A stretch of DNA of 64,000 bases, from assembly GCA_016196065.1 (NCBI GenBank), contig JACPYL010000010.1, forward strand, positions 1,488,001 through 1,552,000, read 5' to 3'. A program made the position numbers and the translations under genes. Positions 1-64,000 of this stretch are shown in pieces (positions within the stretch are counted from its first letter, which is position 1; every line of letters begins with the position of its first letter). Under the pieces are notes generated by a model, which saw nothing but the letters and a program-made list of their open reading frames with translations, was not told where the DNA came from and searched no databases. This stretch comes from Acidobacteriota bacterium. Lineage in GTDB: Bacteria > Acidobacteriota > Terriglobia > Terriglobales > Acidobacteriaceae.

Positions 1-773
1 GTGTTCGTTCCTTGGTCGATCACCGGAGTGCCAGTCACGCCGATTTCCGGCTGGATATCTTGAAATCCATTGCCCACGTCTGCCGTCGGCACGGAAACTT
101 CTCCGGCCGTGCCGCCGTGATTCGTATCCAGCAAATTGACATGCCAGACTTGCTGGCAAGGGCTCGCGTCCGCGTCAAAGAGATACGCGCTGTCGTGCTG
201 TGTAGCCACGACAATCACGTTGCGAACTTTGCCGCCTGCATTGATGCCGGGAAGCCAAAGTGGCTGCGTGTAAGCAACGCCGTCCACGGCACACGAAAAC
301 AGCTTTCCGAAGGATGCAGTCTTTACTGTGTTCGCCGTCAGCGCATACTCCTGGACATTGGTGCCGTCGCGAGCGGGATTGTTGTGATAGGTCAACACGC
401 CGGAAAGGTCGGTGACCGCAATGGTCGCTGAGTCGCTCTTCGTGGAATCGGCAACGCTAATCGCTTTGACGGTGTGCGTTCCGGCGAGAGTGGGCGGAGT
501 GTAGAGACCAGTGGCGTCAATGGTGCCGACCGTTGTATTGCCCCCATCCGTACCGTCAACGCTCCAGGTCACGCCGCTGCTGGTCTCGCCAGTCACAGTC
601 GCGTGAAACTGCTGCGGCTGCGTGACCGCGAAAACCGCTGCGTTATGAGGTCCGACCACAACCGATGCCGTGGGGGGACCACCACTGCTCGTACCTCCAC
701 CGCAACTTGCGAGTGCAAGACAAGCGATCAGTATCGCAATACCGCCATGTACGCGATGAATATTCTTCGGCAT
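1..773 (-). CDS. Secreted lipoprotein with Ig-like domain and start of a propeller-like region (partial, 3' end outside window)
   Basis: The reading frame stays open from an ATG at 773 to the left edge (257 codons visible). The N-terminus has a hydrophobic signal ending in the lipobox L-A-S-C (Cys24), followed by a Gly/Ser-rich linker, so it should be a lipid-anchored envelope protein. Residues of about 36-120 look like a bacterial Ig-like (BIG) domain (GVTWSVDG, LYTPPT, HTVKA). The sequence then changes to YHNNPARDGTN, a pattern I associate with PQQ-like beta-propeller proteins of Acidobacteria, so a propeller probably follows beyond the window. GAGAGG lies about 6 bases before the ATG. It follows dapD on the same strand after about 40 bases. 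No catalytic residue is visible in this part and its function is unknown. Confidence 0.75.
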   Translation of the reverse strand, partial: MPKNIHRVHGGIAILIACLALASCGGGTSSGGPPTASVVVGPHNAAVFAVTQPQQFHATVTGETSSGVTWSVDGTDGGNTTVGTIDATGLYTPPTLAGTHTVKAISVADSTKSDSATIAVTDLSGVLTYHNNPARDGTNVQEYALTANTVKTASFGKLFSCAVDGVAYTQPLWLPGINAGGKVRNVIVVATQHDSAYLFDADASPCQQVWHVNLLDTNHGGTAGEVSVPTADVGNGFQDIQPEIGVTGTPVIDQGTN

Positions 774-813
774 GAGTGCCTCTCTTAAAGAAGTGCCTAC
801 TTGAAGACAGTCG

Positions 814-1638
814 CTACCGCAGCCAGTCTTCCAATTCAATGCCGCTGTCCGTCTTTTCGTCACGATACTTGACGATCACCGGGGTGTAGAGAGAAAGGTT
901 CCACTCTGAGCCTTTGCCTTTTTTGACTGCGCGTGATCCGGGCACAACCACGGCGTTCTCCGGCACTTCGAGCGGATGCTCGGGTGTCGCGCGATAGACT
1001 TTTCCGCGGACCAAATCGTAGATCGGCGTCGAGCGCGTGAGAATCGTTCCCGCCCCCAGCACTGCGCGTGTCCGCACCAGTGTGCCTTCGTACACACCGC
1101 AGTTTCCGCCAACCAGAACGTCGTCTTCGATGATCACCGGTGCGGCGTTGACTGGTTCCAGAACGCCACCAATCTGAGCGGCAGCACTGATGTGAACGCG
1201 TTTCCCGATCTGCGCGCAGGAACCGACCAACGCATGAGAATCGACCATCGTGCCTTCGTCCACATTAGCTCCGACATTGATGAACATCGGAGGCATGCAG
1301 ATCACAGACGGTGCTACATACGCTCCCTCGCGAATCGTCGATCCGCCGGGCACGACGCGCACTCGATCGGCCACGGAGAAATGTCGAGCAGGGAAGGTGT
1401 CCTTGTCGACGAAGGAGAAGACGCTGCCGTCCGACATTTCTTTCATTTCGCCCAGGCGGAAGCCCAGCAGGATGCCCTGTTTGACCCAGGCATTGACGAT
1501 CCATTGACCGTCAATTTTCTCGGCAGCGCGGATGTCGCCCCTTGTCAGGCAAGCGCGGAAATCAAGAAAAGTACGGCGCGCGGACTCGCGGTTGGGAATA
1601 GTCGCAAGAGCTGCCAATTTTTCTACGTCCGATTTCAA
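814..1638 (-). CDS. dapD: 2,3,4,5-tetrahydropyridine-2,6-dicarboxylate N-succinyltransferase
   Basis: Succinyl-CoA-dependent acyltransferase of the succinylase branch of diaminopimelate/lysine synthesis, cytosolic. The 274 residues match the usual DapD length. The N-terminal helical domain includes GQWIVNAWVKQGILLGFRL. The central left-handed beta-helix shows hexapeptide-repeat character (ICMPPMFINVGANVDEGT, then SHALVGSCAQIGKRVHISA), and the C-terminal part has GSRAVKKGKGSEWNLSLY. The only in-frame start giving a full N-terminus is TTG at 1638; an upstream ATG near 1656 is out of frame and runs quickly into a stop. No strong ribosome site is visible. It lies about 140 bases downstream of dapA and ends the lysine block. 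dapE, dapF and lysA are not in this window. Confidence 0.95.
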   Translation of the reverse strand: MKSDVEKLAALATIPNRESARRTFLDFRACLTRGDIRAAEKIDGQWIVNAWVKQGILLGFRLGEMKEMSDGSVFSFVDKDTFPARHFSVADRVRVVPGGSTIREGAYVAPSVICMPPMFINVGANVDEGTMVDSHALVGSCAQIGKRVHISAAAQIGGVLEPVNAAPVIIEDDVLVGGNCGVYEGTLVRTRAVLGAGTILTRSTPIYDLVRGKVYRATPEHPLEVPENAVVVPGSRAVKKGKGSEWNLSLYTPVIVKYRDEKTDSGIELEDWLR

Positions 1639-1690
1639 TCCGGAGAGAGAAGTTGCATTGAGATGGCTGTCGGAAGTCGTAGAGAAGAAA

Positions 1691-1707
1691 CCTCGGGGCT
1701 AAAGCCC
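1691..1707. repeat. Short GGGGCT-AAAGCCC palindromic element between dapA and dapD
   Basis: The motif CCTCGGGGCTAAAGCCC contains the palindromic core GGGCTAAAGCCC. A closely related copy in the opposite orientation (GGGCTTCAGCCCCCGAGG) lies at 27184-27201. Such elements are, from memory, dispersed between genes in Acidobacteria. Their function is not known from the sequence. Confidence 0.5.
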
Positions 1708-1778
1708 TGTGTAATTCATAGGAGTATACGCGGCGCCAAGGGAGAGCGAGAGCAAAAACGAAATGCTGGCTGCTGACC

Positions 1779-2909
1779 TTATGCCACGCACTTGCACTCG
1801 CTGCGAATCAGAACTCCTTCCATCTGATGAGTCGCCGCGCGGGCTTCGACGGCATTGCCATACGGACCATGCCAGCGCGCGTGATTCGCGTCATGACCTG
1901 CCGGGCGTCCTTTTCCGGCATTACATTGTCCACAGTTGGCGCGATGCAACACCGCTTTATGTGGACCCGCAGCCCAATTCTCGTACACGAAGTATTCGCT
2001 TGGAGCGACTGCGACCGGAGTCGCTTTGGCGACCAGGCCCACATCGGAAGCTACCTTCTGAAGTTTGGAGCGCGTATCGCGTCGCATGGGCAGAAGCGGC
2101 AGGCGATATATTTCTTCGACTTTGCCCATCATCGCCAGCACGGCCTTCACGGGCAGAGGATTCGATTCGATGAAGTTTGCCTGCATGAGCGCTAGATATT
2201 TGCGATGAATCTTGCGAGCAGTATCCCAATCATTCGCCAGGGCAGCCCGCGTCATCTCCGCCATCTCTTTTGGGATCTCATTCGAAGCCACGGAAATAAT
2301 TCCGACGCCGCCGAGCGCAATCACCGGTAGCGTGATGGCATCGTCTCCAGAGAACACGAGAAACGATTCTGGAACAGCATTCAACACGTCCGCAATCTGC
2401 GACATGTTTCCGCTGGCTTCCTTCACGGCTGCAACATTTGGTACTTCTGCCAGTCGCGCCAGTGTCGCCGGTTCGAGATTCGCTCCTGTACGTCCGGGCA
2501 CGTTGTACAACACCAGCGGCTTGTCGACCGCCTCGGCGATCGCGCGGAAATGGCGGTATTGTCCTTCCTGCGTAGGCTTGTTGTAGTAAGGAGAGGCCGT
2601 CAGGATCGCATCGACGCCCGGTCGGGCTGCTACTTCCTTCGCCTTCGCAACCGCCTCCTGCGTGGAGTTGGAGGTTGCGCCAGCGACGATCGGTACGCGC
2701 CCCGCCACCACTTCGATGGTGACGTCAATGACGCGCAGCCATTCATCGTGCGTCAGAGTTGGAGTCTCACCAGTTGTGCCGCAGGGAATGAGAAAATCGA
2801 TGCCCGAATCCACCTGCCACGCAACCAGGTTGCGCAATGAGGTTTCATCGACCGAGCCGTCCGGATGGAACGGCGTGACGAGAGCGGTACCGCAGCCTCG
2901 TAGTTGCAT
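1779..2909 (-). CDS. dapA: 4-hydroxy-tetrahydrodipicolinate synthase fused to a C-terminal Cys-rich domain
   Basis: Condenses pyruvate with aspartate semialdehyde, the first committed step of diaminopimelate/lysine synthesis. I chose ATG 2909 (start MQLRGCGTALVTPF), where the family begins; the frame is open further upstream but that part is not DapA-like. The TIM-barrel shows the pyruvate-binding PCGTTGETPTL motif, the catalytic Tyr in LYNVPGRTGANL and the Schiff-base Lys in VAAVKEASGN. The barrel and its C-terminal helices end near residue 295. About 75 extra residues then follow without a frame break: residues 304-376 contain EYFVYENW, Cys326-x-x-Cys329-Asn, RWHGPYG and Cys372-x-Cys374. 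This looks like a small metal-binding module that I recall from stand-alone hypothetical proteins. Ordinary DapA lacks it. The gene lies between dapB and dapD. Confidence 0.95.
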   Translation of the reverse strand: MQLRGCGTALVTPFHPDGSVDETSLRNLVAWQVDSGIDFLIPCGTTGETPTLTHDEWLRVIDVTIEVVAGRVPIVAGATSNSTQEAVAKAKEVAARPGVDAILTASPYYNKPTQEGQYRHFRAIAEAVDKPLVLYNVPGRTGANLEPATLARLAEVPNVAAVKEASGNMSQIADVLNAVPESFLVFSGDDAITLPVIALGGVGIISVASNEIPKEMAEMTRAALANDWDTARKIHRKYLALMQANFIESNPLPVKAVLAMMGKVEEIYRLPLLPMRRDTRSKLQKVASDVGLVAKATPVAVAPSEYFVYENWAAGPHKAVLHRANCGQCNAGKGRPAGHDANHARWHGPYGNAVEARAATHQMEGVLIRSECKCVA

Positions 2910-2989
2910 ATGAATAAGATAACGCGAAGTTGAATCAAAGTGAACGCGGCTTAGACCACGTCCCTCGAAATTGGACTCGCTCGTCTGTC

Positions 2990-3670
2990 CTAGAGTTGCT
3001 TCCAGATATCGCGAAACTCGAAAAAGCCCTGCTTGCCGGCCAGCCACTCCGCGCCGCGAACCGCTCCTTCGGCAAATCCACGCCGCGATTTGCTGTCGTG
3101 ACACAGATAGATGCGGTCGTTCTCGGAGTTGAATACGACTTCGTGCATCCCCATCACTTCGCCCTCGCGGAAAGAAGTGATTTCCAATTCCTGTCCGCCG
3201 GAGTCGCGGATGATCTTCTGCAGAGTAATCGCCGTTCCCGAAGGCGCATCTTTCTTTTGTGAATGATGGCGTTCGAAAATCTGTCCAGAATATTCAAACT
3301 GCAGGGCAGGTGCCGACGCCTGAACAATCTCAAAGAAAAGATTCATGCCAATCGAAAAATTCGATCCATACAAAATACCTGTCTTCGCGGTCACAACCTT
3401 GTCGCGAAGCAGCGGGACGGAGTCGTACCATCCCGTCGTCCCGATAACCAGGTGCCTGCCGGCCCGAATGCAGGCCTCTGCATTGGCTAGCACAGCGGCG
3501 GGGGTTGTGAAATCAATGACGCCGTCAACATCAGAAAGATAGGCCGGAGTGAGCGCACTGGCATTCCGATTCTCGGCTGCGCCCAGGACGCGGACGTGAT
3601 GTCGCCGGGCACGCGCCACTTCGGCAACGATGGATCCGGTCTTGCCACGGCCTAGAACGAGCAGATTCAT
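2990..3670 (-). CDS. dapB: 4-hydroxy-tetrahydrodipicolinate reductase, short form
   Basis: NAD(P)H-dependent reductase that follows DapA in diaminopimelate synthesis. The frame is open upstream, but the family-like N-terminus MNLLVLGRGKTGS starts at ATG 3670, giving 226 residues, shorter than the roughly 270 of the E. coli enzyme. The nucleotide-binding loop reads LGRGKTG. DFTTPAAV and GTTGW line the cofactor pocket, and FERHHSQKKDAPSGTA carries the catalytic His-His and Lys plus the substrate-binding DAPSGTA. The C-terminal part (HEVVFNSENDRIYLCHDSKSR) is also family-like. It sits 76 bases downstream of lysC and 80 bases upstream of dapA, consistent with one operon. Confidence 0.93.
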   Translation of the reverse strand: MNLLVLGRGKTGSIVAEVARARRHHVRVLGAAENRNASALTPAYLSDVDGVIDFTTPAAVLANAEACIRAGRHLVIGTTGWYDSVPLLRDKVVTAKTGILYGSNFSIGMNLFFEIVQASAPALQFEYSGQIFERHHSQKKDAPSGTAITLQKIIRDSGGQELEITSFREGEVMGMHEVVFNSENDRIYLCHDSKSRRGFAEGAVRGAEWLAGKQGFFEFRDIWKQL

Positions 3671-3746
3671 GAGAAAGCCGCTTTCATTACAGGGCCAGAT
3701 GATTCGTTTTCTACGCGAACTCTGTGTCGTCGGCGGTGAAAAGATT

Positions 3747-5120
3747 CTATGCGAATACTTCGGGGTCTGCTTGTGCGAAGAACTCCTTATGCAACCGTCG
3801 AACGACTTCAGTGGCATCGTCTTCTTCAATCACAAACGTCAGGTTGATTTCGGATGCACCCTGGGAAATCATTCGGATCTTCACGTCTTCCAGTATGCCG
3901 AACACTTTTGCGGCGATTCCCGGAGTGTCGCGCAGGCTTTCGCCGACCAGGCAGACGATTGCTTTGCGGCCTTCATATTTCACGTCGGCCAATTTGGCAA
4001 GATCGGCAGCTAGCGCGGGGATTGCTTCATTCGTCTCCGCGGTCACCGAAACGCTCACTTCGGATGTCGACACCACATCGACCGCTACCATGTGCCGATC
4101 GAACACTTCGAAAATTGACTTCAGATATCCATGCACGAGCAGCCGGCGCGGTGCCGCCACGTCGACGATCGTGATCTTCTTCTTGAGAGCGATTGCCTTG
4201 AAAATATTTGAGCAGCGGGGAGCGCGCGCTGTGATCTTGGTTCCTTCGCATGTCGGATTCTGCGAGTTCAGAACATACACGGCGATATTCTTCTGAATGG
4301 CGGGCAGCACTGTGGCGGGATGGAGAACTTTCGCGCCAAAGTATGCGAGTTCAGCGGCTTCGTCGAAGCTGATGACCTTGATCCGCCGTGCATCCGGACA
4401 CAGGCGCGGATCCGTCGTCATCATGCCGTCCACGTCGGTCCAGATTTCAATGCGGGCAGCGTCGAGCCCGGCACCAAAGATCGCAGCAGAGAAGTCCGAA
4501 CCGCCACGGCCGATGGTGGTTGTAATCCCGGCTCGGTTAGAGCCGATGAAGCCGCCCATGACTGGAACTTTCCCGGACTCCAAAAGAGGCTTCACTTTTT
4601 TCTGCAGGCGTTCATTGGTCTCGTCAAACTGAGGGACGGCCTTCGTATAACTGGAATCGGTAAGCAGGCACTGCCGTGAGTCGACGTGCACTCCGGGCAA
4701 CCCCCGGGCAACGAAAGCGGCGGCCACGATTTTGCTGGAGAGCATTTCGCCGAACGACGCAACCGAATCGTATGTGCGTGGCGTGATCTCGCCGACCGCA
4801 CCAATGCCGCGCAACAGTTCGTCCAGATCCTCGAAGTCGGCACCGAGTCCGCTGTGGAACTCCGTGAACAACGCGGTGCCCAGCAATTCTCCAGCAGTTT
4901 CGTAGTGGCGCTCGCGTAGTGCGCGCGACATTTTCAGAGCGGTCTTACGATCGCCACTGCCGGCCGCTTTGCCCATCGCAAGCAGGGCATCGGTCACCTT
5001 AGCCATCGCGCTTACGACTACGACCGGACGATCTGCCAACCGGCCTTGCACAATCTGGCCAACGCGATCAATCGCCTTAGCGTCCTGTACGGAGGTCCCG
5101 CCAAATTTCATTACGATCAT
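3747..5120 (-). CDS. lysC: Aspartate kinase
   Basis: ATP-dependent phosphorylation of L-aspartate, the entry step to lysine, threonine and methionine synthesis. The 457 residues suit a monofunctional LysC. Visible motifs: N-terminal KFGGTSV, the amino-acid kinase segment GGFIGSNRAGITTTIGRGGS, and EIWTDVDGMMTTDPR with the metal/ATP-binding acidic residues. The C-terminal third (from about residue 305) is a pair of ACT domains, the usual site of feedback inhibition; which amino acid controls it cannot be read. Start ATG 5120; a second ATG three codons later is possible. TGAGGA lies about 12 bases upstream. The gene lies 67 bases downstream of asd. Confidence 0.96.
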   Translation of the reverse strand: MIVMKFGGTSVQDAKAIDRVGQIVQGRLADRPVVVVSAMAKVTDALLAMGKAAGSGDRKTALKMSRALRERHYETAGELLGTALFTEFHSGLGADFEDLDELLRGIGAVGEITPRTYDSVASFGEMLSSKIVAAAFVARGLPGVHVDSRQCLLTDSSYTKAVPQFDETNERLQKKVKPLLESGKVPVMGGFIGSNRAGITTTIGRGGSDFSAAIFGAGLDAARIEIWTDVDGMMTTDPRLCPDARRIKVISFDEAAELAYFGAKVLHPATVLPAIQKNIAVYVLNSQNPTCEGTKITARAPRCSNIFKAIALKKKITIVDVAAPRRLLVHGYLKSIFEVFDRHMVAVDVVSTSEVSVSVTAETNEAIPALAADLAKLADVKYEGRKAIVCLVGESLRDTPGIAAKVFGILEDVKIRMISQGASEINLTFVIEEDDATEVVRRLHKEFFAQADPEVFA

Positions 5121-5187
5121 GGGCGGGGATCCTCACCGGGATTTAGGAGGCGACTCTGCGTCTGGGCGGTCAATGTGAATTGAGCCT

Positions 5188-6240
5188 TCACCCGAAATAC
5201 CCTTTCGCTTTCAGCAACTCGGCGTTGAGTAGTGCTGCACCGGCAGCGCCGCGAATCGTGTTGTGCGAGAGCAGCGTAAATTTCCAGTCCAGCACATTGC
5301 ATTTGCGCAAGCGTCCAACCGAAGTCGTCATGCCGCCGCCGGAATCCACGTCCAGCCGGGGCTGCGGACGGTCCACGCCCTGCAGATAGATGACCGGTTG
5401 CTCGGGAGCGCTCGGCAGACGAAGGCGTTGCGGCTCAGCGCGAAAATCATTCCATGCCGCAATGATTTCTTCCGGCTGGGCTTTCGTTTTCAGGCGAATC
5501 GAAACTGATTCCGTGTGCCCATCTTCCACCGCAACTCGATTGCACTGCGCGCTCATCGCGAAGGGCGCGGGAACAATGCCATTCCCGTTGAGCTTTCCAA
5601 GTAGCTTCTGCGTTTCCTCTTCCATCTTTTCTTCTTCATTCGAGATGTAAGGAATCACATTGCCGAGGATGTCGAGCGAAGCCACGCCGGGATATCCCGC
5701 ACCGCTGACCGCTTGCATGGTCACGGCCATGACCGTCTCCAGACCAAACTTCTGATGCAACGGGGCCAGAGCCAGGACCAATCCAATTGCCGAACAATTG
5801 GGATTCGTTACCGCGAACCCGCCACTCTTTCGCCGCCAGCCTTGCACTTCAATAAGAGGAATGTGATCGGCGTTGACCTCGGGAATCACGAGTGGGACGT
5901 CTGACTGCATCCGCAACGCGCTGGAGTTCGAGACAACCGCGCAACCTGCTGCCGCAAACGCCGGCTCCATCTCCTTGGCGATGGCCGAATCGAGCGCCGC
6001 AAAGATAATCTTGGGCGCGCCCTCTGGCGTGGCCGGGGACACTGTCATCTGAGCGATGCGTTCCGGAATCGCGGTTTTCAAACGCCACCGCGCCGCCTGC
6101 ACGTAGGGCTTGCCTTCCGAGCGGTCCGAAGCCGCCAACCACGAAACTTCAAACCACGGGTGATGCTCCAGCAACTGGATAAAGCGCTGCCCGACGATGC
6201 CCGTGGCACCGAGAATTCCTACAGATAGTTTGTTGGACAT
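5188..6240 (-). CDS. asd: Aspartate-semialdehyde dehydrogenase
   Basis: Reduces aspartyl phosphate to aspartate semialdehyde with NADPH, linking LysC to DapA. It has 350 residues. The N-terminal Rossmann motif is GILGATGIVGQRF, and the catalytic Cys lies in NPNCSAIG. The sequence VTMQAVSGAGYPGV and the acidic EEEKMEEET segment resemble the archaeal/fungal-type enzyme more than the E. coli type. It appears to be the first gene of the minus-strand lysine block: an AT-rich stretch with a TATAAA (complement of 6255-6260) lies just upstream, a possible -10 element, but I see no convincing -35. Confidence 0.95.
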   Translation of the reverse strand: MSNKLSVGILGATGIVGQRFIQLLEHHPWFEVSWLAASDRSEGKPYVQAARWRLKTAIPERIAQMTVSPATPEGAPKIIFAALDSAIAKEMEPAFAAAGCAVVSNSSALRMQSDVPLVIPEVNADHIPLIEVQGWRRKSGGFAVTNPNCSAIGLVLALAPLHQKFGLETVMAVTMQAVSGAGYPGVASLDILGNVIPYISNEEEKMEEETQKLLGKLNGNGIVPAPFAMSAQCNRVAVEDGHTESVSIRLKTKAQPEEIIAAWNDFRAEPQRLRLPSAPEQPVIYLQGVDRPQPRLDVDSGGGMTTSVGRLRKCNVLDWKFTLLSHNTIRGAAGAALLNAELLKAKGYFG

Positions 6241-6370
6241 GGTTAATCTTTTATTTTATAACAGGCGAATTTCCGGACGAGAATTGCTTCCAAGGCACCG
6301 GTTCGGAAGGGCGGTGTCAGCGGTCCGCGCGAAGAGGTCGATCGAGTCTCGAAGCGCGCAAATAATGTTG

Positions 6371-6404
6371 TTTACAGAGAACTGAGAACCGGGAACTGAG
6401 AACT
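6371..6404 (+). repeat. 34-bp repeat, exact copy at 23408-23441
   Basis: A 34-base sequence built of repeated AACTGAGAAC units is present exactly here and at 23408-23441. It lies between asd and the AI-2E permease gene, just past the stop of the latter. The short internal repetition and intergenic placement suggest a dispersed palindrome-forming element rather than a coding sequence. Confidence 0.8.
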
Positions 6405-6408
6405 GTTC

Positions 6409-7506
6409 TTAGAGTGGTCCCCGGCCGATGTCATGCGGGAGGAAGTTTTCGTTGAGTGGGCCAAAGCGGCGTTTTTCGACGAAGATACGCCAGCGCCGCC
6501 AGACGATCCGCAAACTGGCCATTACTGGGATAGAAAGATAGACACCCAGAACGCCAGCGATCTCACCGCCCGCAAGCACGCCGAAAAGCGCAGCCAGCGG
6601 ATGCAGTTGGACACTGCCGCCCATGACACGGGGTGAAATCACGTAATCCTGCACCAATCGCCAGATCACCAGGAACAGCAACAACAGAGGCCAGTACGGG
6701 TATCCCGCCAGGACCGCCACGACTACCATCGCGATTCCGGCTACCAGCGGTCCGACTACCGGCACAAATTCCAGCACTCCGCCCGCAGTCCCCAGCACCA
6801 TTGCGTAGGGGACGTGCATGATACCTAAAACAGATGAATAGACGACGAGCGACAATCCAGCCAGCGTCAGCTGAGCGCGAATGAATTGGGCAAGCATCTG
6901 GTTCAGGTCGCGAAACACATCCTGCAGGAATTCTCTTTGCGAGCGCGACTGAACCAGCGAGACCAGGACCTCATTGAAATTTCCAGCGTCCATAAGGAAG
7001 AAGACTGCCAGAATGGGGACAATAAACAATACCCACACTTCCTTGGCGGTCTCCGCGACCCGAACGCCGATGCGTTGCGCGATGACCAGAAGTTCCTGGC
7101 TATGGTTCTTGAGAACTTCCTGCATGCGGTCTTGCGTCGCCTGGCTCCAGCCGCGCTGTATGCCGATGTCGACCGCGATCTGTCCTGAACTCACTTTGGT
7201 GGTCAGTTCCGGCCATGATTCGCCGAGGCGAGCCGCCTGCCGGGTGACTCGTGGGCCAACAAAAAACACGAGCAGGATGATCCCCGTCAGCAAAAGTAGA
7301 TAAATGACCGCGATCGCTCGCCCCCGGCTGCGCAAAGGCTTCTGCAGTCGCTCCACCGCTGGATTGATGAGGTAGGCAAAAAAGATTGCAAATAGAAACA
7401 GGATCAACGTCTGGCGAGCGACGTAAAGGAACCCGAGGCCCAAGGCAAACAGGGATGCCGTGAACAGAACCTTAGTCGTTCGTGAGTCAATGATAGTCAA
7501 TGGCAA
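6409..7506 (-). CDS. AI-2E family transporter (PerM-like permease)
   Basis: Integral membrane protein of 365 residues. Two hydrophobic segments lie at the N-terminus (VLFTASLFALGLGFLYVA; LILFLFAIFFAYLINPAV), then a third (AIAVIYLLLLTGIILLVFFV), a long soluble region of about residues 85-150, and a cluster of further membrane spans. The segment AYLINPAVERLQKPL and the C-terminal VLEFVPVVGPLVAGIAMV and VISPRVMGG are typical of the AI-2E/PerM (UPF0118) family. Members have been linked to autoinducer-2 export or sodium/proton exchange; the substrate cannot be assigned here. It follows the sigma-factor gene block on the same strand after about 120 bases that contain a hairpin element. Confidence 0.85.
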   Translation of the reverse strand: MPLTIIDSRTTKVLFTASLFALGLGFLYVARQTLILFLFAIFFAYLINPAVERLQKPLRSRGRAIAVIYLLLLTGIILLVFFVGPRVTRQAARLGESWPELTTKVSSGQIAVDIGIQRGWSQATQDRMQEVLKNHSQELLVIAQRIGVRVAETAKEVWVLFIVPILAVFFLMDAGNFNEVLVSLVQSRSQREFLQDVFRDLNQMLAQFIRAQLTLAGLSLVVYSSVLGIMHVPYAMVLGTAGGVLEFVPVVGPLVAGIAMVVVAVLAGYPYWPLLLLFLVIWRLVQDYVISPRVMGGSVQLHPLAALFGVLAGGEIAGVLGVYLSIPVMASLRIVWRRWRIFVEKRRFGPLNENFLPHDIGRGPL

Positions 7507-7540
7507 TTCGATCGAAGCGAGCTAAGCGTGCTCGCAGTAC

Positions 7541-7620
7541 CTCGGAACATCGTAACGCCGCTGTACTCGATGCCCAAGTTCCTGAAGGAGACGCCCTTCA
7601 GTATGGTCTCACGTTCCGAG
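7541..7620. repeat. 80-bp nested inverted repeat
   Basis: Outer arms CTCGGAAC (7541-7548) and GTTCCGAG (7613-7620) enclose an inner hairpin CTGAAGG (7582-7588) / CCTTCAG (7595-7601). It lies between two minus-strand genes. It could be a REP-like element or an RNA structure affecting the upstream message. No T-run typical of an intrinsic terminator follows. Confidence 0.5.
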
Positions 7621-7628
7621 CGTAGACC

Positions 7629-8375
7629 TTAGTCGCGAATGACTTCGGTTTTTTCTGCAGGAATCGAGATGCGCAAGACCTTGAAGTCGTCGTCAAACCA
7701 GATCAGCCAACTTCCGGTTTCACTTTTCAGTTCCAGCTTGCTCATTTCCTTCTCAACCTTACCAACCATCATCTTTTCACGACCCAGGAATTCCATGCTG
7801 GCAGGCGCGGAAGAGTGCTGGTGAGGATTCATGGTTCCGAACTGCGCTCGCTGCTTTACGGGACACTGGACCTGCCCCTTTTCACTCTTGCACGTGGAGC
7901 CGAGATACTTCCACGCCAGCACTTCACGGTGCACAAAAAAATAGTCGTCCAGAATGTTGGTGGAGACGGGAAGCAGGTACGGTTGTTCCTGTTCTTTATC
8001 TTGCGGCCCGGCGCTGTACTTTTGCGTGAGAAATTGATCGTTCGGAATCACTACGGACCGCGCTTTGCCGGGACTCTGTTCTTTCCATTCATAGCGACGG
8101 ATCTCTCCGCCGCTGGTGAGCTGCAACTCCGAATCCTGCACCGCCTGGCCCGAGTCGCCGTCGGCCTTAAATTCAGATTGGATGACGCTACCACTCGCGG
8201 TTTGCGTAATTGAGAAAGTCTCCGTACCCACCCTTCGCCCGTTCATGAATACGCCGAACGATCCGGAGTCAACCTTCTTTCCATCCGCTTCTTTTTCTTT
8301 CCCGGCAGGAGCTGCCAGGGCCACGCATGAAGACGAAACCGCCAGTATGAGAACGCACCACCGGGACAACTTCAC
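7629..8375 (-). CDS. Secreted protein of unknown function, possibly DUF6134-like
   Basis: Exported protein of about 248 residues. I place the start at GTG 8375: GGAGGA lies 7 bases upstream, and the result is a proper signal peptide (MKLSRWCVLILAVSSSCVALAA). The upstream open frame overlaps aroK and is ignored. The mature part starts with a charged Lys/Glu-rich linker, then GSFGVFMNGRRVGTETFSI, which recalls periplasmic beta-rich proteins of the DUF6134 kind; this is a weak assignment. Two Cys residues around CKSEKGQVQC could form a disulfide. Its start overlaps the aroK stop by one base (TAGTG), so the two are probably translationally coupled. Confidence 0.8.
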   Translation of the reverse strand: MKLSRWCVLILAVSSSCVALAAPAGKEKEADGKKVDSGSFGVFMNGRRVGTETFSITQTASGSVIQSEFKADGDSGQAVQDSELQLTSGGEIRRYEWKEQSPGKARSVVIPNDQFLTQKYSAGPQDKEQEQPYLLPVSTNILDDYFFVHREVLAWKYLGSTCKSEKGQVQCPVKQRAQFGTMNPHQHSSAPASMEFLGREKMMVGKVEKEMSKLELKSETGSWLIWFDDDFKVLRISIPAEKTEVIRD

Positions 8376-8953
8376 TAGGATCCTCCTGTTTCGGAACTGT
8401 GATTCGATCCAGACGAAGAGCCAGGCGCAGACTCCGTCCAGCCCTGCATTCGTTGTAACGCCAACTGGATCTCGGCGCAAATTACCGATGGGTCTTTCGC
8501 GGATGTCTCCACCGTGAGGGTTGCCTTTTGGTAGAAGGGAAGTCTCTCCGCATGGAGCTGGGCAAACTGATCGCGATCTTTCCGAAGTGGACGGATTGCC
8601 GGGTCCTCAACGCAGCGCCGCCACAATTCTTCTACAGGGGCTTGCAGGAACACCGTCGGCCAGGGTCGCAGTAGTTCGCGGATATTGCTCTGCGCGAACG
8701 CACCGCCTCCGAGAGCAACTACGCTGTCATGCTTCAGCGATTTGGTCAGGTCTTCGAGCGCGGCAGTTTCCGCTGCTCGAAACCTTGTTTCGCCGTGTTG
8801 CAGGAAGATTTCGGGAACGGTCTTTCCTTCGCGAACTTCCACGCGCGCATCCAGGTCCACGAACTCCCAGCCCAACCGGCGGGCAAGTTCCTGTCCCACG
8901 CTGCTCTTACCCGAGGCCATGAACCCTACCAAGAACACAGCTCGCGCTCCCAT
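8375..8953 (-). CDS. aroK: Shikimate kinase
   Basis: Phosphorylates shikimate at the 3-hydroxyl with ATP in the chorismate pathway, cytosolic. It has 192 residues. The P-loop is GFMASGKSS (residues 10-18), followed by the Mg/shikimate-binding VDLDARVE, the substrate Arg in ETRFRAAE, the GGGAF motif, the lid Arg in AIRPL and the C-terminal AERLPFYQKA. A Ser/Gly-rich tail of about 20 residues extends past the usual end. It sits in a run of genes that starts with an ECF sigma factor, which is not its usual neighbourhood (aroB), and it overlaps the following secreted-protein gene by one base. Confidence 0.93.
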   Translation of the reverse strand: MGARAVFLVGFMASGKSSVGQELARRLGWEFVDLDARVEVREGKTVPEIFLQHGETRFRAAETAALEDLTKSLKHDSVVALGGGAFAQSNIRELLRPWPTVFLQAPVEELWRRCVEDPAIRPLRKDRDQFAQLHAERLPFYQKATLTVETSAKDPSVICAEIQLALQRMQGWTESAPGSSSGSNHSSETGGS

Positions 8954-9030
8954 GGCGCTCCGTGACGCTGGGCGCGTATCGGTTCGACACGCGCTTTGCG
9001 CCCTCTTGTTTCCTTCAAAATTTGAGATAT

Positions 9031-9873
9031 TTAGCGTTGTTTGAGGCGGATTGTACCACTGATCGACTTGAGCACGACCTCGGAAGCAGCCTTCCCCACA
9101 GTGCCAAAGAAGGAACGTCCCAATTCGGTTGGGAAACGGCTGTGCTCCTTCGGTTTCAGAGTAACCTCGCTGTTCACAGACCCCTGCATGGAACGGGCGC
9201 TGAAGTCAGCCGACGTCTCGGAAGGAACCAGTGCTTCGATGTCGCCGGTGTGGGTTGTAAATGTATACGAACCGCTGGAACCAAAATTCCCGTCGTAGAA
9301 GACTTTGCCAGATCCTGAATCCACCTGTACATGCGGACCCGTAACAGAATTCAGATGAACTTCGCCGCTAATCGAGCTGATCTCGATGTGCCCATCCCGC
9401 ACGTCGCTGAGCGTGACATTGCCGCGCATCGTCTTGACGTGCACGTGACAGTGGCTCACGTTGCGGACGTTCACTACGGCGTCCGCTCCGCCGAGAGTCA
9501 GATCACTTTGCATCCGCTCGACTGAAATGGGACCGCTGCCCGACGTGAGGTTCAAGGGGATATTCGTCGGAACCGTAAGTTCATAGTCGACTCGGCCGGA
9601 CTGCGCGTCGGCACCTTTCAGCAAATGAGATTCGAACTCAAGGCGATCCCCTTCGTGAGAAGGGTCCACCTCAACCTTATCGGAATGCACAATTGCCACC
9701 ACCAGAACCTGGTTGGAGCTGCCCGGCTTGACCGTAATGGCGCCATACTCGTTGTCGACCACGATGTTGGCCTTCGGTCCGACCGTGAAACGGAATTCTT
9801 TCCTGGTTTCGGAAGCTGCCCCCGTTACCAGACAAGCAGCTACGACTAGTCCCGCGATTGTGCTGCGTTGCAT
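9031..9873 (-). CDS. Secreted DUF4097-like (adhesin-like beta-repeat) protein
   Basis: An exported protein of about 280 residues with signal peptide STIAGLVVAACLVTGAAS. The body has repeating short beta segments (NEYGAITVKPG, GSGPISVERM, TMRGNVTLSDV, SISGEVHLNSV, GSGKVFYDG, HTGDIEALV), the periodic pattern of the DUF4097/DUF4098 family of right-handed beta structures. I prefer ATG 9873 (AGGG nine bases upstream); starts at 9882 or 9927 are possible, the last overlapping the anti-sigma gene. Placement directly after the anti-sigma gene suggests an envelope role controlled by that sigma factor. The molecular function is unknown. Confidence 0.82.
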   Translation of the reverse strand: MQRSTIAGLVVAACLVTGAASETRKEFRFTVGPKANIVVDNEYGAITVKPGSSNQVLVVAIVHSDKVEVDPSHEGDRLEFESHLLKGADAQSGRVDYELTVPTNIPLNLTSGSGPISVERMQSDLTLGGADAVVNVRNVSHCHVHVKTMRGNVTLSDVRDGHIEISSISGEVHLNSVTGPHVQVDSGSGKVFYDGNFGSSGSYTFTTHTGDIEALVPSETSADFSARSMQGSVNSEVTLKPKEHSRFPTELGRSFFGTVGKAASEVVLKSISGTIRLKQR

Positions 9874-9916
9874 ACTCGCCATCCCTTTTGTCCGGACCGG
9901 GCCGGCCTGTTCGGTT

Positions 9917-10651
9917 TTATTGAACATGATCCAGCGCCATCTGGTAGAGCATTTCGCGTTGTTCGTTGGCTTCCATCAGATGTTGCCGTGCGTCTTCGTC
10001 GTCCGGATTCTGCTTGAGATACTTCTGTGCATCCTGGATATAGGAGTTTACTGCTGCCAGTTGCGTCTCATACGCCGATCGCATTTCCGGCGGAACCGCG
10101 CTCAGCAATTGCTGGTCTGACGCCAGCATGAGCGGAGCATGATCGTCGGGCGCTCCCGGCCTGGCCGCGTTTGTCGTCTTGGCAGTCACGGCTGGCGTTG
10201 CCCGCTTTTCAGTGGCGACGGTTGACGACGCAGAAGTCTTCGCTTGAGCCGAATTTTGAACCGATACCGCCGGCGGAGTCTGAACGGCCACCGGGCCAGC
10301 CGGTTTTGGCTTGAGTGAATAGGAGCCGGCGGCCACGATTGCTGCCGCCACCGGCACTAGCCACCAGGCATTCCATCGGCGTCTCGCGCTCGGCACTAGA
10401 ACAGGACGCGCGGGAGCAACCTCCGCTTCACGGATGATTCCTTCCGCGCGCAGTTCCGCTGCAATCTTTACCCAGACACGCTGGGGCGGTTCGTCAGCTT
10501 CCGTTAACTGCCGCGACTCGCTGGCAATCAACTCCAACTCCGAAACCAGTTCCGAGCAATCTGGACACGACTTCAAATGTGCCTGATATTCAGGATTCCC
10601 GCTGCCATCAATCGTTTCCGGCAGAGCCTGCTGTAAGTCTGCGCAATTCAT
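9917..10651 (-). CDS. Zinc-finger anti-sigma factor, membrane-anchored
   Basis: Has 244 residues. The N-terminal ZAS-type zinc-binding pattern is His25-x3-Cys29-x2-Cys32 (HLKSCPDCSELVSEL). A single membrane segment (WNAWWLVPVAAAIVAAGSYSL, about 93-113) separates it from an Ala/Pro/Thr-rich linker and a C-terminal helical part (about 175-244) with MRSAYETQLAAVNSYIQDAQKYL. Such proteins hold an ECF sigma factor inactive at the membrane until an envelope signal. It starts 31 bases downstream of the sigma gene stop. The C-terminal helical region would be the extracytoplasmic sensor; its ligand is unknown. Confidence 0.88.
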   Translation of the reverse strand: MNCADLQQALPETIDGSGNPEYQAHLKSCPDCSELVSELELIASESRQLTEADEPPQRVWVKIAAELRAEGIIREAEVAPARPVLVPSARRRWNAWWLVPVAAAIVAAGSYSLKPKPAGPVAVQTPPAVSVQNSAQAKTSASSTVATEKRATPAVTAKTTNAARPGAPDDHAPLMLASDQQLLSAVPPEMRSAYETQLAAVNSYIQDAQKYLKQNPDDEDARQHLMEANEQREMLYQMALDHVQ

Positions 10652-10682
10652 GCTTCCTCTCTCCCCAATACCGCGACTGCGC

Positions 10683-11279
10683 TTACGCCTGTTTCTCGGC
10701 CTTTTCGGCTCTCATGAACTTCAATGCATCGCGCAGCTTCAACCTTGCCTTGTGGAGCTGCGACTTGCTGTTCCCAATCGAGCACCCGACCATTTCTGCG
10801 ATCTCGTTGTGCTCGAAGCCTTCCACATCATGCAACACAAAAACCGTCTTATAGCCCGGCGGCAATTTTTCGATCGCCCTCTGCAGTTGCAGCCGGTCGA
10901 TCGAGCCGGTGAGTTTCAAATCCGGCGCTCCCAATTCTTTCCGCGGCGTCTCTTCGTCGGTCTCCAGTGTTTCTTCCAGCGAGACCAGCGGCAGACCCTT
11001 CCGGCGCAAGTTCATCAGGACGACGTTCACGGTCATCCGGTGCAGCCAGGTCGAAAAGGCGGACTCCCCCCGGAAGGTTCCAATCTTTCTGAAAAGCTGA
11101 AGAAATGCTTCCTGGGCCAGATCTTCGGCCTGTGCGGGATTGGAAACCATGCGTAAACATAGCGAATACACGCGACGCTTATGCAGGTTGTACAAGGCTT
11201 CGAATGCAGCCTCGTCCCCCTGTTTCGCTCGCTCAATCGCGTCTGCTTCTAGAGCTTTTGCTTGTTTCGGGTCGGTCAA
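10683..11279 (-). CDS. ECF-type RNA polymerase sigma factor
   Basis: Has 198 residues. The region-2 motif is present: [20 protein letters not shown], then [35 protein letters not shown]. Region 4 is [50 protein letters not shown] split by the usual turn-helix-turn. A linker of about 35 charged residues joins them. It directs RNA polymerase to a small regulon, probably including its own operon with the anti-sigma gene that follows. It is the first gene of a minus-strand run reaching at least to 7629. The 240 bases upstream hold no gene I can support. Confidence 0.95.
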
Positions 11280-11520
11280 GTCGCCTTTTCCGGCCGCTTA
11301 CTGCGTAAGATGCGGCATCAAACTCTTTTCGTTGTACGCTTTGCGGACGCAGCCGCCGGCGGCAACCGCCACCCTGGTGGCATCCAGAATACCAAAACCT
11401 GTTGCTTCCCGGCAGGTTACAGGGATTGAGCTGTTGCCTTTGCCGGGTCGGTCACCATCGTAACCACCTGAAGCCCTCAGAAACCGGAAGAGGCAGCCGA
11501 GTATTCAGGTTCGGGTTCTC

Positions 11521-12009
11521 TCATCCACCGTCGGGCGACAAGTTCACTTCAAGGGCCTGGGGAGGCATCGGGGACGACCCCAAAAGTTGTGCACACAGGG
11601 ACTGCCAGGCCCCAATCGGCATGATCATGGCATGGGCCGCTTCGATCCTTCCAGAAAGCACCGGGGGAGGCGCGAACCCATAACACTGTCCCTCTGGGGG
11701 AACGAGGCCTATTTTATGAAGTTGAAACACCACGAGCGATAGCAAGTGGTCTTCCTGCCACTCGGGCGTATTCATGAGCGCGACGAACTCCTCGGGGGTG
11801 TCCGCTAGTTTGATATGTGTCCCTTCCAGCACGGACAGCTCGCTAGTAGATCCGTCTGGATGTCTGAGAAACCAATCTCCGAACTTCGACATGTAGAGGG
11901 GCTGCACGCGCCCCGTTACCCATCCAGACCAAAAAGAAAGCCACTCCCGGCAGTCTTGCTCTGGCAGGTTTTGGATCACCAAATCATCCCAGTCGAGTCG
12001 TTGCGTCAT
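11521..12009 (-). CDS. Tdi1/DUF1851-like hypothetical protein
   Basis: Has 162 residues from ATG 12009 (MTQRLDWDDLV). No signal peptide or membrane segment. The pattern FGDWFLRHPDGSTSELSVLEG followed by IKLADTPEEFVALMNTPEWQ resembles the C-terminal part of the T6SS immunity protein Tdi1 / DUF1851 family, where a short GD-x-F-x-x-x-DGS strand pair precedes a helix. This is a recall-based, moderate assignment. No toxin gene or secretion system is adjacent, so an immunity role is not supported by context. It follows the MFS gene after 22 bases and may be co-transcribed with it. Confidence 0.6.
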   Translation of the reverse strand: MTQRLDWDDLVIQNLPEQDCREWLSFWSGWVTGRVQPLYMSKFGDWFLRHPDGSTSELSVLEGTHIKLADTPEEFVALMNTPEWQEDHLLSLVVFQLHKIGLVPPEGQCYGFAPPPVLSGRIEAAHAMIMPIGAWQSLCAQLLGSSPMPPQALEVNLSPDGG

Positions 12010-12031
12010 ATCAGGTCTATTCGCTCGATGC

Positions 12032-13384
12032 CTATCCTTTGGCAGTGATCGTCTCCAGCCCATGGGCCGCCGGGCCTGTCTCGCGCTTTCGGAGCAGGAT
12101 CGCAAACGTTAATCCCACAAAGCCAAGAATCGAGAAAATCCACATTCCCATAGCATAGCCGCCGGGATTGTTTGGTCCGGCGTGGGAGAAGTCATTCGCC
12201 GCACCGATCATCAAGTTCAGCAGGAAGAAGCCAATCTGCTGGATCAACGTCATCAGTGCGTATGCGGTACCCAGCCGGGACTCGTCCACGATGTAGGCGA
12301 TCGACGGCCACATCACTGCCGGGATCAGCGAAAAAGCGATTCCCATCAAGATCACCGGTACATAGAGTGAAGTGTGCCCGTAAGCCATCAGCAGATACAC
12401 CGGCATCAGCAACAGAGAGGCGAACATCATGAGCTGCGCCCTTCTGCCGATTTTGTCCGCCAGCAATCCGAAAAGAGGCGTTGCAATCATGGCTGAAAAG
12501 GGAAGCAGGCTGTTGAGCGTCCCCGCCTGCTGTAGAACGGATAGGTGAACAGCTTCTGACGCAGAAGGCCCGCCCTGCGCAGCGAGTAGCTTGTTTGTGA
12601 ACAGGTCGATTGCAAAGGTGCGGAACGGGAAAATCGCGGAATAAAAAGTGAAGCAGAGTGCCACCACGTACCAGTACGACTTATCGAAATTGAACATCTG
12701 GCTAAATTCGAGCTTGTCTACCGATCCGCCCTTGCCGAGCGCATAGCGCCTTTCCGCTCGCGTTTCCAACATCCAATATCCGACTGAACAGACGACCGCT
12801 AAGACTCCGGCTCCAACGGCAATGAAAAGTGGATCTTGCCAGCTTGGCTCTCCACTTGGTCCTTGTGGATAGAATGCCCGCTTTGCCCATGTTGGAGAGT
12901 TGTCAGCGGCTACTGACGCCAGTCGAGCAATGGTCAAATTGATTCCAAACGCAAAGCTGAGTTCCTTGCCCTTAAACCACTTCGCCAGGGCAACTGTAAC
13001 GGCCACGATCATGGATTCCGCGCCCAGTCCCAGTACGGTGCGCCCGGTGATCATCAGAATGACGTTGCCGCGTGCAGCCGTGATCGCGGCTCCCGCCAGG
13101 CAAAGCACGGCGAAAAATGCCAGCGCCTTTTTCGTGCCGATGCGGTCGATGATGATGCCGCCGATCAGGAGCGTGAGGACCGCGGCCACGCTATAGCTGG
13201 CGTTCAGCCATCCGAAAGCGGTTGCCGAGAACCCTAGCTTGTCGATGAAAATTCGCTCGAGCGCATTGATGCTGTCGTAAATGTAGTAGTTGCCGCCCTG
13301 CGCGAGACTGATAAATACGAGGACGATCCAACGGTAGGCGCGGGACGGTTCGGGACGCGCAATCTCAGCCATGAAGGTACTCAT
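12032..13384 (-). CDS. MFS transporter
   Basis: Has 450 residues and about twelve hydrophobic segments in two sets of six. The loop after segment 2 reads GGIIIDRIGTKKAL, the MFS signature (G-x-x-x-D-R-x-G-x-K/R), repeated in degenerate form as GLLADKIGRRAQL in the second half. The start NYYIYDSINALERIF, with paired aromatic residues and an Asp, recalls the MFSD1 dipeptide-transporter branch, but I would not assign a substrate. Start ATG 13384; an ATG at 13372 is also possible. It is located in the inner membrane. Confidence 0.88.
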   Translation of the reverse strand: MSTFMAEIARPEPSRAYRWIVLVFISLAQGGNYYIYDSINALERIFIDKLGFSATAFGWLNASYSVAAVLTLLIGGIIIDRIGTKKALAFFAVLCLAGAAITAARGNVILMITGRTVLGLGAESMIVAVTVALAKWFKGKELSFAFGINLTIARLASVAADNSPTWAKRAFYPQGPSGEPSWQDPLFIAVGAGVLAVVCSVGYWMLETRAERRYALGKGGSVDKLEFSQMFNFDKSYWYVVALCFTFYSAIFPFRTFAIDLFTNKLLAAQGGPSASEAVHLSVLQQAGTLNSLLPFSAMIATPLFGLLADKIGRRAQLMMFASLLLMPVYLLMAYGHTSLYVPVILMGIAFSLIPAVMWPSIAYIVDESRLGTAYALMTLIQQIGFFLLNLMIGAANDFSHAGPNNPGGYAMGMWIFSILGFVGLTFAILLRKRETGPAAHGLETITAKG

Positions 13385-13488
13385 CCCCGGCGCTCGATGG
13401 CGCCTGCTTCGAAAGTGTGGAGAGAATCAACGGCACGAAGATAGCAGATGAAAGCAGGGAAGTGCTTGAGAAAGAGTTGTCGCAACGC

Positions 13489-13521
13489 CAAAAGGAAAGG
13501 CTCCCGCTGACTGCGGAAGCC
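13489..13521 (-). terminator. Candidate intrinsic terminator
   Basis: On the minus strand, after the stop of the small secreted-protein gene, a stem of eight pairs with one mismatch (GGCT-CCGC against GCGG-AGCC, 13499-13521) is followed by a T-rich tract (complement of 13489-13498). It is well placed to end that transcript before the MFS gene. Confidence 0.55.
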
Positions 13522-13558
13522 CATCTTCTTCGTCACTGGAGTTTGTGACCGGTTGCGT

Positions 13559-14116
13559 TTAAAGCTTTTCTGATTTGCCCTTCATCTTCACGTTTCCGTT
13601 GCTCTGGTTCTGGCGTTCGACATCGTCGTTGGTGTAAGTCCGGCCGGCCTTCTTGCCGCCTTTGGCTGCCGCAGCGACGCTGCCTCCATTCACGGTATGT
13701 TCGGAGCCTGAGAAATAGATCCACTCCGCATGTGCTTCCTGGCGGGCGCCATGTTCTTCGTGCATGGCTTGCATCGGGTGTCCTAGCGGTTCGGCATAGA
13801 GGTGAATCGCCGACGACGTCCGAGGAGCATCGCCGCCCTGGTACCACACGGCTTCGGTGTAGACGGAGCTGGTATTTCCGGAAACCTGCGAGAGAGTTGA
13901 GTTCGTCGCTCCGGCAACCAGGCCAGTCGTGGCATTGGAGGCGCCGACGGGGTTGGGAGAAACCTGCTGCAACGAAATCATCGGAGTCGTTGCCAGTGGA
14001 ATAAAGGGACCGCATCCGAAGGAGCAGGGCCCATAAACCCCGGGATGACCGGGATGCTGAGCAAACGCCGAAACTGCAATCAAAACCACCGCGCACAGAA
14101 CAAAATAGGGTCGCAT
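13559..14116 (-). CDS. Small secreted protein of unknown function
   Basis: Has 185 residues with a clear signal peptide (MRPYFVLCAVVLIAVSAFAQ). The mature part begins with a Gly/Pro/Cys segment (HPGHPGVYGPCSFGCGPFIP), then a Thr/Ser/Asn-rich stretch, then a more charged C-terminal third rich in Lys, Asn and Gly. No known domain is recognised. A competing frame of similar length (13533-14096) lacks a signal peptide and is Arg-rich, the mark of a shadow. A terminator-like hairpin follows. About 210 bases without a gene separate it from the ThiF-like gene. Confidence 0.65.
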   Translation of the reverse strand: MRPYFVLCAVVLIAVSAFAQHPGHPGVYGPCSFGCGPFIPLATTPMISLQQVSPNPVGASNATTGLVAGATNSTLSQVSGNTSSVYTEAVWYQGGDAPRTSSAIHLYAEPLGHPMQAMHEEHGARQEAHAEWIYFSGSEHTVNGGSVAAAAKGGKKAGRTYTNDDVERQNQSNGNVKMKGKSEKL

Positions 14117-14327
14117 ACTACCTCCACAGAGGGTACAGATCAGTGATATCCGTGCAGTTTGTTGGCCAGATTACAAATGGCCGGCTCGCTCCCACGATGT
14201 TCGGAGATTTCCTGCACTCTCGGCTAAACAACTGAGATCAACGCGTAAGCGCGGCGAGAGCACTATGCAAGCCTCTGCGCATAACCTGAAGGAAAGTGTT
14301 GTGCACCGAGGACGAGTTGTCCACCAT

Positions 14328-15350
14328 TCAACTGCCTACGTACCTCGCGTACAGGCTTCTGGCGACGGCCGTGTCGGTGGTCCCCTTGATGATCGCGCGT
14401 CCGTCGGGAAACAAAGTCATCTCGTACGGGTCGTGCCAGAACTTCAGGACGAACTCGTTGTGACGCACAGTCCCATGAGGCTGGAGCCGGGTCTTCATCT
14501 CGGCGAAATTGATGGGGCGTTGCTGTTCGTGGATTTGTACGGAATTTCGGCCGCACATCGTGATGTGAGGACGCCCCTCACCCGCCAGATGAATAAAGTC
14601 TCGCAAACCGCAGGCCCGGCAACCGGTACGCGGAGTGGCCGCAGCAATTTCCGCGCGCTCGTTTTGCCAGACATCCCACGAAAGGAGTGTCCGCCGCATC
14701 TTGGAGCGGGTGCCCGTCAAGAACTTCAACGCTTCGGTGGCCGCGAGGGATGCCACCAGGTTCACGGCCGAATTCAGGATGCCCGCGGTCTCGCAGGTTT
14801 CCACCGTCCCACGTGGCGGATCGGGGAAAACGCAAGCCAGGCAAGCCGTTTCTCCGGGAAGAATATTCAATGTGACCGCGTAGCTGCCAACGGCCGCCGC
14901 ATAAATCCAGGGCAGGGAATTCTTCACCGCGAAGTCATTCACCAGGTAACGGGTTTCGAAGTTGTCGGTTCCGTCGAGAATAAGGTTTACGCCGTCCAGC
15001 AGGGCCGCGACGTTCGCCGGAGTCAGATCCTCTACGTGAGGTTCCACCACGACCTGGGAATTGAAGCGCGCAATCTGCCGGGTTGCGGCAATGGCCTTGG
15101 GAAGCGACTCTCGAGCATCGTTTTCGTCGAACAGAGACTGTCTCTGCAGATTACTCGGTTCCACGTAGTCGCGATCGATAATCCGGAGCATTCCTACCCC
15201 CGATCGCGCCAGTAGAGAAGCTACTGCCGACCCGGTTGCCCCGCAGCCCACGAGGACCACGCGTGACTGCAGCAACCGTTTCTGGCCCGCCGCCCCAATT
15301 CCGGCGAACAGCACCTGACGAGAGTAACGGTCCTCCAGTTCCAAAGACAT
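14328..15350 (-). CDS. ThiF/MoeB/HesA-family E1-like adenylyltransferase
   Basis: Has 340 residues. It starts RYSRQVLFAGIGAAGQKRL and continues with the ATP-binding VVLVGCGATGSAVASLLARSGVG and IDRDYVEPSNLQRQ, the Asp in LDGTDNFETRYLVND, and the likely catalytic Cys in VETCETAGIL. Two CxxC pairs (CLAC and CRAC) fit the structural zinc site of this family. Residues after about 255 form an extra domain of about 85 residues with FVLKFWHDPYEMTLFPDGRAIIKG. Members adenylate the C-terminus of a small sulfur carrier (ThiS/MoaD). No carrier gene is adjacent, so thiamine versus molybdopterin cannot be decided. Divergent from the BamA-like gene. Confidence 0.88.
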   Translation of the reverse strand: MSLELEDRYSRQVLFAGIGAAGQKRLLQSRVVLVGCGATGSAVASLLARSGVGMLRIIDRDYVEPSNLQRQSLFDENDARESLPKAIAATRQIARFNSQVVVEPHVEDLTPANVAALLDGVNLILDGTDNFETRYLVNDFAVKNSLPWIYAAAVGSYAVTLNILPGETACLACVFPDPPRGTVETCETAGILNSAVNLVASLAATEALKFLTGTRSKMRRTLLSWDVWQNERAEIAAATPRTGCRACGLRDFIHLAGEGRPHITMCGRNSVQIHEQQRPINFAEMKTRLQPHGTVRHNEFVLKFWHDPYEMTLFPDGRAIIKGTTDTAVARSLYARYVGS

Positions 15351-15420
15351 TACCTGTGCGAGCCTTTCCTGCCAGTATTATAGGTTCCGGTCATCAAACT
15401 TTGTCCAAGTCGAGCAACAT

Positions 15421-18400
15421 GTGACGGTTGCCCATCCATCGAATAGAAAAACGTCCGCCGGAGGTCGATCGGAATTCGTGGAGGGATTGTTGCGGCTAAC
15501 CGGCGCCACTCTGGTTCTGGCGATAGTAGTCATGTCTAGTTCGCTCAGTGGGGCGCAGGTGTCGACACCCCAGGAAAAATCAGCGCCGGACTCGCCGTCT
15601 CAACTCGGCACGATCTCCGCATATCTCGGTGTGCCTGTCACCGAGATCGAGATTCCCGGCGTTCCTTCTGAGGATGCCGCGCATCTGCTGGCCGCCACGC
15701 CTCTCAAGCTAGGCGAACCGCTGACACGCTCGACATTGCATGATGCGATGCAGTCCCTGTTTGCCACGGGGCGCTTCTCGGACATTCAGGCTGAGGCCGA
15801 GCGTTCCACCGCCGGCGTGCGGTTACGGTTCATCACTGTCCCGAATTATTTCATCGGCCAAATTACGGCGGACGGTGTTTCCAGTAGTCCTTCTCCGAAC
15901 CAGCTCGTGACCTCAAGCCGCCTGCAACTGGGCGAACTCTATTCCCAGGACAAACTCGACAAGGCGCAAGCCAATCTGCAACGTGTACTTGAGGACAATG
16001 GATTTCACCGCTCGAAGATTTCCGTTTCGGTGCAACGTACTCCGGAGCAGCACCAGATCGATTTAACATTTCACGTAGAGCCCGGCCCGCGTGCCACCGT
16101 AGGACAAATCGTTTTAGAAGGCGATGCCGGGTTCTCCAAGGAAGAACTGGAAGAGATTGCAAAATTTCATCCCGGCGAAGGCGTCGCTGCCACTCGTCTG
16201 ACCCGTGCGCTCCAACGGATTCGCGCGCGCTATCAGAAGCAGGATCGCTTGCTCGCGCAAGTCTCGGCCGCAGTCCGCACCTACCGTACTGAAAACAACA
16301 CGGTGGATTACACCTTCAAGGTGGAGCGTGGCCCGGTCGTCGAAATTGCCGCAGATGGATTCGATGTCAGCCAGCGTCAGCTTCGCAAACTCGTTCCGAT
16401 CTACGAGGAGGGCGCGGTCGATGATGACTTGCTCAACGAGGGCCGGCGGAATCTGCAGAACCACCTGCAGGCTCTCGGTTACTTTTCAGCAAATGTTGCC
16501 GTGAGCCAACGCGGTGCGCAGGACGGGAAAAATCTGCGCGTCATCTATGCCATCACTCCCGGCGACCGCCACCGGCTTGCGGCCATCCGAATTTCGGGCA
16601 ACAAGCTGTTTGAAGACGATCTCATTCGCGGGCAGATGCTGAGCCAGCCGGCTGGGCGCCTCTTCAGCCACGGACGATACAGCGATGCGCTGCTCGAAGG
16701 GGATGTTCGTAACATTCAGGAGTTGTACCGCTCCGCCGGTTTCCGGCAAGTACAAGTGACCAGCAAATTGCAGGACAACTATCAAGGCGATCCCGTGCAG
16801 ATTGCCGTCAATATTGAAATCCAGGAAGGCCCGCAGACGCGGGTGAGCTCGGTGAGCATCGCCGGCAACTACAACATTCCGACGGAGCAATTGACTCCCA
16901 GGCTTTCCACGGAAGAAGGCCAGGGGTTCAACGAATCCAGTCTTTCCGATGACCGCGACACAATCCTTGAAAAATATTTTGACAACGGTTTTACCAACGC
17001 GACGATCGATGTCAGCTACGTTCCGGATGCTGGCTCAACAGCGGAGGCGCCGGGAGTCGGCGTCGTTTTCAATATCCACGAGGGCGAGCAATTTTTCGTC
17101 AGCCGTGTCTATCTGAACGGCTTGCACTACACGCGTCCCGGAGTAGCTCGGCGCGAAGTGCGCGTATTGCCGGGCGCTCCGCTCAGCCAGCAGGACATGC
17201 TCGAATCCCAGCGCAGCCTCTACAACCTGGGTTTGTTCAACGAGGTTGACACCGCGATTCAGAACCCCGACGGCACCGAGTCTCGCAAGAATGTGCTGGT
17301 CTCCGTCCGCGAAACCAAGCGTTATACCTTCGACTACGGAATCGGATTTGAATTTCAAACGGGACAGCCTTCGGTCGGTACTAACCAGCCGCTTGGCCAG
17401 ACCGGTGTCAGTCCGAGGGTTTCCTTTGGAGTGAGCCGTCTTAATATTGGGGGCCGTCACCAGACAGTAAGCGCAAAGACCAGCCTTAGCCGTCTGCAGC
17501 AAAGAGGACTGATCAGCTTCGAAGCTCCCAAGCTGCTGAACAAGGACTTGAATTTTTCGATCCGTCTGCTTTATGACAACACCGTCGATGTCTCGACGTT
17601 TACCTCGCAACGTACCGAAGCCACTCTGCAAACGGTCCAGATATTGAAAAAAGTTGGAGACCGCGAACTGGATAGCATGGCCTATCGCTTTTCCTATCGG
17701 CGGGTCCAAGCGAGCAACATTCAAGTGTCCGACAATCTCGTCCCGTTACTTTCCAAGCCGACGCGCGTGGGCGAGCCGAACTTTCTCTACGTGCGCAACC
17801 GGCGTGACAACGATCTGGAAACCAATCATGGCAGCTACACCACGTTCGAGGGCGGGGTCGCGGCCAGCTATTTCGGTTCGGAAGCTGATTTCAGCAGATT
17901 TCTGGTCAAGAACTCGACGTACTATCCTTTCCTGCGCAATCGCCGCAGCGGCACGTCCTTTGTGTTCGCCCGTTCCACGAGCGTAGGCCTTGAGAATCCC
18001 TTCGGAGATACGGTCTTGCAGGGCCCGTCGGACCAGATTTCCCCTGGACATACTCTCATCCCTCTGCCCGAGCGGTTCTTCATGGGCGGCGGCAGTTCTC
18101 ATCGGGGCTTTGGTTTGAACCAGGCGGGGCCGCGTGATCCCTTTACTGGATTTCCGATCGGAGGCAGCGCGCTCTTCCTGAACAATGTGGAACTGCGTTT
18201 CCCCAGCGTCGCCCTGCCGTACCTGCACGACAGCATCGGCTTCACGGTCTTTCACGACGTGGGGAATGTGTTTTCCACTCCGCAGAACATGATCCAGAGC
18301 CTCGGGCAGTGGCATCAGCCGAATCCCGACGCCTGCAAGAATCAAAATGGAGCTCACAATGAATTTTCGGAGTGTAACTATAACTATGTCTCGCAAGCGA

Positions 18401-18594
18401 TTGGCTTAGGGGTGCGTTATCAGACACCCATCGGGCCGTTGCGCCTGGATTTCGGCTACAATCTGAATCCGCCATTCTTTCCAAGTTTTACGAACATCGT
18501 GGTGAACCAGATCGACGGAACCCGTACGGGGCAGTTTGGTTTTCAGCGCGCCGGGCACTTCAATTTTTCGTTTAGCATTGGACAGTCCTTCTGA
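15421..18594 (+). CDS. BamA/TamA-family outer-membrane assembly protein
   Basis: Has 1057 residues. A signal-like segment (LTGATLVLAIVVMSSSLSGA) is followed by a series of POTRA-like repeats (for example VTEIEIPGVPSEDAAHLLA, TVGQIVLEGDAGFSKEEL, RLAAIRISGNKLFEDDLI, RVSSVSIAGNYNIPTEQL) up to about residue 640. The C-terminal 16-strand barrel shows GGGSSHRGFGLNQAGP with the conserved RGF loop, FVFARSTSVG, FHDVGNVF and PIGPLRLDFGYNL, and ends in Phe. It inserts or exports beta-rich envelope proteins. The start is GTG 15421; no strong ribosome site is seen and the ATG two bases earlier hits a stop at once. Its stop overlaps the next start (TGATG). A tamB-like gene downstream suggests a TamA-like role. 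Confidence 0.92.
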   Translation: MTVAHPSNRKTSAGGRSEFVEGLLRLTGATLVLAIVVMSSSLSGAQVSTPQEKSAPDSPSQLGTISAYLGVPVTEIEIPGVPSEDAAHLLAATPLKLGEPLTRSTLHDAMQSLFATGRFSDIQAEAERSTAGVRLRFITVPNYFIGQITADGVSSSPSPNQLVTSSRLQLGELYSQDKLDKAQANLQRVLEDNGFHRSKISVSVQRTPEQHQIDLTFHVEPGPRATVGQIVLEGDAGFSKEELEEIAKFHPGEGVAATRLTRALQRIRARYQKQDRLLAQVSAAVRTYRTENNTVDYTFKVERGPVVEIAADGFDVSQRQLRKLVPIYEEGAVDDDLLNEGRRNLQNHLQALGYFSANVAVSQRGAQDGKNLRVIYAITPGDRHRLAAIRISGNKLFEDDLIRGQMLSQPAGRLFSHGRYSDALLEGDVRNIQELYRSAGFRQVQVTSKLQDNYQGDPVQIAVNIEIQEGPQTRVSSVSIAGNYNIPTEQLTPRLSTEEGQGFNESSLSDDRDTILEKYFDNGFTNATIDVSYVPDAGSTAEAPGVGVVFNIHEGEQFFVSRVYLNGLHYTRPGVARREVRVLPGAPLSQQDMLESQRSLYNLGLFNEVDTAIQNPDGTESRKNVLVSVRETKRYTFDYGIGFEFQTGQPSVGTNQPLGQTGVSPRVSFGVSRLNIGGRHQTVSAKTSLSRLQQRGLISFEAPKLLNKDLNFSIRLLYDNTVDVSTFTSQRTEATLQTVQILKKVGDRELDSMAYRFSYRRVQASNIQVSDNLVPLLSKPTRVGEPNFLYVRNRRDNDLETNHGSYTTFEGGVAASYFGSEADFSRFLVKNSTYYPFLRNRRSGTSFVFARSTSVGLENPFGDTVLQGPSDQISPGHTLIPLPERFFMGGGSSHRGFGLNQAGPRDPFTGFPIGGSALFLNNVELRFPSVALPYLHDSIGFTVFHDVGNVFSTPQNMIQSLGQWHQPNPDACKNQNGAHNEFSECNYNYVSQAIGLGVRYQTPIGPLRLDFGYNLNPPFFPSFTNIVVNQIDGTRTGQFGFQRAGHFNFSFSIGQSF

Positions 18595-19271
18595 TGAAAG
18601 TCTGGAAACATTGCGCATTTTGGCTGGCGTTGAGCGCTGCGTTCGCGACAAGCGCAAGCGCTGGTCAAGTTGTGGATCGCATGGTCGCCAATGTGAATGG
18701 CCACATCCTCTTGCAGAGCGACTGGGAAGAGGAACTGGCGTTCGAGTCTTTCGTGAACGGCCGCTCACTGGATTCGTTCACGCTCGAAGAGCGGAAAGCC
18801 GCTCTCGACCGGCTCATCGATCAGGAACTGCTTCGCGAACAGGTGCGACCCTCTGAAGGCGCGCCCGCCAATGAGATTGCCGCGCGTGTGAATGAAGTTC
18901 GTAAGCTCCATCCCGAAGCCGCAACAGATGAGGGATGGCGCGCTGCCTTGCTGCATTGCGGACTCAACCAGTCCGACTTGGAGAAGCGCCTCGGCGAAGG
19001 TATCCAGTTGATGCGGCTGGTCGAAGCCCGCTTGCGACCTTCGATCCAAATCGACCAGAAGGCGGTCGAGTCGTACTACCATGAACAACTTATTCCTGAA
19101 CTGAAGAAGGCAGGCAGCAAAGAAGTCGGACTGCCCGAAGTTTTTGGTCATATTAAAGATCTGCTTGCCGAACAACGCCTGAACCAGCTTCTCCATGGCT
19201 GGCTCGCGACCTTACGTTCCGCAAGCCGCATCCAGACTGCGCAATCTGGCGGCGGAGATCAAACCCCTTGA
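18594..19271 (+). CDS. SurA N-terminal-like periplasmic chaperone without a PPIase domain
   Basis: Has 225 residues. The signal peptide is MKVWKHCAFWLALSAAFATSASA. The mature start VVDRMVANVNGHILLQSDWEEEL is the SurA-type motif (V-D-x-x-x-A-x-V-N-x-x-x-I). A helical region follows with RKAALDRLIDQELLREQ, LEKRLGEGIQLMRLVEARLRP and a C-terminal long helix. No parvulin domain is present, and the protein is half the length of SurA, so it probably acts as a chaperone only. It overlaps the barrel gene by one base and the tamB-like gene by four, implying joint translation and a shared outer-membrane assembly task. Confidence 0.85.
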   Translation: MKVWKHCAFWLALSAAFATSASAGQVVDRMVANVNGHILLQSDWEEELAFESFVNGRSLDSFTLEERKAALDRLIDQELLREQVRPSEGAPANEIAARVNEVRKLHPEAATDEGWRAALLHCGLNQSDLEKRLGEGIQLMRLVEARLRPSIQIDQKAVESYYHEQLIPELKKAGSKEVGLPEVFGHIKDLLAEQRLNQLLHGWLATLRSASRIQTAQSGGGDQTP

Positions 19272-22200
19272 GTGAGCCCACTCCTGCTCAACGCCGCAGC
19301 TGGTGGAAACTGTTTCGGCTGTTCTGCCTTTTTGCTGCTGTCGCTTTGAGCCTGCTGGGCTGGTATGTCACCACCGATTCTTTTCAGCAAATGGTTCGTC
19401 GTCGCGTGGTCGCCGCCCTTGAGAAGGCAACGGGCGGCCGCGTCGAGATTGGCCAAATCCACACGATTCCGTTTCGCCTCCGCGTCGATGTTCGCGATCT
19501 GATCATTCATGGGCGGGAGGCCGCCGACCAGGCGCCCTATCTGCGTGTGGACCGCGTGCTGGTTGAAGTGAAGATCATTGCTCTGTTCAGCACCGAGATC
19601 GGCTTGCATTCGCTGCTGGTGGAACATCCCGTCGCCCACATCATCGTCTACCCGGATGGATCGACGAACCAGCCCACACCGCCAGTCAGCCAGTCTCCGG
19701 GCAAAGAGCCTGTCGACGAACTCTTCTCGCTGTCTGTCTCCGAGGTCGGAGTGCAGCAGGGCGAATTGCAGTGGGACCAAAGGAAAATACCCCTCAATCT
19801 GAACGCCCGCAACGTCGCACTGAAGCTGAACTACTCGTTTCTCCATGGTCAGTATGAAGCTCACTTTTCTGTCGGCAGCGCCAGTACCCGCATTCGTCAA
19901 TCTCCGCCCTTCGCCTGGCGAGCGGATACCGCACTGGTCCTCGCGCGCGATCATGCCGACATCAGCGCGCTGAACTTTGCTACCGGAAAATCGGAAATTC
20001 ATTTCACAGGCCGCGTGGTGGATTTTCACAATCCGCAGGCCACGGGCGACTACCGCGGAACACTCGATGTCGGAGAATTAGCAGCACTCGCGCAACAGCC
20101 TGAATTTCGCAAAGGGACAGCGCAATTCGGCGGCCACGGTTCCTGGAGCCTCGCGACCTTTTCGGCGGATGGAACCCTGCTCGCCAAAGACATTGAGTGG
20201 TCCAATGGGCAGTTAAAAACGCAGAATGGACGTCTCGCGGCGACGTATTCCATTACCCCGGACCGTTTCCGCGTTGCGTCGATCAAGGCCAGCCTTTTCG
20301 GCGGCGACTTGCAAGGCGACGTCGACGTGGCCAACTGGCAGGCTTCGATGGAGTCCGCGCCCAGCAAGAATCGTCCAAGCAGTGTCGGACGAATTTCTAC
20401 CGTGAATCCGCAACGCGGATCGGTGCGCCTGCAACTCACAGGCTTTCCCATTGCACCCGTGGTCGCTACCGTGAGCGCCCGCAAGGTTCCTCTCGATCAG
20501 CTGAATTTGTCCGGAACGACCAGCGGGAAAGTGGATGTGCTGTGGGTGGGCTCGATCCACGATGCCGAGACCCGCGTGAGCCTGGCGATAGCGGCGCCGG
20601 AAAAACCGCAGCCCGGACAACTGCCAGCGCGTGGTGAACTCTCCGCGATCTATCGGGGATCGCACGATGAATTACAGGTCGATCAGTTTCGCCTCAATAC
20701 GCCTGCTTCTGAGATCACAGCGAGCGGCAGTTTGTCTTCAACTTCTTCGTTGAAAGTCGCCGCCACCAGCCACGACCTGCGCGAGTGGCGCCCTTTGATC
20801 CAAGCGGCCTACGGATCCGGTACTCTTCCTTTTACGATTCACGGTTGGGCGAACTTCAACGGCCTCGTCACGGGCCGTCTTTCCTTCATGCAGGTGAACG
20901 GGAACCTCGAAGTGTATGACTTCGAAACTGCTATCCCGATCAATGAGCACCAGCCTGCGACGGTGATTCACTGGGATGCGCTTACCGCCACCATCCAATA
21001 TTCCAGCAAGAATTTTGCAGCGCACAACGGCGTCCTGCTCCACGGTAAGACCAGTGCGCGTTTCGAGTTGAACACCGCGTTGACGGCAGGAGCTTCGCAA
21101 CTCGACGGTCCGCTTACATTCCATGTCGACCTGCGCAATGCAGATGTTGCCGAAGTCTTGCAGCTTGCCGGATCGACGATGCCGATCAGCGGTGTGGGAG
21201 ACGTTTCCTTCAATGTGACGGGCACTCGCGCGCATCATCAGGGACAGGGCCATATTGAGGTACGCGACGCCAGAGTCTACGGATCGCCCGTTCCGATTCT
21301 CCGCAGCGACGTCCATCTCACAGAGGACGAATTTCAATTCAACAATCTGGCCACCAGTGTGTACGACGCTCCTGTGACAGGCAGCGGCGCTGTGAACCTC
21401 TCCACGCGCGCGTTTCGCGCGAATCTTTCCGGGCGCGATCTGGATCTTGTCCATTTCCCCAAGCTCCAGACCGGGCGTGTCACGGTGGACGGCCGCGTCG
21501 ACTTCAACGCGCAGGTCAGTGGTACAACGGAGCAACCCTCCGTCGAAGCTCACCTTCATGTGCGTGATCTTGCTTTTGACAAGGAGCGTGCCGGAGATCT
21601 TTATCTCGATGCAGTTCCGCAGGATCACCAGCTGGCCATTCAAGGACACACGGAGTTCGACAAAGCGTCCCTGAAAATCCAGGGAACGATCCAAATGGAG
21701 AAAGACTTCCTCGCCGATCTGGACCTGTCATTCCAGCATCTCGATGTCGATGCGCTCCTCAGCGTTTACCTGCCGGGAAAGATTACGGGGCACTCTACCC
21801 TGGCAGGAAAGCTTGCCCTGCATGGCCCTCTCCGCGATCCCCGGCGGCTGAGCGCAACTGCAACGCTCGATTCCCTCGATTTCGAAGTCACACATGTGCG
21901 CCTGCAGAATGCCGAGCCTGTGCGCCTCGAATTGGCTGATCAGGTTCTCCGCATCGAGAGCTTCCATATGTCCGGTAGTGGAACCGACTTCACAGCCCAT
22001 GGCCGAGCGCAGCTAACCGAGCCGCGAGCCATGGACGTCCGTCTCGATGGCACGGTCAACATGGCGCTGTTGCAAACCATCAATCCAAAGATTTCCGCGC
22101 GCGGCATGCTCAACCTCAACCTGACTGCCGGCGGCACCTATTCCAACCCGGTCTTACAGGGGCGCCTCGAAGTCAAAGATACTTTCGTCAGCCATAATGA

Positions 22201-23329
22201 TTTTCCGAGTGGACTAAGCGATCTGAACGGCGTTCTCCTTTTTGACCAGAACCGCATCCAGATCGAGAGCCTGAACGGCACCACCGGCGGCGGCACGATC
22301 GCGCTCACGGGCTTCGGCAGCTACCAGAACGGCACCTTCCAGATGGACATTGCGGCCAATGCCCAGGGAGTCCGGTTGCGCTATCCGCCGGGCGTAAGTT
22401 CAACTGCGAATGCAAACCTGCGTCTATCCGGCTCGTCGAACGCTGCGCTGCTCAGCGGTGACGTGCTCGTCACCAAATTGGGGGTAACGCCGGGCTTCGA
22501 TTTCGGCGCGTATCTGGAAAAGAGCAAGCGCTCGATCACGGTAGCTGGAGCCGATACGCTGGAGAGCCGTCTCCGTCTCGATATTCACGTCCAGACCATG
22601 CCTGAATTGCAGATGCAGACTGCGATTGCGAAGCTTTCGGGCAGCGCTGACCTGCGGGTTCGTGGTACCGCTGACCATCCGGTAGCGATTGGACGAGTGA
22701 GCGCCAATGAAGGCGGCGAGATTTCTTTCAACGGTACAAAGTACCGGCTGGAACGCGGCGAAGTAACCTTTTCAAACCCGGCCAAGACGGAACCCATCAT
22801 CGACATTCAAGCGGCCACCCGCGTTCGGGACTACGACATCACCGTCAACATCAGCGGCGACGTGACCAAGACCAACAACCTGAAAGCCACGTGGCACTCC
22901 GAACCTCCTCTGCCAGAGGCCGACGTGATTGCCTTATTGGCACTGGGCCGCACACGCGAAGAATCGGCGCAACTGCAGGGCAGCGGACTATCTTCCGGTT
23001 TCGGAGGAGAAGCATCCAATCTATTGATCAACGAAGCGTTGAATACAGCCGTCAGTAGCCGGGTACAGCGCTTGTTTGGCGTGAGTCGCATCAAGATCGA
23101 TCCACAGGGCCTGACGAGCGAAACCAACGTGGTCCGCGGACCGCAAGTCACGATTGAGCAGCAAGTCGCCAGCAACCTCACCATCACTTACAGTACGAAC
23201 GTCTCGGTTGCAACGCAGCAGATCATCCAGGTGGAATACAACGTCACCAGAAATGTGTCGATCGTCGCACTGCGCGACCAGAACGGAGTAGTCAGCTTCG
23301 ACGTAAAGATCCGCCAGCGCAAGCGCTAG
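19268..23329 (+). CDS. tamB: TamB-like translocation/assembly protein (AsmA/DUF490)
   Basis: Has 1353 residues. An N-terminal signal anchor (LFRLFCLFAAVALSLLGWYV) is followed by the AsmA-like start FQQMVRRRVVAALEKATGGRVEIGQIHTIPF split over two short strands. A very long repetitive beta-rich periplasmic region follows, and a C-terminal DUF490 domain includes GEISFNGTKYRLERGEVTFSNP, PPLPEADVIALLALGR and NVTRNVSIVALRDQNGVVSFDVK. TamB spans the periplasm as a lipid/protein conduit partnering a TamA barrel. The start is TTG 19268, overlapping the previous stop as TTGA; no other in-frame start preserves the anchor. It is the last gene of the three-gene overlap operon. Confidence 0.9.
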   Translation: MSEPTPAQRRSWWKLFRLFCLFAAVALSLLGWYVTTDSFQQMVRRRVVAALEKATGGRVEIGQIHTIPFRLRVDVRDLIIHGREAADQAPYLRVDRVLVEVKIIALFSTEIGLHSLLVEHPVAHIIVYPDGSTNQPTPPVSQSPGKEPVDELFSLSVSEVGVQQGELQWDQRKIPLNLNARNVALKLNYSFLHGQYEAHFSVGSASTRIRQSPPFAWRADTALVLARDHADISALNFATGKSEIHFTGRVVDFHNPQATGDYRGTLDVGELAALAQQPEFRKGTAQFGGHGSWSLATFSADGTLLAKDIEWSNGQLKTQNGRLAATYSITPDRFRVASIKASLFGGDLQGDVDVANWQASMESAPSKNRPSSVGRISTVNPQRGSVRLQLTGFPIAPVVATVSARKVPLDQLNLSGTTSGKVDVLWVGSIHDAETRVSLAIAAPEKPQPGQLPARGELSAIYRGSHDELQVDQFRLNTPASEITASGSLSSTSSLKVAATSHDLREWRPLIQAAYGSGTLPFTIHGWANFNGLVTGRLSFMQVNGNLEVYDFETAIPINEHQPATVIHWDALTATIQYSSKNFAAHNGVLLHGKTSARFELNTALTAGASQLDGPLTFHVDLRNADVAEVLQLAGSTMPISGVGDVSFNVTGTRAHHQGQGHIEVRDARVYGSPVPILRSDVHLTEDEFQFNNLATSVYDAPVTGSGAVNLSTRAFRANLSGRDLDLVHFPKLQTGRVTVDGRVDFNAQVSGTTEQPSVEAHLHVRDLAFDKERAGDLYLDAVPQDHQLAIQGHTEFDKASLKIQGTIQMEKDFLADLDLSFQHLDVDALLSVYLPGKITGHSTLAGKLALHGPLRDPRRLSATATLDSLDFEVTHVRLQNAEPVRLELADQVLRIESFHMSGSGTDFTAHGRAQLTEPRAMDVRLDGTVNMALLQTINPKISARGMLNLNLTAGGTYSNPVLQGRLEVKDTFVSHNDFPSGLSDLNGVLLFDQNRIQIESLNGTTGGGTIALTGFGSYQNGTFQMDIAANAQGVRLRYPPGVSSTANANLRLSGSSNAALLSGDVLVTKLGVTPGFDFGAYLEKSKRSITVAGADTLESRLRLDIHVQTMPELQMQTAIAKLSGSADLRVRGTADHPVAIGRVSANEGGEISFNGTKYRLERGEVTFSNPAKTEPIIDIQAATRVRDYDITVNISGDVTKTNNLKATWHSEPPLPEADVIALLALGRTREESAQLQGSGLSSGFGGEASNLLINEALNTAVSSRVQRLFGVSRIKIDPQGLTSETNVVRGPQVTIEQQVASNLTITYSTNVSVATQQIIQVEYNVTRNVSIVALRDQNGVVSFDVKIRQRKR

Positions 23330-23337
23330 AAAGAACC

Positions 23338-23441
23338 AGTTCTCAGTTCTCCGTTCCCAGTTCTCAGTTGCGTGATGCAAATCTTTCGAACGCGTTGCGA
23401 TGGCGCTTTTACAGAGAACTGAGAACCGGGAACTGAGAACT
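23338..23441. repeat. Inverted-repeat element containing the second 34-bp copy
   Basis: The left part carries AGTTCTCAGTT twice (23338-23348, 23359-23369). The right part (23408-23441) is identical to 6371-6404 and ends in the inverted form AACTGAGAACT (23431-23441). The whole can fold into a long hairpin. It lies just after the tamB stop and may end that transcript or be a dispersed palindromic repeat. Confidence 0.7.
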
Positions 23442-23529
23442 TCGTTACTTCCCCTTGACATAAACCGTCAAACCATTAACCCTATTGGTTTTCACCTTGG
23501 GTCCGAAGGCGGGACCGGAAAGAGCAAAT

Positions 23530-24495
23530 TTGCGAGTTCGCGTTTTCTACCACGACAAATGTTTTGACGGTGCCTGTTCGGCTGCGCTTTTTTCGCGTTT
23601 TTACCGCGAGCGCGTCCGCGATGATGGAGAGTTCGTCTACACCGGTCTGCTGCACCGCGCCGGGGCTTTGTTCAACGAGAACGATTTTGACGGCGACGAG
23701 AACGCCATCGTTGACTTCAAATATTCCAGCTCGCCCAAGATCACGTGGTGGTTCGATCATCACGAGAGCGCATTTCTGACGCCCGCGGATGCCGCTCATT
23801 TCGAACGCGACCCAAGCAATCACAAGTTCTATGATCCCGCGTACAAATCCTGCACCAGCTTCATTGCGATGATCGCCGAGCAGCACTTTGGGTTCGATCC
23901 GCGCCCAGTTGCGGAACTCGTCCACTGGACTGATATCGTCGATGGGGCACTTTACGAAAGCGCGAAGTCCGCTGTCGAAATGCAAGCTCCGGCCATGAAA
24001 TTGACCATGGCAATTGAAGCCGTGCAAGATCCCAATTTCGTCAAGAAAATGATTCCTCTGCTGGCAACCCAATCCCTTGCCAGCATCCTCGAAGAACCGT
24101 TGGTCGCCGCCGTGTTGCCGCCACTGTTGGAACGGCATCAACGCTCGGTGGATATTTTGCGCAAGCGTTCGGTGGAGGAGCAGGGAACCATCTTTTTTGA
24201 CCTCACGGATCTCGAACTCGAGGGTTACAACAAGTTCATCCCGTACTATTTGCATCCGGAATCGATTTACAGCGTGGGACTGAGCAAGAGTTCCTTCCGG
24301 GTAAAGGTATCGGTGGGTTCGAATCCGTGGTCGAAGCGCGAGCCGACCGTGAACCTGGCGAAAGTTTGCGAGCGCTATGGCGGAGGCGGCCATGCTCGGG
24401 TAGGAGCGATCTCGTTCGATGTCACGAAGGGCGACGACGCCCGCAAAGCGGCAAAAGAAATTGTCGAAGAGTTGCGCGCCAGCGTGCAGCCGTGA
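23530..24495 (+). CDS. DHH-family phosphoesterase
   Basis: Has 321 residues from TTG 23530, chosen because GGAAAGAG lies about 8 bases upstream; the frame is open to 23485. The metal-site motifs appear in order: FYHDKCFDGACSAALF (motif I), VDFKYSS, WWFDHHES (the DHH motif), HWTDIVDG, and the DHHA1-type GGGGHARVGAISF near the C-terminus. Family members cleave phosphodiester or pyrophosphate bonds in nano-RNA, cyclic dinucleotides or related substrates; the exact substrate cannot be read. It is cytosolic. The next gene follows after about 50 bases on the same strand. Confidence 0.85.
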   Translation: MRVRVFYHDKCFDGACSAALFSRFYRERVRDDGEFVYTGLLHRAGALFNENDFDGDENAIVDFKYSSSPKITWWFDHHESAFLTPADAAHFERDPSNHKFYDPAYKSCTSFIAMIAEQHFGFDPRPVAELVHWTDIVDGALYESAKSAVEMQAPAMKLTMAIEAVQDPNFVKKMIPLLATQSLASILEEPLVAAVLPPLLERHQRSVDILRKRSVEEQGTIFFDLTDLELEGYNKFIPYYLHPESIYSVGLSKSSFRVKVSVGSNPWSKREPTVNLAKVCERYGGGGHARVGAISFDVTKGDDARKAAKEIVEELRASVQP

Positions 24496-24547
24496 CCGTA
24501 CGCCGCAATACGATGTTGGGAAACTGAAATCACAAGCTCACCCTGCC

Positions 24548-25054
24548 ATGCATCCGTACGTCCACGACCCCGCGCACATTAAAGGCCTGCGTACCGTTGC
24601 CACCGTGGAATTCACCAAAGGCGTGATCGTGGTGCTGGCTGGTCTCGGCCTGTTTTCGATGCGCCACCGGGACATCTGGGGAATCGCCGAGAGTTTTCTG
24701 GAATTCTTTCACGCCAATCCCTATCACCACTACGTCGGCGTGTTCATCGACCTGGTCTACCGGATCAGCGATATGCACTTGTGGAAGATTGCCACCGTGG
24801 CCAGTGTGTATGTCATTCTTCGTTTTATCGAAGCGTATGGCCTCTGGTACGCATTGCCCTGGGCGGAATGGTTGGCGTTCGCATCCGGAACGATCTACAT
24901 TCCGTTCGAACTTGTGGATTTACTGCACCGTCCAACCTGGTTTCGATTGCTGGTGCTGACGGTCAATCTCGTCATTGTTCTCTACATGCTATACCTGCGC
25001 CTGGATGCGCTTGAGAAACGCCGCATCGCCCGCGCACAGCAGACCGCAGGGTAG
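24548..25054 (+). CDS. DUF2127 family membrane protein
   Basis: Has 168 residues from ATG 24548 (MHPYVHDPAHIKGLRTVATVEF). Four hydrophobic segments are visible: KGVIVVLAGLGLFSM, the region around YVGVFIDLVY, ATVASVYVILRFIEAYGLWYA and RLLVLTVNLVIVLYMLYL. The R-F-I-E-A-Y-G-L-W and W-A-E-W-L-A-x-x-S-G-x-I-Y-I-P-x-E core is the DUF2127 signature as I remember it. Function unknown. The upstream extension of the frame overlaps the DHH gene in another phase and is ignored. It converges on the S9 peptidase gene with only 12 bases between the stops. Confidence 0.85.
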   Translation: MHPYVHDPAHIKGLRTVATVEFTKGVIVVLAGLGLFSMRHRDIWGIAESFLEFFHANPYHHYVGVFIDLVYRISDMHLWKIATVASVYVILRFIEAYGLWYALPWAEWLAFASGTIYIPFELVDLLHRPTWFRLLVLTVNLVIVLYMLYLRLDALEKRRIARAQQTAG

Positions 25055-25066
25055 GGAAGAGCAGCA

Positions 25067-27040
25067 CTACTCATTCAGCGAGCAGCTGCAATCCGCAGGT
25101 GGGACGTGAGCTTTCAGAAAGTCTGCGACTCGCTTGTAAGCGTCGATCTGATTTTCCACTTTCGCGAAGCCGTGGCCTTCGTTTTCGTAAACTTTGTATT
25201 CGACCACGCCGCCGCGTTTCTTGACCGCGTCCATGACCTGCTGCGCTTCCGACTTCGGGCACCGAGGATCATTGCCGCCCGCCAGCAAATACAGCGGAGC
25301 CTTGATCTGATCCACGAAGTTGATCGGCGAGCGATCTTCGTAGAGAGCTTTGTTCTTCACCAGGTCGCCCATCGTCGCCAGATCGCTCTGCTGCAGCACC
25401 GGATCTTCATTCTGAATTTCCGTGAACCAGTTCACGAATGGCACGATCGGCACGCCCGCCGCCCAAACGTCCGGCGCTTTCGTGACGCCCATCATGGTCA
25501 GATAGCCGCCATAGCTGCCACCCATCAGGATCAGCTTCTTCGGATCGACGTATCCCGTCTGCTTGATCCAGTCGGCTGCCGAGAGCACATCCTGTAAATC
25601 ACCCCCGCCCATGTCGAACAGGTTCGCCTGCTGAAATTCTTTCCCGTAGCCCGTCGAACCGCGATAGTTGGGCGCGATCACCAGATAACCCTGGTTCGCC
25701 ATGTACTGGACGAAGCGGTTGAACGTATTCATCGTCTGCGCAGTCGGCCCACCATGTACGTACACAATTGCCGGATGCTGTCCATTGCGCGGCAGATTGT
25801 AAGGGACGTAGACGAACGCGGAAATCGTCCACTTGCCGTCTTTGCTTGGATAGTGCACCAGCGACGGCTCAACCATGTCCTGCGAGCGCACGCCCCCGAT
25901 CAGCGCGTGTGTAACCTGGCGGGACTTTCCATCCGCCAGCGTGTAGGTCCAGAGGTCGCCGGGCGCGGTGGGGCCATTGTGAAAATAAAGCAGTCTCGCG
26001 TTGTCATGACTGAATGACGAATTCCCAGCGCCGGGTTCATTCAGTCCCTTCGGCAACGGCAGTGCGCGCGCCTTCCCGGCCGCGATGTCATAGAGATAAA
26101 CATCGGTGTTGCCATCCACATTTGCGGTGTAGGTCAGATGGCGGCCGTCGGGAGAAAAACTGCCTGCCGAGATTTCCCACTTGTCCTGCGTAAGCCAGTG
26201 AATCTTCTTGGTGCCGATGTCGATGAGTCCAACGTTCTGATAGCCATTGGCGGCATTCGAAGTGATCAGAACGCGCTTGCCGTCGGGCGAAACGTCGTAT
26301 GCAGAGTGGAGTTTCTCGCCGTCATGCGGCGTCAGCAGCGTGCTCTGCGCGCTTTCCACATCCACCATGAAGACGTTCGAATCGGTGCCCTTCGACTGGT
26401 CCTGCGTGTAGACGATGAACTTGCCATCTTTCGACCAGATCGGCGCCACGTTCATCCGATCGGCGGCAGTTCCGGTGGTGAGATGCTTCACCTCGCGCAT
26501 CACCGTGTCATAGACGTCAATCTCAAACACGGACGACGTCTTCGGCTTCACCATGTAGGCGAGATAGCGGCTATCGGGAGACCACGCCGGACTCTCTTCC
26601 GCAATCTCGCGGGTCTTCGTGACGTTCACAACCTGCCCGGTTTTCGGCGACACAAAAAAGATGTCCCACTGCTCGTCGCCATCGTAGTCGGACATGTAGG
26701 CGATCCACTTGCCATCGGGAGACCACACGGGTGATGTCTGCCGCTCGTTGCTGACCGTCAACTGGATCGGCCATCCGCCATCGGACGGCACCGTCCAAAG
26801 ATTGTTGCGCCCGCTGAGATTGCTCACGAACACGATCGACTTTCCATCCGGAGACCAGTCCGCTCCGCCCACCAACCGGGTCATGTATAGCTTCTCAATG
26901 GATAGATTTTTCTCCACATGGGCATTCGGCTTGGAAGTGATCAGCTTGGGATCGGTAATCGCTTGCGGAGCAGGCAACGTTTGCGATGTGGCCACGGTAG
27001 TCATCAATATGACAATAGCAAAGAGACAAAGAGTGCGCAT
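25067..27040 (-). CDS. S9 family prolyl oligopeptidase-like peptidase, secreted
   Basis: Has 657 residues with a signal peptide (LCLFAIVILMTTVATSQ). An N-terminal WD40/TolB-like propeller has repeating WSPDGK units (ADWSPDGKSIVFVS, PVWSPDGKWIAYMS, PAWSPDSRYLAYM, SFSPDGRHLTYTA). The C-terminal alpha/beta hydrolase carries the nucleophile Ser509 in GGSYGGY, Asp591 in GGNDPR and His623 in NEGHGF, and the oxyanion region YVHGGPTAQ and PNYRGSTGYG. It hydrolyses oligopeptides, probably outside the cytoplasm as a dipeptidyl- or acylaminoacyl-peptidase type enzyme. A short Cys-containing tail (ADCSCSLNE) ends it. Confidence 0.93.
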   Translation of the reverse strand: MRTLCLFAIVILMTTVATSQTLPAPQAITDPKLITSKPNAHVEKNLSIEKLYMTRLVGGADWSPDGKSIVFVSNLSGRNNLWTVPSDGGWPIQLTVSNERQTSPVWSPDGKWIAYMSDYDGDEQWDIFFVSPKTGQVVNVTKTREIAEESPAWSPDSRYLAYMVKPKTSSVFEIDVYDTVMREVKHLTTGTAADRMNVAPIWSKDGKFIVYTQDQSKGTDSNVFMVDVESAQSTLLTPHDGEKLHSAYDVSPDGKRVLITSNAANGYQNVGLIDIGTKKIHWLTQDKWEISAGSFSPDGRHLTYTANVDGNTDVYLYDIAAGKARALPLPKGLNEPGAGNSSFSHDNARLLYFHNGPTAPGDLWTYTLADGKSRQVTHALIGGVRSQDMVEPSLVHYPSKDGKWTISAFVYVPYNLPRNGQHPAIVYVHGGPTAQTMNTFNRFVQYMANQGYLVIAPNYRGSTGYGKEFQQANLFDMGGGDLQDVLSAADWIKQTGYVDPKKLILMGGSYGGYLTMMGVTKAPDVWAAGVPIVPFVNWFTEIQNEDPVLQQSDLATMGDLVKNKALYEDRSPINFVDQIKAPLYLLAGGNDPRCPKSEAQQVMDAVKKRGGVVEYKVYENEGHGFAKVENQIDAYKRVADFLKAHVPPADCSCSLNE

Positions 27041-27151
27041 GAGGGCCTCGGGTTAGAGCTTGAACAGAAGAGTTTACCAGTCGGAGAACGGATGAATCCG
27101 ACCACGGATCTGCCGGGCCTCGGAGAATTCTGGCCTTTGGGTGGCGCAGGG

Positions 27152-27201
27152 GTTTACCGCTGCGGTAAACGCAATCTTGATTTGGGCTTCAGCCCCCGAG
27201 G
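27152..27201. repeat. Pair of palindromes in an intergenic repeat
   Basis: A 9-bp perfect palindrome with a one-base centre (GTTTACCGC / GCGGTAAAC, 27152-27170) is followed by GGGCTTCAGCCCCCGAGG (27184-27201), related in inverted form to 1691-1707. It lies between the S9 peptidase and VOC genes, both on the minus strand. It is probably a dispersed intergenic repeat. Confidence 0.5.
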
Positions 27202-27216
27202 TTCAGGTTAGGCTTT

Positions 27217-27633
27217 CTACTTTTCGCGCTCGAATCCGCAGCTGACGCGGAACACGTGGCCATCGGGGTGGCGAAGGTGCATCTCGCGGACGTTCCACGG
27301 CATATCGGTCGGCGGAAATGTAACCTCCAGCCCGGCGGCGACGCAGTGCGTGTGCATCGCGTCCACGTCGTCGACCCACACCGACATCCAGACGCCCTTA
27401 TCGCCCGCTTCGTCTCCGTCCTGCTGAAAAGTGGTGGTGTTCGCGCCGCGGCCGCGGCCTCCCTGCGCCCCCAGGCAAAGAAAGATGCGGGTTTTCGTAC
27501 CCGATCCAATCGAGGCAAACGTCGGAGGCGTTCCCCAGTCCCACAATTTCTTCCATCCCCACTTCTCAAACCACGCCACCGTCCCGGCAATGTCGGACAC
27601 GTTCAATATCGGAGTCAACCCTTTGGCTTCCAT
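27217..27633 (-). CDS. VOC (glyoxalase/bleomycin-resistance-like) family protein
   Basis: Has 138 residues and a typical betaalpha-beta3 layout: LTPILNVSDIAGTVAWFEKWG at the start, IFLCLG in the middle, WVDDVDAMHTHCVAAGLEV at the second helix and MHLRHPDGHVFRVSCG at the end. Candidate metal ligands are His and Glu in the second half (REMHLRHPDGH); an equivalent His in the first half is not obvious, so metal binding is uncertain. Cytosolic. The substrate is unknown; members include lyases, dioxygenases and drug-binding proteins. Confidence 0.8.
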   Translation of the reverse strand: MEAKGLTPILNVSDIAGTVAWFEKWGWKKLWDWGTPPTFASIGSGTKTRIFLCLGAQGGRGRGANTTTFQQDGDEAGDKGVWMSVWVDDVDAMHTHCVAAGLEVTFPPTDMPWNVREMHLRHPDGHVFRVSCGFEREK

Positions 27634-27700
27634 GGCGGAAGCAGGATGCCACCGGGCGAACCGTGCCGATCTGCCGATGCCAATCTGACGGTGATCAGAC

Positions 27701-27773
27701 GGTGCCCCAGGTTCGCGCCCCCAAACAAACAGTCGATCTCAATACGCTCAGTTCTAGGGGCGCTAACCTGGGC
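27701..27773 (-). repeat. REP-like palindrome, copy A (upstream of RAYT, inverted)
   Basis: Ends in GGGGCGCTAACCTGGGC and begins with GTGCCCCAGGTTCGCGCCCC, so it is an imperfect palindrome with 16-base arms. It is the reverse complement of copies B (28381-28458) and C (31243-31320) at the arms; the middle differs. It lies about 75 bases before the RAYT start, as expected for a RAYT/REP pair. Confidence 0.8.
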
Positions 27774-27846
27774 TCACGGCGAACCAACACACCCTCCACT
27801 TTCTGGACGCTTTACTTAGAGTTCTTCCGGGCGTACTTTTCTTACT

Positions 27847-28392
27847 ATGCCTCGCGATCTCCGGAGATACCAGGAATCCGGCCAATCGCATTTCGTCACC
27901 TTCAGTTGTTATCGCCGCCGGCCTTTCTTTAACCACCCTACGCGTTTTCAACTGTTCGTTCTCTGTCTGGAAGAGATGCGCCGCCGCTTCGAACTCTGCG
28001 TTTACGCTTATGTAGTAATGCCAGAACACGTCCACCTGTTGCTGAGCGAACCGGAAGAGGGAATACTAGCGGACGCCATTCACTTCCTGAAGCTGTCATT
28101 CACCAAGCGCTCGCGTCGTTTACCGACGGACGAGTCTGGGAACTTCTGGCAAAAGCGATACTACGACCGCAATGTAAGAGACCACCATGAGTTCATAGTG
28201 AAATTGGGCTACATTCACAGGAACCCAGTAAAGAGAGGATTGGTCGCGCGTCCAGAACAATGGAAGTGGAGTAGTTGTCGGCACTACGCCTTGCGGGAAA
28301 CAAACGTGGTGGAGATTGAGTCAGAATGGACAGCGCGCGATCGCGAGAAGAGTCTTGTGGGCCCCGATCGAATATTCCTGAACCCAGGTTAG
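27847..28392 (+). CDS. REP-associated tyrosine transposase (RAYT, IS200-like Y1 HUH family)
   Basis: Has 181 residues, normal for a RAYT. The start PRDLRRYQESGQSHFVTFSC is family-typical. His61-Val-His63 in MPEHVHLLLSEP is the metal-binding HUH pair, and YIHRNPVKRGLV (Tyr122 as candidate nucleophile) lies in the catalytic helix; W-K-W-S-S follows. RAYTs cut and join single-stranded DNA at REP palindromes and are thought to spread them. The stop codon falls inside REP copy B (bases 28381-28392 encode the final Asn-Pro-Gly and stop), and copy A lies upstream in the opposite orientation. All catalytic residues look intact. Confidence 0.9.
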   Translation: MPRDLRRYQESGQSHFVTFSCYRRRPFFNHPTRFQLFVLCLEEMRRRFELCVYAYVVMPEHVHLLLSEPEEGILADAIHFLKLSFTKRSRRLPTDESGNFWQKRYYDRNVRDHHEFIVKLGYIHRNPVKRGLVARPEQWKWSSCRHYALRETNVVEIESEWTARDREKSLVGPDRIFLNPG

Positions 28393-28458
28393 CGCCCCAA
28401 TAACTGGGCGCCCTAGGATTGACCGCTCATGCGGGGGCGCGAACCTGGGGCACCAGGC
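28381..28458 (+). repeat. REP-like palindrome, copy B (overlaps RAYT 3' end)
   Basis: A 78-base unit with arms CCCAGGTTAGCGCCCC and GGGGCGCGAACCTGGG (one mismatch in 16). By eye it is about 85 percent identical to copy C at 31243-31320 and has the same length. Its first 12 bases are the last codons of the RAYT gene. Confidence 0.85.
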
Positions 28459-28470
28459 CCCCACTCTATG

Positions 28471-30582
28471 TCAGGAAGCCCCGTGGCAGTGTTTGTACTT
28501 TTTTTCACTACCGCAGGGACACGGCTGGTTTCTTCCTACCTTCTCACCCGAGGGTAACATCGGTTTACCACGGAGATTCTTGGATAAGCCCTCTAAGATG
28601 GGATCGGATTTCCAAGGTTCTTTACTAAATACCATCGCATCAACTAGACGATCACTTGTAGCGAGACAACCCAGTCCGAGCCATACGTCGGCTTTCGACT
28701 TGTATTTCGCCAGCCTTGAGAGACCCAATAGTTTTTCCCGAAGCGCTGCCGGAGAGGTCGGCTCCGACACAATCGTTATTCCGCCCGGACTGTCGGAGAA
28801 AGGCATTCGTGCATCATGACTTCGGTGGTCGGCAGTTGTTTTACGCTTCAGCATCTTCAGTGCTTGGATCAGCCCGTCCGCCCCTTCTCCGGCTAGATCG
28901 TAGAGAAAAAATACAACGTCACTGAACCTCGGTTCATTGGTAGATTTTGCTTGATCGACGAGGTTTTGAAAGTCTGCATTCTTCCATTGGTGGTGAAGTT
29001 TGTCTGCCGCTGCGGTCTTCGGTACAGACCCGCGGAGTACCGGAAAGTTCGCGTCCACGAGTTGTGCGAAACTGCCGTCAACAATTTCTAAGTCAGCTTC
29101 GTTGTTCTTAAAGAGCTTTTGCTTGAGGTGCTTGCCAAGTAAAGACATCTCCGTATCGGCCTTGTAGTAGCCGCCAAGCTCCGTTCTCTGGCGCAAGTAG
29201 TAAGCGAACTCGAATGGATCCGCAAGATAGAATGCCAACATATCCAAATCAAAGATGCTGATGGCGACAGGGAAGGGGTCAGCCGCTTGCTTTTTGAGGT
29301 ACACGTCAACCTGGTGCATAACTGCCGGATAGTGATCCAGCGTTACGCAGAGAATGTAAGCGTCGTCTATGCTCTCATTGAGATGTACCTCCTTCCCGCC
29401 AGCCAACAGTTTGCTGTTTCGGTCGAGTAATGCTCGTCGGCAGAGCAATGCTTGATCGTACGCCTCTTGAACAGCAAGTGTGAAATCAGAAGCTAATCGA
29501 GTGTCATTGCCAAGTTTCGCGACTTCGGTTAACCGCTTTGACTTTACCTGGGCGATGACAGCCTTGTTACCGACAACAGCAAGCACATCAATATCGGTGA
29601 TGGTCTGGCTCTTAGTTTTCTTGATCTCAACATCCGTGTAAACATTATGGGCACCAAATACGTTCCGCAGAAGATTCGCTGTTATATTCTCGGCAAACTG
29701 CCCGCGGTGCAATAGGGCCTCAGTGGTGTACGCACCATCGGAATTCATCCAAAAGAATGGACATTCATAGATTGCCTCTGCAAGGTTAAATCCGATTGGG
29801 AGGAAGTAGCGACGATCCGGAAGTTGAATTATCGGATTTGATTGAAGTTGATTAAACTGGCCAGGTAATTGAAGACTCAAGTTGACCTTCCCTGGTATCA
29901 AAGAAAATGCCCTCAGACAGGCGCTAACCGTCTCGACTCCGAATTGTTGAAGTTCAGTCTCTTCGAAGCAGAAGATTGATAGCGCCGTCGTACAGAGTTT
30001 CGAGAACTCTCCACGCGCCACTCTGGGGTGGGTGTTGTACTTGTGCTCATGGAGTCTCTTCAGTTCTCGGGCTATTAGGCTCATCTCAGCAATATCAATT
30101 CCCTTGTGCCGACGAACCCAGGACTTGTCTGCAGCATACTTCTGCGTCGCGAATTCTAAGTATTGGAAGTCATATGCTCCCGAGCCACCGTAAAATATTG
30201 GCTCCTTCATCATCTCTCCCGAACCGAATGTACGGCGATAGTCGCCTTCCTGATCTTCTATACGAATGCCAGTCTTTACACGCTTTTCGATCTCTTTAGT
30301 GAAATGTTCGTGATGCTTCTTGTGGAGTTCGTCGAAGAGCCTGTAAATTTCTTCAAACCACTGCGCAGACTCGTGTTCGGCTGGAAAACTAAGGCTAATT
30401 TCATTTTTGACCAGAAGCCCTGCGAGAAATGTTAGTTCCTGAAAATTGAGATGGTCGTGCCAATTGATTTCCGTAGCCTCGTTAGGAGCGAAAAACAAGT
30501 CGCGCAGCAGTATTAAAGCGAACGTATAGATGAACCCCGGCTGTCTTGTCACGGCTTCAATTTTGCCAATGACTGCTTTCAT
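28471..30582 (-). CDS. SEC-C domain protein with PD-(D/E)XK-nuclease-like core
   Basis: Has 703 residues, not a recognised named family. The C-terminal 20 residues are a SEC-C zinc motif (Cys688-Pro-Cys690, then Cys699-His700 in GRNQPCPCGS and KKYKHCHG). In the middle, HRGQFAENITANLLRNVFG (Glu298), TDIDVLAVVG (Asp332) and AVIAQVKSKR (Gln345-x-Lys347) give the order and spacing of a NERD/restriction-endonuclease-like fold; this is an inference. The N-terminal 250 residues are helical and charged, without a signal peptide. GC is visibly lower than in the flanks (27 of 60 bases in one line counted). The gene lies between REP copies B and C. Possible roles are DNA processing or phage defence, unproven. 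Confidence 0.75.
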   Translation of the reverse strand: MKAVIGKIEAVTRQPGFIYTFALILLRDLFFAPNEATEINWHDHLNFQELTFLAGLLVKNEISLSFPAEHESAQWFEEIYRLFDELHKKHHEHFTKEIEKRVKTGIRIEDQEGDYRRTFGSGEMMKEPIFYGGSGAYDFQYLEFATQKYAADKSWVRRHKGIDIAEMSLIARELKRLHEHKYNTHPRVARGEFSKLCTTALSIFCFEETELQQFGVETVSACLRAFSLIPGKVNLSLQLPGQFNQLQSNPIIQLPDRRYFLPIGFNLAEAIYECPFFWMNSDGAYTTEALLHRGQFAENITANLLRNVFGAHNVYTDVEIKKTKSQTITDIDVLAVVGNKAVIAQVKSKRLTEVAKLGNDTRLASDFTLAVQEAYDQALLCRRALLDRNSKLLAGGKEVHLNESIDDAYILCVTLDHYPAVMHQVDVYLKKQAADPFPVAISIFDLDMLAFYLADPFEFAYYLRQRTELGGYYKADTEMSLLGKHLKQKLFKNNEADLEIVDGSFAQLVDANFPVLRGSVPKTAAADKLHHQWKNADFQNLVDQAKSTNEPRFSDVVFFLYDLAGEGADGLIQALKMLKRKTTADHRSHDARMPFSDSPGGITIVSEPTSPAALREKLLGLSRLAKYKSKADVWLGLGCLATSDRLVDAMVFSKEPWKSDPILEGLSKNLRGKPMLPSGEKVGRNQPCPCGSEKKYKHCHGAS

Positions 30583-30831
30583 ACTTTTCCGAACCGTTCT
30601 TTCCTAAATATTATAGATGTCCGAGTAACAGGCTCAAGCGGGTGGCCCACTTCTCAGAAGCATTCGACCGTGTGTCTGCGAAGAACCTCGCAAAATATTG
30701 GCTCCTTCCCCGGCCACGGTTTGTGAGCAACGGTGGGTATCAGCCAATATCTGCTGTTTGACGCCCGGCGCGTGACGACGATAGCCTCCAGTGCAGGTCG
30801 AGCAACCCACAACAGTTGGCGGAGTGTCCCC

Positions 30832-31221
30832 GTGAATCATTTAACGACGAATGATGTAACGACAAGAGAGCCGGCCAATGATCCCCAGGATTTGGAGCGA
30901 TTGTTGGTCGAGAGAGAGAACGCGGGAGATGTTGCCGGCATGACGGCGTTGTTCGAGCCAGACGCGGTCGTCGACATTGGCGGCGGAACGTTCCTGCGTG
31001 GCAAAGAGGCCATCCACGAGTTTTTTACTCAACTCCAGGTGACGGGGTTTGGACCGGAAAAACGACACTTCGAGTTCGGAGAACAGCGTCCAGCGCTCAT
31101 CTGCGGCGATCTGGCCCTCACCTCGACGCGCTGCCGTAATGGCACCGTGACCTCGGAAGTTGCGCGCCGCCAGAAAGATGGAACGTGGCTATGGGTGATT
31201 GATAGGTATTCCGTCGCCTAG
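30832..31221 (+). CDS. SnoaL-like / NTF2-fold (DUF4440-type) protein
   Basis: Has 129 residues from GTG 30832, chosen for GGAG about 9 bases upstream and the natural N-terminus of the fold; the frame is open to 30733. The order DLERLLVERENAGDVAGMTALFEPDAVVDIGG, GKEAIHEFFTQL, then beta strands ending in DGTWLWVIDRYSVA is the cone-shaped NTF2 fold of ketosteroid isomerase/SnoaL-like proteins. The last Trp-x-Trp-V-I-D-R-Y is characteristic. Substrate unknown. It lies just upstream of REP copy C and divergent from the SEC-C gene. Confidence 0.75.
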   Translation: MNHLTTNDVTTREPANDPQDLERLLVERENAGDVAGMTALFEPDAVVDIGGGTFLRGKEAIHEFFTQLQVTGFGPEKRHFEFGEQRPALICGDLALTSTRCRNGTVTSEVARRQKDGTWLWVIDRYSVA

Positions 31222-31242
31222 TGGTCGGCAGGTATGCCCAGT

Positions 31243-31320
31243 AACCCAGGTTAGCGCCCCAAGACCTGGGCGTCCCAGAGATTGACCGTTCGTACGGGGC
31301 GCGAACCTGGGGCACCAGGC
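31243..31320 (+). repeat. REP-like palindrome, copy C
   Basis: A 78-base unit, same orientation and length as copy B and about 85 percent identical by eye, with the same palindromic arms. It lies between the SnoaL-like gene and the 3' end of the GloVer-repeat gene. Confidence 0.85.
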
Positions 31321-31340
31321 TTTCCGCGTCTCCGCCCTCA

Positions 31341-32969
31341 TTACGTTACCGTGAAGGTCGCGCTCGTTGCCGCGCCACCCGGAGTTGTGATCACGACTTT
31401 GCCCGTCTTGGCTCCCGCAGGTACTGTAAGCGTCACCTGCTTGTCAGAGTTCACGGTGAAAGACGTAACCTTGACCCCTCCCAGAGTGATGCCCGTCGCC
31501 TGGATGAACCCCGATCCGGCAATCACGACTGTGCTCCCAACCGCTCCGCTGGCGGGCGTGACGCTGGTGATTTTCGGAGTGACCCGGTACGGCTTGCTGC
31601 TCGATAAGGTTCCGGAGGGCGTGGTCACGGTGACAGTTCCCGTCTCTCCCGATGGGACTTTCGCGGTGAGATACGTGTCGGAGACGACTTTGAAACTTGC
31701 GCTGGCTCCATTGAATTTAACGCTGGTTGTGCCCGTGAACCCATTACCGAGAATTCCGACGGACTTCCCCACGACGCCCATGGTCGAGGTGAGCAACACA
31801 AATGGTGGCATGGAGTTATCGAGGCTGTAGACAACGCCTTCTCCGGGCGTTCCTCCACTGCTGGTCAATCCAAAAATCTTACCGTTCGTGTACTGAACCC
31901 CAGTTGCATACGCCCCCGCGCCGTGCGTCACGTCAAAGCTCGAAAGAACGCTGAAGGCGCCGCCGGTCGTGATCTCGAACAGCGTGCCATTGCCTGCGTT
32001 ACCGCCGAATGCGGTCGAGCTATACAGATTGCCGTCGGTGGCCGCGACCAGACCCGCATAGGCCTGATTCCCGTTGGAGGCGTCAACCGAGTCGAAGTTG
32101 TGGAGTACGGTCAGGCTTCCACCTGGTGTGATCTTATAAACAACGCCCACATCCGAACTGCCCCCACGCGAAGTTGTGCCGTAGAGATTGCCATCGTTCC
32201 CTTGCACCAGGCCGCCAAACGGATACCTCCCGTGGGTAGTGTCGAAGTTATAGAGCGTCGTGACCGTCGTCTTCACAATTTTGAAAACAGTCCCCAAATT
32301 GGCGGTGCCGCCAATCTGTGTGGTTCCGTAAAAGGCGCCATCGCTTCCTTGCGCCAGCGGACCATAAGTCATATAGGGAATTTTGTTAAGCACTTTGAAG
32401 ACGCCCTTCGCGGACATCTTGAATGCGACGCCCGGAGCCGAAGTACCGTAGAAGTTTCCGTCCGTGCCCAGCATCAAAGCAGCTATAGGATCGCCTCCGT
32501 CTGCGCCTCCCGCGAAGCTGTAGAGGACCGTAAAGACTCCCGCCGGCGTGATCTTGAAGATATTGCCAAGGCTGTGCGCGCCACCGCTTTGCGTGGTGCC
32601 GTAGAAGTTGCCGTCGGCGCCAAGAATCAGGCCGCCACTTGGACTATATCCGTGCGCGATGTCGAAGTTATAAAGCACGGTCAGTGTGCCGTCGGGCGTA
32701 ATCTTGAAGGCGATACCCCCACCGCTCGTGCCACCCTGCGTGGTAGTGCCATATAGGTTCCCATCCCGGCCCTGGGCCAGTAGCTCCGGATATAGGGGGC
32801 AGCATCCGTGGGTCGTTCCATCGAACTCGTAAATGTCTTTGTAGGTTTGTGCACTCAGCCCGGGCGCGCATATCGCCAAAGCCAATAAGCAAACAACAAA
32901 AGCCCACGTTCGAGTGGCTGATATTTCACTGATAATTCCCGCCACAGATCTCGTCGGTTGTGATTTCAT
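31341..32969 (-). CDS. Secreted GloVer-repeat protein with C-terminal IPT/TIG domains
   Basis: Has 542 residues with a signal peptide (TWAFVVCLLALAICAPGLSA). Residues of about 45-385 contain about eight repeats of the type G-x-DGN-x-YGTT-x-x-GG plus VFKITP-x-G-x-x-TVLYNF, the tandem 'GloVer' repeat that I associate with Acidobacteria and Verrucomicrobia, probably a beta-propeller. Two Ig-like IPT/TIG domains follow (PKITSVTPASGAVGSTVVIAGSGF is split over strands 455-480, with an earlier copy around 385-455). The protein ends in a beta strand (TSATFTVT), which may be a truncated sorting signal. Surface or extracellular role; no enzyme residues recognised. Confidence 0.85.
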   Translation of the reverse strand: MKSQPTRSVAGIISEISATRTWAFVVCLLALAICAPGLSAQTYKDIYEFDGTTHGCCPLYPELLAQGRDGNLYGTTTQGGTSGGGIAFKITPDGTLTVLYNFDIAHGYSPSGGLILGADGNFYGTTQSGGAHSLGNIFKITPAGVFTVLYSFAGGADGGDPIAALMLGTDGNFYGTSAPGVAFKMSAKGVFKVLNKIPYMTYGPLAQGSDGAFYGTTQIGGTANLGTVFKIVKTTVTTLYNFDTTHGRYPFGGLVQGNDGNLYGTTSRGGSSDVGVVYKITPGGSLTVLHNFDSVDASNGNQAYAGLVAATDGNLYSSTAFGGNAGNGTLFEITTGGAFSVLSSFDVTHGAGAYATGVQYTNGKIFGLTSSGGTPGEGVVYSLDNSMPPFVLLTSTMGVVGKSVGILGNGFTGTTSVKFNGASASFKVVSDTYLTAKVPSGETGTVTVTTPSGTLSSSKPYRVTPKITSVTPASGAVGSTVVIAGSGFIQATGITLGGVKVTSFTVNSDKQVTLTVPAGAKTGKVVITTPGGAATSATFTVT

Positions 32970-33151
32970 CTTCCTTCACCTCTATCCCTGGCTCTATAGC
33001 TCTCGCCTGCTCTGGAAATGTTCCCTGTGTGTGGTGTTGGCGCTCCGCAAAACTCCGATCTAACCCAGGAGGTTTCGCGAAAGGCATTTCTTGACCCGAA
33101 GCGCGGGGGGCGCCCTGCCGGTTCGGCCCGGTCACGCCCCGCAAGCAGGCG

Positions 33152-35152
33152 TCATCGTTTTGCCGACTGTTCCACCGGCGTCTTGCGCAGGACTTTTCTG
33201 GGATCCTGGACAAACTGTTTGACCGCGGCCCGGTTGTGGTAAGTAATACTCTTTTCGACAGGAGCGCCAAAAGCTTCGGGATGCAGATAGAGCCCACGCT
33301 CGCTTGCCGTCTTTTCCACCTCGACCGGACTCCGGTTCGCGTTGGCCCACGCATCATGACGGATGCCCGTGATCTGCCACGAAACCTTGGCTCCGGGTTT
33401 CCCGCCCGCAATCCGAAAGTGATTTCCCAACACCTCTTCGGCCACATAGAGGTTGGGGCCGGGAGCTCCGACCGCGGTGAGCTGGTAACGGAAGTCCTTG
33501 TTCAGCGCTTCGAAATAGCTCGGCAGGTCGACGCGAGCTTCGCCATTCTCGTCCAGCACAGCCACACCGTCGTAGATATTTTTCATGTCCGGCGATTCGA
33601 TCGAGGTGTGGAGGAGGAATTTGTTGGTTGGATCGACCGGGTGATCGATCTTGAAACTCTTGGAGGCTCCGATGAGTGCACCTGTGGCCACGAGGTCTCC
33701 GACGCTGCTAGTTCTCACGTAGTGGGCGCCAAGAATGTCTTCGGCATAGATCATGTAGTGTGAAGTGGAGCTGTCGTTGATTAGCAACAGGGTTGAATTC
33801 GTATCCGCTGCACCACCCTCGGGCTGGTTATAGCCCCACAGAGCATTGCCCTCTTTCGAAAAGCCAAGGACTCCAACGCTCCCAGCGTTGGTCGAATATC
33901 CTCCGACACCAGTTCCGGATTGTGACTGCCCGGTAACTCCAATGTAGTTGGTCGACATCCCAGCTACGCCTGCGAAAACATCCGACGTCCCGAGCACCCC
34001 ATTGTCGGTAGGACTGTCACCCCACACTCCCGGGTTCACGTTGCCAATGGAACTCTGGCCCATGCTACTCATAGAGGCTTTCATTCCTAAAACACCAGCT
34101 CCGATCGGGCTAAATGAATTGCCCTGCACCGCAACCGTAAAGGTATTCGCGGAATTGGTATCGACTCCATGGATGGCGATCGCTCCGAGCGACGTGCTGG
34201 AGGATGTACCATTGACAGCGGACGTGGTTGAAGTAGTCGTCGCATGGATAATGCCCGCGTTAAATGCGCCGGAAGCGTCTCGCTTCACAATCGTATTAGC
34301 CGCATTCGCGCTAGTCGGCGCCACAGTCCAGTTCAGTCCGAGTGTTCCTGAAGTCGTGACTGGTGAGCCGCTCACGGTGAAGTCAGACGACGGAGCGCTC
34401 AAACCTACGCTGGTCACCGTGCCGCTGCCACTCACTGATTTGCACACCCAGGCTGAGCCATTCCAGGAGAGAATCTGACCGGAACTGCAACTCGTCAGCA
34501 GGCTCAGGTTGGCTACACCGCTGTTAGTGCCGCCGGTTAGTCCGCTGCCCGCCGCCGTGTTGATGCCGGTGATGGTGCCGCCACTACCGCCGCTGAACAC
34601 GACGTCCAATTCGGGCGAATGGCCTTGCGCTGTGTTCTCTTTGCTTTCAAACGTTGCCGACAAGGGACTGTTCGCCACCAGCGCGATGCCGTCATTGGCT
34701 TGCGTGTTGTTGAGCCACGCTACGACGGCTGGAGTCACGTCAATCAGGATGTAGTCTTTTGCGTTTGCGCCGGTCAGGGGCACGCTCGGTACGATGGTGC
34801 TGCCCAGAGCCGGGACCAGGTTGGCGGTGATCGTCTTCTCGGACCAGGTGCCATTGATGAAATCTACGTTGAAGCTTCCCGCCGCCGGGACTGTGTTGAC
34901 GTAGAGCTTCAGAGTCGCCTTGGCCACGCTGGCGCCAGTGAAGCCGGAAGGAATGGACGATAAATCAAACTGGATGTAGGCCGCCTGCGAGGGACTGACG
35001 ACGCTCAGCGTTGTTTTCGCGCCGAAATTCGTGGTCGGCGTGGCCGTGTTGGTGTAGGAGTCGGCGCTCGGCGTGATCTGGGCGTAGGTGGAGATCGTCG
35101 CGCTCCAAATGAACAGCACGACTGCTACCAGCGAAAGGCTGCGGTTCTTCAT
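33152..35152 (-). CDS. Secreted DNRLRE-domain protein with tail-fibre-like C-terminal region
   Basis: Has 666 residues from ATG 35152 (MKNRSLSLVAVVLFIWSATISTYA is the signal). Residues of about 25-185 are a DNRLRE-type beta-sandwich (SADSYTNTATPTTNFGAKTTLSV, AYIQFDLSSIPSG, VTPAVVAWLNN). A Gly/Ser/Thr-rich region follows with repeated short motifs (GVLGTSDVFAGVAGMS, GVTGQSQSGTGVGGYS) reminiscent of phage tail-fibre or trimeric fibre shafts. The last 200 residues are charged (SFKIDHPVDPTNKFLLHTSIESPD), a pattern seen at fibre ends. It is probably an extracellular structural or adhesive protein. It is divergent from the CadC-like regulator gene, which could control it. Confidence 0.82.
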   Translation of the reverse strand: MKNRSLSLVAVVLFIWSATISTYAQITPSADSYTNTATPTTNFGAKTTLSVVSPSQAAYIQFDLSSIPSGFTGASVAKATLKLYVNTVPAAGSFNVDFINGTWSEKTITANLVPALGSTIVPSVPLTGANAKDYILIDVTPAVVAWLNNTQANDGIALVANSPLSATFESKENTAQGHSPELDVVFSGGSGGTITGINTAAGSGLTGGTNSGVANLSLLTSCSSGQILSWNGSAWVCKSVSGSGTVTSVGLSAPSSDFTVSGSPVTTSGTLGLNWTVAPTSANAANTIVKRDASGAFNAGIIHATTTSTTSAVNGTSSSTSLGAIAIHGVDTNSANTFTVAVQGNSFSPIGAGVLGMKASMSSMGQSSIGNVNPGVWGDSPTDNGVLGTSDVFAGVAGMSTNYIGVTGQSQSGTGVGGYSTNAGSVGVLGFSKEGNALWGYNQPEGGAADTNSTLLLINDSSTSHYMIYAEDILGAHYVRTSSVGDLVATGALIGASKSFKIDHPVDPTNKFLLHTSIESPDMKNIYDGVAVLDENGEARVDLPSYFEALNKDFRYQLTAVGAPGPNLYVAEEVLGNHFRIAGGKPGAKVSWQITGIRHDAWANANRSPVEVEKTASERGLYLHPEAFGAPVEKSITYHNRAAVKQFVQDPRKVLRKTPVEQSAKR

Positions 35153-35392
35153 AACGTGTGGCTCCAATGTCTGTCTTGCGCCGGGTTGGGGGGCGGCGGC
35201 CAGGGCGCGTCGTTGTGGATTGGTCTTAAATGGTCTCAGTAGCGGACGTCAACCAAACTGGGAGTGAAGTCTGCCTTAACAAGTAACGGCAACAGTATCA
35301 GCGCGTTACAGCCTCTTCTTAACTTGAAAATCTACGTGATAGAATCAAGCTCCCCCGGCAAATTTGAGCTACTCTCCAGCACAAAACCCGTA

Positions 35393-37756
35393 ATGCCGCC
35401 GCCAGTGGAAAATAAGCGCTATCAATTCGGAAATTTTGAGGCCGATACTGGCACCGGCGAACTGTTGCGCCAGGGATTGCGCGTCAAGCTGCAGGAACAG
35501 CCCTTTCGACTGCTGGCGCTGTTGCTCGCGCGTCCGGGGGAAACCGTCAGCCGGGACGACTTGCGCAAGCAGCTCTGGCCGGACGACACATTCGTCGAGT
35601 TCGATAACAGCCTGAATGTCGCCGTGCGCAAACTGCGCGAAGCGTTGCGCGATGATGCGGATGTTCCTCGCTTCGTGGAAACAGTCCCGCGGTACGGGTA
35701 CCGGTTTATCGCTCCGGTAAGTTTCGCGATCGAGCCGTCGGCGACGGTCCCCGGGTCGTCAAACTCCAATCCAGCCTTGCCACCGTCTCCGCAGCAACCT
35801 CGCGCTGTGGCTGAAATACGTCCGCGGTGGCGGTTTCCAGTGCTGATCGCGGCATTGCTTGTCGCAGCGGCGGGTCTTGGATTTGTGAGTAACCGTTTGT
35901 ATCGCCATTACCGGCGTCCCGTACTGACGCAAAAAGACACGATCCTTCTGACCGACTTCACGAACACGACCGGCGAACCCGTTTTCGACGACGCACTCAA
36001 GCAAGGCCTGGAAGTCAGCCTGGAGCAGTCTCCTTTTCTTAATGTGGTTCCGGACCGCAAGGCTCGCGTCATCCTGAAGCAGATGGGGCACTCGGAGGAG
36101 GAGCGCGTCGCAGGAAGGGGCGCGCTCGAAGTGTGCCAGCGAGCCAACGCGCGAGTGATGGTACAAGGGTCGGTTTCGAGTCTCGGAACCAGTTATCTGA
36201 TTGGCCTGGCCGCCATCCGTTGTGACACAGGTGATCCGATTGTTCACGAAGAGGCCCAAGCTCGCAGCAGGGAAGAAGTGGTCGATGCACTGGGCCGGAC
36301 TACGGCGCGCCTACGCGCCCGCCTAGGCGAGTCGCTTCCCTCGATCCAAAAATTCAACGCGCCCCTAGAACAGGCCACGACCTCTTCACTCGATGCGCTC
36401 AAGGCGTATAGTGTCGGCGCTTCCCACTGGGACCGGGAAGGAGATCGGGCCGCTGCACCCTATTTCAAGAGGGCGGTTGAGCTGGACCCGAACTTTGCCA
36501 TGGCCTACGGTGCCCTCGCCAGCATTCATCAGAATCTGGAAGAAACGGAACTGGCTCGTGAAAACGCCACGAAAGCGTATGAACTGCGCGGTCGGGCCAG
36601 CGGCGTCGAGAAGGTTCTCATCGAATCGTGGTACCACATGTACGTCTCCGGGGATCTGCAAAAAGCGGCGCATGTGTACGAGATTGAATTGCAGGACTAT
36701 CCAGAGAACTGCCGGGCGCTGAATGACCTCGGCACGATTGACGCCAGTCTCGGACGCACCAGCGAAGCCGTCGACATTTTCCGCAAGGTCGTGCGCCTGG
36801 ATCCTTTCGGGACGACGACTTACGGCAATCTTGCTGTGAGCTTAATGGCACTCGGAAAAGTTGACGAAGCGGGCGCAGTTCTTGCCGAGGCCGGCCAACA
36901 TAAGTTGCAGTCCGAATACTTGCTGCAAGTCAATTATTTGCGGGCGTTTCTTTCCGGCGACCACGAGGGAATGGAGCAAGCTTTAAAGCAGTCCCATGAC
37001 GTGCCCGGAGCGGAAGCGTCTCTACTTGCCACGGCCGCGAACACAGAAGCTTATGCCGGCCATTTTCGAAAAGCGCATCAACTCTCCATGACGGCATCGG
37101 AGATCATGGTGCGGGAAGGGAACAAGGAATTAGCAGCCGGATGCTGGGCTGAAGCGGCCGTGCGGGAGGCCGAAGCGGGAGCCGACAAACTGGCCCGTGA
37201 ATCCGTGTCACGTGCATTGTCGTTGTCGCAGAGCGACGATATCGAGACGATGACGGCGCTGGTGAGCGCTCGCATGGGCGACGAACAGCGGGCACAGACG
37301 CTCACACAGAAATTGGACGCCGAGCACCCAGCGAACACGATCCTGCAAGGCTATTGGCTACCGACAATCCGCGGCGAAATGGAACTGCAACGTGGCAACT
37401 GGGCCAAAGCAGTCGCACAGCTTACTCCGGCGGAGAGTCTCGAACTGGCAATTCCGTTTGCCTTCTCAACCACGAGTCTCTATCCCGCCTTTGTGCGTGG
37501 GCAAGCGTACCTGGCAGACAACGATGCCAAAAACGCGGTAGCGGAATTCCAAAAGCTCATCGACCATGATGGCTTGACGCTGAATTCGTCCCTGGGACCC
37601 TTGGCACGGCTGGGACGAGCGCGCGCTTTTGCCCGCAGCGGAGATGCCGCAAAAGCCAAGGTTGCGTATCAGGAATTCTTTCAACTGTGGCAAAGCGCCG
37701 ACCAGAATATCCCTGCCATGCGACAAGCCCGAAGCGAATTCGCCAAGTTACAGTGA
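35393..37756 (+). CDS. CadC-like winged-helix regulator with TM segment and TPR-rich C-terminus
   Basis: Has 787 residues from ATG 35393; the upstream open frame is not family-like. Residues of about 8-105 form an OmpR/PhoB-type winged helix: YQFGNFEADTGTGELLRQG, LLARPGETVSRDDLRKQLWP, NSLNVAVRKLREALRDD and PRFVETVPRYGYRFIAPV. A single membrane span (FPVLIAALLVAAAGLGFVSN) follows, then a soluble part with an adenylate-cyclase-linked-TolB-like segment (ILLTDFTNTTGEPVFDDALKQGL) and TPR-type helices to the end. Such proteins are membrane-embedded transcription factors or sensors common in Acidobacteria. It is divergent from the DNRLRE gene, and the 240-base gap would hold the regulated promoters. 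Confidence 0.88.
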   Translation: MPPPVENKRYQFGNFEADTGTGELLRQGLRVKLQEQPFRLLALLLARPGETVSRDDLRKQLWPDDTFVEFDNSLNVAVRKLREALRDDADVPRFVETVPRYGYRFIAPVSFAIEPSATVPGSSNSNPALPPSPQQPRAVAEIRPRWRFPVLIAALLVAAAGLGFVSNRLYRHYRRPVLTQKDTILLTDFTNTTGEPVFDDALKQGLEVSLEQSPFLNVVPDRKARVILKQMGHSEEERVAGRGALEVCQRANARVMVQGSVSSLGTSYLIGLAAIRCDTGDPIVHEEAQARSREEVVDALGRTTARLRARLGESLPSIQKFNAPLEQATTSSLDALKAYSVGASHWDREGDRAAAPYFKRAVELDPNFAMAYGALASIHQNLEETELARENATKAYELRGRASGVEKVLIESWYHMYVSGDLQKAAHVYEIELQDYPENCRALNDLGTIDASLGRTSEAVDIFRKVVRLDPFGTTTYGNLAVSLMALGKVDEAGAVLAEAGQHKLQSEYLLQVNYLRAFLSGDHEGMEQALKQSHDVPGAEASLLATAANTEAYAGHFRKAHQLSMTASEIMVREGNKELAAGCWAEAAVREAEAGADKLARESVSRALSLSQSDDIETMTALVSARMGDEQRAQTLTQKLDAEHPANTILQGYWLPTIRGEMELQRGNWAKAVAQLTPAESLELAIPFAFSTTSLYPAFVRGQAYLADNDAKNAVAEFQKLIDHDGLTLNSSLGPLARLGRARAFARSGDAAKAKVAYQEFFQLWQSADQNIPAMRQARSEFAKLQ

Positions 37757-37889
37757 ACAAGATTCGTCGGGGACGCCGATGGAAAAGAATTCAGAATTGG
37801 GTCAGTTCCGTCTGTCCACGAATTCCCCGTCTTGCGATAGCGGAAGAGCAGCAGCGGGAGCCGCTTGAGATTGGCGGCAAGGTTCTCTT

Positions 37890-38064
37890 CTACCCAGACT
37901 TCGCCTTGAGCACGGCGGGCGGTGACGTAAGCGTGCTCGCTCCCTGGTCGAGTTACGTTCTGCAAGATCGCGAGCTGATCTCAGGTCAGAACCCGTTCTG
38001 GGATGAAGCACTTCTGAAACTTCTTCTGCCGGCACTCGAAGAGAAGAAGAAGCGGGCAGCTTAG
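37890..38064 (+). pseudogene. Possible remnant of a DJ-1/PfpI-type amidotransferase C-terminus
   Basis: The frame ending at 38064 encodes SSYVLQDRELISGQNPFWDEALL, which resembles the C-terminal LITGQNP-x-S segment of DJ-1/PfpI 'type 1 glutamine amidotransferase' proteins. The upstream part of the frame has no amidotransferase features: the nucleophile-elbow Cys and N-terminal Rossmann region are missing. It is therefore either a decayed gene end or a chance match. The 37757-38340 interval (584 bases) otherwise contains only the hairpin listed below and no gene I can support. Confidence 0.3.
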
Positions 38065-38073
38065 AGGAAATAG

Positions 38074-38137
38074 GGGGACAGGCGGGACGGTTATCATTTT
38101 TCGCCAACGATGGTTGGTGTACGTCCCGTCTGTCCCC
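38074..38137. repeat. Inverted repeat with 16-base arms
   Basis: Left arm GGGGACAGGCGGGACG (38074-38089) and right arm CGTCCCGTCTGTCCCC (38122-38137) pair with one G-T wobble around a 32-base loop. It lies in the gene-poor stretch before the low-GC two-gene cassette. It could be a REP-like element or the end of a mobile unit. Confidence 0.65.
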
Positions 38138-38340
38138 AGTTTTCCCACACCAAGCGTAAACCCCGATACTGGAAAGAGCGGATCTGAATCGCGGGATGGT
38201 CCCCGATCGCTGGTTTCGCCGCCAGCAACCGCGTTTCATAAAACGAAACTTGGGACACTCGGTAGGGCTGATAATGGTGGAGAACCTACACAGCGCAATA
38301 AGCTGTGGGTCAGCCACCCGGCAAAAGGGCATTTGTGCCT

Positions 38341-39126
38341 ATGGAAACAGGTCTCAAAGTGTTAGGGGCGATACTGATGGCTGTGATAGCAGTGCTCCAA
38401 TTTTTTCTAGACCTAGTGCAACGTCCCGGCACCCGTTGGATTGTTGCCGCAATAGCGTTTGTCGCTGTTCTGTGCTTCGCAATAGCAGAGTTTATCGGAG
38501 ACAGAAGCCGGAAACGTGAGCGAAAACGATGGGAGGAAGGTCAGGTCGAGCGTGATCAACAGATGATCGGCCTTATTGTCTCTAGAATCAAATCTCCTGA
38601 GGTCATGGGTGGCGCCCCCGTTACTCAGCCTATTGTCCCCTTACCTGTAGACGTTATGCCTAACGATCCGCGAGTCTATCCGGTCTCAATTAAGGAAATT
38701 AAAGATGCCATATTTCCGAGCACAGCATTCGTCTTTACTAATCGCGGCGGCGATGTGGCGCATAGGGTTAAGGTAGACATGCTCTTCAAGTTGAAGGGCC
38801 ATAATGTTGACTTCCCCGGAGTAGAGGTCATCGCTGTTGATGAGACTTGTGAGGTTGTTCCAACAGTAGGAGGAGAATCCTTATCTAACAAGCGTAATAT
38901 TTTCCACTGGCTTTTAGAGGATTGGAACGCTAACGCAGGAAGTTTAGTTGAAGACTGGCCGAAAGAAATGAACGTTAGGTGGCAGAATTACAAGGGCGAC
39001 AGATTTGTGTGCGCTCTGACACTTGTATTTCACCCAATCGACTACATGCTCAGACGTAATGACAATTGGCCAAAGCATGATTTTGTAGTGGTGGAGTTCA
39101 AGAACATACGGTTTCATCGAGAGTGA
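38341..39126 (+). CDS. Hypothetical protein with two N-terminal membrane segments
   Basis: Has 261 residues from ATG 38341 (METGLKV). Two membrane segments lie at about 2-25 (LKVLGAILMAVIAVLQFFL) and 31-52 (WIVAAIAFVAVLCFAIAEF), then a Lys/Arg/Glu-rich stretch (RSRKRERKRWEEGQVERDQQ) that should be cytoplasmic, then a soluble domain of about 165 residues with FPSTAFVFTNRGGDVAHRVKVDM and RFVCALTLVFHPIDYM, probably a beta-sandwich. I do not recognise the family. GC is clearly lower than in the flanks (43 and 52 percent in two lines counted). The next gene starts within 10 bases on the same strand, so the two form a cassette. Function unknown; a sensor or anchor for its partner is an inference. 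Confidence 0.7.
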   Translation: METGLKVLGAILMAVIAVLQFFLDLVQRPGTRWIVAAIAFVAVLCFAIAEFIGDRSRKRERKRWEEGQVERDQQMIGLIVSRIKSPEVMGGAPVTQPIVPLPVDVMPNDPRVYPVSIKEIKDAIFPSTAFVFTNRGGDVAHRVKVDMLFKLKGHNVDFPGVEVIAVDETCEVVPTVGGESLSNKRNIFHWLLEDWNANAGSLVEDWPKEMNVRWQNYKGDRFVCALTLVFHPIDYMLRRNDNWPKHDFVVVEFKNIRFHRE

Positions 39127-39135
39127 TTACATGAA

Positions 39136-40314
39136 GTGTTCCAGGTGCCCCGCACATTCGCGTTGTTGGGCAGGGGGCCTAACTGGTTACAGCCTATGAC
39201 AGATGATCTCGACAAGGCCTACCGGGAGATCGCCAAGTTCGCAAGCCAATATAAGGTCGCGGGTTTCACTGCCACCGAGTTGGCCAGATTTCAGACTTTG
39301 GAAACGGGCAGATTTTCAGAGTTATTCAAACTGGCTGAACTTCAGACACCGGCATACAACAGGACCATGCAGGAGTTGACCGCAAACCTGGAACACCTCT
39401 ACCCACTTAAGAGCATCCAGGCGGCATTGGCTTCGATTGAGCTGCCTCAACCCCCAATGAGTGCCATACTGCAGGCACACTTGGCGGAGATTACGGGCAT
39501 TGGGGCATCATTCGCTGAGACCATCGGAGAGCGAACGCGATTACTGTTCGACGCGGCTCCCATGCAGCGCTATCAGGAGATTTTTGCGCACATCTCCCAG
39601 GAAATAAGTCGTACCGAGCGATCTAGCCTGGAACTGTCAAAATTGGCACTTACTTGGCCATCGGAAATCGTCGGTGACCGCCTTGTGCTTCTTGAGGACT
39701 CTTTGAGTAACGTGGCTGCCCTTCGAGAGCTAGAGACCAACGCCGCCCTCAGCAGCATGCCATTGCGCGGGATCGAACGTGTTGAGGTTGCCACCGACCT
39801 GGTTTGGAATCACGGCAATTTCGTTCGTCGCTTGCCGCCCGCTTTGCCTGATGTTCCAAAATGGGAACCTCACCGCGATGAAGAATTAACAACGAAACTC
39901 GAAACCAAGCTGCTGGCGATCGACCCGAGACTTCTCGAGCTCCGACGAGAGGCTTGGAGGAATCTCGCGAGCGGCAAAGCCGGCGCACGGCTCGCGGCCC
40001 ACGGGGTTCGAGAGATCTTGGGCGAGCTCTTACGACTGTTCGCACCTGACGAAAAGGTGAAACAGAGTGGGGTGTGGCTCGAACGTAAAGATCAGGCCTT
40101 ATCAAAGCCCACTCGTCGTATGCGACTGGAATACATCGTAGGGGATGCGGCGGCGGACCTTGCTGCGCTTTTTCAATTCGACGAAAGCGTGCAGAATGCG
40201 AACAAGTTCGCTCATGTGTTCGAGGACAATGTCGAGGTAGTCAGGGCTCACCTGGCGCAAGTGGAAGCATGCATTTACCTCGTAATTACGTACGCGATAG
40301 AAGATGGCGAGTAG
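39136..40314 (+). CDS. Putative pPIWI-associated nuclease-like (HEPN-like helical) protein
   Basis: Has 392 residues from GTG 39136; ATG 39196 is an alternative and neither has a clear ribosome site. Mostly helical and without signal or membrane segments. The C-terminal third (GVREILGELLRLFAPDEKV, then PTRRMRLEYIVG, then NKFAHVFEDNVEVVRAHLAQVEACIYLVI) follows the order R-x-x-L-x-x-x-L-x-x-x-APD ... W ... PTRR-x-R ... H that I recall from the 'predicted pPIWI-associating nuclease' domain, an all-helical defence-linked domain. This is a recall-based, moderate assignment. It lies 9 bases after the membrane-protein gene and ends just before a strong hairpin. Possible toxic effector of an uncharacterised defence cassette (inference). 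Confidence 0.6.
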   Translation: MFQVPRTFALLGRGPNWLQPMTDDLDKAYREIAKFASQYKVAGFTATELARFQTLETGRFSELFKLAELQTPAYNRTMQELTANLEHLYPLKSIQAALASIELPQPPMSAILQAHLAEITGIGASFAETIGERTRLLFDAAPMQRYQEIFAHISQEISRTERSSLELSKLALTWPSEIVGDRLVLLEDSLSNVAALRELETNAALSSMPLRGIERVEVATDLVWNHGNFVRRLPPALPDVPKWEPHRDEELTTKLETKLLAIDPRLLELRREAWRNLASGKAGARLAAHGVREILGELLRLFAPDEKVKQSGVWLERKDQALSKPTRRMRLEYIVGDAAADLAALFQFDESVQNANKFAHVFEDNVEVVRAHLAQVEACIYLVITYAIEDGE

Positions 40315-40328
40315 CCCCGGCCGGGTGC

Positions 40329-40355
40329 CCCACGTTTCGTTCTCTGAAACGTGGG
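40329..40355. terminator. Perfect 10-bp hairpin after the low-GC cassette
   Basis: CCCACGTTTC (40329-40338) and GAAACGTGGG (40346-40355) form a perfect stem with a 7-base loop, 15 bases after the cassette's last stop. There is no T-run, so it may be a REP-like palindrome rather than an intrinsic terminator. Confidence 0.45.
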
Positions 40356-40457
40356 TGCTGGCAGCGAAACCGGCTCGCGACCTCACAACCCTCGAAGCCC
40401 GTGGACAGTCCAGCCGTTTTGCTTTGTCGTATGCTATGAGCCGTGCGACAAAAGCGC

Positions 40458-41492
40458 ATGTCGATTCTTCCTCCGGTGACAGCTTTACTCACGCTTGTCT
40501 TCTTAATGGTTCCCCACAGTAATGCCCAGAGCATTCCCCTGGTGGATCATCATGCCCACCTGCAGAGTGCCACGGCTGCACAGCTTCTGAATGAAGGAGC
40601 GACTTTGCATGCGGAAGAAGCCTCTCCAGAAAAAGAAAAGCCCTACACCGCGAAGGACCTGATCTCCGCGCTGGACGCAGCCGGCATAGGCCGTGCGACT
40701 GCGCTTTCCGAAGCCTACTTGCTGGGAAGCAAGTTCGTGCATGTGTCCAACGAGGCGAAGGTGATTGATCGGGAAAATGACTGGACACTGCAGCAAGTCC
40801 GCCAATATCCGAAACGGCTGCTTGGTTTCTGTAGCGTGAATCCGATCCGGCCATACGCCATGGCAGCGATCAAACATTGCCGGCACATCGGCTTGCGCGG
40901 TGGCCTGAAACTCCACCTGGCAGCCTCTCATTTCAACTTTGCGGACGAGAAACAGATTCGCCAACTGCAAGACGTTTTCCGTGAAGCGAACCGAGTGCGT
41001 GTGCCGATCCTGATTCATCTCCACCCGGACGACGAGAAGTGGGATGGCAAACGCGATTCGCAGATTTTCCTGGACCAGGTATTGCCGCTGGCTCCCGACA
41101 TCACGGTGCAGATCGCCCACATGGTGGGATGGGGAGGCTACGATCACAGTGCCGATGCTGCACTGACGACCTTCGCGGACAAGTGCGCAACCCAAGCGAA
41201 ACTGTGCGCCCACCTTTATTTCGACATCTCCGCCGTGATCGTGCCGCCGTCAGCAGCGCAAGCGCCCGCAGGCAGCGATCTCCGGTTCATATATGAGAAC
41301 CAGAAAAACTTTCCTGAAGGACCAGAACGACTCGCAGCTAATATTCGGCGCATCGGGATTCACCGCGTCCTGTTCGCGACCGACTGGCCAGTCATGGGGA
41401 TCAAGGAATACGTCAGGTTGCTGCGCACCAACTTGCCGCTTACGTCCGCTGAAATTAGTCAGATTTTTAGTAACGTTGCGCCATACTTTTGA
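40458..41492 (+). CDS. Secreted metal-dependent amidohydrolase
   Basis: Has 344 residues from ATG 40458 (a GTG at 40443 is also possible). The signal peptide is SILPPVTALLTLVFLMVPHSNA. The mature protein starts IPLVDHHAHLQ, the first metal-binding H-x-H of the amidohydrolase superfamily. GLRGGLKLHLAAS, VPILIHLHPDDEKW, VQIAHMVGWGGYDH and VLFATDWPVMG supply the further His and the catalytic Asp. The layout fits the amidohydrolase_2 (PF04909-type) TIM barrels; the substrate is unknown. It is followed at 61 bases by a small secreted NTF2-like gene on the same strand. Confidence 0.85.
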   Translation: MSILPPVTALLTLVFLMVPHSNAQSIPLVDHHAHLQSATAAQLLNEGATLHAEEASPEKEKPYTAKDLISALDAAGIGRATALSEAYLLGSKFVHVSNEAKVIDRENDWTLQQVRQYPKRLLGFCSVNPIRPYAMAAIKHCRHIGLRGGLKLHLAASHFNFADEKQIRQLQDVFREANRVRVPILIHLHPDDEKWDGKRDSQIFLDQVLPLAPDITVQIAHMVGWGGYDHSADAALTTFADKCATQAKLCAHLYFDISAVIVPPSAAQAPAGSDLRFIYENQKNFPEGPERLAANIRRIGIHRVLFATDWPVMGIKEYVRLLRTNLPLTSAEISQIFSNVAPYF

Positions 41493-41552
41493 CAAGGCGG
41501 TGGCCCAGTTCTCCGTCAAACGGTAACTTTCAAAACGAAGAGGTTGATTTCC

Positions 41553-42017
41553 ATGAGACGAACAATTGTCATAGCCCTGCTCCTCACGACAGCCTCGATT
41601 GTCCTGGGACAAACACCGCAGGCGAGGTCGGATCAAAGAAGAAGCATTGAGCAGGTCATAAGGCAGGTGGATCATGAACGCATTCAGGCGCAGATCGATG
41701 CCGATGTGGCGGCTCTGGACCGTATCTATGCTGCTGATTTTATCGGCGTAGGACCAAGCGGCGCCGTGAGAACCAAGCCGGAGGTGCTCTCAGATTTTAA
41801 GTCCCATGAATTGAAATTTCAGTCGATCACCACCGACGAGGTTCAAGTGCGCATCTACGGAAACACGGCCGTGGAGACTGGCCGCTCCACAATGAATGGA
41901 CAAGACAAAGGCAAAGCCGTCCCCCGTGATAACCGTTTTACGAGAGTGTGGGTAAAGCAGCAAGGTCACTGGCAATTGGTCCTCAACCACTACTCGCCAC
42001 TGGTTATGAAGCAATGA
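41553..42017 (+). CDS. Secreted NTF2-like (DUF4440) protein
   Basis: Has 154 residues from ATG 41553, chosen because AAGAGG lies about 10 bases upstream; a TTG at 41544 is the alternative. The signal peptide is RRTIVIALLLTTASIVLG. The body follows the DUF4440 pattern: IEQVIRQVDHERIQAQIDADVAALDRIYAADFIGVGPSG, then strands ending VWVKQQGHWQLVLNHYSPL. Substrate and partner unknown. The VOC-family gene follows by 20 bases. Confidence 0.82.
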   Translation: MRRTIVIALLLTTASIVLGQTPQARSDQRRSIEQVIRQVDHERIQAQIDADVAALDRIYAADFIGVGPSGAVRTKPEVLSDFKSHELKFQSITTDEVQVRIYGNTAVETGRSTMNGQDKGKAVPRDNRFTRVWVKQQGHWQLVLNHYSPLVMKQ

Positions 42018-42037
42018 CGTAGACATTGGAGTGACCC

Positions 42038-42484
42038 ATGAACGCCGTACAAATCGACCAGAAGAGTTATGAGATGCCCCCGCGCGAGGGGATCAGCATT
42101 GCGCATTTTCTCACCGTCGCCGACATCGAGCGATCGGCTCGCTACTACGAAAAGGTCTTCGGCGCTCGCATCCTGAGCCTGGGGGACGGCAACGCACCTG
42201 CGTACCTTCAGCTGGCGAATCTCTGGATGATTCTGAACGTTGGCGGCGGGCCCACTCCGGATAAGCCGACGGTAACGCTCAGCGTCCCTGACCCGAATCA
42301 CATCAACAGCTTTTTGAATTTTCGCGTTGCGGATATTCAAGCCTGCTATGAACTATGGAAAAGTCGAGGAGCGGAATTCATCACCGAGCCGATCCCCAAG
42401 TACGGCGAGATACGCTGCTACATCCGCGATCCTGACGGATACATTATCGAGGTTGGGCAGAGCACCGACCTGACTTATGGGTAA
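42038..42484 (+). CDS. VOC family protein
   Basis: Has 148 residues: IAHFLTVADIERSARYYEKVFGARIL, LQLANLWMILNVGGG, LNFRVADIQACYELWKSRGAEFI and CYIRDPDGYIIEVGQ give two betaalpha-beta3 modules. His at residue 23 and Glu in IIEVGQ are the usual metal-ligand positions, so a metal-dependent lyase or dioxygenase is possible. Cytosolic, no signal peptide. It converges with the DUF1801 gene. Confidence 0.83.
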   Translation: MNAVQIDQKSYEMPPREGISIAHFLTVADIERSARYYEKVFGARILSLGDGNAPAYLQLANLWMILNVGGGPTPDKPTVTLSVPDPNHINSFLNFRVADIQACYELWKSRGAEFITEPIPKYGEIRCYIRDPDGYIIEVGQSTDLTYG

Positions 42485-42520
42485 TGGCGGCCCGCTATCA
42501 GCGAGTCATGCTGGAAGAAT

Positions 42521-43060
42521 TTACCGCCGACGCTTTGCGGTCCCACGCTTGGCGGCCGCCTTGCTCTTTGATTGGGCGCCTAGTTTCTTCTTCTGCGCCT
42601 GTCCCGACTTGGTCTTCGAGCGCGATTGTTCGTACATCTCGATCCACTGCTCGCTTGAAATCGCCGCGATCAGCTTGCCAATCGCTGCGAGCGGCAAATC
42701 GTCCGGCGACTGGAAATGAACGCAACACTTTCCCATGTCGAGCTTCTTGCCCGCCGTCTTGAACGCCGCCTTCAGTTGCTCGAGCTGGCGCGCACTCCAA
42801 AACGCGCCCATCAGGTAGAGCGAGCAGAAGTTTTTCTGCGCCGCGAGCGCTACGTAGCAGATCGGCTGCTGGTTGTATGTGTCTGGATATCGAGACAGGG
42901 GGATCGTCCAGCCGATCGTCCCCCAGGTCAGGCACTCATCGTAGCCGCGCGGAATGTGCTTGTTCACGAGTGCGCGCACCGTGGAGATCGTCTTCGCACG
43001 ATCGGCGGGAAGTGAGGCGATGTACTGCTCGGGCGTCTTGACGTTCGATGGTGGTTTCAT
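42521..43060 (-). CDS. DUF1801 family protein with basic C-terminal tail
   Basis: Has 179 residues. The N-terminal 145 residues show the DUF1801/YdhG-like pattern: TPEQYIASLPADRAKTISTVRALV, DECLTWGTIGWTIP, YVALAAQKNFCSLYLMG and GKCCVHFQSPDDLPLAAIGKLIA. These proteins have a TBP-like fold of unknown function. The last 35 residues are almost only Lys, Arg, Ser, Ala and Gln (for example KKKLGAQSKSKAAAKRG), a histone-H1-like tail that could bind nucleic acid. Confidence 0.83.
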   Translation of the reverse strand: MKPPSNVKTPEQYIASLPADRAKTISTVRALVNKHIPRGYDECLTWGTIGWTIPLSRYPDTYNQQPICYVALAAQKNFCSLYLMGAFWSARQLEQLKAAFKTAGKKLDMGKCCVHFQSPDDLPLAAIGKLIAAISSEQWIEMYEQSRSKTKSGQAQKKKLGAQSKSKAAAKRGTAKRRR

Positions 43061-43219
43061 GGATTCGCCGTCTCCGAACTATATCAACTGGCCGACCCCA
43101 ATTTATAGATTCAGATTCTCCGTTATCACGCCTGCCCCCGGGAGCGTTGCGATGCCTCGGTCTGGCCGAAACTAATCACTAACCCCTTTTGACTGCTTTG
43201 CATTATCCTTCTCCCGCCC

Positions 43220-45007
43220 ATGAACTTCACAATCCTTGATTGGACGGCGATTGCCGGCTACCTGCTGATCACGCTCTTCCTCGGACTGTATTTCCGCAGC
43301 CGATCCGGCAAGAGTATGGACGACTACTTTGTCTCTGGCCGCAGTGTGAGCTGGTGGCTGGCTGGGACCTCCATGGTTGCGACTACATTCGCAGCCGACA
43401 CTCCGCTGGTCGTGACCGGCCTGGTGTACACGCAGGGAATTTCCGGGAACTGGCTCTGGTGGTCGTTCCTGCTCTCCGGGATGATGACGGTGTTTCTGTT
43501 TGCGCGGCTCTGGCGGCGCTCCGGACTGCTCACCGACGTGCAGTTTGCGGAGATGCGCTACTCCGGCAAGCCCGCGGCATTTCTGCGCGGCTTTCGCGCC
43601 ATCTACCTCGGGCTGCTCATGAATTGCCTGATCTTGGGGTGGGTGACAAAGGCGATGACCAGCATCGTCGCCACCACGCTTGGCGTCAGCGATGGCCGTG
43701 CGCTGGCCATCTGCCTTTTTTTCCTGATTCCGTTCACAGGCCTGTACGTCGCGCTCGGCGGATTGTGGGGCGTGCTCTGGACTGATCTCTTTCAATTCGT
43801 ATTGAAGATGAGCATCGTGATCGCGGTCGCGTACTTCGCCGTGAAAGCCTGCGGCGGCATGAGCGCGCTGCTCACGCGGTTGGCAGAGATGAAAGCTGCC
43901 GCAGGATCGAATGCCGGCGACGCGACGTCATTCTTTCCTGACTTCTCCAAACCGGTCGATACGGAACTACTTTGGACGCTTCCCGCGCTCACCTTCGTCG
44001 TGAATCTTGGACTGCAATGGTGGGCGTTCTGGTATCCCGGAGCGGAGCCGGGCGGCGGCGGTTACATTGCGCAACGCATCTTCAGCGCGAAGGACGAACG
44101 GCACGGATTGCTCTCGGTGCTCTGGTTCAACGTTGCGCATTACGCACTGCGGCCCTGGCCCTGGATTCTCACCGCGCTTTCGGTCGTCGTGCTCTATCCG
44201 CATCTCGAACATCCGGAGTCGGGGTACATGATGGTCGTCACACAGCATGTGCCGCCGGCGTTACGCGGAATTGTTGTCGCCGGATTCATGGCAGCATTCA
44301 TGTCGACCTTCGCGACGCAGTTGAATTGGGGCGCGTCGTACCTGGTCGCGGACTTCTACAAGCGCTTCGTCAAGAAGGATGGGAGCGATTCGCACTACGT
44401 GGTGATGTCACGTGTCGCGACGGTATTCCTGGTGATTTTCGCCGCGCTGGTTTCCGCGGCGCTCACGTCGATTCGCTCGGGATGGGAAATCGTACTGGAG
44501 GCCGGCGCGGGCACCGGAGGCGTCTACCTGCTGCGCTGGTACTGGTGGCGCATCAATGCGTGGAGCGAAATTTCTGCAATGGCAACCGCCCTGGTCTCGA
44601 CCGTGGCGCTGCGCTGGTGGGCGCCGTTCATGGGCAACCAGCCCGTGATCTTTGCCAAGACAGCAATCACCACCACGGCGATCACGACGTTGGTGTGGAT
44701 GATCGTCACTTATCTGACCTCGCCGGAACCACAAGAATTGTTGGTGAAGTTCTACCGCCAGGTGCGTCCACACGTAGGTGGATGGGCGCCGATCGCCCGG
44801 CTGGCGCCCGAAGTGCCGCCGACTCGCGATCTGGGACGGAACTTGCTTTCCTGGGTGCTGGGCTGTGCGATGGTCTACTCCGCATTGTTCGGAGGAGGCT
44901 GGTTGCTCCTTGGGCCTCGCAGCAAGGGCGTCATCTTTCTAGGCATCGCTGCTGCCTGCGGGTGGGCGCTATCCCGCGACCTCAGCAAGCGCACGCTGTC
45001 GACTTAA
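43220..45007 (+). CDS. Sodium:solute symporter family protein
   Basis: Has 595 residues with about 14 hydrophobic segments. The start TAIAGYLLITLFLGLYFRSRSGKSMDDYFVSGR is the SSF hallmark, and WWLAGTSMVATTFAADTPLVVTGL is the first sodium-site helix. GIVVAGFMAAFMSTFATQLNWGASYLVADFYKRF is the conserved segment around TM8. Substrate cannot be assigned; SSF members carry sugars, amino acids, vitamins or organic acids. Located in the inner membrane. A plus-strand frame of 347 codons overlapping in another phase is a shadow. Confidence 0.9.
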   Translation: MNFTILDWTAIAGYLLITLFLGLYFRSRSGKSMDDYFVSGRSVSWWLAGTSMVATTFAADTPLVVTGLVYTQGISGNWLWWSFLLSGMMTVFLFARLWRRSGLLTDVQFAEMRYSGKPAAFLRGFRAIYLGLLMNCLILGWVTKAMTSIVATTLGVSDGRALAICLFFLIPFTGLYVALGGLWGVLWTDLFQFVLKMSIVIAVAYFAVKACGGMSALLTRLAEMKAAAGSNAGDATSFFPDFSKPVDTELLWTLPALTFVVNLGLQWWAFWYPGAEPGGGGYIAQRIFSAKDERHGLLSVLWFNVAHYALRPWPWILTALSVVVLYPHLEHPESGYMMVVTQHVPPALRGIVVAGFMAAFMSTFATQLNWGASYLVADFYKRFVKKDGSDSHYVVMSRVATVFLVIFAALVSAALTSIRSGWEIVLEAGAGTGGVYLLRWYWWRINAWSEISAMATALVSTVALRWWAPFMGNQPVIFAKTAITTTAITTLVWMIVTYLTSPEPQELLVKFYRQVRPHVGGWAPIARLAPEVPPTRDLGRNLLSWVLGCAMVYSALFGGGWLLLGPRSKGVIFLGIAAACGWALSRDLSKRTLST

Positions 45008-45136
45008 AGAAGTAGTCTTGAATCATTAGCGATCCGGGGCAGGGACGACGCTTGCCTCGTCTCTGCGCGCTGTTCCGCGTTTCGATTTGACATTTTCGTG
45101 ACAGGGCTGGGTGCATCTAAGTTTTCAGTGCCGATC

Positions 45137-46018
45137 GTGGGGAAAAAGTCTCCAATTCGATTCACGAAGCGCAGTGGCTGCGCTGCTTTTGCATTGATCT
45201 TGTCGTTCTTGTTTGCCACGAGCCTGGCTTTCGCTACCGAAATGTCGACGCCCCCGGGCCTGGAGAACGGTTTCAACCATCTCTATAACCTTGATTTTCC
45301 CGGCGCGCAAAAAGAATTTCAATCATGGGAAGAGAAGAATCCAGATAATCCCATGGGCCCGGTCAGTAAAGCGGCTGGCGTTCTGTTTTCAGAATTCAAC
45401 CGGCTGGGCGTGTTGGAAGCGCAGTTTTATGAGGACGACTCCGCCTTCGCTGCGCGTAAGAAATACGATGCCGATGCCAAGCAGCGCGATTTGTTTGATC
45501 AGGAACTCACGCGTGCTGAAACTCTGGGAAAGTCGCGACTGGCACGTGATCCGCATGATCACGACGCGCTCCTGGGATTGACGCTTGCGAGCGGGTTGCG
45601 TGCCGATTACGCCGCCTTGATTGAGAAACGGAGTTTGTCTTCGTTGCACTATACCAAAGAGGCATCGGCTTGGGCGGATCAGTTGCTCGCGGCTCATCCG
45701 ATTTGTTACGACGCCTATCTGGCGGGTGGGATCAGCCGCTACATCGTCGGCTCGATGTCGGCGCCGGTTCGCTGGCTGTTGAGGATGGGCGGAGTTTCCG
45801 GCGACAAGGCTCGGGGCATTTCCGAACTCCATACAACCGCGGAAAAGGGTCAGTTGCTGGCTCCGTTTGCGCGCATTCTGCTGGCCATCGCGTACGTGCG
45901 CGATAAGGACAGGCCGCAGGCACGTGCGATTCTGCTCACCCTGCAAAAAGATTTTCCCAACAATCATCTCTTTCCTTTAGAGCTGGCGCGTTTGGAGAGT
46001 TCGATTTCCCCTAAGTAG
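45137..46018 (+). CDS. Secreted helical-repeat (TPR-like) protein of unknown function
   Basis: About 293 residues from GTG 45137; GTG starts at 45098 and 45128 are also in frame. I prefer a later start because a TTGACA and a direct TGACA repeat, likely promoter elements, overlap the 45098 start. The signal peptide is GCAAFALILSFLFATSLAFA. The body is helical: GFNHLYNLDFPGAQKEFQSWEEKNPDNP, DQELTRAETLGKSRLARDPHDHDALLGL, KGQLLAPFARILLAIAYVRDKDRPQARAIL resemble TPR units. Located just upstream of pstS but separated by its own promoter region. No enzyme motif. Confidence 0.75.
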   Translation: MGKKSPIRFTKRSGCAAFALILSFLFATSLAFATEMSTPPGLENGFNHLYNLDFPGAQKEFQSWEEKNPDNPMGPVSKAAGVLFSEFNRLGVLEAQFYEDDSAFAARKKYDADAKQRDLFDQELTRAETLGKSRLARDPHDHDALLGLTLASGLRADYAALIEKRSLSSLHYTKEASAWADQLLAAHPICYDAYLAGGISRYIVGSMSAPVRWLLRMGGVSGDKARGISELHTTAEKGQLLAPFARILLAIAYVRDKDRPQARAILLTLQKDFPNNHLFPLELARLESSISPK

Positions 46019-46044
46019 TTGGCCTTGCTACGCCGTTCATTAGA

Positions 46045-46073
46045 AATTCACCACTCTGTAACCTTCCTTTAAT
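46045..46073 (+). promoter_or_regulatory. Candidate Pho box upstream of pstS
   Basis: Three 7-base half-sites spaced at 11 bases: AATTCAC, CTGTAAC and CTTTAAT, each separated by 4 bases. The spacing and sequence fit PhoB-type boxes, and the same CTGTAAC half-site with the same spacing precedes pstC (55129-55157). It ends 50 bases before the pstS start. Confidence 0.6.
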
Positions 46074-46122
46074 ACTCAGTCCATAGCCTTGACCTCGAAA
46101 CCCAATCGAGGAGGACTAACGA

Positions 46123-47133
46123 GTGATTCGTCGCATGGCGTTATTGCTGGTGTGTGCGTTAGTGGCGCTGCCGGTGCTGGGGGAGACAACCCAGTTGAAC
46201 GGTGCGGGCGCTACGTTTCCTTATCCCATGTATTCAAAGTGGTTCAGCGAATACAACAAGCTGCATCCGGACGTGCAAATTAATTACCAGTCGATCGGCA
46301 GCGGAGGCGGTATCCGGCAAGTTCTCAATGCCACGGTTGAATTCGGCGCCAGTGACGGACCGATGACCGACGACCAGCTTTCGCAGTCCAAAGTTAAGAT
46401 TCTGCACATTCCGACGGTCTTGGGTGCTGTCGTGCCCGCATACAACGTTCCGGGCGTGTCGGCAGAAATCAAATTCACTCCAGAAGTGCTGGCCAACATA
46501 TTCCTCGGCAAGATCAGCAGTTGGAACGATCCCGCCATCGCGAAAGTGAACCCCGGCGTGACTTTCCCGAATCAACCGATCATCACGATTCATCGCTCCG
46601 ACGGCAGTGGCACGACTTTTATCTTCACCGATTATCTCGCCAAGGTCAGCAAGGAATGGGATACGACGGTGGGGAGAGGAACTTCCGTGAAGTGGCCTCC
46701 GGGAATCGGGGGCAAAGGCAACGAGGGTGTGGCCGGACAAATTCGCCAATTGCAGGGTTCGATTGGTTACGTCGAACTCATCTATGCCGTCCAAAACAAC
46801 ATTCCTTATGGCTCGGTCAAAAACGTAGCCGGAAATTTTGTTAAGGCGTCTCTAGACGGCGTCACCGAGGCGGCTGGTTCGGTGAAGAGCATGCCAGCTG
46901 ACTACCGCGTGTCCATCACAAATGCTCCCGGTAAGAACGCGTATCCGATCTCCAGCTTCACATGGCTGCTGGTCCCCGTACAGGCGAAGGATCCAAAAAA
47001 GGGGAAGATCCTCGCCGATTTCCTTGCGTGGATGGTGAATGACGGCCAGAAGATGACCTCGCAACTGTCCTACGCGCCCCTGCCCGATAGCGTGGCGGAA
47101 AAAGTAAAAGCGACCATCAAGCAGGTCAAATAG
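46123..47133 (+). CDS. pstS: Phosphate ABC transporter, substrate-binding protein
   Basis: Has 336 residues. The start is GTG 46123 with a strong GAGGAGG 9 bases upstream. The signal peptide is RRMALLLVCALVALPVLG. The mature start LNGAGATFPYPMYSKWF, the phosphate-binding SIGSGGGIRQ and FGASDGPM, and HRSDGSGTTFIF are the PstS signatures. Periplasmic; delivers orthophosphate to PstCAB, whose genes lie about 8 kb downstream instead of directly after pstS. A Pho-box-like element precedes it, so expression should rise on phosphate limitation. Confidence 0.96.
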   Translation: MIRRMALLLVCALVALPVLGETTQLNGAGATFPYPMYSKWFSEYNKLHPDVQINYQSIGSGGGIRQVLNATVEFGASDGPMTDDQLSQSKVKILHIPTVLGAVVPAYNVPGVSAEIKFTPEVLANIFLGKISSWNDPAIAKVNPGVTFPNQPIITIHRSDGSGTTFIFTDYLAKVSKEWDTTVGRGTSVKWPPGIGGKGNEGVAGQIRQLQGSIGYVELIYAVQNNIPYGSVKNVAGNFVKASLDGVTEAAGSVKSMPADYRVSITNAPGKNAYPISSFTWLLVPVQAKDPKKGKILADFLAWMVNDGQKMTSQLSYAPLPDSVAEKVKATIKQVK

Positions 47134-47135
47134 GC

Positions 47136-47244
47136 CGCTCTGCCGGGGAGTGAATCCCTGGCGGAGCAGGGAAGTGCCGGCCTGGGAGCGAAATGTTTTG
47201 CAGTGTACAGTGCGCTCCCAGCCTCCACTTGAAGCGGCAGAGCG
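47136..47244 (+). ncRNA. Structured intergenic RNA candidate after pstS
   Basis: Outer stem CGCTCTGCC (47136-47144) / GGCAGAGCG (47236-47244) encloses a small hairpin around GCCGGGGA / TCCCTGGC (47142-47162, partly competing with the outer stem) and an inner stem CTGGGAGCG (47182-47190) / CGCTCCCAG (47213-47221). It starts right after the pstS stop. It could be a 3' end structure, a REP-like cluster or a small RNA. No T-run follows. Confidence 0.4.
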
Positions 47245-47284
47245 TGAAAATGCCAGATTTTGATGCACTGGTACGCAGCCGAAA

Positions 47285-47299
47285 TGGCACGAAAATTGC
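47285..47299 (+). promoter_or_regulatory. Sigma-54 promoter (-24/-12)
   Basis: TGGCACGAAAATTGC matches the sigma-54 consensus TGGCACG-N4-TTGC at every defined base. Transcription should start about 12 bases further on, leaving a leader of about 50 bases to the porin start at 47362. An RpoN-dependent activator would be required; none is encoded in the window. Confidence 0.75.
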
Positions 47300-47361
47300 C
47301 AACCAATATAGAGTCTAGTAAGTTAGTAGGGATTATGGAGTATTTCGCAAAAGGAGATCAA

Positions 47362-49149
47362 ATGACGGCGGTTCTCAAGGTAGGCGGTATTCTGCTACTG
47401 GCATCGTCGCTGCTGGCTCAGACCGCAGCGCCGGCCAAGAAAATGGCACGGAAGCCGGTTTCCACCTCGACGGCGGACATCCAGGCTCTTAAAGATGCCG
47501 TGGCAGCCCAGCAGCAGCAAATCCAGACCCTGCAGCAGCAGCTGCAGCAAACCAACCAACAACTGCAGCAGAGCGCCGACCAGGCTCAAAAGACACAGCA
47601 ACAGCTGCAAGCGGCGCAACAGGCTGCCACTGATGCCCAGATGACTGCGGCAGGAGTGCAGGCCTCGGCGGCTCCGAAGGATTCGGTCGACAAGCTGAAT
47701 TCGCAGTATGCCGACATTCAGACGACCCTGACCAACAATGCCCTCTCCGCTCAGGACGAGCAGAAGCGCATGACTGGCCTTGAAAATACACTCGGCCGGT
47801 TCCGCTGGACAGGGGACGTGCGTGTGCGTGGCGAAGATTTCTTCCAGGGCTACAGCGGCTGCGTCGCTTGTGCGGACCGCAACCGAGCTCGTATCCGTGT
47901 CCGCTTCGGATTTGAAGGCAAGTTGAATGACGACTTCACGGCGGGAGTTGCGCTGGCCACCGGTTCGCTCGGTGATCCGACGACGACCAACGAAACCTTC
48001 ACCAATAACTTCGACCGCAAGACGATCGGTCTCGACAAGGGCTATATCACGTATAACCCGGTGGCCCACAAGTGGCTCTCGCTGACCGGCGGGAAATTCG
48101 CCTATCAGTGGCAGCGCACACAGGTCACTGGCGATCCGGACACCAACCCGGAAGGCTTCAGCGAGCGGTTGTCCAAGGACTTCACCAGCATTCCGATTGT
48201 GAAGAACCTGAACCTCAACCTGATGCAGCTGTTCTACAACGAGGCCAGCGGCACAGGCGGCCTGTATCACGGCCACGACTCGTTTGCAGTCGGCGGCCAG
48301 GTTGGCGGACGGCTCCAACTCACGAAATGGTGGACCATGACGCCATCGTTCCTCGTGATGAACTGGCGCTATCCGGACGCGATCCTGAACTCCAGCTTCT
48401 TCTCGGTGCAGGCGACCAGCACGAATAACACCGGCGTCGTCGACGTCAATGGAAAAGTAATCAGCTTCCCGATCACAGGTGAAGGTCCCGGTTGCAGCAC
48501 CCCGTCCAGCAGTGGCTTGCAAAGTTCCCAGGCTTGTACCTTTGCCGCCAATGGAATGACCAACTCCACCTATAGGGACTCAGCAAACCACCTCCACTTC
48601 CTGTCGGGCTTCTTGTACGCCGATCTCATCCTGAACAACACGTTCAAGACGAAGTGGGCGCGACTGCCTCTTAACCTGCTCGTCGAATACGAAAACAACC
48701 TGAACGCTTCTTCGCATCCGTTCGACAACACCGTGAAGGACGTAGTTGATGATCCGGGGGCGAGCACAAATAAGTCCCTGGGCAGCCAGTCGCACGTTTA
48801 CTATGCGGACTTCAGTATCGGTCAGCAGAAGAACCGCGGCGACCTCCAGGTTGGATACGCATTCCTCCGCCACGAACAGGACGCGACCATCGCTTCCTTC
48901 AACGAAAGCGATCAGCGCGCTCCGTCCAACATCGTGCAGCATCGCATCTACGCGCTCTGGCGGATTCGCCAGAACACGACGGCTGCCTTCACCTGGTGGC
49001 ACGGACGCACCCTCGATCCGTTCCTCCAGAACTCAGTCCTGGCCTCAGGCATGAAGACCGGTACCACGCCGGGAGTTGGAGTGATTTTGCCGGGACAGTC
49101 CGAGCCATGGCTGAATCGCTTGCAGTTTGATTTGATTTACACCTTCTAA
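47362..49149 (+). CDS. Outer-membrane porin with N-terminal coiled coil
   Basis: Has 595 residues from ATG 47362 (AAGGAG 7-8 bases upstream). The signal is VLKVGGILLLASSLLAQ. Residues of about 35-115 are a Gln-rich coiled coil (QQQQIQTLQQQLQQTNQQL), as in porins that trimerise above the membrane or bind peptidoglycan. From FRWTGDVRVRGEDFF on, alternating aromatic beta strands form a barrel (RVRFGFEGKLNDDFTAGVALATG, GKFAYQWQRTQV, RLQFDLIYTF at the end). The terminal Phe fits outer-membrane insertion. Between pstS and ppk1 it may be a phosphate or polyphosphate entry channel, but that is inferred from position only. Controlled by the sigma-54 promoter upstream. Confidence 0.85.
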   Translation: MTAVLKVGGILLLASSLLAQTAAPAKKMARKPVSTSTADIQALKDAVAAQQQQIQTLQQQLQQTNQQLQQSADQAQKTQQQLQAAQQAATDAQMTAAGVQASAAPKDSVDKLNSQYADIQTTLTNNALSAQDEQKRMTGLENTLGRFRWTGDVRVRGEDFFQGYSGCVACADRNRARIRVRFGFEGKLNDDFTAGVALATGSLGDPTTTNETFTNNFDRKTIGLDKGYITYNPVAHKWLSLTGGKFAYQWQRTQVTGDPDTNPEGFSERLSKDFTSIPIVKNLNLNLMQLFYNEASGTGGLYHGHDSFAVGGQVGGRLQLTKWWTMTPSFLVMNWRYPDAILNSSFFSVQATSTNNTGVVDVNGKVISFPITGEGPGCSTPSSSGLQSSQACTFAANGMTNSTYRDSANHLHFLSGFLYADLILNNTFKTKWARLPLNLLVEYENNLNASSHPFDNTVKDVVDDPGASTNKSLGSQSHVYYADFSIGQQKNRGDLQVGYAFLRHEQDATIASFNESDQRAPSNIVQHRIYALWRIRQNTTAAFTWWHGRTLDPFLQNSVLASGMKTGTTPGVGVILPGQSEPWLNRLQFDLIYTF

Positions 49150-49187
49150 TCATGCCGATAAACGACAGTGATTAAAAGAGTTACACG

Positions 49188-49219
49188 GTGGCGCCGGTCC
49201 AAACCCGGCGCCACTTTTT
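49188..49219 (+). terminator. Rho-independent terminator after the porin gene
   Basis: A perfect 10-bp stem GTGGCGCCGG (49188-49197) / CCGGCGCCAC (49205-49214) with a 7-base loop is followed directly by TTTTTG. It ends the porin transcript about 40 bases after its stop. Confidence 0.9.
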
Positions 49220-49243
49220 GCTTGTTATAATGAGAGCTGGAGT

Positions 49244-49621
49244 ATGGTTCGAGTCGGTCTGGTCGCGCTGCTGTTGCTGGCTCTGTGCGCAGGCTCGAAC
49301 GCGGTCGAAAGCGGCGAACTGCCGATGACGATCGTCCGCGCCGAGCAGGTTGTACGGGATCGAGTCGTCGCTTGGGTCAACGACACGCCAATCTATCAGC
49401 AGGACCCCTGGTTTGAGGTTGCGGTACGTGCCGGAGACAAGATTCTCGAAGGGGAGTATCAGCCCAGTAGTCCGTGGGAAACCTTGCCGGTTTTCTGGAA
49501 AGCTGGCGTGGAAGTCGAGGGACGGGTCCACGGGCACAGTCTGTTCTTGAAACGGCCGAATGGCGTCGAGATTCGTTTTGTAATTTTGAAGCGTACCGCA
49601 GTATCCGCAAGCAAGCACTGA
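49244..49621 (+). CDS. Small secreted protein of unknown function
   Basis: Has 125 residues. The signal peptide is VRVGLVALLLLALCAGSNAVE. The mature protein has no Cys and no known motif; WETLPVFWKAGVEVEGRVHGHSLFLKRPNGVEIRFVILKR suggests a small beta-barrel. ATG 49244 follows a GGAG 4-8 bases upstream, and a TATAAT (49226-49231) lies close before it, perhaps a -10 element of a promoter within or just after the terminator. It ends 18 bases before the ppk1 start, so it may be co-transcribed with ppk1. Confidence 0.72.
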   Translation: MVRVGLVALLLLALCAGSNAVESGELPMTIVRAEQVVRDRVVAWVNDTPIYQQDPWFEVAVRAGDKILEGEYQPSSPWETLPVFWKAGVEVEGRVHGHSLFLKRPNGVEIRFVILKRTAVSASKH

Positions 49622-49638
49622 ATCCGGTTTCTATCGTC

Positions 49639-51804
49639 ATGGCTCGCCCCAACATCGACAGTCCGACCGCCCTGCTCAACCGCGAAGAATCGTGGCTGAA
49701 TTTCAATTGGCGTGTTCTCGAAGAGGCGCAGGACAAACACAATCCTTTGCTGGAACGGCTGAAATTCCTGGCAATCTCGGCCAGCAACCTCGACGAGTTT
49801 TTTGAGGTCCGCGTGGGCGGCCTCCTGCAGCAACTGGAAGATGGGTATAACAAGACGACTCCCGATGGCATGACCATGATCGAGGAGCGTGAACTCATCA
49901 ACCGTCTGACCCATGAATTCGTCGAAGAACAATATGGGTGCTGGAACGATCACCTCCGGCCGGAATTGATGCAACAGGGCATTCGCGTCCTGAGCGTGGA
50001 CCAGTTGGATGAGAGTGGCCTCGCCTATGTGAACGACTACTGTGAGAGGGAACTGGATCCCCTGCTCACGCCCGTTACGGTCGATCCCTCGCATCCATTT
50101 CCACGTGTGATCAACAAAGCTCTATGCGTGGCCCTGCTGCTGCGCCGTCGTCGCCGGTCTTCGCTGACGTACACAGGAGTGGTCACAGTCCCACGTGCAT
50201 TGCCGCGGCTGGTGCGGCTTCCCAGCCAGGGAACCGTTGACTTTATTTTTCTTGCCGACCTGGTCACGTATCACGCGGCGCGCATGTATCACGGGTACGA
50301 CATCGTTTCCTCGTCTGCCTTCCGTGTCACTCGCAACAGCAATCTCTACCTGCAGGAAGAAGAGTCCCGTAACTTGCTCGAGTCCGTGCGCGCGGAGCTG
50401 CACAACCGCCGAAAAGGAGATGCTGTCCGCATGGAGATCGAAGCGGATGCTGATCCTGAAATCATCGAGCGTCTGCGCACGGTATTTGAACTGGACCCCT
50501 GGCAGGTATTCCGGGTCAACGGTCCGGTGAATCTGTCGCGGCTGTTCAATGTTTATGACCAGGCTGGTCATCCGGAATTGAAGTATCCTTCGTTTGCGTC
50601 CCGCGAACTGCGCTTAACGGCGAAATCCAGAGACTTGTTCGAAGAATTGCGCCGGCACGACATCCTGCTCCATCACCCTTTTGATTCCTACGATGCGGTG
50701 GTGTCGTTCATCCAGTCGGCGGCAGAAGATGAACGCGTTCTTTCCATCAAGCAGACTTTGTATCGAACCAGCGAACATTCGCTGATCGTTCCATCGTTGA
50801 TGTCCGCAGCCGCACACAAAGAAGTCACGGCCGTCGTGGAACTGAAGGCGCGGTTTGACGAAGACTCGAATATCCGCTGGGCGCGCGATCTGGAAGATGC
50901 CGGCGTGCAGGTATTTCACGGCCTGGTTGGCCTGAAGACACACTGCAAACTCTCCCTGCTGGTGCGCCGCGATCCCGATGGCGTGGCGCGCAGCTACGCT
51001 CATCTCGGAACCGGGAACTACAACGCGACCACGGCCCGCATCTACACCGACCTGAGTCTCTTTACAGCGGATCCGGAAATCACCAGCGCAGTGCATGACG
51101 TGTTCAGCTTTCTCACCGCCTACGCGGAGCATCCCAACTACGGCCCGATGTTAGTGGCACCTCTGGATCTGGCAGAGAAGTGCATGGCGTTGATCGAGCG
51201 GGAGGCGGAACATGCCCGGGCCGGACGTCCCGCGCGTATTGTTGCCAAAATGAATTCGCTGCTTGATAAGAGCATCGTGCAGGCACTGTACCGCGCGTCG
51301 CAGGCAGGAGTGGAAATCGATTTGCTGGTGCGCGGAATTTGTTCGCTGCGTCCGGGCATCCGCGGGCTGAGCGACCGCATTAGAGTACGCAGCATCGTCG
51401 GGCGGTTCCTCGAGCATAGCCGCATCTATCATTTCGAAAATGGCGGCGAACCCGAGGTGTACCTCGGGAGCGCCGACTGGATGCCGCGTAATCTTCATGA
51501 ACGCGTCGAAGTAATGTTTCCGCTGAAGAACCCTCTGCTGCGGGACCGCGTGGTCCACGAAATTCTGGCTGCGTACATGGCCGACAATGTAAAAGCGCGC
51601 TTTCTGCAAAATGACGGTCGCTATCTGCGGTCATGGCAGTCGCCTCGTGGACGGAGCCGCAAACCTCCCACTGGGCGCGCCGCCTTCAATGCGCAGGACT
51701 TCCTGATTGCCCTGTCGGAAGGCAAGGAGACTCCGGAATCCATCCCTGCGTCGGTTAGCACTCGCGCTTCTGCTACGGTTCGGAAAGGTGTTGTTAGAAC
51801 TTAA
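49639..51804 (+). CDS. ppk1: Polyphosphate kinase 1
   Basis: Has 721 residues from ATG 49639 (MARPNIDSPTALLNREESWLNFNWRVLEEA split here); the earlier in-frame start overlaps the preceding gene. The N-terminal domain SWLNFNWRVLEEAQD and ISASNLDEFFEVRVGGL, and the catalytic SYAHLGTGNYNATTARIYTDL with the autophosphorylated His455, are diagnostic. KQTLYRTS and VTAVVELKARFDEDSNI bind ATP; EHSRIYHF supplies the second conserved His. It reversibly polymerises the ATP gamma-phosphate into polyphosphate, at the inner membrane. Its stop overlaps the sixA start (TAATG). Confidence 0.97.
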   Translation: MARPNIDSPTALLNREESWLNFNWRVLEEAQDKHNPLLERLKFLAISASNLDEFFEVRVGGLLQQLEDGYNKTTPDGMTMIEERELINRLTHEFVEEQYGCWNDHLRPELMQQGIRVLSVDQLDESGLAYVNDYCERELDPLLTPVTVDPSHPFPRVINKALCVALLLRRRRRSSLTYTGVVTVPRALPRLVRLPSQGTVDFIFLADLVTYHAARMYHGYDIVSSSAFRVTRNSNLYLQEEESRNLLESVRAELHNRRKGDAVRMEIEADADPEIIERLRTVFELDPWQVFRVNGPVNLSRLFNVYDQAGHPELKYPSFASRELRLTAKSRDLFEELRRHDILLHHPFDSYDAVVSFIQSAAEDERVLSIKQTLYRTSEHSLIVPSLMSAAAHKEVTAVVELKARFDEDSNIRWARDLEDAGVQVFHGLVGLKTHCKLSLLVRRDPDGVARSYAHLGTGNYNATTARIYTDLSLFTADPEITSAVHDVFSFLTAYAEHPNYGPMLVAPLDLAEKCMALIEREAEHARAGRPARIVAKMNSLLDKSIVQALYRASQAGVEIDLLVRGICSLRPGIRGLSDRIRVRSIVGRFLEHSRIYHFENGGEPEVYLGSADWMPRNLHERVEVMFPLKNPLLRDRVVHEILAAYMADNVKARFLQNDGRYLRSWQSPRGRSRKPPTGRAAFNAQDFLIALSEGKETPESIPASVSTRASATVRKGVVRT

Positions 51805-52334
51805 TGTTCATTTATTTCTTACGTCACGCCAGCGCCGGAGAACGGCTTACCAGTGCCAAGAAAGACGAAAAACGTGGGCTCGACAAGGACGGCATCGAGC
51901 AATGCGGTTACGTGGGACGAGCCTTGGCCGCTCTCGGTGTCCATGTGGAAGTCATCATTTCGAGCCCGTTAAAGCGGTCGTTGCAGACCGCCTCGCTGGT
52001 GGGCAATGAGATTGGTCACGAAGGAAAGCTTGTGCTCGAAAATGCACTGCGCCCGCAAGCGACCTTCTCGGATTTCCAGAAGATGCTGGCGAAATATGCG
52101 CGGCAGGATTCGATCCTGCTGGTGGGACACAATCCAAACCTGCGGGAATTTCTTGGACGCGTGATCAGTGCGAACGGTTGTGAAGCCACCCTCGATCTGA
52201 AAAAAGGCGCCGTTGCCAAAGTAGAAACACGCCGGAGTTCTGGGTCTCTGAGTTGGTGTTTTACGCCTCGGATTCTGCGTGCTCTTCACACGGCCGCAGC
52301 CGAAAGCGCCCGTCCGAAAACTTCCCGAAAATAG
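51804..52334 (+). CDS. sixA: SixA-type phosphohistidine phosphatase
   Basis: Has 176 residues. FLRHASAGER carries the phosphohistidine RH motif (Arg7-His8), SSPLKRSLQTASLVG the second Arg, and LLVGHNPNLREFLG the second catalytic His. It belongs to the histidine phosphatase (RHG) superfamily; SixA removes phosphate from His in phosphotransfer proteins. It starts inside the ppk1 stop and is therefore translationally coupled to ppk1. Its 3' end overlaps the convergent ppx gene by 49 bases. The C-terminal 30 residues (FTPRILRALHTAAAES) extend beyond the compact domain. Confidence 0.9.
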   Translation: MFIYFLRHASAGERLTSAKKDEKRGLDKDGIEQCGYVGRALAALGVHVEVIISSPLKRSLQTASLVGNEIGHEGKLVLENALRPQATFSDFQKMLAKYARQDSILLVGHNPNLREFLGRVISANGCEATLDLKKGAVAKVETRRSSGSLSWCFTPRILRALHTAAAESARPKTSRK

Positions 52335-53818
52335 GCGCGATCTTTTTCAATCGCCCAAAGTTCCAGATCGACGCTCGCTTTGCCGCGGGGACTCAGCTTC
52401 AATGTCACCGTCGCGTTCCGTGCGGACACCGCGATTTTTCCCACCGATTGACTTCTCCCAAGATTGGCAGCGCGCGCCAGACGCAGCAATACCGATGCCT
52501 TGGTGACGTAGTCGCGTTCCTCGGGATTGAGGGGTTGCATGGGTGCATCGTCCGATGCCGGACGTGACTTGCCCAGGTACCGGGCGATGGCGGCGATGAT
52601 GCGCCGCTGTTGCGGTGTGTATCCGAGGATCTCGGAGTTCGCAATGATGTAGTAGGTGTGGCGATGGTGTCCATTGCGATTCACGTAGTCGCCCACTTCA
52701 TACAGCATTGCCGCAGCCGAGAGCCATTCCCGATACTCCGGCGGCAGTTGGTGCACCGATTTCAGGCCGGAAAAGAGAAGCAGCGCCGCATCGCGTACCT
52801 GCAATGCATGATGCATCTCCACCCGGTAGTGTTCGACTGCGCGTTTGATCGATTCCCAGCGTTCGGACTCGATGGCGCGTCCGGAGCGAGTCGCGTGATC
52901 GGAATCGGCAGCCATTTGCGCGAGAATGCCGTCCCGCAATCCCAACGGAGAGTAGCGAAAGCCGGCGAGATGGCAGCGTTCGAGAAGTTCCCCATAGACC
53001 ACGGCACCCGCGCAAATAATTTCGGCGCGCCGCGGTCCGATGCCTGGCACCTTGATTCGCTGATCGAGCGGCAATCGGGCAATCAGTTTGACGATCCGGC
53101 GCATGCTGTCCCGCGTAACCGTGGGGCCAGGTTTCTGCTTGCGAAGGCGGGCGAGATGGGCAGATACGCCTGCCAGGGCGGCAGCCGTGCCCGAAGTAGC
53201 AATCACGGCCTGAACGCGTGCGGACTTGATCCTGTCCTGAATACGACCCATTTCACGGGCGACAAAACCACGCAGCCGTTCCAGTTCACTCTTGCGCGGG
53301 GGATCGTGAACCACAAAATCGCTGGTCAAACGGACTGCACCGAGCGGGAGACTGACGGTTTCCCGAATCTGTCCCTTGCGCGACACAGTCAGTTCGCAAC
53401 TACCGCCGCCCAGATCCACCAGCAATACGGGATCCGCGCTCAGTCGGCCGTGGGAAATGATCCCCAGGTGAATGAGTCGAGCTTCTTCCAGGCCAGAGAT
53501 GATTTCCACGTTCCATCCCGTGGTGGATCGTACCCATTCAAGGAATGCCCGTGAATTTCGGGCGTCGCGCAGCGCTGCGGTCGCAACCACACGCACGGAG
53601 TCTGTGCCCCACTCCTGCGTGGCGCGATGAAAGCGCCTCAGTACGCGCACCGTCTCAGCCATCGCTTCGGGCGACAGCAATCCGCCACTGAATACGCCTT
53701 CGCCGAGCCGCGTGACCTCGCGATCTTCATGGATTTCCTTCAGGCGGTGGCCCTGCAGGCGTGCGATCTTCAAGCGGACGGAGTTCGATCCGATATCCAC
53801 GGCAGCAAACGTAGGCAT
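52286..53818 (-). CDS. ppx: Exopolyphosphatase / guanosine pentaphosphatase (Ppx/GppA)
   Basis: Has 510 residues from ATG 53818 (a GTG at 53836 is also in frame). N-terminal actin-like fold: FAAVDIGSNSVRLKIAR, VVATAALRDARNS, GLEEARLIHLG, LLVDLGGGSCELTV with the glycine-rich phosphate loop, and ATSGTAAAL. The C-terminal helical HD-like domain contains YREWLSAAAMLYEVGDYVN and HHRHTYYII. It hydrolyses polyphosphate from the ends and may act on pppGpp. Convergent to ppk1-sixA, with a 49-base overlap with sixA. It opposes Ppk1, so the pair sets the polyphosphate pool. Confidence 0.93.
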   Translation of the reverse strand: MPTFAAVDIGSNSVRLKIARLQGHRLKEIHEDREVTRLGEGVFSGGLLSPEAMAETVRVLRRFHRATQEWGTDSVRVVATAALRDARNSRAFLEWVRSTTGWNVEIISGLEEARLIHLGIISHGRLSADPVLLVDLGGGSCELTVSRKGQIRETVSLPLGAVRLTSDFVVHDPPRKSELERLRGFVAREMGRIQDRIKSARVQAVIATSGTAAALAGVSAHLARLRKQKPGPTVTRDSMRRIVKLIARLPLDQRIKVPGIGPRRAEIICAGAVVYGELLERCHLAGFRYSPLGLRDGILAQMAADSDHATRSGRAIESERWESIKRAVEHYRVEMHHALQVRDAALLLFSGLKSVHQLPPEYREWLSAAAMLYEVGDYVNRNGHHRHTYYIIANSEILGYTPQQRRIIAAIARYLGKSRPASDDAPMQPLNPEERDYVTKASVLLRLARAANLGRSQSVGKIAVSARNATVTLKLSPRGKASVDLELWAIEKDRAYFREVFGRALSAAAV

Positions 53819-53947
53819 AGGGCGTGAGACGTCCACTCATCTTACAGCCGGCGCAACGGCGCAACGCAATTGTTTGCGAACGCCGGCGAGGCCTGCCGTG
53901 CAGGTGTACAATCCAGCCCAATCTTGAGCTCAAGAGGGAGACTGCGC

Positions 53948-54982
53948 TTGAATACTGAGAACCAGACATCATCTAACCCCGCCCCACCGGCCCACGTCGG
54001 CATCCTGCAGATGGTAAATGGCGCCTATATCGCTGGAGCAATCTCCTGCCTGGCGCAGTTGGCAGTGCCCGACCTGCTCGAGAATGGGTCCAAATCGGCC
54101 GATGAGTTGGCGGCCCAAACTGGCGCTCGACCGGACGCGCTTTACCGCCTGATGCGCGCCACCGCCAGCGTTGGAGTTCTCGCTGAAGGTGCGGACAAGA
54201 TGTTCTCGCAAACCCCGATGTCGGCGGTTCTGCGCACCAACGCCCGCCCCAGCCTGCGCGGTCTCGCCATCATGACCGGGCGGGAATGGCACGGGCGCGG
54301 ATGGTCCCGGCTTGAACATTGCGTGCGCACCGGCAAGCCGTCAATCGACGAAATTTACGGCATGCCCATCTTCGAGTACTTCAAGCACAATCCAGAGGAA
54401 GCCCGGGTTTTTGACGAGGCCATGACGGCCCTCTCCAGCATTGACGGCCCCGCTGTGGCCGATGCCTACGACTTTTCGGACATTCAGAGCATCGTCGATG
54501 TAGCAGGGGGCCGTGGACTCCTGTTGGCCACTCTGATGGAAAGGAATCCTCATCTCAAAGGCACGCTTTATGAGATGTCCCATGTGCTCGAAGGAGCGAG
54601 GACGGGGGCCCTCAAGGTACACATGGACCGGTGCGCACTTTCCTCCGGCGATATGTTCGATTCGGTTCCGTCGGGCGCTGATGCCTATCTCATGAAACAC
54701 ATCATCCATGATTGGCCGGATGAGGCCTGCGTCAACCTTCTGAAAGCGTGCCGCCAGGGTGTGAATCCCGGCGGAAAGTTGCTGATCGTCGATTGCGTAA
54801 TCCAGCCGGGCAACGGTTTCTCCCCCGCGAAGTTTCTGGATTTGCAAATGTTGATCTTCCCCAGCGGACGGGAGCGCACGGAAGTAGAATTCCGCAATCT
54901 GCTGGAGGCCTCCGGATGGAAACTCTCACGGATTATTCCCACCGCGGCTGCGGACTCGATTGTGGAAGGAGTTCCGGCGTAG
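53948..54982 (+). CDS. SAM-dependent O-methyltransferase (acetylserotonin/hydroxyneurosporene type)
   Basis: Has 344 residues from TTG 53948, supported by GAGGGAGA about 8 bases upstream. The N-terminal dimerisation domain has MVNGAYIAGAISCLAQLAVPDLLENGSK and ALYRLMRATASVGVLAEG. The SAM-binding region is SIVDVAGGRGLLLATLMERNPHLKG (split here), and the catalytic His lies in MKHIIHDWPDEACVNLLK, the group-2 O-methyltransferase signature. A small-molecule hydroxyl is the probable acceptor; its identity is unknown. It lies between ppx and pstC, divergent from ppx, and does not obviously belong to phosphate metabolism. Confidence 0.87.
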   Translation: MNTENQTSSNPAPPAHVGILQMVNGAYIAGAISCLAQLAVPDLLENGSKSADELAAQTGARPDALYRLMRATASVGVLAEGADKMFSQTPMSAVLRTNARPSLRGLAIMTGREWHGRGWSRLEHCVRTGKPSIDEIYGMPIFEYFKHNPEEARVFDEAMTALSSIDGPAVADAYDFSDIQSIVDVAGGRGLLLATLMERNPHLKGTLYEMSHVLEGARTGALKVHMDRCALSSGDMFDSVPSGADAYLMKHIIHDWPDEACVNLLKACRQGVNPGGKLLIVDCVIQPGNGFSPAKFLDLQMLIFPSGRERTEVEFRNLLEASGWKLSRIIPTAAADSIVEGVPA

Positions 54983-55128
54983 ACGTCAATGGTCTGCTGC
55001 ACGACGTAACGGGTCTGGCGTGCCCGCCCGTGCCTCAACTCTATCCTTGAACGACTGCTTCTTGCGCCGCCGCGCCCTCCGGCGGCGGTGTGCTGGCAGT
55101 CCAGGAATAGGACACTACCCCTTCAACC

Positions 55129-55157
55129 TTTTCATCGTCCTGTAACAACCTTTTGTT
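55129..55157 (+). promoter_or_regulatory. Candidate Pho box upstream of pstC
   Basis: Half-sites TTTTCAT, CTGTAAC and TTTTGTT with 4-base gaps (11-base period). TTTTCAT followed after four bases by CTGTAAC is close to the PhoB consensus, and CTGTAAC plus the spacing are shared with the pstS element at 46045-46073. It ends 15 bases before the pstC start. Confidence 0.6.
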
Positions 55158-55171
55158 AGCCTTTCTCACGA

Positions 55172-56200
55172 ATGTCCCAACAAACCCTGCCCCGGCAGAC
55201 GTTTAGCGCTCCCGAAAAAGACCGGCCTGCCGCATTGAAACTGGAAGCCAAGCCCGCGTCACTGCTGCAGGGCAGGGTCAGCGAAGTTCCCGATGCGCTC
55301 TTTGGCTGGACTATGCGGCTTTGCGGGCTGGCCGTGGTCGCTTTGCTGGGGATGATTGTGTGGGAACTGGTGGTTCGCTCCCAGCTTTCCTGGCATACGT
55401 TTGGATGGAAGTTCTTTGTGAACTCCGACTGGAATCCGGTCGAGGAACAGTTTGGGGCCCTGCCGTTCATCTACGGCACGTTGGTTTCTTCGCTACTATC
55501 GCTGGTCATCGCGGTTCCTTTGGCAGTCGGCGTCGCCGTATTCATCACGGAAATGTGTCCCGTTGGTTTGCGCGGGATGCTTTCCTTTACCACGGAATTG
55601 CTGGCGGCAATCCCGAGCGTGATCTACGGACTGTGGGCAATCTTCGTGCTCGTGCCTCTACTGCGGACCTACGTCCAACCGTTTTTATCGACGACATTAG
55701 GATGGACTGGCCTTTTCACCGGGCCACCGTATGGCATCGGAATGCTGGCTGCCGGAGTGATTCTGGCGATCATGATCATTCCCATTATTTCCTCCATCAC
55801 TCGTGAAGTGTTGACGGTCGTTCCGCAGCATCAGAGGGAAGCAGTGCTGGCGCTGGGAGCTACCCGTTGGGAAATGATTCGCATGGGTGTTTTGCGCAAT
55901 GCGCGTGCCGGTATCGTGGGCGGTGTGATTCTCGGTCTCGGCCGCGCACTTGGAGAGACGATGGCGGTCACCATGGTGATCGGCAACCGTCCTGAAATCG
56001 CCAAGTCGCTGTTTGCGCCGGGATACACGATGGCGAGCGTTCTGGCGAACGAATTTACCGAAGCCACCGGCGATACTTATCTTTCCGCCCTGGTTGAAAT
56101 TGGGCTGGCGTTGTTCCTGGTCACGATCGTCGTCAACGCACTCGCGCGCCTGATGGTCTGGAGCGTTACGCGAGGCTTACCTGCGAGGAACGTTGCCTGA
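55172..56200 (+). CDS. pstC: Phosphate ABC transporter permease
   Basis: Has 342 residues. The N-terminal 45 residues are a hydrophilic cytoplasmic stretch (SQQTLPRQTFSAPEKDRPAAL), then six membrane segments. ELLAAIPSVIYGLWAIFVLVPLL and the binding-protein-dependent permease loop REAVLALGATRWEMIRMGVLRNARAGIVG (EAA motif; split here) are PstC-typical. It forms the channel with PstA. Start ATG 55172. Its stop overlaps the TTG start proposed for pstA. Confidence 0.95.
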   Translation: MSQQTLPRQTFSAPEKDRPAALKLEAKPASLLQGRVSEVPDALFGWTMRLCGLAVVALLGMIVWELVVRSQLSWHTFGWKFFVNSDWNPVEEQFGALPFIYGTLVSSLLSLVIAVPLAVGVAVFITEMCPVGLRGMLSFTTELLAAIPSVIYGLWAIFVLVPLLRTYVQPFLSTTLGWTGLFTGPPYGIGMLAAGVILAIMIIPIISSITREVLTVVPQHQREAVLALGATRWEMIRMGVLRNARAGIVGGVILGLGRALGETMAVTMVIGNRPEIAKSLFAPGYTMASVLANEFTEATGDTYLSALVEIGLALFLVTIVVNALARLMVWSVTRGLPARNVA

Positions 56201-57077
56201 TACGAGCATGAATCCGGTAGTGGTCGCGATCCCGCCGTTCAGTTGGCGGCGCCGCGTCACGGATCATTTCATGACCGGCGTAGCCCTCCTGACGGTCGTG
56301 CTGGTGTTGCTGCCTCTGGGCGCGATCTTTGCGTATCTGATTTACAAGGGCGCCGGATCGATCAACTGGGCCTTTCTCACGCAAACTCCCAAGCCCGTCG
56401 GTGAACCCGGCGGGGGGATGGCGAACGCGATTGCTGGTTCGGTAGTGATTCTCGGCATCGCGAGTTTCATGGGAGTTCCCCTGGGTATCGGTGCTGGCAT
56501 CTATCTTTCCGAATTTGGACGGAACCGTGTTGGGGATTTCGTCCGCTTTGTTTGCGATGTTCTGAACGGCGTCCCTTCGATCGTGATCGGCATTGTCGCC
56601 TACGGACTCGTCGTATTGCGGCAGGGACATTTTTCAGCTCTGGCTGGCGGCGTAGCACTCGCAATCATGATGGTGCCCACCATTGCGCGTACCACCGAGC
56701 AGATGCTTCTGCTGGTGCCGCAAGCGCTTCGGGAAGCTGCTTACGGGCTAGGGATTCCGCGTTGGCGGACCACGCTGTCTATCACCTTGCGCACCGCCAC
56801 TTCCGGCATCATCACCGGAGTGATGCTGGCATTTGCGCGTGTCGCCGGAGAAACGGCGCCACTTCTATTTACCGCCTTTGGAAACCAGTTCTGGAACTGG
56901 AAGTCGGATCAGCCCACGGCTGCTCTCTCGCTGCAGATATTTGCGTATGCGATCTCTCCGTTTGACGAGTGGCATAAGCAGGCCTGGGCGGGTGCATTGG
57001 TGCTGATCATTCTGATCGTGAGCGCTGTTGGCGCGGTTCGATTCGCAGTGCGGCGGGGAACTTTAGCAGGAGCATAA
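56193..57077 (+). CDS. pstA: Phosphate ABC transporter permease
   Basis: Has 294 residues from TTG 56193, supported by GAGGAA 4-5 bases upstream and overlapping the pstC stop; ATG 56208 is an alternative. Six membrane segments, GAGIYLSEFGRNRVGDFVRF, DVLNGVPSIVIGIVAYGL, and the EAA loop REAAYGLGIPRWRTTLSITL identify PstA. The C-terminal region QPTAALSLQIFAYAISPFDEW is also family-typical. Inner membrane, pairs with PstC and PstB. Confidence 0.95.
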   Translation: MPDTSMNPVVVAIPPFSWRRRVTDHFMTGVALLTVVLVLLPLGAIFAYLIYKGAGSINWAFLTQTPKPVGEPGGGMANAIAGSVVILGIASFMGVPLGIGAGIYLSEFGRNRVGDFVRFVCDVLNGVPSIVIGIVAYGLVVLRQGHFSALAGGVALAIMMVPTIARTTEQMLLLVPQALREAAYGLGIPRWRTTLSITLRTATSGIITGVMLAFARVAGETAPLLFTAFGNQFWNWKSDQPTAALSLQIFAYAISPFDEWHKQAWAGALVLIILIVSAVGAVRFAVRRGTLAGA

Positions 57078-57083
57078 CCAGTT

Positions 57084-57842
57084 ATGGGTGTTGGAATCAC
57101 TGTCGAGCATGTGAATGCCTACTACGGTAAGACGCAGGCCTTGTTCGATATCAACCTGATTGTCCAGGCGAATCATGCGACGGCGTTGATCGGGCCTTCG
57201 GGCTGCGGGAAGTCCACGTTCATTCGCTGCCTGAACCGCATGCACGAAACCATCCCCGACGCGCGCGTGGATGGGACCGTAAGGATTGGCGACATCAGCG
57301 TCTACAACGGCACGTCGGCAACGCAGCTTCGCCGCCGGGTTGGAATGGTCTTTCAGAAACCGAACCCGTTTCCGACCATGTCGATCTATGACAATGTTGC
57401 TTCCGGACTGAGACTCAATGGTTTTCGTGATCGCAAGAAATTAGACGAAGTGGTTGAGCGCTCGCTGAACAGCGCCGCTTTGTGGGGAGAAGTGAAAGAC
57501 TCGTTGCATAAGAAATCAGGAGCCAGCCTCTCCGGAGGCCAGCAGCAGCGCTTATGCATCGCGCGTGCGTTGGCGGTTCAGCCGGAAGTCCTGCTCATGG
57601 ACGAGCCTTGTTCGGCGCTGGATCCGATCTCAACGGGTAAGATCGAAGAGCTGATTTTTCAGTTAAAAGAGCAGTACACCATCGTCATCGTGACGCATAA
57701 TATGCAGCAGGCAGCCCGCGTGGCGGAGTTTACCGGGTTCTTTCTGCTGGGCAAAATGATCGAGTTCGACAAGACGGAAAAGATTTTTACCAAGCCCTCC
57801 GACAAACGGACGGAAGACTACATCACAGGCAGGTTCGGATAA
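57084..57842 (+). CDS. pstB: Phosphate ABC transporter ATP-binding protein
   Basis: Has 252 residues, standard length. Walker A is [12 protein letters not shown], the Q-loop VFQKPNPFP (PstB-specific KPNPFP), the signature [14 protein letters not shown], Walker [14 protein letters not shown] and the H-loop [12 protein letters not shown]. Powers phosphate import by PstCA. It starts 6 bases after pstA, and its stop TAATG overlaps the phoU start by one base. Confidence 0.97.
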
Positions 57843-58537
57843 TGCGTACACGCTTTCAGCAGGAGATGGAGGAGTTGCGGGAGAAGCTGCTGCGCATGGG
57901 AGGTCTGGCGGAGTTGGCGGTGGATCGCGCCTGCCAGGCATATTCCGAGCGCGATTTGAGCCGCTGCCACCTGGTGCTCGAAAACGAGAGCCTCATCAAC
58001 GTCGCCGAGCGCGAAATCGATGAAATGGCATTCGACATCCTCGCCACCCAGCAACCCGCTGCCGTCGATCTACGATTCATTCTAGCCGTCACCAAAATCA
58101 ACTCCGATCTGGAGCGCGTCGGCGATCAAGCTGTCAATATCGCTGAGCGTGTCATGGATCTGATCGAGTTGCCGGCCGCTGAATTGCCCGTCGACATTCC
58201 ACGCATGGCAACCGCAGTCGGAGCGATGGTCCGCCGCGCTCTGGAATCGTTCGTCGAAGGCAAAGCCGAACTCGCTCAGGCTGTGTTGGAAATGGACCAC
58301 GTCGTCGACCGCATGCGTGACGAAGCCTTCATTATGCTCGTGCGAAAGATGAACGAGTCTCCGCAAGTGACTCAACAAGCGCTAGATGCGCTTCTCGTGG
58401 CGCGCAATCTGGAACGTGTTGCCGACCATGCCACGAACATTGCCGAAGACGTAATCTTCTGGGTATTGGGAGCGGATGTCCGCCATCACGCGCATGCTAC
58501 CGTTGTCCAAACTCCCACACAGCCAGACCCGCATTAG
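57842..58537 (+). CDS. phoU: Phosphate-specific transport system accessory protein
   Basis: Has 231 residues, two PhoU repeats of helical hairpins. The metal-binding motif EREIDEMAFDILATQQPAAVDLRFILAVTKINSDLERVGDQAVNIAERV (split across two lines) and the second copy ALDALLVARNLERVADHATNIAEDVIFWVLG are diagnostic. PhoU lowers PhoR/PhoB signalling when phosphate is plentiful and controls Pst activity. phoR and phoB are not in this window. Translation is coupled to pstB. Confidence 0.96.
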   Translation: MRTRFQQEMEELREKLLRMGGLAELAVDRACQAYSERDLSRCHLVLENESLINVAEREIDEMAFDILATQQPAAVDLRFILAVTKINSDLERVGDQAVNIAERVMDLIELPAAELPVDIPRMATAVGAMVRRALESFVEGKAELAQAVLEMDHVVDRMRDEAFIMLVRKMNESPQVTQQALDALLVARNLERVADHATNIAEDVIFWVLGADVRHHAHATVVQTPTQPDPH

Positions 58538-58655
58538 GGCGCCAGGGGCTTTGCGATCGCCAACTCTTCGCGCCTTGGCTCTGCTGCGCTACACTGTTCG
58601 GTCCTGACGGGTAGGATCGCAACTGATCCCCCTGCAGCCAGACCGGAAGATCCGC

Positions 58656-59774
58656 ATGAGCCAGAAAGTTCGCGTCTTTGCTACCTGCGATATCGGCGAT
58701 TCCTTCAACATTCTCCGCGGTAAGGGATATGACCTGGAGGTCTATCCCAAACCGGAAGCGCCGCCCAAGAGCCTGATCATTGAGAAGGTGAAGTCCGGGA
58801 TTGACGGCCTGATCACGACGTTGCGCGACCCTATCGACGCGGAAGTGTTTGCCGCCGGACAAGGCACATTGAAAGTCGTGGCGCAGATTGCCGTCGGCTT
58901 CGACAACATCAACCGTTCCGATGCAAACCGTTACAAAATTCCGTTCACCAATACTGCAGACGTTCTGACGGAAGCGACCGCTGAATTCGCCTTTTTCCTG
59001 ATGGGCACTCTAGCGCGCAAGATGTGGCCCGCAGAACATTTGTTGCACGACAAGCGTTGGGGATACTGGCATCCCTATCTGCCTTTTCTGGGCGACGAGG
59101 TCACCGGCAAAACTATTGCCATCATTGGCACCGGTCGCATTGGCCTGGCTATGATCAAGAAATGTTCAGGATTCGATATGAACATGCTGTGCTTCGATCC
59201 GGCCTACGAAAATCACGGGTACATCAAGGCGATCGAAGAGATCAACGAACTCCGCCACAAGCACGGCATGACTCGCGAAAAGCCCTGGATTCGCTACACC
59301 ACGCTGCAGGATGCATTGAGCAATGCCGACTACATCAGCCTGCACGTCCCATTGCTGCGCGAAGGCGAGAGCAAGACCCCGACCTATCACCTGATCAACG
59401 AAACCACGCTGCGCATGATGAAACCGACTGCCATGCTGATCAATACCTCGCGCGGCCCGGTGGTAGATGAGAATGCTCTGGCCCGAGCGTTAAAGGAAAA
59501 TTGGATTGCTGGAGCGGCGCTCGACGTGTACGAGAAAGAACCGTTGGCAGCAGATTCGCCCCTACGCGACCCCGCAATCGCCGACCGCTGCCGTCTGTTG
59601 CCGCACTTTGCCAGCGCCGCGAGGATTACGCGGCTGTCTTCCGATCCTGACAAAGGCATGGCGGGACGTTGCGTGCAGGGCTTGCTGGACGTGCTGGAAG
59701 GGAACTATGGCGGCGATGTCACGAAGATGCCGTACGTGGTGAACAAAGAAGTGTTTGGGAAGACCACCGCATAA
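58656..59774 (+). CDS. D-isomer-specific 2-hydroxyacid dehydrogenase
   Basis: Has 372 residues from ATG 58656. The catalytic domain is split around a Rossmann domain: VAQIAVGFDNINRSDA, then the NAD-binding IAIIGTGRIGLAMIKKCSGF, substrate Arg in INTSRGPVVDENALA, Glu in DVYEKEP, and the catalytic His in LLPHFASAAR. An insertion of about 30 residues (ENHGYIKAIEEINELRHKHG) after the second strand is longer than in most glyoxylate or phosphoglycerate dehydrogenases. Likely acts on glyoxylate/hydroxypyruvate-type substrates; not decided. A bidirectional-looking hairpin follows. Confidence 0.88.
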   Translation: MSQKVRVFATCDIGDSFNILRGKGYDLEVYPKPEAPPKSLIIEKVKSGIDGLITTLRDPIDAEVFAAGQGTLKVVAQIAVGFDNINRSDANRYKIPFTNTADVLTEATAEFAFFLMGTLARKMWPAEHLLHDKRWGYWHPYLPFLGDEVTGKTIAIIGTGRIGLAMIKKCSGFDMNMLCFDPAYENHGYIKAIEEINELRHKHGMTREKPWIRYTTLQDALSNADYISLHVPLLREGESKTPTYHLINETTLRMMKPTAMLINTSRGPVVDENALARALKENWIAGAALDVYEKEPLAADSPLRDPAIADRCRLLPHFASAARITRLSSDPDKGMAGRCVQGLLDVLEGNYGGDVTKMPYVVNKEVFGKTTA

Positions 59775-59803
59775 CCTCTCTTCAGGTAGATGGAGCGATA
59801 AAT

Positions 59804-59836
59804 GGAGGACTTTCGTCAGTTCGGCGAAAGCCCTCC
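59804..59836. terminator. Hairpin between convergent genes (candidate bidirectional terminator)
   Basis: GGAGGACTTTCG (59804-59815) and CGAAAGCCCTCC (59825-59836) form a 12-bp stem with one mismatch and a 9-base loop, between the dehydrogenase (+) and the secreted-protein gene (-). No strong T-run on either side. Confidence 0.5.
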
Positions 59837-59871
59837 GCAAAACCTCGGGTGCAGGCACCGCTAAGAAATAT

Positions 59872-60699
59872 CTAGAACGACTTGTAGGAAACGACAACCG
59901 TTTTGGTGGCCTTCGATCCCAATTGCATGTCGTACTGCAAGAATACTGAGCCATCCGTATTAGCCAGCGGTCCAGCCACGTGCGTAAAGATCTGGCATGG
60001 ATTGGGCCCGCCGGGAATGACTTGGGAAAATCCACCATTCGAGAATGCGCCGGAGACGTATTGCAGTTGCAGGCCGAAGCTCATCTGGTTGTACCCGAAT
60101 GCAGTACGGTTACTGAAATCGAAGGAGTTTGAAGTGAACCCGCCTGCGTCTACGTCTGCATAGCGCAGCAGCCCGATATGGCGCGACGTGGTGGTGTTAT
60201 TTTTGATGGCCATCGAGACCGTGGTGGAAGCTGTGCCCTTGTTCAATGCTATGGTTTGGGTGAGTGTGAAGATTCCGTCATTGGTTGTGCGTTCGATTTT
60301 GACGGCGGTGGCCGACGAACTCAAGGTAACGGGGGCCTGCCAATTGGCGCTGTCGCCAAAACCTGCGTAGTCGAAATACTGTGTTGCGGTATCAAAATTG
60401 CAAAGTCCGTATCCCTCGCCGGCGGGCGACGGCGAAATGTATTCTTGTCCCGCGGGGCTCTCAAACTGGGTGATGTTTCCATTCTTGGTGACGCAATACT
60501 TGATGAACTTGTTGCCGGAATTTGCCGAGAAATTGAAAGAGCAGGTCACCGTCGCGTCCGTCCCAGAGACGACGTATTTTTGTTTGGCTTCCAAGGCCGC
60601 TTGATGCACGGCCGCATCTTCCGTGCGGGCTGCTTGAGCGTGGGCGAGGTTGGAGAAGCTGAGGGCGAAAAGAGCGGCTGCACACAGGGTCCGGTTCAT
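59872..60699 (-). CDS. Secreted beta-rich protein of unknown function
   Basis: Has 275 residues. The signal peptide is MNRTLCAAALFALSFSNLAHA. The mature protein is rich in Thr, Ser, Asn and Gly; TVTCSFNFSANSGNKFIKYCVTKNGNITQFESP has a Cys pair, and a further Cys follows in GYGLCNFDTATQYFDYAGFGD. Segments such as TLTQTIALNKGTASTTVSMAIKNNT suggest a beta-sandwich. Not a family I recognise; found alone, divergent from the aminotransferase gene. Confidence 0.75.
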   Translation of the reverse strand: MNRTLCAAALFALSFSNLAHAQAARTEDAAVHQAALEAKQKYVVSGTDATVTCSFNFSANSGNKFIKYCVTKNGNITQFESPAGQEYISPSPAGEGYGLCNFDTATQYFDYAGFGDSANWQAPVTLSSSATAVKIERTTNDGIFTLTQTIALNKGTASTTVSMAIKNNTTTSRHIGLLRYADVDAGGFTSNSFDFSNRTAFGYNQMSFGLQLQYVSGAFSNGGFSQVIPGGPNPCQIFTHVAGPLANTDGSVFLQYDMQLGSKATKTVVVSYKSF

Positions 60700-60970
60700 G
60701 TTGTCTTCCTTTTTAGCAAGAGTGGACTAGTTGTTTTGTTGACTTCCGACCTCGTGCCTGTTCGAACAATCAAGGTCTGACGAAGTTGTAGAGGGATCTT
60801 GCTTCACGCGGATCGAAAGGTCCATGGAGACAGTGTGAAGCACTCTGAACTAGTCTCAAGAAATCGGCACGCTTGTACTGTTCGCAGAACGGTCCGATTG
60901 ACAGCCACGGATGCGCGCACGCGTTCGGGAAACGTTTATGATGTGCCTGCAAGAGTTTTGATCTCATCCC

Positions 60971-62140
60971 ATGTTCTCTCGCCGCACTAACTGGACACTG
61001 CAAACCAATCACTTCACTCGCGCCATGGCGGAAGTGCGATCTTCCGGACGAGAGGTATTGGACCTCACGGTTTCGAATCCTACCGAGGCGGGGGTTTACT
61101 GCGATCGCGAAGTCGTACTAGGGTCTCTAGTAAATGAGATGGTGATGCGTTATGACCCGCAGCCGCGCGGACTGCTGAGTGCGCGTCAAGCCGTCTGTCA
61201 CTACTACCGCGAGTCGCATGACGTCTTTGATCTTGATCCGGAACAACTCGTTCTGACCACCAGCACAAGCGAAGCCTACTCGTACGTATTCCGTTTGCTG
61301 TGCAACCCAGGCGATGAGATTCTTGTTCCCAAGCCGAGCTATCCGCTGTTTGAATTTCTTGCTGATCTCTCCGACGTCAAGCTCGTACCCTATCCGCTCC
61401 TCTACGACCACGGCTGGCAGATTGACTTTGATTCGCTCTACAAGGCAGCGTCCCCGAGAACGCGCGCCGTGATCGTCGTACATCCGAACAATCCCACCGG
61501 GTCGTACGTGGCACGAGCCGAGACGTCGGCGCTAAACTCGTTCTGCCAGGACTACAACGCCGCGCTCATTGTTGACGAAGTCTTTCTCGACTACGCGCAT
61601 GATGGCGCGTCGCGAACGAGCTTCGTTACGAATAGCAGCGCATTGACGTTCACGCTCAGCGGAATTTCGAAGATCTCCGCCCTTCCGCAGATGAAACTCT
61701 CCTGGGTGATCGCTAGCGGGCCGCGGGAAGTGGTTGCGCAGGCCGGCGCCCGACTGGAGATCATTGCCGACACCTTTCTCTCGATGAATGCTCCCGTGCA
61801 ACTGGCCGCGCCGGTGCTACTCGATCAACGTAAACAGATTCAGCCCGTACTCCTCGACCGCTTGCGAGTGAATCTGGCTGAACTGGATCATCAACTTGCC
61901 ACAGCGCCGTCCTGCACTCGCTTCCAGGTTGAAGGCGGATGGTATGCCGTGTTGCGCGTTCCGGTGACGCAGAGTGACGAAGAACTTGCCATTGCTTTGC
62001 TGAGGAAGATGGCGGTCGCAATCCATCCCGGACACTTTTATGACTTCCCGAATGATGGGCACCTGGTATTGAGCCTGATTACGGAGCCGAAAGTATTCCG
62101 GCAAGGTGTTTCGCGGCTGCTGGAGCTCATCCAGGCATAG
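60971..62140 (+). CDS. PLP-dependent aminotransferase, class I/II
   Basis: Has 389 residues. TVSNPTEAG, TTSTSEAYSYVFRLL, KPSYPLFEF, HPNNPTGSY (Asn174), VDEVFLDY (Asp202) and the PLP-binding Lys234 in SGISKISALPQMKLSW are all in the expected order; GGWYAVLRVP and YDFPNDGHLVLSLI complete the fold. The overall pattern is nearer to AlaA/alanine or aspartate-type aminotransferases than to histidinol-phosphate ones. Substrate undecided. Cytosolic. Confidence 0.9.
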   Translation: MFSRRTNWTLQTNHFTRAMAEVRSSGREVLDLTVSNPTEAGVYCDREVVLGSLVNEMVMRYDPQPRGLLSARQAVCHYYRESHDVFDLDPEQLVLTTSTSEAYSYVFRLLCNPGDEILVPKPSYPLFEFLADLSDVKLVPYPLLYDHGWQIDFDSLYKAASPRTRAVIVVHPNNPTGSYVARAETSALNSFCQDYNAALIVDEVFLDYAHDGASRTSFVTNSSALTFTLSGISKISALPQMKLSWVIASGPREVVAQAGARLEIIADTFLSMNAPVQLAAPVLLDQRKQIQPVLLDRLRVNLAELDHQLATAPSCTRFQVEGGWYAVLRVPVTQSDEELAIALLRKMAVAIHPGHFYDFPNDGHLVLSLITEPKVFRQGVSRLLELIQA

Positions 62141-62212
62141 TGCTGGAAAACCTGTCGGGATCGAATGTAAAGCGTCGTGCTATCCTGTCGCGTTCCTGAA
62201 GGGAAGAATCCA

Positions 62213-63451
62213 ATGTCGATTACGCGTCGTGGGTTTCTTGGTTCGGCTGCTGCCGCATCGCTGGCGGCGAGCCTCAATGCACAAGACAACAAGAAGAAGC
62301 CTGACGCCACGCATGCTGAGCCGGCTCGTGGCGCGCAACACCCGATCATTGTCTGTGCGAACAATGGATTCCCTTATCTCGATGCTGCGTACCAATTTCT
62401 GAAAACCGGTGGCGACACGCTCGACGCCGCGATCCGTGTGGTGAATGGTCCGGAGAATGACCCGTTGGAGGACAGTGTCGGCCTGGGTGGATTGCCCAAC
62501 GAAGAAGGCGTGGTGGAACTCGATGCATGCTGCATGCATGGCCCGACCCGGCGTGCTGGATCCGTCGGCGCGGTCCGCAATATCAAGAATGTTTCGAATG
62601 TCGCGAAGGCCGTGATGGAGCACACCGGCCACGTGATGCTCGTCGGAGAAGGCGCGGAGCGTTTTGCGGTGGCGATGGGCTTCCCGCGCGAGAACCTCCT
62701 CACCGAGCGCTCGCGTAAAACCTGGCAACTTTGGAAGGAGTTCCACTCGACTGACGATTGGTGGGGGCCGGGGCTGGCGTCTCCGCAATTCAAGGCGCCC
62801 GATATCGCTCCGCATTCCGAACTCTGGAACGACAAACTCAAGCGTATGGAAGAACGCGCTGCCGCAATTGGAATCGAACCAGAGTTTCGCATGGCCGCCA
62901 TTCATCGCGTGATCTTTCCGTCCACGGGCACAATCCATTGTTCTGTCCTCAATGAAAAGGGAGAGATGTCCGGTGTCACCACGACCAGCGGCCTGGCTTT
63001 CAAATTGCCCGGACGTTGCGGCGACTCACCGGTGATTGGCGCTGGCTGCTACACCGATCAGGACATAGGTTCCGCGGGCGCGACCGGTGCGGGCGAAGAG
63101 AACATCAAAGTTGCCGGCGCTCACACGATCGTTGAAAACATGCGTCATGGCATGTCCCCGCAAGAGGCTGGAATGGATGCGCTGAAACGCATCGTGCGCA
63201 ATTACAACAACGACATGAGCCGGCTGAAATTCCTCGATATGACGTACTACATCCTGCGCAAGGATGGCGCATACGCCGGAGTGTCCCTATGGGAAGGCTA
63301 CTCTCCGGACTTTCCCCATAAGATCGCGGTCCACGACGGAACCCGCCGTTCGGAACAGACCGTTGCTCTGCTCAAAGGATCTTCGCAGGAATTTCCGCCC
63401 TTCCCGGCTCTGCCTCCCGGTGTGACACAGGAGTCGGAGTACTACAAATAG
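62213..63451 (+). CDS. N4-(beta-N-acetylglucosaminyl)-L-asparaginase-like hydrolase, Tat-exported
   Basis: Has 412 residues from ATG 62213. The N-terminus SITRRGFLGSAAAASLAASLNA is a Tat signal (TRRGFLG). The Ntn-hydrolase shows the autocleavage region GTIHCSVLNEKGEMSG followed by VTTTSGLAFKLPGRCGDS and the conserved GAGCYTDQ, SAGATGAGEE. The candidate nucleophile is the Thr of GTIHC. It cleaves asparagine-linked GlcNAc or isoaspartyl-type bonds; the natural substrate is unknown. Periplasmic. The Asp of the usual HDT motif is Gly here; I believe this is the norm in bacterial relatives, but I could not check. Confidence 0.88.
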   Translation: MSITRRGFLGSAAAASLAASLNAQDNKKKPDATHAEPARGAQHPIIVCANNGFPYLDAAYQFLKTGGDTLDAAIRVVNGPENDPLEDSVGLGGLPNEEGVVELDACCMHGPTRRAGSVGAVRNIKNVSNVAKAVMEHTGHVMLVGEGAERFAVAMGFPRENLLTERSRKTWQLWKEFHSTDDWWGPGLASPQFKAPDIAPHSELWNDKLKRMEERAAAIGIEPEFRMAAIHRVIFPSTGTIHCSVLNEKGEMSGVTTTSGLAFKLPGRCGDSPVIGAGCYTDQDIGSAGATGAGEENIKVAGAHTIVENMRHGMSPQEAGMDALKRIVRNYNNDMSRLKFLDMTYYILRKDGAYAGVSLWEGYSPDFPHKIAVHDGTRRSEQTVALLKGSSQEFPPFPALPPGVTQESEYYK

Positions 63452-63631
63452 TTGACGCCTCAGGCCCATTCTTGATCTTTAAAGACTGAGGACACCAAGG
63501 TCACACGTTTAGTTGCACTAAGGAGCGCCCAAGGCCCCTCTGTGCCTGTTGTGGTCATTTCCTGCAGGTGTACAATTGCCTTGTTAAGGACTGAAGCTTC
63601 ACGGGATCTTCTTCCCGCGCTCGAGGCTCTC

Positions 63632-64000
63632 ATGAATGTCCACGTCAGTTACAAGGTTCACAAAACTCCCGACATCGAAAAAGAAATCAACCACCAGATC
63701 GAAAAACTGCGCCGGCGTCTGCAGGTATTTCGCCCGGAACTCGTGCACCTCAAGGCGACTGTGGAACAGAACTCGGTGCGGGAAGGCACACATGTGTCTT
63801 TGAATCTGCGTTTGCCGTCGGGACAGTTTGCTTCCCAGGAAAGTGCACCTGTTCCCGTGGTCGCAATCAAGACAGCGTTCGAAGAAATCATGCAACAGAT
63901 CACTCGCCACAAGGATCTGCTGCGTTCCAGCCACAAATGGCGGCGTCCGAAAGGGAATGCAAAAGAGTCACCGGCGCCAGGCATTGCGTTTGAAAAGACG
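63632..64000 (+). CDS. HPF/RaiA-like ribosome-associated protein (partial, 3' end outside window)
   Basis: ATG 63632 opens a frame that is open to the right edge (123 codons). MNVHVSYKVHKTPDIEKEINHQ, LHLKATVEQNSVREGTHVSLNLRLP and AIKTAFEEIMQQITRHKDLLRSS (written here in parts) match the HPF/YfiA (RaiA) fold: helix, four strands, helix. The first strand carries substitutions relative to E. coli YfiA. The basic HKWRRPKGNAKES end may continue into another domain; some Acidobacteria fuse this module to further regions, which cannot be judged here. Confidence 0.75.
   Translation, partial: MNVHVSYKVHKTPDIEKEINHQIEKLRRRLQVFRPELVHLKATVEQNSVREGTHVSLNLRLPSGQFASQESAPVPVVAIKTAFEEIMQQITRHKDLLRSSHKWRRPKGNAKESPAPGIAFEKT

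Follow-up and report, generated by a model that had tools for sequence, protein, structure and literature searches.

The window, by which we mean the whole 64,000-nucleotide stretch of Acidobacteriota DNA analyzed here, contains a single-strand row of lysine-pathway genes, in which asd, lysC, and dapB lie upstream of dapA and dapD lies downstream of it. All are encoded on the minus strand: asd, for aspartate-semialdehyde dehydrogenase, at 5188–6240 (TIGR00978, 437 bits, cut-off 301.2); lysC, for aspartokinase, at 3747–5120 (NF006570, a model for lysine-sensitive aspartokinase 3, 522.6 bits, cut-off 455); dapB at 2990–3715, directly upstream of dapA and in the same direction (TIGR00036, 138.4 bits, cut-off 122); and dapD, for tetrahydrodipicolinate N-succinyltransferase, at 814–1638, directly downstream of dapA (NF008808, 313 bits, cut-off 204, scanned as 817–1665). 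The starts of dapB and dapD are not fixed. Beside dapD, a further minus-strand frame (3–863) runs off the window edge and appears to encode a lipoprotein-type signal followed by repeats.

DapA stands at the start of lysine and cell-wall synthesis, and its enzyme type is generally regarded as a plain barrel. The dapA gene of the window (1779–2909, minus strand, stop codon included) codes for a 4-hydroxy-tetrahydrodipicolinate synthase with a C-terminal tail, and comprises three parts: a complete TIM-barrel, residues 1–291 (2037–2909), delimited by the coverage of TIGR00674 and PF00701; a variable Ala/Pro-rich linker, residues 292–305 (1995–2036), recognized from dN/dS, model confidence, and its replacement in relatives; and a tail domain, residues 306–376 (1782–1994), defined by conservation, AlphaFold2 modeling, and dN/dS. 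The barrel scores 340.7 bits against TIGR00674 (equivalog cut-off 206.15), over positions 4–284 of 286, and matches PF00701 over positions 2–287 of 289; it is complete without the tail.

The original prediction held that the DapA frame continues uninterrupted into an extra Cys-rich domain, and the reading of the gene agrees. The minus-strand translation runs MQLRGCGTALVTPF...DVGLVAKATPVAVAPSEYFVYENW...SECKCVA and then reaches the stop codon at 1779–1781, with no stop and no frame break between barrel and tail in the frame read in the window. Counted from Met1 at 2909, the protein is 376 residues long, and its cysteines fall at 326, 329, 372, and 374, as predicted. Regarding the extent proposed for the extra domain, residues 296–376, a Cys-rich domain is indeed found there, but the domain proper covers 306–376 and residues from about 292 to 305 form the variable linker. 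The window genome yields one tail match and one close DapA match (threshold E ≤ 1e-60), so this gene looks like the main DapA of the genome.

The fusion among relatives

Two further points were raised for checking, whether related genomes keep the fusion and whether the tail has relatives; both were borne out, the relatives including small stand-alone proteins in other bacteria. The tail was searched for in 101 related genomes, 61 of them in the family of the window, and 39 gave a match at E ≤ 0.01. The 35 strong matches (E ≤ 1e-20) all fall within the family (35 of the 61 sampled), while the four weak ones (G048, G052, G072, G076) were set aside together with a second row of G013. In 34 of the 35 genomes with a strong match the tail was read on DapA. 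Thirty were read as loci (L001–L030), 28 of them in one open frame, whereas in two, L003 and L004, the frame is broken within the barrel; in G036 and G047, DapA and tail aligned over their full length without stops. The 35th, G014, is split over contigs. The DapA of G027 and G034 has a low-complexity linker of about 100 residues in place of the short one. Within the genus of the window the tail is present in 22 of 24 genomes, and the remaining two gave no DapA match. A second collection, some of whose members are the same genomes as in the first sample, supplied 46 tail loci, only one of them outside Acidobacteriota records; of the 46, 45 lie at a DapA barrel, and 42 of these are in one open frame. 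Wider sampling gave a domain match in 37 of 200 genomes of the order and, with a stricter and narrower profile, in 5 of 297 genomes of the phylum.

Of the 101 relatives, 93 gave a DapA match. Among the 59 family genomes that have it, 24 carry a tailless form, always ending at 293–309 residues, and seven DapA proteins from outside the family end at 293–305 residues. Since so many family members do without it, the tail is not essential to the lysine pathway in general. Two origins in DapA were considered and set aside: in a quick tree of the barrels, left free, the presence of the tail requires two changes, but placing all the tails in one clade gave a higher-scoring tree, which the test does not reject (p-AU 0.829). 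A single gain in DapA is plausible, although not proven.

The median pairwise dN/dS over 71 distinct coding sequences is 0.065 for the barrel, 0.41 for the linker (residues 292–304), and 0.098 for the tail; these ratios are rough, and their order is safer than their values, because dS is near saturation (median about 1.4). The tail is under strong purifying selection, evolving at a pace close to that of the barrel. Because many genomes share the fusion and its tail changes nearly as slowly as the enzyme, the arrangement is more than chance. A few metagenome-assembled copies do have frame breaks inside the barrel (L003/L032, L004, L069, L074), as might be expected if the fusion were an artefact of a frameshift, a missed stop, or an assembly join; against this stand the one unbroken frame found here and in 42 of the 46 loci of the second collection, and the strong purifying selection. 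Conserved fusion and selection together rule an artefact out, to the point that its probability is negligible.

The tail domain and its relatives on other proteins

The candidate metal ligands of the tail are His322, Cys326, Cys329, Cys372, and Cys374, which are conserved across 82 distinct DapA tails. When 122 distinct sequences of the domain are considered, in domain numbering, His17 and Cys21 are present in all 122, Cys67 in 121, and Cys24 and Cys69 in 120 each, and the sole sequence without Cys67 has a His there. Conservation extends to many residues other than the ligand candidates, such as Glu, Trp, and Gly and the WHGP motif. AlphaFold2 modeling of the tail alone gives a pLDDT of 89.5, so that the tail is predicted with confidence to be a small, independent fold. 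The full-length model places it behind a low-confidence linker (residues 289–302); the alignment was too shallow for this model, and because half of the barrel is at low confidence, contacts between tail and barrel cannot be read from it. Taken together, the conserved His/Cys pattern and the small independent fold make zinc binding by the tail plausible.

The tail has no credible match in Pfam, NCBIfam, PHROGs, or the PDB sequences, and two PDB phmmer rows (E 0.26 and 0.41) were taken as chance, as were Fer2_2 (E 0.016) and DUF6233 (E 0.049), both below the Pfam cut-offs, for one stand-alone relative. A Foldseek search gave no match at E ≤ 0.001, and none of 47 rows in the BFVD structure search reached that value. 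Searches among open PubMed Central papers brought up nothing on the domain or the fusion.

Stand-alone proteins (L075, L082, L142, L180, L181, and L188–L190), about 70–85 residues long when counted from the likely start, have in common with the DapA tail the pattern H-x3-C-x2-C ... C-x(1,2)-C, the YEN motif, and WHGP. Identity to the window tail is 39 of 69 positions for L188 and 36 of 69 for L191, the same protein as L075. Unlike the tail they are unfused, and several end in C-x2-C rather than C-x-C, and one ends in His-x-Cys. The existence of such copies means that the domain works without DapA. Five of their loci were inspected by eye, and no common neighbor gene was seen. One copy, L181 (2969–3223, minus strand), occurs in G034, alongside the DapA fusion of that genome. 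A stand-alone relative (L085, L192, 2987–3187, minus strand) has TGA at the Trp position of YENW, and is either a broken gene or one with a recoded stop.

Profile searches in Pseudomonadota found the domain in 3 of 274 genomes (one weak), 7 of 398, and 7 of 337 (two weak); weak rows (G579, G1115, G1244, G1594, G1600, G1618, G1524) were not taken as real. In G065 the match is partial and ends in C-x2-C. Regarding mobile elements, viral contigs gave one domain match with two queries and none with a third; the stand-alone copy L082 sits on such a contig. Phage records contain no domain match, and plasmid records have two, one complete in Mesorhizobium, unannotated in the gene table, and the other frame-broken in Bradyrhizobium. 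The latter (L083, 3998–4138) is absent from the gene table, and a tyrosine recombinase is encoded a few genes away. Two IS1-like transposases, L143 (1438–2619) and L144 (1435–2796), both on the minus strand, have the domain at the C-terminus, and a protein of about 290 residues (L185) has it at the N-terminus, before a hydrophobic stretch.

A related Cys/His domain is also found at the N-terminus of the F1 ATP synthase beta subunit (L186, 2619–4412, minus strand; L239–L262 and L264–L267), tethered by a low-complexity linker rich in Lys, Ala, and Pro. At L186 the order is atpA, atpG, and the fused atpD, which starts 15 bases after atpG and in which TIGR01039 spans residues 132–594 of 598. The domain was matched in 47 of 200 relatives of this genome; 29 newly fetched loci among them comprise 28 ATP synthase beta fusions and one transposase, so that the fusion was read in 29 genomes, L186 included, and ten further rows outside those 29 have frames of 580–684 residues. 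These fusions belong to a lineage of Pseudomonadota, at a guess Alphaproteobacteria.

The DapA tail, the stand-alone proteins, and the ATP synthase beta head are linked by profiles A2 and A5, down to E 2e-28. Profile A5 drew on sequences from these groups, but A2, which contained none from ATP synthase, still matched the head at 1.7e-12. On this profile evidence the three are homologous. The head resembles the tail in its ligands and in being tethered by a linker to a housekeeping enzyme, and differs from it in being N-terminal rather than C-terminal and in its C-x2-C ending; in 12 sequences compared, only 18–23 of 66 positions are identical to the window tail.

What the tail may do

The fusion is conserved and under purifying selection, and domains related to its tail are reused alone and on unrelated proteins. 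The reading that we prefer, with a probability of roughly 0.5, is that of an ordinary DapA with a self-contained, probably zinc-binding tail of about 70 residues on a flexible linker, which most likely serves as a docking module. The barrel, whose fold would not need the tail, would do the chemistry, while the tail would fold by itself around one metal ion, probably zinc, held by His322-x3-Cys326 and Cys372-x-Cys374, with Cys329 as a fifth, dispensable candidate. DapA is usually a tetramer; if this one is too, four tails would be displayed per enzyme. Each could bind a partner in trans, either protein or nucleic acid, and in this way place or control the enzyme. A tethered module is favored because both the ATP synthase beta fusions and two DapA proteins (G027 and G034) have long low-complexity linkers.

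A regulatory zinc or redox switch, in which loss of the metal or oxidation of the cysteines alters DapA activity or its inhibition by lysine, would suit the five conserved Cys/His candidates on a control-point enzyme, whose gene shares a lysine operon with that of an aspartokinase matching the lysine-sensitive model. Lysine control, however, is nothing that ATP synthase beta, the transposases, and the stand-alone proteins have in common, and a variable linker that can reach about 100 residues does not suggest stiff allosteric coupling; the occurrence of related domains on unrelated proteins, together with a linker length ranging from 13 to about 100 residues, makes a switch within the enzyme less likely, and we regard it as doubtful. 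Binding of DNA or RNA by the tail, which would give DapA a second role or an address at the nucleoid or ribosome, is rather unlikely as a specific proposal. The row of asd, lysC, dapB, dapA, and dapD on a single strand would fit a pathway scaffold, the tail holding DapA to DapB, DapD, or LysC and helping to channel unstable intermediates, but related domains on proteins outside the lysine pathway and the existence of tailless DapA relatives make this decidedly unlikely. Attachment to unrelated housekeeping proteins, with no common context seen, could instead point to a passive appendage that has no partner, such as a zinc store or a tag for solubility or stability; this is improbable, as the conserved Glu, Trp, Gly, and WHGP would be needless for a pure metal store.

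Returning to the docking module, its reuse allows a broader and more tentative proposal, somewhat less probable than its alternatives taken together: a portable small zinc module may have been plugged independently into the C-terminus of DapA in a clade of Acidobacteriota and into the N-terminus of F1 ATP synthase beta in a lineage of Pseudomonadota. It would be kept under strong constraint in both enzymes because it gives them a common zinc-, redox-, or nucleic-acid-dependent control or a cellular address. An extra domain conserved across the clade implies that something beyond catalysis matters for DapA in this group of soil Acidobacteriota. With a related domain present on ATP synthase beta as well, the question becomes a general one that can be tested, with one small module on two central enzymes. 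Nucleic acid and the pathway enzymes are the first partners of the tail to consider.

Comparison with known systems

The spacing of the candidate ligands and a single row of the structure search hinted at a kinship of the tail with the N-Ada zinc domain (PF02805; 1u8b). This kinship was not borne out by profiles: neither the tail nor six relatives matched Ada_Zn_binding (PF02805) in Pfam, and hhalign of the tail against Ada zinc domains gave a probability of 0.2 and a score of 9.1, which is not above column shuffles (best of 100, 3.9 and 15.7). The Ada alignment was narrow (26 sequences, template Neff 2.2), so that a weak kinship is still conceivable. Moreover, at what would be the place of the methyl-accepting Cys of Ada, the tail domain has a His in 122 of 122 sequences.

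Compared with the DapA family, the enzyme of the window is a known one, with a complete barrel above the equivalog cut-off and the matching pathway context of adjoining asd, lysC, dapB, and dapD. It differs from the usual DapA in continuing past the normal end with a linker and a Cys/His domain of about 70 residues, an architecture and a domain family that are without a name in the libraries searched.
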